From Alphaproteobacteria bacterium (GTDB lineage: Bacteria; Pseudomonadota; Alphaproteobacteria; Rhizobiales; Hyphomicrobiaceae), in contig JAJRZC010000093.1 of NCBI GenBank assembly GCA_024275435.1, positions 1-36,085 on the forward strand: a stretch of DNA of 36,085 nucleotides, read 5' to 3'. Each line of letters begins with the position of its first letter. Position 1 is the first letter of the stretch. The translations under genes and the position numbers were made by a program. This document shows positions 1 through 36,085 of the stretch, one piece after another. Below the pieces are notes generated by a model. The model was not told the DNA's origin and did not search any database. It saw only the letters and a program-made list of their open reading frames with translations.

Positions 1-147
1 AAATATGCCCCCAATCGCTGCTGGTTCTAGCAAGCCGGATTAGCGTATAAAGTCGCTACAAAACACAAGCCCCATCATGGATGCAGCCCGTCAACACAAC
101 AGCATCAGAAAGAACCCTTGAAATTGGAAACTGCAAAAATCGATAAC

Positions 148-939
148 ATGAAGGAACTCGTCAGCATTGCCCATCCGGAACCGGCAATTGCAGTGATGAC
201 ATTAAATGCCCCAAAATCACGAAACAGCTTGTCTCGGGCAATGTTGTCAGCCCTAACCTCCGCGCTAGAAGCCTTAAACAACGACAGCGCAACCAAGGTG
301 ATTATATTGAGTGCGCAAGGTCCAGCTTTTTGCGCGGGCCACGACCTTAAGGAACTGACTGCTCATCGCCAGGATGATGACGGCGGCCGGGCCTTCTTTG
401 CAGCAACCTTGAATGAATGCGCTCACCTGATGCAAAGCATCGTGACCTGTAAAAAACCTGTAATCGCCTCTGTTCACGCCACTGCCACCGCAGCGGGATG
501 TCAACTCGTCGCCTCGTGCGATCTGGCCGTTGCGGCAAACGAAGCAAAATTCTGTACGCCCGGCGTCAACATCGGACTTTTCTGCTCCACCCCCATGGTG
601 GCATTATCGCGAAACGTGTCGCGAAAACATGCCATGGAAATGTTGTTATTGGGCGAGATGATCAGCGCGCAGGATGCCGCTAGGTTTGGTCTCGTCAATA
701 AGGTCGTACCTCAAGCGGAAGTCATGGAGCAGGCTATGCAGTTTGCCCAAGCCATCGCCATAAAATCTGCTCACACGGTTTCGGTGGGTAAAGAAGCATT
801 TTATAAGCAGCTTGAGATGACGCTGCCGGAAGCCTACACCTACGCGTCAACCGTGATGGTGGAAAACATGCTTGACGAAGATGCCAAAGAGGGCATCAGC
901 GCTTTCCTCGAAAAGCGCCCCGCCACCTGGAGAGCATAG
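148..939 (+). CDS. Enoyl-CoA hydratase/isomerase (crotonase) family protein, ECHDC3-like
   Basis: A crotonase-fold protein that should bind an acyl-CoA in the cytoplasm. The oxyanion-hole segment PAFCAGHDLKEL and the later segment SVHATATAAGCQLVASCD fit the family, most closely the ECHDC3-like branch. Real hydratases carry two catalytic glutamates. Here the first position is Gln (GCQL instead of GCEL) and the second lies in CTPGVNIG with no Glu, so ordinary enoyl-CoA hydration is doubtful and the true reaction is unknown. The ATG at 148 gives 263 residues, close to family length. An in-frame TTG at 118 would add ten residues, and neither start has a strong ribosome site. It opens a four-gene operon: the VOC gene starts two bases after its stop. 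The family is clear; the substrate is not. Confidence 0.85.
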   Translation: MKELVSIAHPEPAIAVMTLNAPKSRNSLSRAMLSALTSALEALNNDSATKVIILSAQGPAFCAGHDLKELTAHRQDDDGGRAFFAATLNECAHLMQSIVTCKKPVIASVHATATAAGCQLVASCDLAVAANEAKFCTPGVNIGLFCSTPMVALSRNVSRKHAMEMLLLGEMISAQDAARFGLVNKVVPQAEVMEQAMQFAQAIAIKSAHTVSVGKEAFYKQLEMTLPEAYTYASTVMVENMLDEDAKEGISAFLEKRPATWRA

Positions 940-941
940 CC

Positions 942-1385
942 ATGTCACTACCCGCCAGACTTTCCTTAGTCACCCTCGGCGTCAGCGATATCGCGCGTGC
1001 GCGAAAGTTCTATGAAAGTCTGGGTTTCACCGCATCAGGCTTTGAAAGCGATTCCGTTGTATTCTTTGATATGGGCGGCACAGCGCTAGGTCTTTATGGG
1101 CATGATCCACTGGCAGAAGATGCAGGTGTTAAACCTCAAGGAGAGGGTTTTCGCGCCGTCACACTTGCCATCAATCTAGCCTCGAAAGCAGATGTCGACG
1201 CCGGACTGGCTCATGCACAAAAATGCGGAGGAACAATCGTCCAATCGGCCCGTGAAGTGTTTTGGGGTGGTTACTCAGGATATTTCAAGGATCTGGACGG
1301 ACATCTGTGGGAAGTCGCTTATAATCCTTTGTGCCCCTTAAACGAGAATGGTCTGTTGACCTTTCCAGCACCAGAAAAATCATGA
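942..1385 (+). CDS. VOC (glyoxalase/bleomycin-resistance fold) family protein
   Basis: A single vicinal-oxygen-chelate module of 147 residues. It opens with the typical beta strand LSLVTLGVSDIARARKFYESLGF and ends with the second half-module GGYSGYFKDLDGHLWEVAYNP, in which DLDGHLWEV supplies a usual metal-binding Glu. The family includes glyoxalases, dioxygenases, epimerases and resistance proteins, and the sequence alone does not choose between them. GGAG lies nine bases before the ATG. The TGA stop overlaps the ATG of the next gene (ATGA at 1382-1385), so the two are probably translationally coupled. Its place between an acyl-CoA-fold protein and a CoA-binding protein suggests small-molecule catabolism, which is inference. 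Confidence 0.85.
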   Translation: MSLPARLSLVTLGVSDIARARKFYESLGFTASGFESDSVVFFDMGGTALGLYGHDPLAEDAGVKPQGEGFRAVTLAINLASKADVDAGLAHAQKCGGTIVQSAREVFWGGYSGYFKDLDGHLWEVAYNPLCPLNENGLLTFPAPEKS

Positions 1386-1918
1386 TCAATAACCTACGCT
1401 ACACTGACGACGAGATCGCCGGTATCTTAGCTGACAATCGGATATTCGCGTTTGTAGGCGCAAGTGCCAACACCAGCCGTCCGAGCTATTTCGCTATGAA
1501 ATACTTGCTCACCAAGGGTTACACCATCCATCCCATAAACCCAGGTCAGGCAGGTAAAAAGATTTTGGGGCAAACGGTTTATGGGGCTTTGAATGACGTT
1601 CCAGGTCCCATTGATATCGTCGATATATTTCGAAATTCCAAAGCCGCCTATGACATCACTCAAGATGCAATACGACTAAAAAACGAGCGCGGCATCAAAG
1701 TGGTTTGGATGCAATTAGGCGTGATTAACGAGGAGGCAGCCCAGCAGGCCCAAGCAGCAGGCCTCAAGGTGATCATGAATAGGTGCCCGAAAATCGAATA
1801 CGGCCGACTATCTGGCGAAATCGGTTGGGCGGGCGTAAACACGAACGTGATAACCAGCTTAAGGCCCAAACTGGCAGCCGCTGGTGTTCAAAGTCATGAG
1901 ATCAGACGCAAGAACTAG
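1382..1918 (+). CDS. CoA-binding domain protein (YccU-like)
   Basis: A stand-alone Rossmann-like CoA-binding domain of 178 residues. Signs are FAFVGASANTSRPSY near the N terminus (glycine-rich nucleotide loop), then YTIHPINPGQAGKKILGQTVYGALNDVP, and a late VIMNRCPKIEYGRL segment with the Cys-Pro typical of YccU-like proteins. These proteins are thought to bind CoA or acyl-CoA; a reaction has not been assigned. The ATG at 1382 overlaps the stop of the VOC gene and is a much better start than an in-frame ATG 51 bases earlier, which would lie inside that gene. Cytoplasmic; no signal or membrane segment. Residues after about 170 are a variable tail. Confidence 0.87.
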   Translation: MINNLRYTDDEIAGILADNRIFAFVGASANTSRPSYFAMKYLLTKGYTIHPINPGQAGKKILGQTVYGALNDVPGPIDIVDIFRNSKAAYDITQDAIRLKNERGIKVVWMQLGVINEEAAQQAQAAGLKVIMNRCPKIEYGRLSGEIGWAGVNTNVITSLRPKLAAAGVQSHEIRRKN

Positions 1919-1957
1919 CCTTGCAGCAATTCGCTGATCGTGATTCCGGAGAGACGA

Positions 1958-2608
1958 ATGAGTTTGCCAGACATCACAGTAACCGACCTGGAAATTGATT
2001 GGTCCGCACAAACGTCTTTGCCAATTGAATTCCAAGGAAGGGAATGCCCCCTCATTGCACGCGCCTATCAAGGCAAGGACAACAGCGCCCAAGCTCTGGT
2101 CTTGATGAACGCATCAGCAAACCATGAGATGCCTCCCATTGATAAAAACATCATCACGACCGTGCGCGTTCACAGTGGATGTGTAACCGGAGACATCTTT
2201 CATTCACTGCGATGCGACTGCTACCAGCAACTCCAAGCAGCCCTTGAAACCATCATCAATGAGCCACATGGGATATTGGTCTATCTGCCTTACCAGGAGG
2301 GCCGAGGCATTGGGCTCGTCAACAAAATACGAGCATATGCCTTGCAGGATGAGGGATTGGATACGGTGGATGCAAATCTGGAAATAGGAAAACCCGTCGA
2401 TGCCAGAGATTACGCTTTCACCGCAGCAATCCTGAAGGATATTGGTATTTCAAGAATACGACTACTCACGAACAACCCGGCAAAATCACAAGCCTTGCAG
2501 AAATGCGGACTGGAGATTGTTGAGCAGGTACCCTTGCGTATGAAGCCAAGTGCCCACAACAAAGCCTATCTTGATACAAAGCGCTCCCGCATGGATCACA
2601 AGATTTAA
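1958..2608 (+). CDS. ribA: GTP cyclohydrolase II (RibA-like)
   Basis: Related to GTP cyclohydrolase II, which opens GTP to the first riboflavin intermediate. The three zinc cysteines are present in the segment HSGCVTGD...LRCDC, and QEGRGIGLVNKIRAYALQDEG, DARDY, LLTNNPAKSQAL and a final YLDTK are all family hallmarks. Two places differ from the usual enzyme: HSEC has become HSGC, and the Arg before QEGR has become Tyr (LPYQEGR). The protein is thus a monofunctional, somewhat diverged RibA, perhaps a paralogue with altered activity. The ATG at 1958 is chosen because GGAGAG lies just upstream; a GTG at 1940 is in frame but has no such site. It follows the CoA-binding gene by 39 bases and converges on the glycosyltransferase gene. 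Confidence 0.82.
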   Translation: MSLPDITVTDLEIDWSAQTSLPIEFQGRECPLIARAYQGKDNSAQALVLMNASANHEMPPIDKNIITTVRVHSGCVTGDIFHSLRCDCYQQLQAALETIINEPHGILVYLPYQEGRGIGLVNKIRAYALQDEGLDTVDANLEIGKPVDARDYAFTAAILKDIGISRIRLLTNNPAKSQALQKCGLEIVEQVPLRMKPSAHNKAYLDTKRSRMDHKI

Positions 2609-2628
2609 TAGAACATCTCTGGCATCAA

Positions 2629-3675
2629 CTAAATCTCAAGACCCATGATGACAGCTCCGATGCGACGCGCTGTCTCGTTCCATGTGGGTATTCGCCTGCC
2701 AACATCCCATGCCGCATCAGCCAGCCTGCCACGAAGCTTCCGGTCTTGAAGTACCTTCTCCAGGGCTTCCTGCAGAGCGTCAGTATCACGCGGAAGAACC
2801 ATCAGCACTGCATTTTTCATCCCCGGAAGCTCGTCGTTCAACCCTTCCGCAGAAGAAACAATTGTGAGCCCGCGTACCATCGCTTCCGAGAGGGCTGTGC
2901 CAAAGCTCTCAACATGGCAAGTCTGAACAAATATATCCGCACTGTCATAAAGCCGCTCTAACGTCGCGGGAACAACAATACCGGCGAGGTGCACACGATT
3001 TTGCAGTCCATCTTGAGAAATCTTATCACGTAATCCTTCAACCCAGACCTGATCCCGGTCCAAATCTCCAACAATGGTTAGGCGCCAATCCAAGTGTTTC
3101 AACGGAACAAGCGCATCAATCAAAACACTGTAACCTTTGCGTGGTTCAAGGGCGCCAACTGATAAAAGCTGCAATGGCGTACCGGTTCCGCTTGCTCTGG
3201 GTGCGGGATCTGTCCCCGGTTCGGCAACTGTGATCCGAGCTGGAGAAATGGCATATTCATGAATAAGATGTTCGCGGGTGAAGGTGCTTGTCGCTATGAT
3301 GTGTTGGACCAAGGAAAACGCTATTTTCTCACTCTCCCTTAAGACCGCGCGTCTGTCTTCCGAAAGCCCGCTTTTTGTTGCAAGGGGTTTATGAATGAGA
3401 GCAATGACGCGCTCACCTATCGGTTCGAGAATTTCTTTAGGCAAAACACCAAGAGCCAGCCCGTCGATAATAAGTTTAGCCTCTTTAGGCGTTTCAAAAA
3501 GAAGTTCTCTGACCTTTTGAAGGTCCTCACCTGAGGGATTGGGGAAGTGACCGGGAAGATTGAGATAGCGCGCATTAACCCCAAGCGAGGGCATCAGTGC
3601 CATCACCCTACGGTCATACATATAGCCACCGGTTGGCGTTTCAAGACGCCCAGGAATTGCAAAAATGGCTTCCAA
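2629..3675 (-). CDS. Glycosyltransferase family 4 (GT-B, group 1)
   Basis: A GT-B fold glycosyltransferase of 348 residues. The N-terminal acceptor domain starts FAIPGRLETPTGGYMYDRRV, with the glycine-rich loop. The C-terminal donor domain begins LLSVGALEPRKGY and contains CHVESFGTALSEAM, the E-x7-E type sugar-nucleotide site. It probably moves a hexose from a nucleotide sugar to a cell-surface or lipid acceptor; donor and acceptor cannot be read. The start is a TTG, supported by family-like sequence beginning right after it; the ribosome site is weak. It stands alone, converging on the ribA-like gene with only 20 bases between stops. Confidence 0.88.
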   Translation of the reverse strand: MEAIFAIPGRLETPTGGYMYDRRVMALMPSLGVNARYLNLPGHFPNPSGEDLQKVRELLFETPKEAKLIIDGLALGVLPKEILEPIGERVIALIHKPLATKSGLSEDRRAVLRESEKIAFSLVQHIIATSTFTREHLIHEYAISPARITVAEPGTDPAPRASGTGTPLQLLSVGALEPRKGYSVLIDALVPLKHLDWRLTIVGDLDRDQVWVEGLRDKISQDGLQNRVHLAGIVVPATLERLYDSADIFVQTCHVESFGTALSEAMVRGLTIVSSAEGLNDELPGMKNAVLMVLPRDTDALQEALEKVLQDRKLRGRLADAAWDVGRRIPTWNETARRIGAVIMGLEI

Positions 3676-3952
3676 AACAACCCAGCCCCTACTGACTTCA
3701 ATTTTGAGTGTTTGTCTTTCTTGTATTGGGGGTCATCATATTGTTCGCTATTGTCATTTCTGTGCCAGCATCACTTAGTGGTTTATTTTATTTGTCACAA
3801 AAGAGATTAGACATAGCCCTGATGATCCTCCCCGTTTAGAGCTTTAGGATATTTTGTTTCAAAGCGCACCCAGAGCCCTAAGACAGAATGAACCGATTTG
3901 CAGAGCCAACGTGAGCATGGCGTTGAACTTCCAACTATTAATAAGTTCAAGT

Positions 3953-4816
3953 CTACCAGGTCAGTTCAGCCATGACAGCTACAGCGGGAGGAGCATCTTT
4001 GCTTTTAAATAGTTGCGAAAGCTTGGTTGGACAGATTTTCCCATCCTGCATTGTCTCATCGCGATGAATACCGCTCGTTATGAACAGACCATCAATGCCG
4101 GCAAGTTCTGCAGATCTAAGATCGGTACGTAAAGCATCCCCAATCCCGAGAATCTTTGAGGCGGGAATATCTTCATTTCGTAATTCTCTAGCGCGTTGGT
4201 GGGCGGTCTCAAAAGCGGATGGGTGCGGTTTTCCTGCCCAGAAAACGTCTCCTCCAAGGTTTTCATACAGTTGAGCAATGGCCCCAGCACAAACTAGAGC
4301 TTGCCCGCCAACATGCACCACCAAATCTGGATTGGCGCAAACAAAAGGCAATTTGTGAGCCAAGGCACGCAAAAGCAAAGGGCGGTAGCTATCAGCGGTT
4401 TCATGAACGTCGTCGTTTAAGCCGGAACACAAAATAGCGTCAGCTTTCCCAAGGTCGGTACAAAGGCCGTCAACTTTTGAAAACAAAGCCTTGTCACGAT
4501 CGTTGGGCCCGATCTGGAAAAGACTTTTGTAGCCACATTGCGCGATATGCGAAAGCGCAATATCGCCAGAGCTTACAATGTCATCCCAAGCCTCATCCCA
4601 GACCCCGACACGCAGCAGCATATTGTGGACTTGCTGAGCAGGTACCGGCGCGTTTGATACAAGCACCACAGTTCCCCCGCCCTCGCGAAAACGTTTCAAC
4701 GCGTCATTGGCACCGGCATAAGCACGATGGCCATCATGTGTCACCCCCCACACGTCGCAAAACAACACGTCATAACGCACCAGCAGGTCGCCGGCGTTCT
4801 CAAGTATCGGGGGCAT
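3953..4816 (-). CDS. HAD superfamily class IIA hydrolase (TIGR01459-type)
   Basis: A cytoplasmic HAD phosphatase of the NagD-like class IIA group. Motif I is CDVWGVTHDG, in which the usual DxDGT is DxWGV, the signature of the alphaproteobacterial TIGR01459 subfamily. Motif II is LVSNAP, the cap domain follows, motif III is AGKPHPSAFE and motif IV GIGDALRTDL. The catalytic Asp pair of motif I is therefore changed at the second position (Trp in place of Asp), so normal phosphatase chemistry is uncertain. The substrate is unknown. AGGA lies eight bases before the ATG. The small membrane-protein gene upstream ends 15 bases away and is probably co-transcribed. Confidence 0.9.
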   Translation of the reverse strand: MPPILENAGDLLVRYDVLFCDVWGVTHDGHRAYAGANDALKRFREGGGTVVLVSNAPVPAQQVHNMLLRVGVWDEAWDDIVSSGDIALSHIAQCGYKSLFQIGPNDRDKALFSKVDGLCTDLGKADAILCSGLNDDVHETADSYRPLLLRALAHKLPFVCANPDLVVHVGGQALVCAGAIAQLYENLGGDVFWAGKPHPSAFETAHQRARELRNEDIPASKILGIGDALRTDLRSAELAGIDGLFITSGIHRDETMQDGKICPTKLSQLFKSKDAPPAVAVMAELTW

Positions 4817-4831
4817 GAGGAGTTTCCTGGT

Positions 4832-5143
4832 TTAAAGACCCATAAGGTTTGTCATCACGATTGCCGGCTGATAGCCGTATTCACCTTTTCTCAGTTCATG
4901 ATACAGCATCGAACAGCGCCAGGCATCATCTCCCAGACCGCTCTCATCGTTTTGAAGTGCTACCAGCTGCGTAGTGTTTTCCTGAAGTGAAAGGTAGGCC
5001 TTGGAGCCATCTGGTTGGTCTCGTTTCAAAGCATCCATGTGACCAAGAACAGGGTCAAAGAATTGAAAATTACTGATGCTGATAGCAACTAAGAAAATGA
5101 CAAAAAGTGCCAAAGCATAAAGCATTCGCTTCAATATGAGCAT
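4832..5143 (-). CDS. Small membrane-anchored hypothetical protein
   Basis: I do not recognise this 103-residue protein. It has one N-terminal hydrophobic segment (about residues 5-25, ALALFVIFLVAISISNF), then a polar domain presumably outside the membrane, ending YQPAIVMTNLMGL. There is a single Cys in the polar part. It lies 15 bases before the HAD-IIA gene in the same direction, so the two probably form an operon. The ATG is preceded by GGGTGGG. No function can be assigned. Confidence 0.6.
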   Translation of the reverse strand: MLILKRMLYALALFVIFLVAISISNFQFFDPVLGHMDALKRDQPDGSKAYLSLQENTTQLVALQNDESGLGDDAWRCSMLYHELRKGEYGYQPAIVMTNLMGL

Positions 5144-5446
5144 ATACCCACCCAGTGAAATTCCTCAAAAACCTAAAACAGCTGACATGAAACGGTCTCA
5201 ATATCCGTGTGTGAGCATAGCTCCTAAAACCAGCTTAACGCGTTTTGCGAATCTGAAAGCCAATCATTAAGCAGCCCGAATAATGGGCAAAGACGCGCTT
5301 GGAGCCTGCGAGCGCCATTTATTCCATCAAAAATCGGACCTAGCAGTCGAGACCTATTGACCCATGACCCTTCTCACACTTTTAACGCACTGCTAATGGT
5401 GCGCCGCACAAAGATATAAAAGAAAAGTAAAATCAGGAGTTTTGAG
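5144..5446. other. Intergenic region between divergent genes
   Basis: About 300 bases separating the small membrane protein (leftward) from the secreted protein at 5447 (rightward). It must hold both promoters. AGGAG at 5436-5440 is the ribosome site of the rightward gene. I found no RNA gene, long repeat or clear operator. Confidence 0.5.
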
Positions 5447-5956
5447 ATGAACACGAATACGATGGTTAAGCTCATGGCCCTTGTTGCCATGCTTTTCACC
5501 GGACTCATGAGCCATCCCGCTTCAGCAACCATATCAACCGGTGGTATTTTTGATAAAATCGATGGCGCTTACTATGCCAAAGGCACGAGAAACAGCCGTA
5601 TAAACCGCAATCGAGGCAGCAAAAAATATCGCGCCAAGAAGCGGGTTTCGAAAAAATACCGTAGCAATTACGCCTCAAACGGTTCCTACAAGGTTGGGCC
5701 TCGTCCCAGAAAGTGGTGCGGATGGTGGATGCGGACTCAAAAGGGCGGCGGACCGAAATTCAATGTCGCTTGGAACTGGCGTCATTATGGTAGCCCAACA
5801 ACAGCGCAGGTCGGCGCCATAGTGATCTGGCGTCATCATGTCGGCATCATCGTGGGGCGTACCGCAAAAGGTCAATGGATCGTGAAATCCGGAAATGACG
5901 GAAACCGCGTTCGCACACGCGCTCGTTCCGTAAAGGGCGCGATTTTCCGCATATAA
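5447..5956 (+). CDS. Secreted basic protein with a possible NlpC/CHAP-like (TIGR02594-like) C-terminal domain
   Basis: A 169-residue exported protein. Residues 1-28 form a signal peptide ending ASA. Residues 45-75 are very rich in Lys, Arg and Tyr (repeats of the kind KKYRAKKRVSKKYR), which would bind anionic cell-wall or nucleic-acid polymers. The C-terminal part has KWCGWWMR (C91), then GSPTTAQVGAIVIWRHHVGIIVG (H130/H131) and SGNDGNRV. This order of Cys, GAIV, His-Val-Gly-Ile and Gly-Asn resembles small peptidoglycan amidases of the TIGR02594/CHAP group, so a cell-wall hydrolase is plausible. AGGAG lies upstream of the ATG, and a strong terminator follows the stop. Family placement is inference. 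Confidence 0.72.
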   Translation: MNTNTMVKLMALVAMLFTGLMSHPASATISTGGIFDKIDGAYYAKGTRNSRINRNRGSKKYRAKKRVSKKYRSNYASNGSYKVGPRPRKWCGWWMRTQKGGGPKFNVAWNWRHYGSPTTAQVGAIVIWRHHVGIIVGRTAKGQWIVKSGNDGNRVRTRARSVKGAIFRI

Positions 5957-5967
5957 GAAAAATAATA

Positions 5968-6000
5968 CCCGGCAATTTCAAATATGTTGCCGGGTTTTTT
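5968..6000. terminator. Rho-independent terminator, probably bidirectional
   Basis: An eight-base perfect stem (CCCGGCAA at 5968-5975 and TTGCCGGG at 5987-5994) with an 11-base loop, followed by six T on the + strand. On the other strand the stem is followed by a run of mostly T as well, so it can serve both the secreted-protein gene and serC, which converge here. Confidence 0.9.
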
Positions 6001-6015
6001 CATTCTTTCAAAGAA

Positions 6016-7263
6016 TTACGCGCCTTCAAACACATCGGCTCGTGCTTCATAAAACGCCCAGTCGAGCCATTTTGTAAGAGCGCTGATATCTTCGCTTTCA
6101 ACCGTTGCCCCGGTCCAAATCCGCAATCCCACAGGGGCATCGCGATAAGAACCGATATCGAAAGCAACCGCTTCATCTTCCAGAAGAGTTACAATGCGCT
6201 TGGCTATGGCTTCTTGCGCATCAGCGGACCAGCTGCAAACAGTCTCATCGGAAATCTTGAGACACACAGACGTGTTTGATCTCGTTTCAGGGACATGGGC
6301 GAGGTTGTCGGCCCACGAGGAAGCAGAAATCCATTTCTGTAAAATGGCCGCGTTTAAATCACACCGTGAAATGGTGCCCTTTACCCCACCGACAGATTTC
6401 ACCCATGTGAGGGCATCCAGGCAATCTTCAACACACAACATCGATGGCGTATTAATGGTCACACCACGAAAAATACCGTCGATCAATTTTCCATTTTTTG
6501 TCAGTCGGAATAATTTCGGCAATGGCCAGGGTGGGACATAGCTTTCAAGTCTTTCAACGGCGCGTGGACTCAAGATAATCATCCCGTGCGCGCCCTCTCC
6601 ACCAAGAACCTTTTGCCAGGAAAACGTCACCACATCCGTCTTGTTCCAGTCCATTGCCTGCGCAAAAACCGCAGAGGTCGCATCAACGAGAACCAAACCC
6701 TCACGCTTATGAGAAATCCAATCAGAACCTGGAACACACACACCCGACGTGGTCCCGTTCCAGGTGAAGACGACGTCGTGGGTAAAATCAACGGTGTCTA
6801 AATCCGGCAAAGAACCGTAGTCAGCCACCAAAGCGCGAACATCATTGAGTTTTAGTTGTTTGGTGATATCACTGTGCCAACCATGGCCGAAACTTTCCCA
6901 GGCGAGCACATCCACAGGACGTGCCCCAAGCATCGACCACATGGCCATTTCAAAAGCACCCGTATCAGACGCAGGAACAATTCCCACCCGGTAGTCATCA
7001 GGCAACTCAAGCAACGCGTGAGTCATCTCAATGACTTCAAGGAGCTTTGATTTTCCAATTGAGGAACGGTGCGAACGCCCAAGATAGGCATCTTTCAACG
7101 CACCCAGAGACCAGCCTGGACGCTTGGCACACGGCCCTGACGAAAAGTTTGCAACTTTTGGTCTGCCGGTAGGTTTGGCAATGCGTGTTTTGTCAATATT
7201 CAAGGAAGCACCAACCTTTTCCAGATAGAAAAAAACTTTACTTAGAGATAAGACCCTTACCAT
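6016..7263 (-). CDS. serC: Phosphoserine aminotransferase, alphaproteobacterial/Methanosarcina type
   Basis: PLP enzyme that turns 3-phosphohydroxypyruvate and glutamate into phosphoserine. [29 protein letters not shown] and the PLP-lysine segment [15 protein letters not shown] (K218 in this frame) identify the TIGR01365 form common in alphaproteobacteria. The protein is cytoplasmic. The ATG at 7263 adds about 20 residues before the conserved start; a TTG at 7203, with GGAAAAGG upstream, would give a more typical N terminus, so the start is unsure. It is the last gene of serA-serB-serC, 33 bases after the phosphatase gene, and is followed by the terminator at 5968-6000. Confidence 0.92.
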
Positions 7264-7296
7264 TTGCCCAGCACGGCCCAGGGCCTCAGCCTTTTC

Positions 7297-7983
7297 TTAA
7301 AGACCTATGGTCGCGCGTTCCCCGGCAAGCAAAAGAACCTCAAGTATCGCTGTAAGTTCTGACGCGCCGATAAAATCATCGGCACCTTCAACCACAATGT
7401 CCCGGCGTTCAACACCACCAAAACCTATGACATAGGCACCTGCATCTCCAGCAGCCAGGTCCGTAAGCCCGTCGCCAATCATCGCAGTGGAGCCATGAGC
7501 AGCTAAAATATCGCCAACGATACGCGATTTACCAGAAGGCGTAATCAATGGGCTTGCTGTATCAAAGTTTTCATAGCTTCCATCACATTTGAAAGCAATA
7601 TTCACCGCGTGAACATTGGAATCTGGAATGTTCAGGACTTTTGCAAGAGGAAGAATTGCCTGACGTATGCCGCCGCTGACAATATGGACACTTTTCTTGA
7701 GGCCATGCAGTATTTGCACCGTCTCTTTCGCACCTGACACCATCTCATCAATATACCGCTGCCCCAGCCAGGCAATCGTCTCCGTATGAGGCGCCACCAG
7801 ATGCAGGCGTTTGCCATAGATCTCATCAAGTGCGATGCCACCATCCATGGCAGCGCGCGTTAGTGGAGCAATCTCATTTAAAACGCCTGCACGTGATGCC
7901 AGTTCATCAATGCCCTCAATGCGGCTTAACGTGCTGTCGCAATCAAAGCAAATTGCTTGAAAGGGTCGCTCCGATTTTGTCAT
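7297..7983 (-). CDS. serB: HAD-IB phosphatase, probable phosphoserine phosphatase
   Basis: A 228-residue HAD phosphatase. Motif I is CFDCDSTLSRIEGIDELA (nucleophile and acid/base Asp, DxDST), the typical phosphoserine-phosphatase start. Motif II is HIVSGGIRQ and motif IV MIGDGLTDLAA. Family knowledge plus its place between serA and serC make phosphoserine the likely substrate, which would complete serine synthesis from 3-phosphoglycerate. It lacks the N-terminal ACT domains of longer SerB enzymes. Its ATG overlaps the serA stop (ATGA at 7980-7983), so translation is coupled. Confidence 0.88.
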   Translation of the reverse strand: MTKSERPFQAICFDCDSTLSRIEGIDELASRAGVLNEIAPLTRAAMDGGIALDEIYGKRLHLVAPHTETIAWLGQRYIDEMVSGAKETVQILHGLKKSVHIVSGGIRQAILPLAKVLNIPDSNVHAVNIAFKCDGSYENFDTASPLITPSGKSRIVGDILAAHGSTAMIGDGLTDLAAGDAGAYVIGFGGVERRDIVVEGADDFIGASELTAILEVLLLAGERATIGL

Positions 7984-9563
7984 AGTTCAATTTGCACCAC
8001 TTGTTTGATGGCATCCAAAGCCTTGATTTCTTTTAACGCCTCAGGGGGCAACGAATGAGATATCCCGATTAGTGCGATGGCAAGGTAAGCACCCTCCCGC
8101 ATGCCCACTTGCATGGATGAAATATTGATGTTGAACTTTCCAAGTATCCCACCAAGCGCTCCCACAACGCCTGGCTTGTCTTCATGACGCGTAAACAAAA
8201 AATGGCCCTGTGGGACAGCTTCCACTTCATACTCATCAATCATCACCAACCTTGGGTGACATCCTCCAAGTAGCGTACCAGCTACCGTGGTTGTTTTACC
8301 GCCTGCCGTGGCACTTAATTCAATGAGCGATAGATAGCCGCGTGCATCTTCGCTTTGTGCTTCCCGTAAAGAGATACCTTGCGATTGCGTCAGATGCACA
8401 GCATTCACGCGATTGATGCGCTCAGCGAGTCTGTGTCTTAAAAAACCAATCAAAGCTTGGGATGTGATGGGGCGTCCGTCAAGTTCGGCGACCTTGCCAA
8501 ATCGACGAACGACAATTTCTTCAATGGGCCCATCACACAAGGCGCCGATCACATTCCCAAGAGATTGCGCAAGTCGTTGGTAAGGTTCTGTCTTACCAAG
8601 TTGCTCAACAGATACGCGCGGTAGGTTGACGGCCGCCTCCGCTTCACCAGACAACAAGAACTTGCCGACATTTGCACAGATCTGTTCAGCAACAATACGC
8701 TGAGCCTCTTGTGTCGAAGCACCAAGGTGGGGCGTCAAAACAACGTTTTCCATCGATAGCAAGGGGGATCCAACAGGCGGCTCATTGGCAAACACATCCA
8801 AAGCAGCGCCAGCCAGTTTGCCAGAATTGAGCGCCTCAATTAGATCAGATTCCACTACAAGCCCACCACGTGCACAGTTGATCAGGCGCGCACCTTTTTT
8901 CATCTTCGCAAGGTTTTCAGCATTGATGATCCCGCGGGTCGCCTCAATCAAAGGGCAATGTAAGGTCACGTAGTCAGCACTCGAGAGAGCCTTATCTAGT
9001 AAAGCCGCTTCGGCACAATGCGCCTTGAGAATCTCCGGCGCAACAAACGGGTCATAGGCCAGAACTTTCATCTTTAGGCCGCAACATCTTTCAGAAACGA
9101 GCCGCCCAATGGTTCCAAAGCCGATAACGGACACGGTTTTACCGGCAAGTTCAGACCCAACAAATTGCGTAGGTTTCCAAACTCCCGAGCGAACGGAACC
9201 ATCGGCAAACGGCAGATGTCGACTGAGGGAAAGCATGTGCGCGATAGTCAGCTCGGCTGTTGTGGTCGCATTGGCGTCAGGCGTGTTAAAGACTACGATG
9301 CCCTGGTGTGTCGCCACCGGTATATCAATATTGTCGGTTCCAATCCCCGCACGTCCGATAACCTTTAGCTTTTCCCCAGCCGAAATAACGCGCGCAGTTA
9401 CTTTGGTTTTTGAACGAACAATAAGCCCGTCATACTCCCCAATAACAGAAACAAGCGCATCCTCATCGAGGCCGGTTTTTACGCTAACACTCAACCCTTC
9501 CATTGAATCGAAATAGGCTTGACCAATTTCATGAATCGGATCGGCAATGAGGATTTTCTTCAC
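7980..9563 (-). CDS. serA: D-3-phosphoglycerate dehydrogenase, long form with ACT domain
   Basis: NAD-dependent oxidation of 3-phosphoglycerate, the committed step to serine. In the 527 residues the order is substrate-binding domain (GRAGIGTDNIDI), Rossmann domain (VIGFGTIGR), catalytic segment LINCARGGLV and PHLGASTQEA with the catalytic His, then an intervening domain, then a C-terminal ACT domain (HEDKPGVVGALGGILGKFNINISSMQVG) usually used for serine feedback. This is the long type I enzyme. It is the first gene of the serine operon; about 330 bases separate it from the divergent efflux gene. Confidence 0.95.
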   Translation of the reverse strand: MKKILIADPIHEIGQAYFDSMEGLSVSVKTGLDEDALVSVIGEYDGLIVRSKTKVTARVISAGEKLKVIGRAGIGTDNIDIPVATHQGIVVFNTPDANATTTAELTIAHMLSLSRHLPFADGSVRSGVWKPTQFVGSELAGKTVSVIGFGTIGRLVSERCCGLKMKVLAYDPFVAPEILKAHCAEAALLDKALSSADYVTLHCPLIEATRGIINAENLAKMKKGARLINCARGGLVVESDLIEALNSGKLAGAALDVFANEPPVGSPLLSMENVVLTPHLGASTQEAQRIVAEQICANVGKFLLSGEAEAAVNLPRVSVEQLGKTEPYQRLAQSLGNVIGALCDGPIEEIVVRRFGKVAELDGRPITSQALIGFLRHRLAERINRVNAVHLTQSQGISLREAQSEDARGYLSLIELSATAGGKTTTVAGTLLGGCHPRLVMIDEYEVEAVPQGHFLFTRHEDKPGVVGALGGILGKFNINISSMQVGMREGAYLAIALIGISHSLPPEALKEIKALDAIKQVVQIEL

Positions 9564-9890
9564 GAGTTCTTCCTGATGCGAATTTTCATTGATTAAGGGC
9601 TAGAAACTGTCCAGTTGGAATGCCTAGAACGGACTCGCCAAAGGACTGCTAAGCTAAAATTTTGAGATGCAGTTCCTTCAAAGCCTCAAGAATTTGTGAG
9701 ACAACCAGTCACTAAGCTCTGAAACGCTTCAAGGGTGACATAGTCACAGACGACTCCTGCGTCCAGCCCTACTTATGTCTCAAGAAATATAATCAGGATC
9801 GTTGCTAATGGATCAAACCACGGTTAAATTTCATTGGGAGCAGTCAGGACATCTTGCAACCTGGAATTTGAGGCGGGCAGTACGGGTATT
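9564..9890. other. Intergenic region between serA and the RND operon
   Basis: About 330 bases between divergent operons. It must contain both promoters. I see no palindromic operator, attenuator or RNA gene. An in-frame TTG at 9834 would extend the downstream adaptor protein into this stretch, but the later ATGs fit a signal peptide better. Confidence 0.45.
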
Positions 9891-10937
9891 ATGATGCAAA
9901 AAAAACAAATGAGACCAATTCGTGCTTGCTCGGTTTGCAATGCCACGATCATCCTAGCCCTTGCTATGATGGCGTCTCAATTGGCTGCCGAGCCGTTAAA
10001 GCAGGCCTCATACACAGTTACCGATCAAAAAATCATCGATTTCAAGTCGGTTCTGGCTACCGTACGCAGCCGTGACCAAATAGAAGCGCGGGTGCGAACG
10101 CCAGGCACCATCACCCATTTGAATGTCGATGAGGGTACACAGGTTAAGGCGGGGCAGCAAATCGCGACAGTTGTCGACGACAAACTCCATCTGCGTATCA
10201 AGGGCATTAATGCACGCATTCGAGCCCTAGAAACCAGGGTCACCATAGCACGCAGCGAGCTTGAGCGCTCGCAAGAACTAACAAAGCGTAAGGTATCGCC
10301 CCAAACGCGCTTGGAGAGTGCGCAAAACGCGTACGATACGGCCATAGGCGACCTCAAGGCGGCGCGCACCGAGCGCTCGGTCATCGAAGAACAATCCAAT
10401 GAAGGGAAGGTCTTGGCACCCGCAGACGGTCGCGTCCTCAAAGTTCCCGTGACTGTCGGAAGTGTCGTATTGCCCGGAGAGAGTATCGCAACCATTGCCG
10501 CCAACGAGTATCTTTTACGCCTGGAACTGCCCGAACGACACGCCCGCTTCATTCGCAAGGATGATGTAATTCGTGTTGGCGCTCGTGGGTTGGGCAACGA
10601 TGAGAAACCCGTTACAACTGGCCATATCGTTCAGGTTTATCCGCAACTTTCAGACGGTCGCGTGATTGCCGATGCACATGTCGATGGTCTGGGAAATTAT
10701 TTCATAGGAGAACGAACACTCGTATGGATTTCTGCCGGCAGCCGCAACACTTTGATGGTGCCTCGTCGCTTTGTTTTTCAGCGCTACAGCCTGGACTACG
10801 TAAAAATTGCTGATAAAGACAAAAAATCCATAGATGTCGTCGTCCAGCTAGGCCAAGAAACACGCTCCAAAGATGGCGATGTCTTCGTTGAGGTCCTCGC
10901 CGGTCTGCGCCCAGGCGATGTTGTGATGGCACCATGA
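9891..10937 (+). CDS. RND efflux periplasmic adaptor (membrane fusion protein)
   Basis: Periplasmic adaptor linking an RND pump to an outer-membrane channel. A signal peptide (residues roughly 7-33, IILALAMMASQLAAEP) is followed by a lipoyl half-motif (EARVRTPGTITHLNVDEGTQVKAGQQIA), a coiled-coil hairpin rich in charged residues (IKGINARIRALETRV onward), the second lipoyl half (GKVLAPADGRVLKVPVTVG) and beta-barrel domains. The ATG at 9891 (or 9894/9909) places the signal peptide at the N terminus. The stop overlaps the ATG of the pump gene (ATGA), so they are co-translated. No outer-membrane factor is seen nearby. Confidence 0.9.
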   Translation: MMQKKQMRPIRACSVCNATIILALAMMASQLAAEPLKQASYTVTDQKIIDFKSVLATVRSRDQIEARVRTPGTITHLNVDEGTQVKAGQQIATVVDDKLHLRIKGINARIRALETRVTIARSELERSQELTKRKVSPQTRLESAQNAYDTAIGDLKAARTERSVIEEQSNEGKVLAPADGRVLKVPVTVGSVVLPGESIATIAANEYLLRLELPERHARFIRKDDVIRVGARGLGNDEKPVTTGHIVQVYPQLSDGRVIADAHVDGLGNYFIGERTLVWISAGSRNTLMVPRRFVFQRYSLDYVKIADKDKKSIDVVVQLGQETRSKDGDVFVEVLAGLRPGDVVMAP

Positions 10938-13900
10938 AATTAGATAAAAACATCGGCATCTCGGGTGCCCTGACGCGCGCATCCATCAATTCCCCGCTCA
11001 CGCCATTGCTGATCATATCTGCACTTGCCGTGGGACTCATCGCCTTGTTTGCACTTCCTCGCGAGGAAGAACCGCAAATCTCGGTTCCGCTCGTTGATAT
11101 CTTCGTTCGCGCAGATGGCCTGAAAGCTGTCGATGCCGTCAAGCTCGTCACCGAACCTCTCGAAACCATCATCAAGGCAATCAACGGCGTCGAGCACGTT
11201 TACTCCAACACCGAAGATGATCGCGTCATTGTTACGGCTCGTTTCCTTGTGGGAACCAACTCCGATGATGCCATTCTTCGAGTGCATGAAAAAATACGCG
11301 CCAATATCGGTAGAATCCCCATCGGCATACCCGAGCCGGTGATTGTCGGGCGTGGCATCGACGATGTGGCGATTCTCACACTTACCTTGGCGCCAAAACC
11401 TGCCGCAGCGGACCGCTATAGCGACAACGCCCTCTATCATATGGCAGAAGACCTTCTCGTTGAGCTTACGAAGCCGAAAGATGTCGGCCTTTCCTATATC
11501 GTTGGCGGGACGCCGGATCAGATCCGTATCGAGCCTGATCCTGAAAAGCTCTCACTTTATGGCATCACATTACAACAGCTCACCCAGAAAGTGCGCGAAG
11601 CCAACCGTTCTTTTCCAGTGGGGCGCATTCGCCATAACGACATCAGCTCAAGCGTAACCGCCGGCCAGACCTTGCAAGGTGTGCCCGATATCGGCCTTTT
11701 GCTTATGACGGCGCGCGATGGTCGTCCTGTATATGTCCGTGATGTTGCAAAGGTGGTGGTCGGTGCAAAGCCTTCCGAGCACAAGGTGTGGCACTATCGC
11801 AAAACAGAAACCGGGTTGGAGGAGCGCGTTCCCGCAGTGACAATAGCACTGGCCAAGCGCGCTGGAGCCAACGCTGTCGTAATTGCCGAAAAGATCCGTC
11901 ACCGCGTTCACGAACTGCAGGGCCAGCTTATTCCCGATGATGTCGAAGTTATTGTAACGCGAGATTATGGCGAGACGGCCAACGAAAAAGCAAACGAGCT
12001 GCTGTTCCATCTCGCTTTGGCGACAATCTCCATCGTTCTTTTGGCGGGTCTTGCCATCGGTTGGCGCGAAAGCATGGTCATCGCCATCGTCATTCCAACA
12101 ACGATTCTTCTTACTCTGTTTGCCTCTTACATGATGGGTTACACCATCAACCGCGTCAGCCTGTTCGCCCTCATATTTTCAATCGGGATTCTCGTCGATG
12201 ATGCCATCGTCGTTATTGAAAATATCGCACGACACTGGGCCATGAAAGATGAACGCAGCCGCACTGAAGCTGCAATCCAAGCTGTTGCCGAAGTGGGTAA
12301 TCCCACCATCGTTGCTACCCTCACCGTCGTCACGGCACTGCTTCCTATGTTGTTTGTCAGCGGTCTCATGGGACCCTACATGAGTCCCATTCCCGCCAAC
12401 GCCTCAGCGGCCATGATCCTATCTTTCTTTGTTGCGGTGATCATAACGCCATGGCTGCTTTTGCGTTTCACCCGCAGGCATAACGTAGGTGGCAATCATG
12501 ATGCAGAAGGTAGCCACGATGCAGGACCATTGGGCCGTCTTTACGTTGTGACCGCAAAACCCATATTGAAATCACGCGCCCGTTCGTGGGTATTTCTGCT
12601 AACTGTGGCCTTTGCCACAATGGCTTTGATGGCGTTCATTCCCCTCACGTGGGTAACGGTGAAACTTTTACCGTTCGATGATAAGTCGGAACTTCAAGTG
12701 GTTGTGGATCTTAAGGAAGGAACATCGCTGGAGCAAACAGACCGCATCCTCAATGCCGCAGCGCGTCGTCTGGAAGATCTTCCCGAGTTGGCCTCCATTC
12801 AATCCCATGCAGGAATAGCAGCACCTTTCAATTTCAACGGCTTGGTTCGCCACTACTATTTACGAGACCGCCCCGAGATGGGCGATCTTCAAATTAATCT
12901 CGCACCCCGAGGGCAGCGCACGCGTACCAGCCATGAGATAGCGTTGGACGTACGCCAAAGGCTCAAAGGTTTGAAAAATACAGACGACGGTTCCGTGAAA
13001 GTCGTTGAAGTCCCCCCCGGACCGCCGGTGATCGCCACATTGCTCGCCGAGATTTACGGTCCCGATGCTGAAACGAGACGAGCGGTGGCAAAAAAGGTTC
13101 GCCAGATTTTTCACGATGTTCCCTACATTGTCGATGAAGATGACACCTATGGCAGCCGAACACCACGGCTGCGCGTGAAAATCAATCAAGATCAACTAGA
13201 GTTCTTCAAAGTCACCCAGAGCGATGTCTATGATGCCGTACGAACATATTTGGCAGGCGTTCCCGTTGGCTACTCTCACAAAGGCGGTGGACGCCATCCC
13301 GTCGAGATAGCCATTCAGTTGCCAAAATCCGGCCTGGCATTGACACCACGCATGTTGTCGACACCCGTGCCGGCCAATGCTTTGCCCGGTGAACGATCCA
13401 TTGTTGAACTGGGCGACGTCGTCACACTTGTCGAGGAAAAAGCCTCATACCCCATTTTCCGGCATAATGGTCGCGCCGCCGAGATGGTCATGGCCGAGCT
13501 GGCAGGAGAATTCGAAGCACCCATTTATGGAATGCTAGAGGTTGGCAATCGTATTGCAAAAACCGATTGGGGTGATCTGCCTGTTCCTGAAATTCTATTT
13601 GCCGGCCAGCCGCACGATGAATCAAAACCGGCCCTTTTGTGGGACGGCGAATGGGAAGTCACCTATGTGACCTTCCGCGATATGGGTGCAGCGTTCGCCG
13701 TGGCACTGTTGGGAATTTACGTCTTGGTGGTCGCCCAGTTCGGCTCCTTCAAGTTGCCACTCGTTGTCTTAATCCCAGTGCCACTGACCTTAATCGGTAT
13801 TATGATCGGTCATTGGTTGTTCGGAGCACCATTTTCCGCAACATCGATGATCGGCTTCATCGCCCTGGCCGGAATCATTGTTCGCAACTCTATACTGCTC

Positions 13901-14191
13901 ATAGATTTCATTGAGCATCGGCGCGCACCAGAGGTGAACTTGCGTCAAGTGCTGCTAGATGCAGGAGCCATAAGGTTTAAGCCGATTTTACTGACGGCAC
14001 TCGCAGCCATGATCGGGGCGGCCGTGATCCTGTTTGATCCAATTTTCCAAGGTCTTGCCATATCACTTCTGTTCGGCTTGGCCTCATCAACGCTTTTGAC
14101 GGTACTGGTTATACCGGCCATTTACATCGTCTTGCGCGACGATGGACGCACGCTTGAAAGTGAAACCAAAACGGACTCGCAAGCCGGCTAA
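10934..14191 (+). CDS. RND efflux permease (HAE-like)
   Basis: Inner-membrane proton-driven efflux pump of 1085 residues with the usual two repeats: a first membrane helix, a large periplasmic loop, six helices, and the same again. The helix-4 segment GILVDDAIVVIEN carries the double Asp (D422, D423) of the proton relay, which places it with drug/solute exporters rather than with heavy-metal CzcA pumps. Helix groups near residues 350-520 and 880-1070 are clear. The substrate is unknown. It sits back to back with acs, so it could export aldehydes or acids made by alcohol oxidation, but nothing in the sequence shows this. Confidence 0.93.
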   Translation: MKLDKNIGISGALTRASINSPLTPLLIISALAVGLIALFALPREEEPQISVPLVDIFVRADGLKAVDAVKLVTEPLETIIKAINGVEHVYSNTEDDRVIVTARFLVGTNSDDAILRVHEKIRANIGRIPIGIPEPVIVGRGIDDVAILTLTLAPKPAAADRYSDNALYHMAEDLLVELTKPKDVGLSYIVGGTPDQIRIEPDPEKLSLYGITLQQLTQKVREANRSFPVGRIRHNDISSSVTAGQTLQGVPDIGLLLMTARDGRPVYVRDVAKVVVGAKPSEHKVWHYRKTETGLEERVPAVTIALAKRAGANAVVIAEKIRHRVHELQGQLIPDDVEVIVTRDYGETANEKANELLFHLALATISIVLLAGLAIGWRESMVIAIVIPTTILLTLFASYMMGYTINRVSLFALIFSIGILVDDAIVVIENIARHWAMKDERSRTEAAIQAVAEVGNPTIVATLTVVTALLPMLFVSGLMGPYMSPIPANASAAMILSFFVAVIITPWLLLRFTRRHNVGGNHDAEGSHDAGPLGRLYVVTAKPILKSRARSWVFLLTVAFATMALMAFIPLTWVTVKLLPFDDKSELQVVVDLKEGTSLEQTDRILNAAARRLEDLPELASIQSHAGIAAPFNFNGLVRHYYLRDRPEMGDLQINLAPRGQRTRTSHEIALDVRQRLKGLKNTDDGSVKVVEVPPGPPVIATLLAEIYGPDAETRRAVAKKVRQIFHDVPYIVDEDDTYGSRTPRLRVKINQDQLEFFKVTQSDVYDAVRTYLAGVPVGYSHKGGGRHPVEIAIQLPKSGLALTPRMLSTPVPANALPGERSIVELGDVVTLVEEKASYPIFRHNGRAAEMVMAELAGEFEAPIYGMLEVGNRIAKTDWGDLPVPEILFAGQPHDESKPALLWDGEWEVTYVTFRDMGAAFAVALLGIYVLVVAQFGSFKLPLVVLIPVPLTLIGIMIGHWLFGAPFSATSMIGFIALAGIIVRNSILLIDFIEHRRAPEVNLRQVLLDAGAIRFKPILLTALAAMIGAAVILFDPIFQGLAISLLFGLASSTLLTVLVIPAIYIVLRDDGRTLESETKTDSQAG

Positions 14192-14227
14192 TTAACCCAC
14201 CAAGGTAAAACCAAAAGTCGCACACTC

Positions 14228-14260
14228 GTTTCCAGGCCGCGTGAATGCGGCTCTGGAAAC
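14228..14260. repeat. Long inverted repeat between convergent genes
   Basis: GTTTCCAGGCCGC (14228-14240) and GCGGCTCTGGAAAC (14247-14260) form a 13-bp stem with one bulged T and a six-base loop. It lies between the stops of the RND pump and acs. No T run follows, so it is an atypical terminator or an mRNA 3'-end stabilising hairpin. Confidence 0.6.
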
Positions 14261-14309
14261 TTATGGCCTTCGTGAGATATTAAGGAACCAGCAAGTGGTT
14301 CTTGCCACC

Positions 14310-16265
14310 CTATAAATCCTTGTGGGTTTTGATCAGTTCATCAACGACACTCGGATCAGCAAGTGTCGATGTGTCACCCAGGCTGCCAAAGTCATCCTCT
14401 GCAATTTTACGCAAGATCCGCCGCATGATTTTGCCGGATCGTGTCTTGGGAAGTCCTGGAGCAAACTGGAGAACATCGGGAGAAGCAATGGGGCCGATTT
14501 CCTTGCGCACCCACTTGACCAGTTCTTTGCGAAGCTCATCGGAGGGTTCACTGCCTGCCATCAATGTTACATAAGCGTAGATGCCCTGCCCCTTGATGTC
14601 ATGAGGATATCCGACGACCGCTGCCTCGGAAACATCATGATGCGAAACAAGGGCCGATTCCACTTCTGCTGTACCCATGCGATGACCCGAGACATTGATC
14701 ACATCATCAACCCGTCCCGTGATCCAGTAGTATCCGTCCTCATCACGCCGGCAACCATCTCCCGTGAAGTACTTACCTGGATAGGTTGAAAAATAAGTCT
14801 GCTCAAAACGTTCATGATCGCCAAACAGTGTGCGCATCTGACCCGGCCAGCTATCCGCAATGACAAGATTACCCTCGCATGCCCCTTCAAGGACCTTACC
14901 CTCAGCATCGACAATCTGCGGGGCGACGCCAAAGAACGGTCGCGTTGCCGAACCTGGCTTTAGAGCAGTTGCACCCGGTAATGGAGCGATAAGAATGCCA
15001 CCTGTTTCAGTTTGCCACCATGTATCCACAATAGGGCAGCGGCTGTTACCCACAACGCGATAGTACCATTCCCAGACTTCCGGATTGATAGGTTCTCCCA
15101 CAGAGCCCAGAACGCGCAATGAACTGCGTGAGCTCTTTTTCACGGGTTCCTCACCAGCCGCCATGAGGGATCTGATTGCAGTGGGAGCGGTGTAGAATAT
15201 ATTGACCTTGTGCTTGTCGACAACTTCCCAAAAACGGCTGATGGTCGGGTACGTGGGAATTCCCTCAAACATCAAAGTCGTCGCGCCGTTAGCAAGAGGG
15301 CCATAGACGATATAACTGTGCCCGGTGACCCAACCCACATCCGCCGTGCACCAGTAGATGTCGCCATCATGATAATCAAAGATATACTTGTGAGTCATCG
15401 CGGCATAGACAAGATACCCACCCGTCGTGTGAACAACCCCTTTTGGAGCGCCGGTTGATCCCGAAGTGTAGAGAATAAATAAGGGATCTTCCGCATTCAT
15501 TGCCTCGGGCGGACACACATCGGAAACTTTCTCTTTTTCTTCATCATACCAGAAGTCACGACCAGTCTGCATATCGACATCCCCACCGGTACGGCGAACA
15601 ACAATCATGGATTTTACGCAACCAGCTTTGGTCGCGGCAATATCCGCGTTTGCCTTCAATGGAACCTTGCGTCCACCACGCAAGCCTTCATCAGCGGTAA
15701 CAACAACGGCCGATTGCGCACCCTCTATGCGCCCAGCAAGCGCTTCAGGAGAAAACCCACCAAAGATAATGGAGTGGACAGCACCTATACGCGTGCACGC
15801 GAGCATCGCAAAGGCAGCCTCGGGGATCATCGGGAGATAGAGTGTGACACGGTCCCCTCGTTTGACACCACGTGCCTTTAGCACATTGGCGAACCGGCAA
15901 ACCTCACGGTGGAGTTCTTTGTAGGAAATATGGCGCGAGTTTTCAGGATCATCGCCCTCAAATATAATTGCAGTCTGATCTCCGCGAGTTGCCAAATGAC
16001 GATCAATGCAGTTTGCCGAAACATTGAGTTCACCGTCTTCAAACCATTTAATCGAAATGGCATTTGGCGCATAGGATGTGTTCTTAACGATCGTGAACGG
16101 CTTGATCCAGTCAAGACTTTTAGCTTGTTCACCCCAGAATGCATTTGGGTCCCTCAAGCTGGCCTCATACATTGATTTGTACTTTGCGTCGTCCACATGG
16201 GCCCGGGAAGCAATCTCGGTTGGAACAGGGTAAATCTTTCCTTCGGTATCGTTTATATCAGTCAT
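14310..16265 (-). CDS. acs: Acetyl-CoA synthetase (AMP-forming)
   Basis: Makes acetyl-CoA from acetate, ATP and CoA, releasing AMP and PPi. At 651 residues it has the usual length. Motifs include the ATP loop [14 protein letters not shown], the WWQTETGG acyl-site segment, the hinge [22 protein letters not shown], and the C-terminal [15 protein letters not shown] with the lysine acetylated in this family. The ATG at 16265 matches family N termini; an ATG 69 bases earlier would overlap the end of ppa. It follows ppa by 65 bases, a sensible pair because PPi removal pulls the reaction forward. It probably feeds acetate from ethanol oxidation into central metabolism. Confidence 0.96.
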
Positions 16266-16330
16266 TGTGAAACCTGTGTGTTCTGTGTATTTCCAAAAGG
16301 AGTTGATGGATCTCTTTGGCCAGTGGGAGT

Positions 16331-16864
16331 TCAATCCACGGCTTTGGCATTTGAAATAGCTTGAAGGATTAGGCTTTGAGCTTGCTCAGCATCGCCCCAG
16401 CGGGTGATCTTTGCCCACTTGCCAGCTTCCAGGTCTTTATAGTGTGAGAAAAAGTGCTCTACCTGAGACATAAGAATGTCCGGCAGGTCTGTGTAATTCG
16501 TTATCTTGTCGTAGTGCTTTGTGACGTGGCGGCAAGGAACAGCGACAACCTTCTCATCGCCTCCAGCCTCATCTTCCATAACGAGAACCCCGATGGGACG
16601 GCAGTTGATAATTGCCCCAGGCACAATGGCGCGCGTATTGCAAACCAGAACGTCGATTGGGTCCCCGTCATCAGACAATGTGTGGGGAACAAAACCGTAG
16701 TTTCCCGGATATCGCATCGGCGTATATAAGAAGCGATCCACAACAAGCGCTCCAGAAGCTTTATCCATTTCATATTTAATCGGCTCTCCACCTATCGGAA
16801 CTTCAATAATCACATTGATGTCGTGTGGTGGATCGTTTCCTATTTTTATGGAATCTATACGCAA
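16331..16864 (-). CDS. ppa: Inorganic pyrophosphatase (family I)
   Basis: Hydrolyses PPi to phosphate in the cytoplasm. [45 protein letters not shown] and the late [14 protein letters not shown] hold the metal- and PPi-binding acids of family I. I chose a TTG at 16864, with AGGAG upstream, because it gives 177 residues starting MRIDSIKIG, the usual family start; an in-frame ATG at 16900 would add 12 unrelated residues. It lies between the 39-residue gene and acs on the same strand, so Acs-produced PPi is likely one of its substrates. Confidence 0.95.
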
Positions 16865-16967
16865 TGGACCTAACTCCTGCTCGCTGTCCCGAACTCGCAT
16901 AGATTGAGCGAGAATGGGTTTATTTAAGAATCAATGACAACGCTGAATAGGATGTTCAAGAATCCCA

Positions 16968-17087
16968 TCAGGCCAAGGTAGCTTCAAGTGCGGAACGTTC
17001 TTCGTCAGTGCCAAGTCGTGCGCGTGCCTGAAATGAGAAGTTCCCAAGTAGGCTTGAACTGGAAACAGGTTTGGTGAAAAGTCCCAT
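16968..17087 (-). CDS. 39-residue small protein of unknown function
   Basis: A short open frame beginning MGLFTKPVSSSS and ending SALEATLA. GGAGG lies eight bases before the ATG, as good a ribosome site as any in the window. A sigma70-like promoter and a perfect inverted repeat lie upstream in the right orientation. It has no signal peptide, membrane segment or cysteine: a Ser/hydrophobic first half and a charged, helix-prone second half (RARLGTDEERSALEATLA). It does not resemble PqqA, which needs a Glu-x3-Tyr pair. ppa follows 103 bases on. I do not recognise it. An overlapping 29-codon frame starting at the earlier ATG has the ribosome site too close to be used. Confidence 0.55.
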   Translation of the reverse strand: MGLFTKPVSSSSLLGNFSFQARARLGTDEERSALEATLA

Positions 17088-17143
17088 AAAACATTCCTCC
17101 AGATGTGTGCCGCTTGTTTTGGCCTCTTGCGCTAAGAGAGACT

Positions 17144-17171
17144 TTTATAGTGCAGATTGTCATCACACCAA
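17144..17171 (-). promoter_or_regulatory. Putative sigma70-type promoter of the small gene-ppa-acs operon
   Basis: Reading the - strand: TTGGTG (17171-17166), a 16-base gap, then TATAAA (17149-17144). Transcription would start near 17137, about 50 bases before the ATG of the small gene. I looked for a sigma54 GG-N10-GC element here and found none. Confidence 0.5.
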
Positions 17172-17188
17172 ACGCGGTTAGATCTAAG

Positions 17189-17212
17189 AAGTGTCTCAAC
17201 ATTGAGACACTT
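17189..17212. promoter_or_regulatory. Perfect 24-bp inverted repeat, likely regulator binding site
   Basis: Arms AAGTGTCTCAA (17189-17199) and TTGAGACACTT (17202-17212) with a two-base spacer. The TGTCTC-N6-GAGACA core has the form of sites bound by AcoR-type Fis activators. Its centre is about 63 bases upstream of the predicted transcription start, a usual position for an activator working with sigma70. The Fis-type regulator gene ends 60 bases away, making it the obvious candidate partner. Confidence 0.65.
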
Positions 17213-17271
17213 GGAGCGACAAATATCAGTGCTCTCCAGAACCAAAGCATCAATTTTACAGATAAACTTGA

Positions 17272-18243
17272 TTAGGGCTTGTTTGAAAGCCCGAGGCGCT
17301 TCATGCGGCGGTAGAGGGTTGCCCGTCCAATTCCCAGTGCCTGTGCAGTGGCAGACATGTTTCCATCAGCTCTGGCCAATGCGCGTTGAATCTCACTGCG
17401 CTCAGCAGCGAGAAGATCAGCTTTTTGTTCCTGCCCACACAAGATATCCGCAGCAGGGCGAGGGGACCTGAAACTTTCATTGGTCAAACCAAAAGCAAGG
17501 CGTGCCGCCCGCGTTGCACCGATCACCAAGTCATCCCTATCCACCGCTAAGAGCATTTGGCCATTGTTACCAGGGCTGGAGCCCACAAGAACAATTCGAG
17601 AATCACGAAAGGTCTCATGAAAATAGTCGGTTTCAATCTTCTTGGCTGCATCGGCAATGACAGCTGAGACCAAGGATGCGACCCGTTCGGTGTGATCTGC
17701 TCGGCAAGAAGAAACGTCCAATGCGGCAACTAGCTTTCCTTCGTGATCGAATATTGGCGCATCCATACAACTCATATCGGTGTTGCGGCTATAAAAGTGC
17801 TCATCACGATGGATCGCTACTGGTCTTTGTTCGGCCAGACACGTCCCGATTCCGTTTGTGCCTTCCAACGCTTCGCTCCAAACCGCGCCCGTCCTTAAGC
17901 CCCATTGGGAAAAAATCTTGTCGTCAGAGACAGAGCTGCGCCGGTCTACGATCACACCATTCTTGTCGGTCAAAAGAACGCAACATCCCGTGTCACCAAC
18001 AGATTGAAAAAGCCGGTCGAGGGTCGGTTGGGCAACCGCAAGCAGAGGATCTATAGCTTCGCGTGCTTTACGCAGCTCAGCATAGCTAAGATATTGAGCT
18101 TGACGCTTGGTATCAGGTTCCAAACCATGGCTTAGAAGCGATCGTCTCCAGGACGCAGCAACCATGGAATGCGCTGCAGCGTCGCCTGATTGGGCGATCT
18201 CTAGAACCTGATCTGCGTGGCGTGGTGGATACGTTCGTCCCAT
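17272..18243 (-). CDS. GAF-domain Fis-family transcriptional regulator without AAA+ domain (AcoR-like)
   Basis: A 323-residue cytoplasmic regulator. Residues about 70-200 form a GAF sensor domain of the AcoR type (WSEALEGTNGIGTCLAEQRPVAIHRDEHF...SCMDAPIFDHEGKLVAALDVSS). A PAS-like linker covers about 205-265, and residues 282-320 are a Fis-type helix-turn-helix (IQRALARADGNMSATAQALGIGRATLYRRMKRLGL). The central AAA+ ATPase found in AcoR and other sigma54 activators is absent, with no GAFTGA or Walker motifs, so it cannot open sigma54 promoters and should act through sigma70. The palindrome at 17189-17212 and the acs operon promoter lie just past its stop. The ligand is unknown; an alcohol, aldehyde or acetate is a reasonable guess. 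Confidence 0.87.
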   Translation of the reverse strand: MGRTYPPRHADQVLEIAQSGDAAAHSMVAASWRRSLLSHGLEPDTKRQAQYLSYAELRKAREAIDPLLAVAQPTLDRLFQSVGDTGCCVLLTDKNGVIVDRRSSVSDDKIFSQWGLRTGAVWSEALEGTNGIGTCLAEQRPVAIHRDEHFYSRNTDMSCMDAPIFDHEGKLVAALDVSSCRADHTERVASLVSAVIADAAKKIETDYFHETFRDSRIVLVGSSPGNNGQMLLAVDRDDLVIGATRAARLAFGLTNESFRSPRPAADILCGQEQKADLLAAERSEIQRALARADGNMSATAQALGIGRATLYRRMKRLGLSNKP

Positions 18244-18459
18244 CTTGGTTCTCCATGAGACCGTTACTTTCTCACAATTTCGCTCAATTGCAAGTTCCTA
18301 CCTTGGTTAGAATTAAACCCCGATATTGAGGGCACGGTATTGGGGGAGGCAAGACCAGGAAGCAGGCCTGCTGAAATGATCCAGTTTGATATTTGTTACC
18401 GGGAAGCCTAAACTTGGTATGGTAATTGTCTTACCTCATCAGGTATTGGGAAAAGACCA
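18244..18459. promoter_or_regulatory. Divergent promoter region, regulator / VWA gene
   Basis: Holds the promoters of the leftward Fis-type regulator and the rightward VWA gene. It contains a perfect 12-bp palindrome, AGCAGGCCTGCT at 18361-18372, of unknown meaning. Neither the TGTCTC repeat nor the 14-bp quinoprotein motif occurs here. Confidence 0.4.
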
Positions 18460-19191
18460 ATGGGCAATCTTCGAACCGCAATTCTGTTGTGTCTATCCGC
18501 TGGTCTGATCAGCGCGGCGAGTTTGTCCGCCATCGCAGAGCCGGCCAAGACCTCACTATGTAGGCAGGACGCAATGATCGTTTTCGATGCCTCCGGTTCT
18601 ATGTCGGGTATGCTTCGCACCGGTGTGCGCGAGTCGCGAATAACACGCGTCCGCCAAGCTCTGCAGGAAGTCCTGCCGCAAATCGAAATTTACAGAAATC
18701 TGGGTCTTATCGTCTATGGTTCAGGACAGGCAGATTCATGCTCCAGCATCGACATTCGCTTTACGCCTGCCCCAAATTCTGCAGCGAGAATTATCGCCGA
18801 AGTTGATGCCCTCGTTCCTTCTGGCGGTACGCCACTAACAAGGGCGGTACAACTAGCTGCAGACGTATTAAAATTTCGCGAGCGTGAGGGTACCATCGTA
18901 TTGTTCACCGATGGTGAGGAAACTTGCGGGGGTGCCACTTGTTCCTTGGCACGGCGTCTACGCTTAGAATCTCGCGGGTTGAAGGTCCACGTCATAGATT
19001 ACACGATCCGAGATCCATTTGGTCAACGCGGACATTTTAAGTCCCATTGCCTAGTGAATGAGACGGGCGGTATCTACGTGCCTGTGGAAACGAAAGAAGA
19101 GCTTGTTGCGGCATTTCGCAAAACACTTGGTTGCTCGTTGGTGACGCTTTTGAGCCCAGATGGTACAACTTCGGATAGTGTCAAGCGTTAG
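18460..19191 (+). CDS. Secreted von Willebrand factor A (VWA) domain protein of the quinoprotein locus
   Basis: Exported protein of 243 residues with a signal peptide (1-26, ending AIAEP). The VWA domain has a complete metal-ion adhesion site: DASGSMS (43-49), the Thr in GGTPLT (about 124) and FTDGEE (D151). It should therefore bind a divalent metal and a protein partner. Several cysteines (near 34, 94, 156, 161, 197 and 225) suggest disulfides, in keeping with a periplasmic place. VWA proteins accompany PQQ dehydrogenase clusters, where they may help assemble the enzyme, but this role is not proven. It stands alone, divergent from the regulator and convergent with the metallohydrolase. Confidence 0.85.
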   Translation: MGNLRTAILLCLSAGLISAASLSAIAEPAKTSLCRQDAMIVFDASGSMSGMLRTGVRESRITRVRQALQEVLPQIEIYRNLGLIVYGSGQADSCSSIDIRFTPAPNSAARIIAEVDALVPSGGTPLTRAVQLAADVLKFREREGTIVLFTDGEETCGGATCSLARRLRLESRGLKVHVIDYTIRDPFGQRGHFKSHCLVNETGGIYVPVETKEELVAAFRKTLGCSLVTLLSPDGTTSDSVKR

Positions 19192-19260
19192 CTGGTCTAT
19201 CTTCACGCTACGAATTGGGAACTGGCGCATTCACTACAGATGGGACACTCAAGATGCGAT

Positions 19261-20250
19261 CTAAGGTGAATTAGATTGGTCGACGCGCGGCAACTTACTT
19301 GCTTCAAGCTTAGGATAAAGGTGCATGACTGAGCGCTCGAACTCGTAACGCGCCAAAGCAATCTTTGCAGTCCACGCCGGCAGCGGTTCTTGAAATGCCT
19401 CGGTCATGGTAAGGCCTCTTTCACATGCGTCACCGATGGTTTGTTCAATGGTATTCAACCAATCAACAGTCTGGGTAATCCCCCGGGTACCGCTTTCAGC
19501 AGGACCATGCCCCCCTACCATGCGAGTAGACTTAATGTTTTCTAATCGTTTCAAGCTCTTTCGCCATATGCCCAAGTCTGCATGGGGTGTTGTTGGCGCC
19601 CGATCCAAAAACACCAGGTCACCACAAAACAAAATGCCTGATCGTTCATCGAAAATCGCTAGATCTGTATCTGTGTGTCCCCCAAGAGTGAGATAACGGA
19701 GCCGGCGTTCACCAATATCTTCATGGTCAGTATCAATTATTTTATTTGGTAAAATTAGTTCAGTACCGCGCATCCAATCGCCTGCCAGTTGGTACATCGC
19801 TGTTGCAAATTCTTCGCCACTTCGTTTAAGACCGTCAACAACACCCTGGGGGGCGGCAATTAGTTTTGGCTCAAATGCCTGGTTACCAAATACATGATCA
19901 GGATGAAAGTGGGTGATCAAAACACGAGCAATAGGTTTTCCGGTAAGTTGCTCGACAATTGACTTCAAAGCGGTGCCAAATCGCAATGAGGGACCAGTAT
20001 CGATAACGATCACCCCATCACGGGTGTCGAGGATCGAAATATTAGCAATGGCACCACCATTTTTCATGGTGATGGGCTCGTTGGCTCCAAAAAGAACCCA
20101 AACTCCATCAGCAATCTTTTTCGGATCCAGTTTGTACCGCAACGGTGCCGCTACTGCATCAGGTATTGGCCAAAGGGGCAACGAAGCTGCTGCACACCCA
20201 AGCACCGAAACGGCCTCACGGCGTGTGAAGAACTGGCGTGTATTGCTCAC
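19261..20250 (-). CDS. Quinoprotein relay system zinc metallohydrolase (MBL fold)
   Basis: Metallo-beta-lactamase fold protein, exported. The N terminus has FTRREAVSVLG followed by a hydrophobic stretch and AVAAP, a twin-arginine-like signal, which would mean export as a folded metalloprotein. Metal ligands are seen in HFHPDH (114-119), GGHTDTD (H192), CGDLVF (D211) and GGHGP (H248), so two zinc ions are likely. It resembles SoxH-related proteins linked to PQQ dehydrogenases. It may process an adduct on the SoxYZ-like carrier encoded 18 bases upstream in the same operon; this is inference, since no substrate is known. Confidence 0.9.
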   Translation of the reverse strand: MSNTRQFFTRREAVSVLGCAAASLPLWPIPDAVAAPLRYKLDPKKIADGVWVLFGANEPITMKNGGAIANISILDTRDGVIVIDTGPSLRFGTALKSIVEQLTGKPIARVLITHFHPDHVFGNQAFEPKLIAAPQGVVDGLKRSGEEFATAMYQLAGDWMRGTELILPNKIIDTDHEDIGERRLRYLTLGGHTDTDLAIFDERSGILFCGDLVFLDRAPTTPHADLGIWRKSLKRLENIKSTRMVGGHGPAESGTRGITQTVDWLNTIEQTIGDACERGLTMTEAFQEPLPAWTAKIALARYEFERSVMHLYPKLEASKLPRVDQSNSP

Positions 20251-20268
20251 GGTTCAGCCTTTAATAGA

Positions 20269-21096
20269 TTAAGGAGTTAAGGTCGAATTTTGTAGTATCG
20301 CCCGGCTTTGTTTCCAGCGAGCCGGAATTTTAGAGGGGTAAATATTACCGCCAATATCGCGTCCCTCAATAAGCACAGCATCATCACTCAATGGTAATTT
20401 AACATGCAATGTCATCGTCGGGTCTTCGCTGACGGGTTCACGTATATTGACTAACGCCAGCAAGACTCCTGAAGAGCTGCGAAGTTGAAGCGTCTCAATA
20501 TAAAAGGCGGGAATATTGTCAGGTGTTAAGCCGGTGTCCATAGGGTGACGAACGGTAAGTCGAACTCTTGTCGACCCGTCTAGTTGTGGCCAAAGCCGAC
20601 CGCGGGTATGCCCGAGAGTCGTGGACCAGTCTTCTTTTTGGCGCGCCATGGCAGGTGAAGAGCAACCGCCGCCTGTCGCATCGAGATAGATTCCACCAAT
20701 ATGCCAAACACCATCGGCCGTTAGTACAGCTGCACGAACCGGCGTCGCTTGCTCTACCTTCATTCGAAACGAAATAAATGGTTTGGCCTTAAGCGGGGTC
20801 AAAGTTAAAACATGTTGAATGGGATTGAAGTCAGCGAATACGACAATCTTTCTAACGTTAGGCAAATCCCGTGCGTCTACACTCACAGGTACCTGGGCCT
20901 GGTTTTCGAGGACACTGGGAACGATCACTTTGACGCGCTCATCAAAGACATAGGCGCTATCGCCAATGAACTGATCTTTCATTTCCTCCCAGTTGACGGA
21001 ATTGAGCGGATCCTGAGAAGCAAAACTTGATGATGGAAGCACAATCCAAACCAGCAATGTCGCTACCATCCACACCCGACTAATGCTTTTCATCAA
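20269..21096 (-). CDS. Quinoprotein dehydrogenase-associated SoxYZ-like fused carrier
   Basis: Periplasmic protein of 275 residues: signal peptide (1-26, ending SFAS), a SoxY-like domain (about 30-140), then a SoxZ-like domain (about 170-260, with VRLTVRHPMDTGL). In sulfur-oxidising bacteria SoxY carries sulfur on a Cys in a C-terminal GGCGG tail. Here the matching Cys is C145 in ATGGGCSSP, in the middle of the chain between the two domains, so SoxY and SoxZ are fused and the carrier arm is an internal loop. That Cys is probably the attachment point for an unknown cargo. First gene of a two-gene operon with the metallohydrolase; the promoter region has the 14-bp motif at 21240. Confidence 0.88.
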   Translation of the reverse strand: MMKSISRVWMVATLLVWIVLPSSSFASQDPLNSVNWEEMKDQFIGDSAYVFDERVKVIVPSVLENQAQVPVSVDARDLPNVRKIVVFADFNPIQHVLTLTPLKAKPFISFRMKVEQATPVRAAVLTADGVWHIGGIYLDATGGGCSSPAMARQKEDWSTTLGHTRGRLWPQLDGSTRVRLTVRHPMDTGLTPDNIPAFYIETLQLRSSSGVLLALVNIREPVSEDPTMTLHVKLPLSDDAVLIEGRDIGGNIYPSKIPARWKQSRAILQNSTLTP

Positions 21097-21239
21097 TCTT
21101 GTATCCTTAACCTTAGTCAGCCCAGTTTCAGATCAAATGATAATACACCTGCCTGAGACCCGCAACTTTACCTAGTGTTGGACCATTTCAAATTACATTT
21201 CTGTGATCGTAATTGCAGGTATCATCATAGGCAGATGGG

Positions 21240-21253
21240 ACTTTAGTACTAAA
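21240..21253. promoter_or_regulatory. Candidate quinoprotein-regulon operator, copy 1
   Basis: ACTTTAGTACTAAA, part of a perfect 14-bp palindrome CTTTAGTACTAAAG at 21241-21254. It lies in the 288-base divergent region, 131 bases before the CX3CW gene and about 143-145 bases before the SoxYZ-like gene. It matches the shared motif ACTWTAGTRCNAMA. Confidence 0.5.
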
Positions 21254-21384
21254 GGATGGATTGCTGTTTGCCGCAATTGTCATCTTAAATACTATGACGC
21301 GAACAAACATCACGTCACTTCGGGTAAATTGATTGGTCTAGGTGGGCGGGGCTCACTGGAAGTGGTCGGCAGGTAGACAAAGTT

Positions 21385-22002
21385 ATGAGGACCAATCTCC
21401 ATCTCATCAACCATATGATTGTCACGCTTGCGCTGACAATGGCGCTTTTCTTACCCAGAAGTATTTCCACCATCGCTGGTGAGGATTCTTATTTCGATCC
21501 TCTCACCGGCTATCGGATCAATCATTATCGTGCCCCTGTGCCTGAAAAGGCTCCTGGAGGTAAGCGCGTTCGTGTTGACGACGTAGAACAGATTATCGCT
21601 GATAAGTCCGTCATCCTGATCGACGTCATGGCTTCAACCGGACCCGGCCCAGACTTGAAAACGGGGGCGTGGCGCATGGTCAAGATACGAGAAAATATCC
21701 CTGGTTCAGTTTGGTTGCCAAATGTTGGCAAAGGCAAGCTAAGTGATCAAATTCTGAATTATTTTAAAGACAACCTGAAACGTCTCACCAAGGGTAACAA
21801 ATCACACCCAATCGTCATCTACTGTCAGGCCGACTGCTGGATGTCTTGGAATGCTGTAAAACGTGCCTCAGAACTTGGATATACGAATATATATTGGTAC
21901 CCAGAGGGAACCGATGGATGGTTGGATTGGGACGGGCGGCTCGTTGTGGCAAAACCAGTTCCACTACCACCAACTATGAACAGCTCTGTGAGAGCACCAT
22001 AA
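21385..22002 (+). CDS. PQQ-catabolism-associated CX3CW rhodanese-like protein
   Basis: Exported 205-residue protein with a signal peptide (about 1-31) and a rhodanese-like domain. The active loop reads YCQADCWMSWNA, with C147, C151 and W152. The following NIYWYPEGTDGW segment is also typical of this quinoprotein-associated family (named CXXCW in databases, although three residues separate the cysteines here). The two cysteines could act in sulfur transfer or as a redox pair, perhaps on the SoxYZ-like carrier that is divergently transcribed. That link is inference; the family's biochemistry is not established. Confidence 0.88.
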   Translation: MRTNLHLINHMIVTLALTMALFLPRSISTIAGEDSYFDPLTGYRINHYRAPVPEKAPGGKRVRVDDVEQIIADKSVILIDVMASTGPGPDLKTGAWRMVKIRENIPGSVWLPNVGKGKLSDQILNYFKDNLKRLTKGNKSHPIVIYCQADCWMSWNAVKRASELGYTNIYWYPEGTDGWLDWDGRLVVAKPVPLPPTMNSSVRAP

Positions 22003-22099
22003 CCAGTTCAATAAATGAAGGCGTTTAGTCAATGATAAACGAACCGCTTTCAACGAACTCTGATTTTATCCGTGACTATCAAGAGAGCGTTGCCCTGAT

Positions 22100-22645
22100 C
22101 TACCTTATCTCGAGGCGCGGATACAAATGCTGGCTGGCTTGCCCTTTTGTAAGGTCCGCAATAGGACGTGCGTACTCAGTTTCAGGCGGCACAGCCAACA
22201 CATTCATGTCAGTTTCCATCAACACACCATGAATTCGGCCATCTTTACCTTTGGTAAGGTCGTAATAGATCCCATTCCATGCGTTAATTCCGTACTCCCC
22301 CGGCTTCTTGTGTAAAAATAAAAGTTCATACTCAAGATCAGTCATGTCATCAGCAGTGACCATCTTGTGGGTCTTATAGGGATAAACAAGATGGCAAAGA
22401 GACTGCGTTTTGCCATCGATACATTGGAATGGGCGCATCGATAGAAACTTATTGACGAACTGGCTTTCATCAAGCTTCACATCAATCTTTGAACCGTTAT
22501 CCAGCTTGGTGAATGTCACGCGGCCAATTACAACTTCTTGGTTGTCAGCACCAATTAACACAATAGATTTGTCACCTTCAAAGGCAAAAGCTGGGACAAA
22601 TGTCACCAGTAGCGCGATCAAGGATAGAGTTATGCATTTCGGCAT
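22100..22645 (-). CDS. Secreted protein of unknown function in the quinoprotein locus
   Basis: A 181-residue exported protein. The signal peptide covers about 1-22 (LIALLVTFVPAFAF). The mature part has a beta-rich look, two cysteines in PFQCIDGKTQSLCHLVYPY (C75, C84) that may form a disulfide, and the segment PGEYGINAWNGIYYDL. I do not recognise a named domain. It lies between the CX3CW gene (convergent) and the beta-propeller gene (same strand, 127 bases upstream), so it is most likely a periplasmic accessory of alcohol oxidation. Confidence 0.75.
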   Translation of the reverse strand: MPKCITLSLIALLVTFVPAFAFEGDKSIVLIGADNQEVVIGRVTFTKLDNGSKIDVKLDESQFVNKFLSMRPFQCIDGKTQSLCHLVYPYKTHKMVTADDMTDLEYELLFLHKKPGEYGINAWNGIYYDLTKGKDGRIHGVLMETDMNVLAVPPETEYARPIADLTKGQASQHLYPRLEIR

Positions 22646-22772
22646 GGCGGGAGAACCTTTAATATTTACCTTCTCAACGAAGAAACGAAATTTTTGGATT
22701 TAACGACAAAACAGCAACAACGAACCGCGCATCAAACGGCGTTAAATCCAATCATTAAAGGGCTAAGTTCGT

Positions 22773-23744
22773 TCATTGTGTAGGTCGTATCGCAACACCC
22801 CAAGGGTAGCGTCCAACCTTGATTGCTTTCACCGCCTTAAACTTCTTGATATCGATAACCGTAACGTCATTCGAAACGCCGTTGGTTGTGAACAACAAAT
22901 CCTCTTCTGGCGTCAAAGCAAGGTGCCACACTCGTTGGCCGGTAAGTATGTAGCGTTTAACTTCATAGGTTTTGGCATCAACAACAGCAACGCGATTGGC
23001 AGGTCCTAATGCAACAAATGCTAACTTATCATCATGGGTTAGTTTCATGCCCACAGGCTGTATGCGATCTTCTGTGATGCCTTGAATGGGAAACTGAATA
23101 ACTTTTTCCACCTTGCGTGTGGCCACATCAATGATCGAAACCGTGCCGCCAATTTCGGATGATACCCAGAGTTTTTTTCCATCACGAGTAAACTCAGCGT
23201 GACGCGGGCGTTGGTCCACGAGAATATTGGCGACAACTTCAAACGTCTTGGTGTCAATGAGATGAGCCATATTGGTCGTCTCGGAAGTTGTTACCGCCAG
23301 ACTATTATCTGGAGAAACTGCCATACCTTCAGGCTCAACACCAACATCGACCTGCTTAACGACGCTTCGGGTTTGAAGATCAACGATTGTTGTTACCGCA
23401 TTGTCTTCATTGGCGATGTAAAGCCGTTTCCCGTCGGGAGAAGCTGCAAACTGCTCTGGATCCTCGCCTGAGGGCAGGTCATAAAGATGCTTATCATTGG
23501 ACGTGTCATAGACTTGAACGGCATCGCTATCGCTAGCGCAAACAAAAAACTTATTGAAATCTCTTGAAAACGTTATGCCGCGAGGGCGCATGCCAACGTC
23601 AAAAATACGAACCACTTCAAGTGACTTTGTATCAATAACATGAATCTTATTGTCTTTCTCACTGGAGACATAGACTTCATGAGCAGCGACCGGAGGCGAA
23701 ACCATAGTAACGATGATGACAGCCGCGAACTTAATCAAGTGCAT
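22773..23744 (-). CDS. YVTN-family beta-propeller protein of the quinoprotein locus
   Basis: Periplasmic beta-propeller of 323 residues. After a signal peptide (1-21, ending VAA) there are about seven blades of roughly 42 residues, each with a variant of the pattern V-x-D-x-x-x-x-x-V-(x)n-G-x-x-P-x-G-(x)n-S-P-D-x-x-x-(L/F)-x-V (e.g. VGVEPEGMAVSPDNSLAVTTS). It matches the family found next to PQQ dehydrogenases (TIGR03866-like). It has no PQQ-site cysteine pair and is likely a scaffold or binding protein rather than an enzyme. It is divergent from the cytochrome gene. Confidence 0.9.
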   Translation of the reverse strand: MHLIKFAAVIIVTMVSPPVAAHEVYVSSEKDNKIHVIDTKSLEVVRIFDVGMRPRGITFSRDFNKFFVCASDSDAVQVYDTSNDKHLYDLPSGEDPEQFAASPDGKRLYIANEDNAVTTIVDLQTRSVVKQVDVGVEPEGMAVSPDNSLAVTTSETTNMAHLIDTKTFEVVANILVDQRPRHAEFTRDGKKLWVSSEIGGTVSIIDVATRKVEKVIQFPIQGITEDRIQPVGMKLTHDDKLAFVALGPANRVAVVDAKTYEVKRYILTGQRVWHLALTPEEDLLFTTNGVSNDVTVIDIKKFKAVKAIKVGRYPWGVAIRPTQ

Positions 23745-24070
23745 TCAAAGGCCCCTTTTTTGCGGAAGCTCAGCGCGTTACCTGCAAGCTGAAAAGGACA
23801 AAGAGCCACTTGCGACGCAACACGAACAACGCCGCAGTTCCGCAACGTTTAGGCGTAGGGAGTGCAACCAGTAAGGTGATATTCTAGTCCATCGTAAAAC
23901 TTCACCAAAGGGCTACTATAGTACAACATAGTGCGCACAACCGGGGCATCAGAAGATGCAGGCGGAAATTATGCGGCTTTTTATGTTCGACTTTTGGCTA
24001 ATGTCCACATGGGTGTTTTGCAAGCTAATTTGAGCTGTGCAATCGGAACAATAAATCCTGGGGACTATGA
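23745..24070. other. Divergent regulatory region, beta-propeller / cytochrome
   Basis: About 326 bases between the leftward beta-propeller gene and the rightward cytochrome gene. It contains copy 2 of the 14-bp motif at 23915-23928. GGGGA before the cytochrome ATG is its ribosome site. No RNA gene or further repeat was seen. Confidence 0.5.
23915..23928. promoter_or_regulatory. Candidate quinoprotein-regulon operator, copy 2
   Basis: ACTATAGTACAACA, matching ACTWTAGTRCNAMA and overlapping a TACTATAGTA palindrome. Exactly 142 bases separate its last base from the cytochrome start codon, the same distance as for copy 3 and the dehydrogenase gene. Confidence 0.5.
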
Positions 24071-24502
24071 ATGAAAGCTTTGCGAATTCTACGATACTTA
24101 GCCGTATTCGGTCTTTTCTTCACCATCGGAGTCGCTAACGTATCGGCCCATGGTGATGTCCAGCCCCAGCCAATAGATACTAAGGGCTTAAAGTCGCTCG
24201 GCGATGAGTGGCTATCTGAAAATCCTTACAGAGGTAATAAACGTGCTATCGAGATCGGAGCGTCCGGTTACAATCAAAATTGCGCGCGTTGCCATGGCCT
24301 ACAAGTTATCTCTGGTGGGCTTTCTCCCGATCTTCGCTATCTGGAATTAGGTAAAGAAGGAGACGAGTGGTTTATCGAAAGAATCCGCAAAGGTGCAACA
24401 ATCAATGGCATAACAAGAATGCCGGCCTTTGAAGGGCTAATGAGCCAAGAGGCCATGTGGGCTATCCGCACGTATATCGAAACCCAGCATGAAGAGGATT
24501 GA
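24071..24502 (+). CDS. pedF: Cytochrome c550, PedF-like electron acceptor of the quinoprotein dehydrogenase
   Basis: Small periplasmic class I cytochrome c of 143 residues. A signal peptide (1-26, ending VSAHG) precedes one haem site, NCARCHG (CxxCH at 71-75); M117 in TRMPAF is the probable sixth ligand. The C-terminal helix QEAMWAIRTYIETQ is typical. It should take electrons from the PQQ dehydrogenase encoded downstream and pass them to the oxidase chain. GGGGA lies at a proper distance before the ATG. Its stop overlaps the TTG start of the next gene. The cytochrome class is certain; the PedF assignment rests on similarity and context. Confidence 0.88.
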   Translation: MKALRILRYLAVFGLFFTIGVANVSAHGDVQPQPIDTKGLKSLGDEWLSENPYRGNKRAIEIGASGYNQNCARCHGLQVISGGLSPDLRYLELGKEGDEWFIERIRKGATINGITRMPAFEGLMSQEAMWAIRTYIETQHEED

Positions 24503-25380
24503 GCAAAGCTCTTATGACCACGCTCTTCACTTCTAAAACATCAGCAATCTTTGGTTCCATACTCGCAGTGATATTCTTTGCTGCATCCCACACCGCTTTT
24601 GCTCGCCCACTGGACGATGTGATCGAAAGTGGGGTTCTTCGCGTTATTGTTTATTACGATAACAAGCCCTTCTCTTGGGAAGAAGACGGCAAAGCGAAGG
24701 GCATAGATGCAGACCTGGGCCGCGCCATTGCGGCAAAATTAAAGGTCACTGCTGACATCATAGTGCGCACTGCAGGTGAAGAAGTCGATGACGACCTGCG
24801 TTCAAACATTTGGCAAGGACCACGCACCGGCGGACACAAAGGCGATGTGATGATGCATGTCCCGATGGATAAAGAACTCATCGCTCGCAACAACTTGGTT
24901 GCAATTTCAAATGCCTATTATCATGAACAGGTCATTCTTGTGGTCAATACGGACATGGTGGCAGACAATGAAGGGCTTTCCGCCTTCAAAAAACATGATG
25001 TAGCGGTCCAGTTCGCCACTTCTGCACACTATTTTCTCGCATTTATTGACGAAGGCGCATACGCCAATAATGTGAGCCCGTTTATGAAGTTTGAAGACGC
25101 TGCCGCGCGTTTTAACGCCAAGGAAAGTGCAGGCCTCTTAGGGCGGCGCGCTCAAATCGAGCCGCTGGTTAAAAATACTAAATTTGGTCTACGCTATATT
25201 GAACCGGAATTTCCTTCAACATTGCGGGGACGGTGGAATATTGGAACCGCCGTCAATCAAGATAGCCGAGATCTCGGCTATGCCATCGGCGCGGCGATAG
25301 AAGAAATAAAAGCTTCAGGCGAGCTTAAACAAATCTTTGAAAAATACGGCGTCTCCCTTATTGCTCCCCTCACACGTTGA
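24499..25380 (+). CDS. Quinoprotein-associated substrate-binding protein (MoxJ-like)
   Basis: A 293-residue periplasmic protein of the type II solute-binding fold. The signal peptide runs to about residue 36 (HTAFARP), followed by VIESGVLRVIVYYDNKPFSWEEDGKAKGIDADLGRAIAAKLKV, the classic family-3 binding-protein start. Members beside PQQ dehydrogenases (TIGR03871, related to MoxJ/XoxJ) have no ABC partner genes and are thought to help mature or activate the dehydrogenase; none are present here. The TTG start overlaps the cytochrome stop (TTGA), implying coupling; an ATG at 24514 is the alternative. It lies 371 bases before the dehydrogenase gene. Confidence 0.88.
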   Translation: MSKALMTTLFTSKTSAIFGSILAVIFFAASHTAFARPLDDVIESGVLRVIVYYDNKPFSWEEDGKAKGIDADLGRAIAAKLKVTADIIVRTAGEEVDDDLRSNIWQGPRTGGHKGDVMMHVPMDKELIARNNLVAISNAYYHEQVILVVNTDMVADNEGLSAFKKHDVAVQFATSAHYFLAFIDEGAYANNVSPFMKFEDAAARFNAKESAGLLGRRAQIEPLVKNTKFGLRYIEPEFPSTLRGRWNIGTAVNQDSRDLGYAIGAAIEEIKASGELKQIFEKYGVSLIAPLTR

Positions 25381-25751
25381 ATTAACCCGATGTCCTTTTC
25401 AGGTCTGCACCGAGTTACAGCAGTCAACTTATGTTTCATTACAAACGTGATTTAAAAAATTAAATCTGTTTCTTTATCAATTCTGTTTTGATGCACTTTT
25501 CAAAAGCAACACCCGCTGTCCTTGCAGGCACTACGACAGCTCAAAAATATACAGCTCAATTTAAGACGCAATGACCAGCATCAAAGTGGTCTTATACTTT
25601 AGTGCCAAACCCCTGTGGTTATAGACTAATTGGTAATAAGGCACCGCGTTGCACTGGGTTATGTTCGGCTCGGTCCTGGGTTCATGCAGGCCGAAAACAA
25701 GGCTTGCCGAACTCAGAAGCAGCCTGAAACTATATATGTAAGGGGAAGACC
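25381..25751. other. Promoter and leader region of the alcohol dehydrogenase gene
   Basis: About 370 bases. Copy 3 of the 14-bp motif is at 25596-25609. Downstream, GTTCGGC (25663-25669) can pair either with GCCGAA (25690-25695, extended by CCTG/CAGG inside) or with GCCGAAC (25706-25712), so the leader RNA may fold in two exclusive ways. AGGGGAAG just before the ATG is the ribosome site. Confidence 0.45.
25596..25609. promoter_or_regulatory. Candidate quinoprotein-regulon operator, copy 3
   Basis: ACTTTAGTGCCAAA, matching ACTWTAGTRCNAMA. Exactly 142 bases separate it from the ATG of the dehydrogenase, the same as copy 2 from the cytochrome start. Confidence 0.5.
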
Positions 25752-27500
25752 ATGAAGTTGAGGAATTTGTTTGTTACTGCAAGTGCAGTAACACTTTCAG
25801 TTGCTTTGGCGGCACCGGTAGCCGCCGATGTTAGCATTGATGATATTGTAAATGACGCAAAAACGACTGGTGACGTTGTCTCCTATGGTCTTGGTCCTAA
25901 AGGTCAGCGTTACAGCCCGCTAAAGATGATAAATAAGGACAATGTTGGTTCAGTGGTTCCTGTTTGGACCATGTCTCTTGGCGGTGAAAAAATGCGCGGC
26001 CAGGAGACACAACCGTTGGTCAAGGACGGGGTGATGTACATCACTGGCTCATACAGCCGGATGTGGGCAATCGACACCAAGACAGGACGCGAAATCTGGC
26101 TATACGACGCACGCCTTCCAGAGGGAATTCTACCTTGCTGCGACGTTGTTAACCGTGGCGCGGCTATATTCGGCGATAAGGTTTATTTCGGAACTCTAGA
26201 TGCGCAACTTGTGGCCCTCAATGCCAAGACAGGAAAGGTTGTCTGGAAGAAGAAGATCGACGACTTCAAGGCTGGTTTCTCCTATACAGCAGCCCCACTG
26301 ATTGTACCTTCAAAAGCACACGGCCCGCTATTGGTCACCGGCGTATCAGGCGGTGAGTTCGGCATTGTTGGTCGTGTTGAAGCACGCAATGTTGAAACAG
26401 GTGAGCTCATTTGGACACGCCCGACGATCGAAGGCCATGTTGGCATGCTCAAGGGCAAGAAGTCGTCAATGACCGGTAAAAAGGGTGAAACCTGGAAGGG
26501 CGACCTTTATAAAACCGGTGGCGGTGCCACATGGAACGGCGGCACCTATGACCCAGATACCAAGCTGATATTCTTTGGTGTTGGCAACCCAGCCCCATGG
26601 AATAGCCATCTTCGCCCGGGTGATAACAAGTGGGGATGCGCGCGCATCGCTATTGATCCGGAAACCGGTGAGATCAAGTGGGGTTATCAAACAACACCAC
26701 ACGATGGCTGGGACTATGACGGCGTAAACGAAGTGGTTTCCTTCGACCTTAACGGTACGAAAGCAGCAGCTACCGCAGATCGCAACGGTTTCTTCTATGT
26801 TCTCAATCGGGAAACCGGGGCGTTCATAAATGCTTATCCGTTCGTTGAAAATATTTCGTGGGCCAAGGGTATCGGTTCTGACGGGCGTCCAATTTACAAC
26901 AAGGAAAATTATCCGGGCGATCCAACTAAGTCCAAGGATGGCAAAAAAGGCAGTTCAGTATTTGCAATCCCAAGCTTCCTGGGCGGTAAGAACTGGATGC
27001 CGATGGCCTACTCACCAGACACCAAGATGTTCTACGTTCCTTCCAACGAGTGGGGCATGGACCTTTGGAATGAGCCGGTCACCTACAAGAAAGGTGCTGC
27101 TTATCTAGGTGCCGGTTTTACCATTAAGCCGATATTTGATGACCACATCGGAGCCCTAAAGGCGATAGATCCGGCCACTGGCAAGATCGCTTGGTCGATC
27201 AAGAATAAAGCCCCACTTTGGGGTGGAGTGTTGACGACCGCTGGCGGCCTTGTTTGGTACGGAACACCAGAAGGTTATTTCAAGGCTGTTGATGCGTCTA
27301 CCGGTAAGGAACTTTATTCCTTCAACACTGGCTCAGGCATCGTTGGTTCGCCAATTACATGGGAGCAAGATGGTGAGCAGTACGTTTCCGTTGTTTCCGG
27401 TTGGGGTGGCGCTGTCCCACTTTGGGGCGGAGATGTTGCCAAGACCGTTGCCCATCTGAACCAAGGTGGCATGCTCTGGACGTTCAAGCTACCGAAGTAA
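25752..27500 (+). CDS. exaF: PQQ-dependent alcohol dehydrogenase, lanthanide-type, ethanol-oxidising (ExaF/PedH-like)
   Basis: Periplasmic quinoprotein of 582 residues, an eight-blade propeller after a signal peptide (1-25, ending PVAAD). The adjacent cysteines C129-C130 in [10 protein letters not shown] form the ring disulfide over PQQ. Metal and catalytic residues are E202 (SGGEFG), N279 (GVGNPAPWN) and D321 in [10 protein letters not shown]. The residue two after D321 is also Asp (D323); this marks lanthanide-dependent enzymes, whereas calcium enzymes have Ala or Ser there. The [24 protein letters not shown] and [17 protein letters not shown] segments resemble ethanol rather than methanol dehydrogenases. 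It should oxidise ethanol and other primary alcohols and aldehydes, giving electrons to the c550. A strong terminator follows. The substrate range is inferred. Confidence 0.93.
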
Positions 27501-27552
27501 TTCAGATGTGCACTAGACCTGTCTATTTCACGCATGGAGCAGGTCAACATCA

Positions 27553-27582
27553 GGCGAGCGGCATTGGTCGCTCGCCTTTTTT
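27553..27582 (+). terminator. Rho-independent terminator after the dehydrogenase gene
   Basis: Perfect eight-base stem GGCGAGCG / CGCTCGCC (27553-27560 and 27569-27576), eight-base loop, then six T. It ends the dehydrogenase transcript 53 bases after the stop codon. Confidence 0.93.
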
Positions 27583-27674
27583 ACTTTATGATCTTCTTCA
27601 TCTCTGCAATGCTTGCGAGGAACGCAACTTAATAGCTAGGCTTAGTCATAGATATCTAAGGTGAGATAATCACG

Positions 27675-28361
27675 TTGTCAGAAAGTTTTCTCATAGTTGA
27701 CGATCATCCTCTTTTTCTAGATGCGATCAAACTCGCCATTCACTCTGCTTTTCCCGATGCAAATATGAAAGAGGCCATATCCATTGACGGTGCCCTTGAG
27801 GCAATTAGTAAAAAAGATGATTTTGATCTCGTTCTTCTTGATTTAACGATGCCTGGGACCAAAGGATTTGATGGCCTACTCGAGTTACGCACGAAATATC
27901 CAAAACTACCCATTGTTATTGTTTCGGCCATGGAAGACCCTCAAATTATTCATCAGTCCATGTTGTGCGGCGCCGCTGGCTTCATTTCGAAATCCATTCG
28001 CAAATCAGAGTTGGTTGTTGCCATTCGTAATGTGCTAAATGGTTCTGTCTGCCTTCCAAGTGATTATGTGCCACCAGAGAAAGGGTGCGAAGATTCAACA
28101 CACGCGAGTTTGATGCAGCGCCTGGGAACGCTGACACCACAGCAATTACGCGTTCTTAAAATGTTGCGCCAGGGCCTTCTCAACAAACAAATTGCCTATG
28201 ATCTTGGTGTAGGAGAGACGACCATAAAAGCGCACGTGTCGGAAATATTACGCAAGCTTCAAGTTTCCTCGCGCACACAAGCCGTAATAGAAGTAACCAA
28301 AATCGACTTTGAAAGTTATGTGCGTGAAAGTCCGGATGCGGTGGATAAGCGCCAGTCATAA
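27675..28361 (+). CDS. LuxR-type response regulator, AgmR/EraR-like
   Basis: A 228-residue two-component regulator. The receiver domain (1-120) has the acidic pair in LIVDDHP and the phosphorylation site D56 in LVLLDLTMPG, with K106 near the end. The C-terminal LuxR/NarL helix-turn-helix is LTPQQLRVLKMLRQGLLNKQIAYDLGVGETTIKAHVSEILRKLQVSSRTQAV. Overall it resembles AgmR/EraR, which switches on quinoprotein ethanol oxidation in Pseudomonas, and its position beside the dehydrogenase agrees. The start is a TTG after AAGGTGAGA. It converges on the kinase gene, so the pair is not co-transcribed. It is the best candidate to bind the 14-bp motif. Confidence 0.9.
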   Translation: MSESFLIVDDHPLFLDAIKLAIHSAFPDANMKEAISIDGALEAISKKDDFDLVLLDLTMPGTKGFDGLLELRTKYPKLPIVIVSAMEDPQIIHQSMLCGAAGFISKSIRKSELVVAIRNVLNGSVCLPSDYVPPEKGCEDSTHASLMQRLGTLTPQQLRVLKMLRQGLLNKQIAYDLGVGETTIKAHVSEILRKLQVSSRTQAVIEVTKIDFESYVRESPDAVDKRQS

Positions 28362-28378
28362 GGCCGATATTATAACCA

Positions 28379-29722
28379 TCACTTATTGAGTATATGACGT
28401 ATCAATGCCCGTAGGGCTGCCGGGCGCATGGGTTTTCTTAAAATTTCACACCCGGCTTTCTCTATATTTTGCGAAGTAGATTCTTCATGGTCAGCGGTTA
28501 TCACCACCGCTGGCAGGCCAGCTCCCCACTTTTCACGGATGCGTGCAACTGCGTCTAGCCCACATTCATTGTTATCGAGGTGATAGTCGGCCAAGATAAT
28601 ATCCGGCTTAAAAGAATCATCTTTAAGAAAGCTGTCGATTTCAGCAAGATTGCGGATCATTCTAGTCTGACAAAACCATTGCCCAAGCAAAGTCTGCATC
28701 GCATCAAGAACAGTGACTTCATTGTCAATAACGACAATATTTGCATTAGGAAACCCATAGGGAACTTGAGGCTTTTGTCCCTTGATTGAAATGGGATCAG
28801 ATGTCGATTCCGTCTTTGTAAAGCTGGTGGTCACCGTAAAACGAGATCCTAAACCGAGTTCGGTTTCCAGCTTTATAGGGTGTTCCAATGTACGCGCAAT
28901 ACGACGGACAATAGAAAGTCCAAGCCCAAATCCGCTATGCCGGGCTTGGCAGCCCGCCTCTCCACGATGGAATTCCTCAAAAATGACCTCCGCCTCGCTT
29001 TCGGCAATCCCTGGACCGGTATCCATAACGGAAATTTCCACAAAATCTCCCACACGTTCTGCGCCAAGTGTAATGCTTCCAGACTCAGTATAGCGAACCG
29101 CGTTGGCCATTAGATTTTGTAAGATGCGGCGTAACAGTTGTGGATCAGATATGACGGACAGATCACCCGAATAGGATTTAAGAGCCAGTCCTTTTTCAAA
29201 AGCAACAGGTGCAAAGTCGAATCTTAGGGAATCAAAAACATCTCGAAGGTGAACCGTTTTCAAAGCAGGCTGTATGTCACCAGTTTCCAACTTTGATAGG
29301 TCAAGTATGGAACGCAGAAGGTCCTCAACGGAAAAAAGAGCATGATCAATCTGTGTCGCAAGTTTCCGGTGTTCAAGGATGTCATCACTCTCTTCCAGCG
29401 CCGACAGGCTCAGGCGTGCGGCGTGCAATGGTTGCAGTAAATCATGTCCAACAGCAGTGAAGAAACGCGTTTTGACTTCGTTGGCCTTTTCGGCAGCGTC
29501 ACGCGCTTTCATGAGTTCCTTGTTGGATTGTTCAAGCCTTGAGAGGGCATATTTGAGCTCATCCGTCCGTTTTACAACCTGACTTTCTAGCGCGATGGCT
29601 GCTGTAAAAAGTGAATATGCATTGCCTTGCTGGTCGGTGGAGCGTTCTACGCGGGCAACAAGCGAATCATTTATTTTCGTTAGTTTCTTTATCTGATGTT
29701 CGAGGTCTTGTTCTATCTTCAT
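28379..29722 (-). CDS. Soluble hybrid histidine kinase with C-terminal receiver
   Basis: Cytoplasmic kinase of 447 residues with no membrane segment. A long coiled coil (1-85) leads to the dimerisation/phospho-His domain (H93 in VGHDLLQPLH), then the ATPase domain (N box NLMANAVRY, G1 box MDTGPGIA, G2 box SGFGLGLS). Residues 325-445 are a receiver with D379 in ILADYHLDNNECG. One of the two N-terminal acidic residues of the receiver is Asn (VVIDNE). With no sensor domain of its own it probably takes its signal from the FIST protein encoded 22 bases upstream. It likely feeds the response regulator gene facing it, directly or through a relay. Similar soluble kinases act in ethanol-oxidation control in Pseudomonas. 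Confidence 0.9.
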   Translation of the reverse strand: MKIEQDLEHQIKKLTKINDSLVARVERSTDQQGNAYSLFTAAIALESQVVKRTDELKYALSRLEQSNKELMKARDAAEKANEVKTRFFTAVGHDLLQPLHAARLSLSALEESDDILEHRKLATQIDHALFSVEDLLRSILDLSKLETGDIQPALKTVHLRDVFDSLRFDFAPVAFEKGLALKSYSGDLSVISDPQLLRRILQNLMANAVRYTESGSITLGAERVGDFVEISVMDTGPGIAESEAEVIFEEFHRGEAGCQARHSGFGLGLSIVRRIARTLEHPIKLETELGLGSRFTVTTSFTKTESTSDPISIKGQKPQVPYGFPNANIVVIDNEVTVLDAMQTLLGQWFCQTRMIRNLAEIDSFLKDDSFKPDIILADYHLDNNECGLDAVARIREKWGAGLPAVVITADHEESTSQNIEKAGCEILRKPMRPAALRALIRHILNK

Positions 29723-29744
29723 AGGTTAACCTATCCGCGAGGGT

Positions 29745-30908
29745 TCACAAAGATTTCTTGCGGTTCGATTTAGCAGGTCCAAATGCGATTCCAGTCAGAG
29801 TTTGATTGATATGCATGGCATTGTATTGCTCGCCATAGGTTTGAAATCCAACGACGCCATAGCGCCGATAAACTTCTTCCAGGCGGTTATGGATTTGTCG
29901 ATTCTCAGCATCCAGTCTGCGAAGGATACAATCAAAACCGATGATAAGGTCAGTCCCCCCTAGAGCTTTATCTACTTCCTTCAAGGTCTTATCGGTCGAT
30001 TGCACCATGTCAATTGGATTGGCAACTGTGAATACGAGGCCCTCGTCAATAGCGCAAAAAAATGACAGGCTTCCATCCGGGTTCATGTTGCGAATGGAGC
30101 GGCAGTAATAATCACCACCAACTCTAACGACGAGCGGGTAAGAGGCAAAGCTGAAAGGCCCAAGATCATCGGTCATCAATCCTACCGTGGATGCGTATTC
30201 GTGCGCGGCAGGCTCAGCATTAAGTTCATAGACAATCCGGTTTTCTGTATCTGCTTTTGTTACGATTAATTTTTTCGATGTTGGATCGAAGTTTTGTGTT
30301 TTAAACACCCGGAAAGGAACTTCAGTTTCAACCAAGAGCAAGACAGCACCTTCGCTTAAAACCCGGCCCTCACTAATTAAAGTGGTTTTCTTAAACTCTA
30401 GGTCATCACCAGCTGAACCGCCGATAAGCTGAACATCACCGATTTCCCAATTGATCGCCGCCACGATTTTTTCTTCAAAGTTGGATAATCCGTCAATCAG
30501 CAGGAGAGCAAAGGCGTTTTGAATGGCGCCACAAGGACTTGTGTTTTGAAAATGAGATATAAGACCACCCGCCACCTGGGAGGCACTTTCAACTCCAGAA
30601 TGACGAACATTCTCAATGGCTCCAGAAATAACGCGAAAACCATTCTGGGGGAAAGCAATGACAAGAATACCTCCATGCATATTGCCCTGCGGAGATATTA
30701 CGCCTGCTGTCGTGCAACCACTAACACCCACGTCCGGGAAGGATTCATTGAGTGCCCAACACAGCGCTTCAGGGTCATATTTCGTCGAGAACAACACGAT
30801 GATATGTTGAAGGTTCACATGTGAAAGACTCTGCTGCAGCTCTGCAACTGCTTCTTTTGTCGAGGCCTTGTCGCTAAAGGCAATCTCAATGCCACATGAG
30901 CTGTCCAT
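29745..30908 (-). CDS. FIST-domain sensory protein
   Basis: A 387-residue cytoplasmic protein with a FIST_N domain (about 30-220: HIIVLFSTKYDPEAL..., VGVSGCTTAGVISPQG, LIGGSAGDDLEF) and a FIST_C domain (about 225-370: ELNAEPAAHEYAS, GLVFTVANPIDMVQS, VGFQTYGEQY). FIST domains are thought to bind small ligands, possibly amino acids, and signal to kinases; the ligand is unproved. GGAGTG before the ATG is the ribosome site. The gene abuts the SDR stop and lies 22 bases before the kinase, so SDR-FIST-kinase is one operon and the FIST protein is the probable sensor for the kinase. Confidence 0.9.
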   Translation of the reverse strand: MDSSCGIEIAFSDKASTKEAVAELQQSLSHVNLQHIIVLFSTKYDPEALCWALNESFPDVGVSGCTTAGVISPQGNMHGGILVIAFPQNGFRVISGAIENVRHSGVESASQVAGGLISHFQNTSPCGAIQNAFALLLIDGLSNFEEKIVAAINWEIGDVQLIGGSAGDDLEFKKTTLISEGRVLSEGAVLLLVETEVPFRVFKTQNFDPTSKKLIVTKADTENRIVYELNAEPAAHEYASTVGLMTDDLGPFSFASYPLVVRVGGDYYCRSIRNMNPDGSLSFFCAIDEGLVFTVANPIDMVQSTDKTLKEVDKALGGTDLIIGFDCILRRLDAENRQIHNRLEEVYRRYGVVGFQTYGEQYNAMHINQTLTGIAFGPAKSNRKKSL

Positions 30909-31640
30909 TTATTGGACACTCCGTTCAGAATTCACAATGACCGGCATCCGAAACTTCCACTTGTCCCAAAGCTCACCTTTCTTAATCAACTCTGTCATAA
31001 AGTGAGCGACGTTTGAGCGCGTGCAAGGGCGGCCAGATAGGATGCCCGTGGAGGGGGACTCACTGATCTCATACGGTGAGTTCTCATCGTTGGTTAACGT
31101 ATCAGGTCGCACACAGCACCATTGGATGTGCTTGTTCTCACGTCCTATATTCTTATGTAAGTGTTCAACTGCCGTCTCATTATCTTTGTGTGGTGGCAAG
31201 ATGTGACGCAAGAGAGAAAGAAGCTGTCGTTCAAACCAAGTCCTATTTTCTCTAAGATCAGGATTCCTGACACCAACAGTGTTCATCAGAATGAATTTGG
31301 TGGGCTCGGAAGGGTTATTCTTTTCGATTGCTTCACACAAACGCTGGGTTGCGTCTGTGCATAGCTTTTTCGGCTCACCAAACATTCCGTTGAAATCCAA
31401 GACATGCCCCAAACATGAGACAACTGCATTGCACCCCTTTATGTGTTTAGCCATCTCCTCATCGGTCAAGTCGAGAACGCTCTCCTCTACTACCGTCAAG
31501 TTTGGGTTTCCTACAACCTCGGCGGAGAGTTTGTGTGCTGAGCGGACAATCACTCGAACCTTGTAGTTTCTGCTGAGCAACTGTTCTACCAATGGCCGTC
31601 CTGTCATGCCCGTGGCTCCAACGACGAATATGGTCTTCAA
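30909..31640 (-). CDS. NAD(P)-binding atypical SDR family protein
   Basis: A 243-residue Rossmann-fold protein. It begins KTIFVVGATGMTGRPLVEQLL with the GxxGxxG nucleotide loop of atypical SDRs and continues VVSCLGHVLDFNG. The usual YxxxK catalytic pair is not evident, so it may be a sensor or NAD(P)-binding protein rather than an enzyme. I start it at the TTG at 31640 because AAGGAG lies seven bases upstream and the Rossmann strand follows directly; an in-frame ATG at 31679 would add 13 residues. It abuts the FIST gene and is first in that operon, a hint that it belongs to the same signalling or alcohol function. Confidence 0.82.
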   Translation of the reverse strand: MKTIFVVGATGMTGRPLVEQLLSRNYKVRVIVRSAHKLSAEVVGNPNLTVVEESVLDLTDEEMAKHIKGCNAVVSCLGHVLDFNGMFGEPKKLCTDATQRLCEAIEKNNPSEPTKFILMNTVGVRNPDLRENRTWFERQLLSLLRHILPPHKDNETAVEHLHKNIGRENKHIQWCCVRPDTLTNDENSPYEISESPSTGILSGRPCTRSNVAHFMTELIKKGELWDKWKFRMPVIVNSERSVQ

Positions 31641-32054
31641 AAGAGTTCTCCTTAAACCACACGTATCGATAGCCAACAATCGACCTGTTTTGTGAAGCTT
31701 CAGGTAAATATCGTCATATCAAAGAAGAGTATGCAACATCGAATAAATCAAAGCCGCTCCTTGGCCCATCTCACAGCAGGAGATAGGAGCTGAGTTTAAT
31801 TAGCAGTAACCGCTAAAGCCGTGTGTCTGTGTTGAAATGGCGGTTGCCACACCTAAAAGCATCGCGTGACACGCTGGCCATTGCTGCTGCGGTTTTAATC
31901 TGGGCTGGGCGCTGACAATGCAAAAACAATGTAAGAACATTGTCCGCACACCAACATAATTCCAAAAGTCGCAAATACGACTTTTTGAAAAGTCGCACGT
32001 TCACTTCTGTTCCAATGGGAAAAGCAGCAACTCATTGAATTATTAGATAAAAAC
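31641..32054. other. Intergenic region between SDR operon and tRNA-Thr
   Basis: About 410 bases with no convincing gene. Two short overlapping frames have no ribosome site and low-complexity protein sequence. Two hairpins lie below the tRNA on the - strand: AAAAGTCG/CGACTTTT (31964-31985), and ACAATGT/ACATTGT (31926-31943) followed on the - strand by T5. They may end the tRNA transcript. The SDR operon promoter must be in the left half. Confidence 0.45.
31921..31943 (-). terminator. Possible terminator of the tRNA-Thr transcript
   Basis: On the - strand a seven-base stem ACAATGT-TCTT-ACATTGT is followed by TTTTT. The stem is AT-rich and so rather weak. A second hairpin lies between it and the tRNA. 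Confidence 0.4.
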
Positions 32055-32130
32055 TGGTGCCGGCTGGGTGACTCGAACACCCGACCTACTGATTACAAAT
32101 CAGTTGCTCTACCAACTGAGCTAAGCCGGC
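32055..32130 (-). tRNA. tRNA-Thr (anticodon UGU)
   Basis: A complete cloverleaf on the - strand: acceptor GCCGGCT/AGCCGGC, D arm GCTC-AGTTGGTA-GAGC, anticodon arm ACTGA-TTTGTAA-TCAGT with anticodon TGT, T arm GGGTG-TTCGAGT-CACCC, discriminator A, and an encoded CCA end (32055-32057). It reads codon ACA and, by wobble, others of Thr. Confidence 0.97.
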
Positions 32131-32408
32131 CAATGGCCAAAAAGGCGCGCGAGCGCTCAATGAACCAACCCGCGAAACAGCCTTATAACGATTCACTCCT
32201 TAAATTGCCAGCGGTCAATTTTATCCATGTTGGGAAAACTAAGATTTCCCTGAAAAGTAGGCTGAACGCTATCACCACACTGGCCTTATTGACATCAATC
32301 AGGATTATATCCCCTCATGACCATGGTTAAAGGTAACCGGCTGACCACTCGGCCCCAGTGCCGCCAGCGCAGGTTGCTTTATGAGACATGGAAAAATAGT
32401 CAAATCTG
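32131..32408. other. Intergenic region between tRNA-Thr and the zincin-like gene
   Basis: About 280 bases holding the tRNA promoter (a TATAAG element near 32180 on the - strand is a candidate) and the promoter of the rightward gene. A short frame here (32133-32330) has no ribosome site and no recognisable protein. No attachment-site repeat of the tRNA end was found. Confidence 0.4.
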
Positions 32409-33083
32409 ATGCAGATGAGCCCGACAAGCGAACAAGAGATCGCCAAACGTTTCGGTCTCGCACAGATCCAGTACCAATCCGCTGGGCATGTGGAAATTGC
32501 TCAGTCTCTGGTTAAATCCGATGCGCTGGTCGGGCTACAGGATGGATTGAGCCTGTTATGTAAGTCACTCCAAGTCAGTGAGGAAAGACTAGGAACCTGC
32601 TGGCGCGCGCAGTCCACTTGGCCGCAAGAGCCCATACTGAAAGTAAAACTATGGCAACTTCGCAAGGTGAACGAAGAAGGCAACTATGCCCCGGCATGTG
32701 GAACGATAAACCTCTTTGGAACCTTGTCTTCGCTATTTCATGAGATGGGCCACGCCATAGATTTCCAACATGGAAGAAATGCCTCTCCCTGGTCCCACTC
32801 CACTGATTGGATATCAGCACTAGATGACGTTCCAGAATTCTGCGGGCAACGGATCGAAAAATTAAAGAGTCATGGCCGAGTGAAAATGTCAGACATCTAC
32901 CTGGCAACACCACATGAATTTTTCGCACGCGCTTTCGAATGTTTTGTTGTCGAGCGCGATGGCGCAAGGTGGTCTCACAAACCAGATTGCAGTTGCCCCA
33001 AAACCTATCCGCAAGGCTGGGAGCGAGAGCACCTCTGCGCCGTAATAGAACGCCATGTTATGACACGTCTGAGTGGCCCCTAA
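32409..33083 (+). CDS. Zincin-like metallopeptidase-fold protein (LPD1-like)
   Basis: A 224-residue protein with a metalloprotease helix, SLFHEMGHAIDFQHG (HEMGH at 111-115), and a downstream PHEFFARAFECFVVERDG segment whose Glu could be the third zinc ligand. The end, TYPQGWEREHLCAVIE, also fits the LPD1-type domain known from large polyvalent proteins of mobile elements. It has no signal peptide, so it is likely cytoplasmic or delivered by another route. Cysteines cluster late (near 194-196 and 206). It stands alone between tRNA-Thr and the secretion genes. A second in-frame ATG lies two codons on. Peptidase activity and target are unknown. Confidence 0.72.
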   Translation: MQMSPTSEQEIAKRFGLAQIQYQSAGHVEIAQSLVKSDALVGLQDGLSLLCKSLQVSEERLGTCWRAQSTWPQEPILKVKLWQLRKVNEEGNYAPACGTINLFGTLSSLFHEMGHAIDFQHGRNASPWSHSTDWISALDDVPEFCGQRIEKLKSHGRVKMSDIYLATPHEFFARAFECFVVERDGARWSHKPDCSCPKTYPQGWEREHLCAVIERHVMTRLSGP

Positions 33084-33212
33084 GTGTTTTGTGACGGTAG
33101 AACAAACGGGCGCCAAAGCAATCAACGCATCATTCTAACGAGCCAACCGCTTTGAGAAAATAAACATCAATCCAAAGCACATTTCCGCGACAATGGAAAA
33201 ACCAAATAAGCC

Positions 33213-34541
33213 TTATCTCTCACGCAATGCCCGGCCCATTGTATCGATCAATGGTTTAAACAGGTAGCTGAGGATAGTACGCGAACGCGTTTCAATGAAA
33301 ACTTCAGCCGGCATGCCGGGCACAAGACGGTGTCCGCTGGCAATTTTGGCAAGTTCATCAGGTGGAATTTCAATCCGAGCTGTAAAGTAAGTGCGCCCCT
33401 TGGGGTCCTCTTGTTCAGCAGGTGAAACTTTGGCGACTTTTCCCATCAGGCGCGGAGTCGTACCCGCATCGAATGAGGGGAATCGGATCGTTGAAATCTG
33501 CCCGGCATGCACGCGATCAACTTCCCGTGGTGCAATCTTCGCTTCCACAACAAGCTGCTCGTCATCAGGGATAATCTGCATAAGCAGCGCACCAGGTCGA
33601 ACCACACTACCGATGTTCTTAACGGAAAGCGCATGAACGCGTCCACTACGTGGCGCCTTGATAATAGTGCGAGACATAACAGCCTGCAGTTGTTGTAAGG
33701 ATTGTCGCTCCTCAGCCAGCGATGCTTGCACCTGGCTGAGTTCCCCAACCACCTCGGATATAAATTGTTTTTCAATCTGTTTTTTGCGCAGCCGAGCCTC
33801 TGCAATTGCACTGTGCGCCTTGCCTATATCGGCCTTGAGCTTCCCGATTTCGCCAGCCAGCCTTGCGGATTCCCGCTTGAGCGGGCTCAATCTTTGTTGA
33901 GAGACATAACCGCGCTCAAAAAGCGGCATGACAACCTCAAGTTCTTTTTCATTGATTTTTCTTTGCTCGCTTCGCGCTGAGTATTGAGACTTTAGTCCGG
34001 CAAGTTCACCTTCAAGTTGAACAATCCTTTCACTCAGCATCGAGTGATTTGAGATACGTATCTTCCGTCGTGAAACAAACAAACCCATCTGGGTGGAATA
34101 AGCTTTCCCCGCCTCCCGATCACCCACTTGGATGCTCGAAGGTATTGAGAAAGTCTCAGCATTATCGCGTTCAGCAATCAGGCGTGCTTCCTTAATCAGC
34201 AGATCATTCACACGCGAGCGCAAAGCCCCCATGTTTGTGCGCGCCAAGGTGTCATTAAGCTTAAGCAGTGCTTGTCCCTTTGAGACCAGTTCGCCGTTTT
34301 TTACGGGAATTTCCGCGATGATCCCACCTTCAAGACTCTGGATATCCTGATAGCTTGTTTGGAGTCTGACCGTTCCACCTGTTACCACGGCGCCTGAAAT
34401 GGACACGAGAGCAGACCAGATAATAAGCCCTATAAAGAAGCCGGCAACAACGGTCTTGCCAATACGAATCCAAGGATCCGTTTCCAGCCAGACCTCATCC
34501 GCATTGCCACCTTTGCCAGGACCATGAGACATAACGTTCAC
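33213..34541 (-). CDS. Type I secretion membrane fusion protein (HlyD/PrtE family)
   Basis: Inner-membrane adaptor of 442 residues. One membrane helix (about 30-55, TVVAGFFIGLIIWSALVSIS) is followed by a lipoyl half (GGIIAEIPVKNGELVSKGQALLKL), a long coiled coil (about 105-290), the second lipoyl half (IIKAPRSGRVHALSVKNIGSVVRPGALLMQIIP) and a beta-barrel with the family end PGMPAEVFIETRSRTILSYLFKPL. It matches PrtE/AprE adaptors that work with a PrtD ABC transporter and a TolC channel. The start is a GTG overlapping the stop of the ABC gene (GTGA); an ATG nine bases later is the alternative. Confidence 0.92.
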   Translation of the reverse strand: MNVMSHGPGKGGNADEVWLETDPWIRIGKTVVAGFFIGLIIWSALVSISGAVVTGGTVRLQTSYQDIQSLEGGIIAEIPVKNGELVSKGQALLKLNDTLARTNMGALRSRVNDLLIKEARLIAERDNAETFSIPSSIQVGDREAGKAYSTQMGLFVSRRKIRISNHSMLSERIVQLEGELAGLKSQYSARSEQRKINEKELEVVMPLFERGYVSQQRLSPLKRESARLAGEIGKLKADIGKAHSAIAEARLRKKQIEKQFISEVVGELSQVQASLAEERQSLQQLQAVMSRTIIKAPRSGRVHALSVKNIGSVVRPGALLMQIIPDDEQLVVEAKIAPREVDRVHAGQISTIRFPSFDAGTTPRLMGKVAKVSPAEQEDPKGRTYFTARIEIPPDELAKIASGHRLVPGMPAEVFIETRSRTILSYLFKPLIDTMGRALRER

Positions 34542-36085
34542 TTGGAAGCACCCCCGCTGGGAACTGTCGGAGCGCTGGGTTTCGCACGTTCATTTGGAGC
34601 ATTCAAAGGCGCATCACTAGCAGCTTCGTTTTGAAACAGCTTCATGATCTGCTCACGTGGCCCAAAGGCACGTTGCACACCTTGATCGAGATATAAAAGT
34701 AGATCTGCCTTGCCAATAGCTTGAACGCGGTGAGAAACCAGCACGACAACCTGTCCGCGTTTCCGGCAGCCATCAATAGCTGAGGCAAGGGCGACATCTC
34801 CAACACGGTCAAGGTTTGCATTGGGTTCATCCAGGATCACGAGAGCAGGGTGACGGAACATGGCACGCGCCAGTGCGATACGCTGTCGTTGGCCTCCCGA
34901 CAAGTGCGTCGCATACGGCCCCACTTGGGTGTCGTAGCCATCAGGCAATTCCAGAATTAGTTCATGCGCATGGGCCTGCTTAGCCGCTTCAACAACTTCA
35001 TTGTCATGTACATTTTCACTGAACCTGGCGATATTTTCTTTCACGCTACCGGAAAAAAGCTCGACACTTTGCGGTAGATATCCAATGTGTTTCCCCAATT
35101 CCTCGTTGTCCCATTGGTCGAGGCGCGCGCCATCCAGTGTGATTGTTCCAGACGTGGGCTTCCACATTCCAACAAGCGTGCGCACCAAGGTAGATTTACC
35201 CGAGGCACTAGGTCCAATAACGGCGAGAACCTGGCCAGGAGAAATTTTAAAAGAGATATTTGCCAGAATGATCTGTCGGCTGTGAGGAGCACCAACACGC
35301 AGACTTGAAACACTAAGGTGTCCCTGCGGCGCCGGCAGCGCTGTCTTCTTAGGCTCCGGAGGTTGGGATGACAAAAGCGCATCGAGCTTGGTGTAACTTG
35401 TGCGAGTCTTGAGAAACTGGCGCCAATGTCCGATTGCCTGATCCACAGGAGCAAGGGCGCGCCCGAAAATAATGGTGGCGGCAACAATAGCGCCGGCAGA
35501 AATGGAACCGCTCAAAGCGAGATAGGCAGCAATGGCCAGCATCAGGGATTGAAACAGCAACTTGCAGGTTTTCGAAAGCGCTGTCATCCCTCCCAACCGA
35601 TCGGAAGCCAGAAGCTGCCAAGATAGCGTTTCGGCATTGGCGCGCTCCCAACGGGCGCGATACGCTTGGACCATTCCCATTGCAGTCAGGGCCTCTGCAT
35701 TGCGTTGACCCGTTTCCGCAAGCTCCAGGGCACGCGCACTAGAAACTCCAGCTTCAATTTGCGGGTCACGACTGCGATTTTCACTCATCCATGCAATGCA
35801 CAGTAGGATAAGCGTTCCAATTGTAGCCGTGATGCCCAAGGCCCAATGTGTAAGAAAGATCACCAGCAGATAAATCGGAGTCCAGGGGGCATCAAAAAAC
35901 GTCAATGGTCCTGGGCTGGCAATGAATTGCCGAAGCTGGTCCAGTTCACGCAACGCATGATTGGATTGTCCCGTACCTGCCAGCCCGTGGCGCAACGAAG
36001 CTTCAAAGATGCGTGAGGAAATCCGCTGATCCACTTCAAGTCCCATGCGAACGATTAGACGAGAGCGAACAAATTCCAACGTCCC
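34538..36085 (-). CDS. Type I secretion ABC permease/ATPase (PrtD family), N terminus cut by window edge
   Basis: Inner-membrane ABC exporter with fused membrane and ATPase parts; at least 515 residues are present and the frame runs through the window end. Membrane helices lie before the ATPase (YLLVIFLTHWALGITATIGTLIL and others), and the segment FFDAPWTPIYL is typical of PrtD/AprD. The ATPase has Walker A GPSASGKST, signature LSGGQRQR, Walker B LVILDEPNANLD and the switch His (VLVSHR). About 60 N-terminal residues, including the first helix, should lie beyond the edge. The C-terminal tail of about 30 residues is Ala/Pro-rich. No RTX substrate or outer-membrane channel is seen in the window. 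Confidence 0.92.
   Translation of the reverse strand, partial: GTLEFVRSRLIVRMGLEVDQRISSRIFEASLRHGLAGTGQSNHALRELDQLRQFIASPGPLTFFDAPWTPIYLLVIFLTHWALGITATIGTLILLCIAWMSENRSRDPQIEAGVSSARALELAETGQRNAEALTAMGMVQAYRARWERANAETLSWQLLASDRLGGMTALSKTCKLLFQSLMLAIAAYLALSGSISAGAIVAATIIFGRALAPVDQAIGHWRQFLKTRTSYTKLDALLSSQPPEPKKTALPAPQGHLSVSSLRVGAPHSRQIILANISFKISPGQVLAVIGPSASGKSTLVRTLVGMWKPTSGTITLDGARLDQWDNEELGKHIGYLPQSVELFSGSVKENIARFSENVHDNEVVEAAKQAHAHELILELPDGYDTQVGPYATHLSGGQRQRIALARAMFRHPALVILDEPNANLDRVGDVALASAIDGCRKRGQVVVLVSHRVQAIGKADLLLYLDQGVQRAFGPREQIMKLFQNEAASDAPLNAPNERAKPSAPTVPSGGASK

Follow-up and report, generated by a model that had tools for sequence, protein, structure and literature searches.

Regulators of a build similar to the one described here, without a working AAA+ domain and acting on sigma70 promoters, are already known. 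PpsR/CrtJ is such a case, and RegA/PrrA, TyrR and DhaR (the last with its AAA+ domain kept) also act on sigma70 promoters. DhaR is under the control of DhaK and DhaL and reportedly activates dhaKLM from a sigma70 promoter. The HTH of PpsR/CrtJ is of the Fis type. AcoR is an AAA+ activator of sigma54 transcription, involved in acetoin catabolism. The PpsR/CrtJ proteins of purple bacteria combine sensor domains with an HTH, lack AAA+ and have TGT-N12-ACA palindromes as sites (PMC4452267).

We analysed a stretch of 36,085 nucleotides from an alphaproteobacterial genome (the window), in which a perfect palindrome lies between the gene of an AcoR-like protein and the genes ppa and acs. It is probable, in our view, that the neighbouring AcoR-derived regulator has its operator in this palindrome, and that it would sense its effector through a GAF domain and activate a sigma70 promoter in class I fashion, that of ppa-acs here and usually that of an aldehyde dehydrogenase gene. 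The protein is homologous to AcoR in its GAF, PAS-like and Fis-HTH regions (about 28-40% identity, N-terminal part), and several AAA+ AcoR members lie near TGTC-N10-GACA dyads. Unlike AcoR, it has no AAA+ domain, GAFTGA motif or sigma54 element, its predicted target is aldehyde oxidation or acs, and a genome usually has a single site. E. coli DhaR is its best fold match and its best, sub-cut-off, NCBIfam hit, but DhaR retains the AAA+ domain that the regulator lacks. PpsR/CrtJ was compared by build and site form: the core TGTCTC-N6-GAGACA fits TGT-N12-ACA, whereas PpsR/CrtJ carries several PAS domains in place of the GAF, uses paired sites and mainly represses photosynthesis genes. Neither the multi-PAS architecture nor photosynthesis targets were found for the present regulator, which has a GAF domain and aldehyde oxidation genes as putative targets.

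What we did not find described in the literature searched (most subscription journals lie outside it) is an AAA-less AcoR-type protein, or a clade of them that has an operator and promoter layout of its own. The clade would offer a natural case in which the loss of a domain made a sigma70 regulator out of a sigma54 activator. Operator, promoter spacing and target can be read in dozens of genomes, which provides a concrete set of constructs for asking how a change of sigma class works. The analysis also names a likely regulator for the aldehyde (probably acetaldehyde) dehydrogenase, a step of ethanol oxidation, in many alphaproteobacteria; in the same literature, again with most subscription journals outside, we found no regulator of such kind described for this step.

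A regulator clade without AAA+

The regulator gene was delimited by domain matches, alignment and a fold model:

17272-18243, minus strand: regulator of 323 aa, AcoR-derived, without AAA+

The protein comprises N-terminal helices and a GAF domain (residues 67-198), a PAS-like segment (about 215-270) and a Fis-type HTH_8 (281-317). It matches the GAF and HTH_8 families and no AAA family. Aligned with AAA+ AcoR homologues, it is collinear through the GAF and the PAS-like segment (LLAVDRDDLVIGATRAAR), and the Fis HTH comes immediately after; the AAA+ domain between them is absent as one block. Among solved structures, the AlphaFold model (mean pLDDT 91.3) comes closest to the N-terminal region of E. 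coli DhaR (4lrz/4lrx/4lry), and the DhaR NCBIfam hit scores 97.5 of 551 bits, far under its cut-off. Measured against AcoR-type enhancer-binding proteins, the regulator has the GAF sensor and the C-terminal Fis HTH, both alignable with AcoR, and a TGTC-type dyad operator comparable to the TGTC-N10-GACA near several AAA+ members; the AAA+ domain with Walker A and GAFTGA is absent from it and from its short homologues. The first-pass annotation had read the protein as AcoR-type with GAF and Fis domains and no ATPase, and domain scan, alignment and tree bear this out.

We collected 57 AAA-less proteins: that of the window, 53 from whole-genome searches and three from named loci (Microvirga and two Maricaulis). 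The 56 homologues are 44-59% identical to the window protein. We speak of Alphaproteobacteria for this clade because of the named loci. None of the 57 comes from another class; matches elsewhere in the phylum cover the N-terminal part of the query alone, nearly all in frames roomy enough for an AAA+ domain. In a tree of 317 columns, the 57 proteins, picked by similarity to the window protein, fall on one side of a branch and 21 AAA+ AcoR homologues on the other (support 0.96-0.99). Most of the AAA+ relatives retain GAFTGA or GSFTGA, and in other genomes TGTC-N10-GACA dyads accompany sigma54-like elements at several AAA+ AcoR genes.

Regulator and operator are a widespread and old module, conserved clade-wide, and the proposal of an AcoR-like protein "rebuilt" in this genome has to be corrected. 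We lean towards a history in which a single loss of the AAA+ domain switched the sigma class of a whole AcoR-type clade, with sensor, HTH and operator retained, and in which the pair here took over an acetate-activation operon in place of the aldehyde dehydrogenase.

The palindrome and the genes behind it

The operator was located by repeat, shuffle and genome scans and by comparison with orthologues:

17189-17212, no strand: operator AAGTGTCTCAA-CA-TTGAGACACTT, with core TGTCTC-N6-GAGACA at 17192-17209

The 24 bp form the perfect palindrome AAGTGTCTCAACATTGAGACACTT, 60 nt past the regulator stop, with 11-bp arms and a two-base spacer as had been described. No other inverted repeat in the window combines 11-bp arms with a spacer of 0-6, and 100 dinucleotide shuffles gave no match to it at up to 3 mismatches. 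The genome scan for further copies that had been suggested as a check was run on 3.56 Mb and gave none above background: the core with its inner AA/TT has one exact copy, and at up to 3 mismatches there are 12 genome matches against 8 in the control, about control level. The sole 2-mismatch match (contig 222) was rejected as a further site, as it falls within an HNH-endonuclease-like coding sequence. A 3-mismatch relative of the core, TGCCCCAAACATGAGACA at 31405-31422, lies within an NAD-binding ORF (30909-31679) and is probably due to chance.

Across the clade, 47 of 57 loci have an exact TGTCNC-N6-GNGACA between -20 and +220 from the regulator stop, against 0.36 expected from its density elsewhere; ten loci have no exact site near the regulator. 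Control windows shifted by -1200, -700, +500 and +900 contain 4, 0, 0 and 0 exact sites, and the four at -1200 precede the regulator gene and may be genuine additional sites. The operator consensus is (C)TGTCKCA-N4-TGMGACA(G), and its conserved part is confined to the symmetric TGTCKCA/TGMGACA letters, loop and flanks being variable. The strict pattern is present in 29 of 38 genomes that carry the regulator, once in 26 and twice in three (control counts near zero). Since 26 of the 29 matching genomes have one strict site, the regulator seems to be devoted to a single target. To judge from these sequences, the adjacent regulator almost certainly binds the palindrome, whose reading as an AcoR-type operator gains support from the 47 loci and from the TGTC-N10-GACA dyads at several AAA+ AcoR genes.

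An exact operator copy also occurs upstream of the regulator gene in four loci (L022, L028, L048, L068). This suggests autoregulation or, in L028, which is the same locus as L093, the divergent dehydrogenase gene as target.

Residue 311 of the recognition helix varies together with the fifth base of the site: Tyr goes with TGTCTC in 21 of 25 cases and His with TGTCGC in 18 of 19 (39 of 44 overall). The correlation reflects 3-4 changes on the tree, and a tree-aware test has three independent pairs, at which significance is unreachable. We therefore rejected this covariation as proof of direct binding, the correlation not being independent of ancestry.

In most loci, the gene after the site encodes an ExaC-type aldehyde dehydrogenase. 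In two loci the regulator gene lies apart from the dehydrogenase gene (2.4 kb in L109, 6 kb in L110) and the site stands before the dehydrogenase. In L132 the site is with the dehydrogenase (80% identical) and the regulator is on another contig, and in L093 the two genes are divergent with the site in between. As the site travels with the dehydrogenase when the regulator is elsewhere, it is to be assigned to the target promoter rather than to the regulator gene's end. From reading of the translations, an aldehyde:ferredoxin-oxidoreductase-like pair takes the dehydrogenase's place in L015, and a molybdenum-hydroxylase-like gene nearby does so in L044.

Promoter layout and mode of action

In 29 of 50 loci, TGAC, mostly within CTGACA, forms a -35 hexamer whose first base lies 29-30 nt beyond the site; the best of 500 shuffles reached 5. 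A -10 hexamer follows after 17 nt. Among these 29 loci its second base is A in 23 and its sixth is T in 25; the other 21 loci have no TGAC at the fixed place. The conserved promoter of the relatives is thus sigma70-type with a weak -10, and by arithmetic from it the operator centre lies near -73.5. Such an operator, upstream of the -35 at a fixed and helically constrained spacing in 29 of 50 loci, is what characterises class I sigma70 activation. No sigma54-like element was found within 200 nt downstream of the site in any of the 50 loci, in agreement with what had been noted for the window.

The window offers two candidate promoters, read from the letters:

17144-17171, minus strand: candidate promoter A, -35 TTGGTG (17171-17166), N16, -10 TATAAA (17149-17144)
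17135-17163, minus strand: candidate promoter B, -35 ATGACA (17163-17158), N17, -10 CTCTCT (17140-17135)

Candidate A is the promoter proposed in the first-pass annotation, with the palindrome at about -63. It is present as placed, and its use would put the operator centre near -63.5. However, it stands 9 nt nearer to the operator than the relatives' conserved promoter, about one helical turn, it goes unlisted by a consensus promoter scan, and its good -10 is paired with a poor -35 (TTGGTG has three of the six bases of TTGACA). Candidate B has ATGACA where the relatives carry CTGACA, and a poor -10, CTCTCT.

Three other explanations of the palindrome were weighed. The regulator could bind it and yet repress the operon by looping or exclusion until released by an effector, an option already raised in the annotation. 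PpsR/CrtJ, also AAA-less, of similar build and with sites of the form TGT-N12-ACA, acts mainly by repression (PMC4452267), and the second operator copy upstream of the regulator gene in L022, L048 and L068 would fit autorepression there. A repressor site, however, would usually overlap the promoter, whereas this one lies 29-30 nt upstream of the -35 at constant spacing and is combined with a weak -10, the geometry of class I activation. Because the site stands well upstream of the -35 at a conserved spacing, we regard repression as unlikely.

It is far less probable that the operator remains in use for sigma54 transcription, with a different, AAA+-bearing protein acting on it. AAA+ AcoR genes are present in some of the same genomes, and L018 has a full sigma54-like TGGCAC-N5-TTGC, 42 nt upstream of the operator, which may be a chance match or a relic of an ancestral promoter. 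Against this, none of the 50 loci has such an element downstream, where sigma70-type -35 and -10 hexamers keep a fixed spacing. A terminator of the regulator gene, or an RNA hairpin, is the least probable of all. The palindrome lies shortly past the regulator stop and could fold as RNA, but no U-run follows it and a terminator scan lists nothing there. Moreover, the symmetric letters alone are conserved while loop and flanks vary, and the site keeps to the dehydrogenase promoter where the regulator is elsewhere or divergent. We rejected the terminator given the missing U-run, the negative scan and this attachment to the dehydrogenase promoter.

Class I activation from a sigma70 promoter by an AcoR derivative, as had been suggested, is therefore the reading supported by the fixed -35 spacing in 29 of 50 loci and the absence of sigma54 elements in all 50. 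According to this model, the GAF domain would respond to a two-carbon oxidation intermediate, with acetaldehyde or a related compound as putative effector, and the regulator would then bind the palindrome as a dimer. Bound in a class I position, near -73.5 in the relatives or near -63.5 in the window if TATAAA is the -10, it would recruit sigma70 RNA polymerase. In the window the regulator would thereby switch on ppa-acs and so the activation of acetate coming from the nearby PQQ-alcohol dehydrogenase pathway.

Putative target genes and surroundings in the window

Regulator, palindrome, a short ORF, ppa and acs follow each other in this order, as the first reading had it:

16971-17087, minus strand: 39-aa ORF (MGLFTKPVSSSSLLGNFSFQARARLGTDEERSALEATLA), doubtful as a gene, GGAGG at 17100-17096
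16331-16900, minus strand: ppa, inorganic pyrophosphatase, putative target (gene/domain matches)
14310-16265, minus strand: acs, acetate--CoA ligase, putative target (ORF extends to 16334 by the first TTG; likely start ATG 16265)

The order of the proposed target operon stands, but its small gene has no conservation behind it: among 80 related genomes the 39-aa ORF has no homologue except itself, and we rejected it as a conserved gene.

The window genome is alone among the loci seen in having the acs operon immediately behind the site. Since no other locus has ppa-acs directly there, control of acs in the window is suggested by position. In one Maricaulis (L013), two genes separate the site from acs. 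The search of the window genome gave no ExaC-type aldehyde dehydrogenase (best match 33% identity, in an assembly 94.5% complete). Because acs stands third behind the site in Maricaulis, the arrangement in the window may be a remnant left after loss of the dehydrogenase. Judged from gene order, the usual target of the module is aldehyde oxidation, and the window is unusual in its putative target ppa-acs.

On the other side of the regulator, a gene for a VWA-domain protein (18460-19191) stands between it and a PQQ-dependent alcohol dehydrogenase cluster (19261-27500), about 8 kb away. The cluster encodes the PQQ-alcohol dehydrogenase, cytochrome c, a SoxYZ-like carrier, a quinoprotein relay metallohydrolase and PQQ-associated beta-propeller and CXXCW proteins. 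It is followed by genes for a LuxR-type response regulator, a hybrid kinase and a FIST protein.
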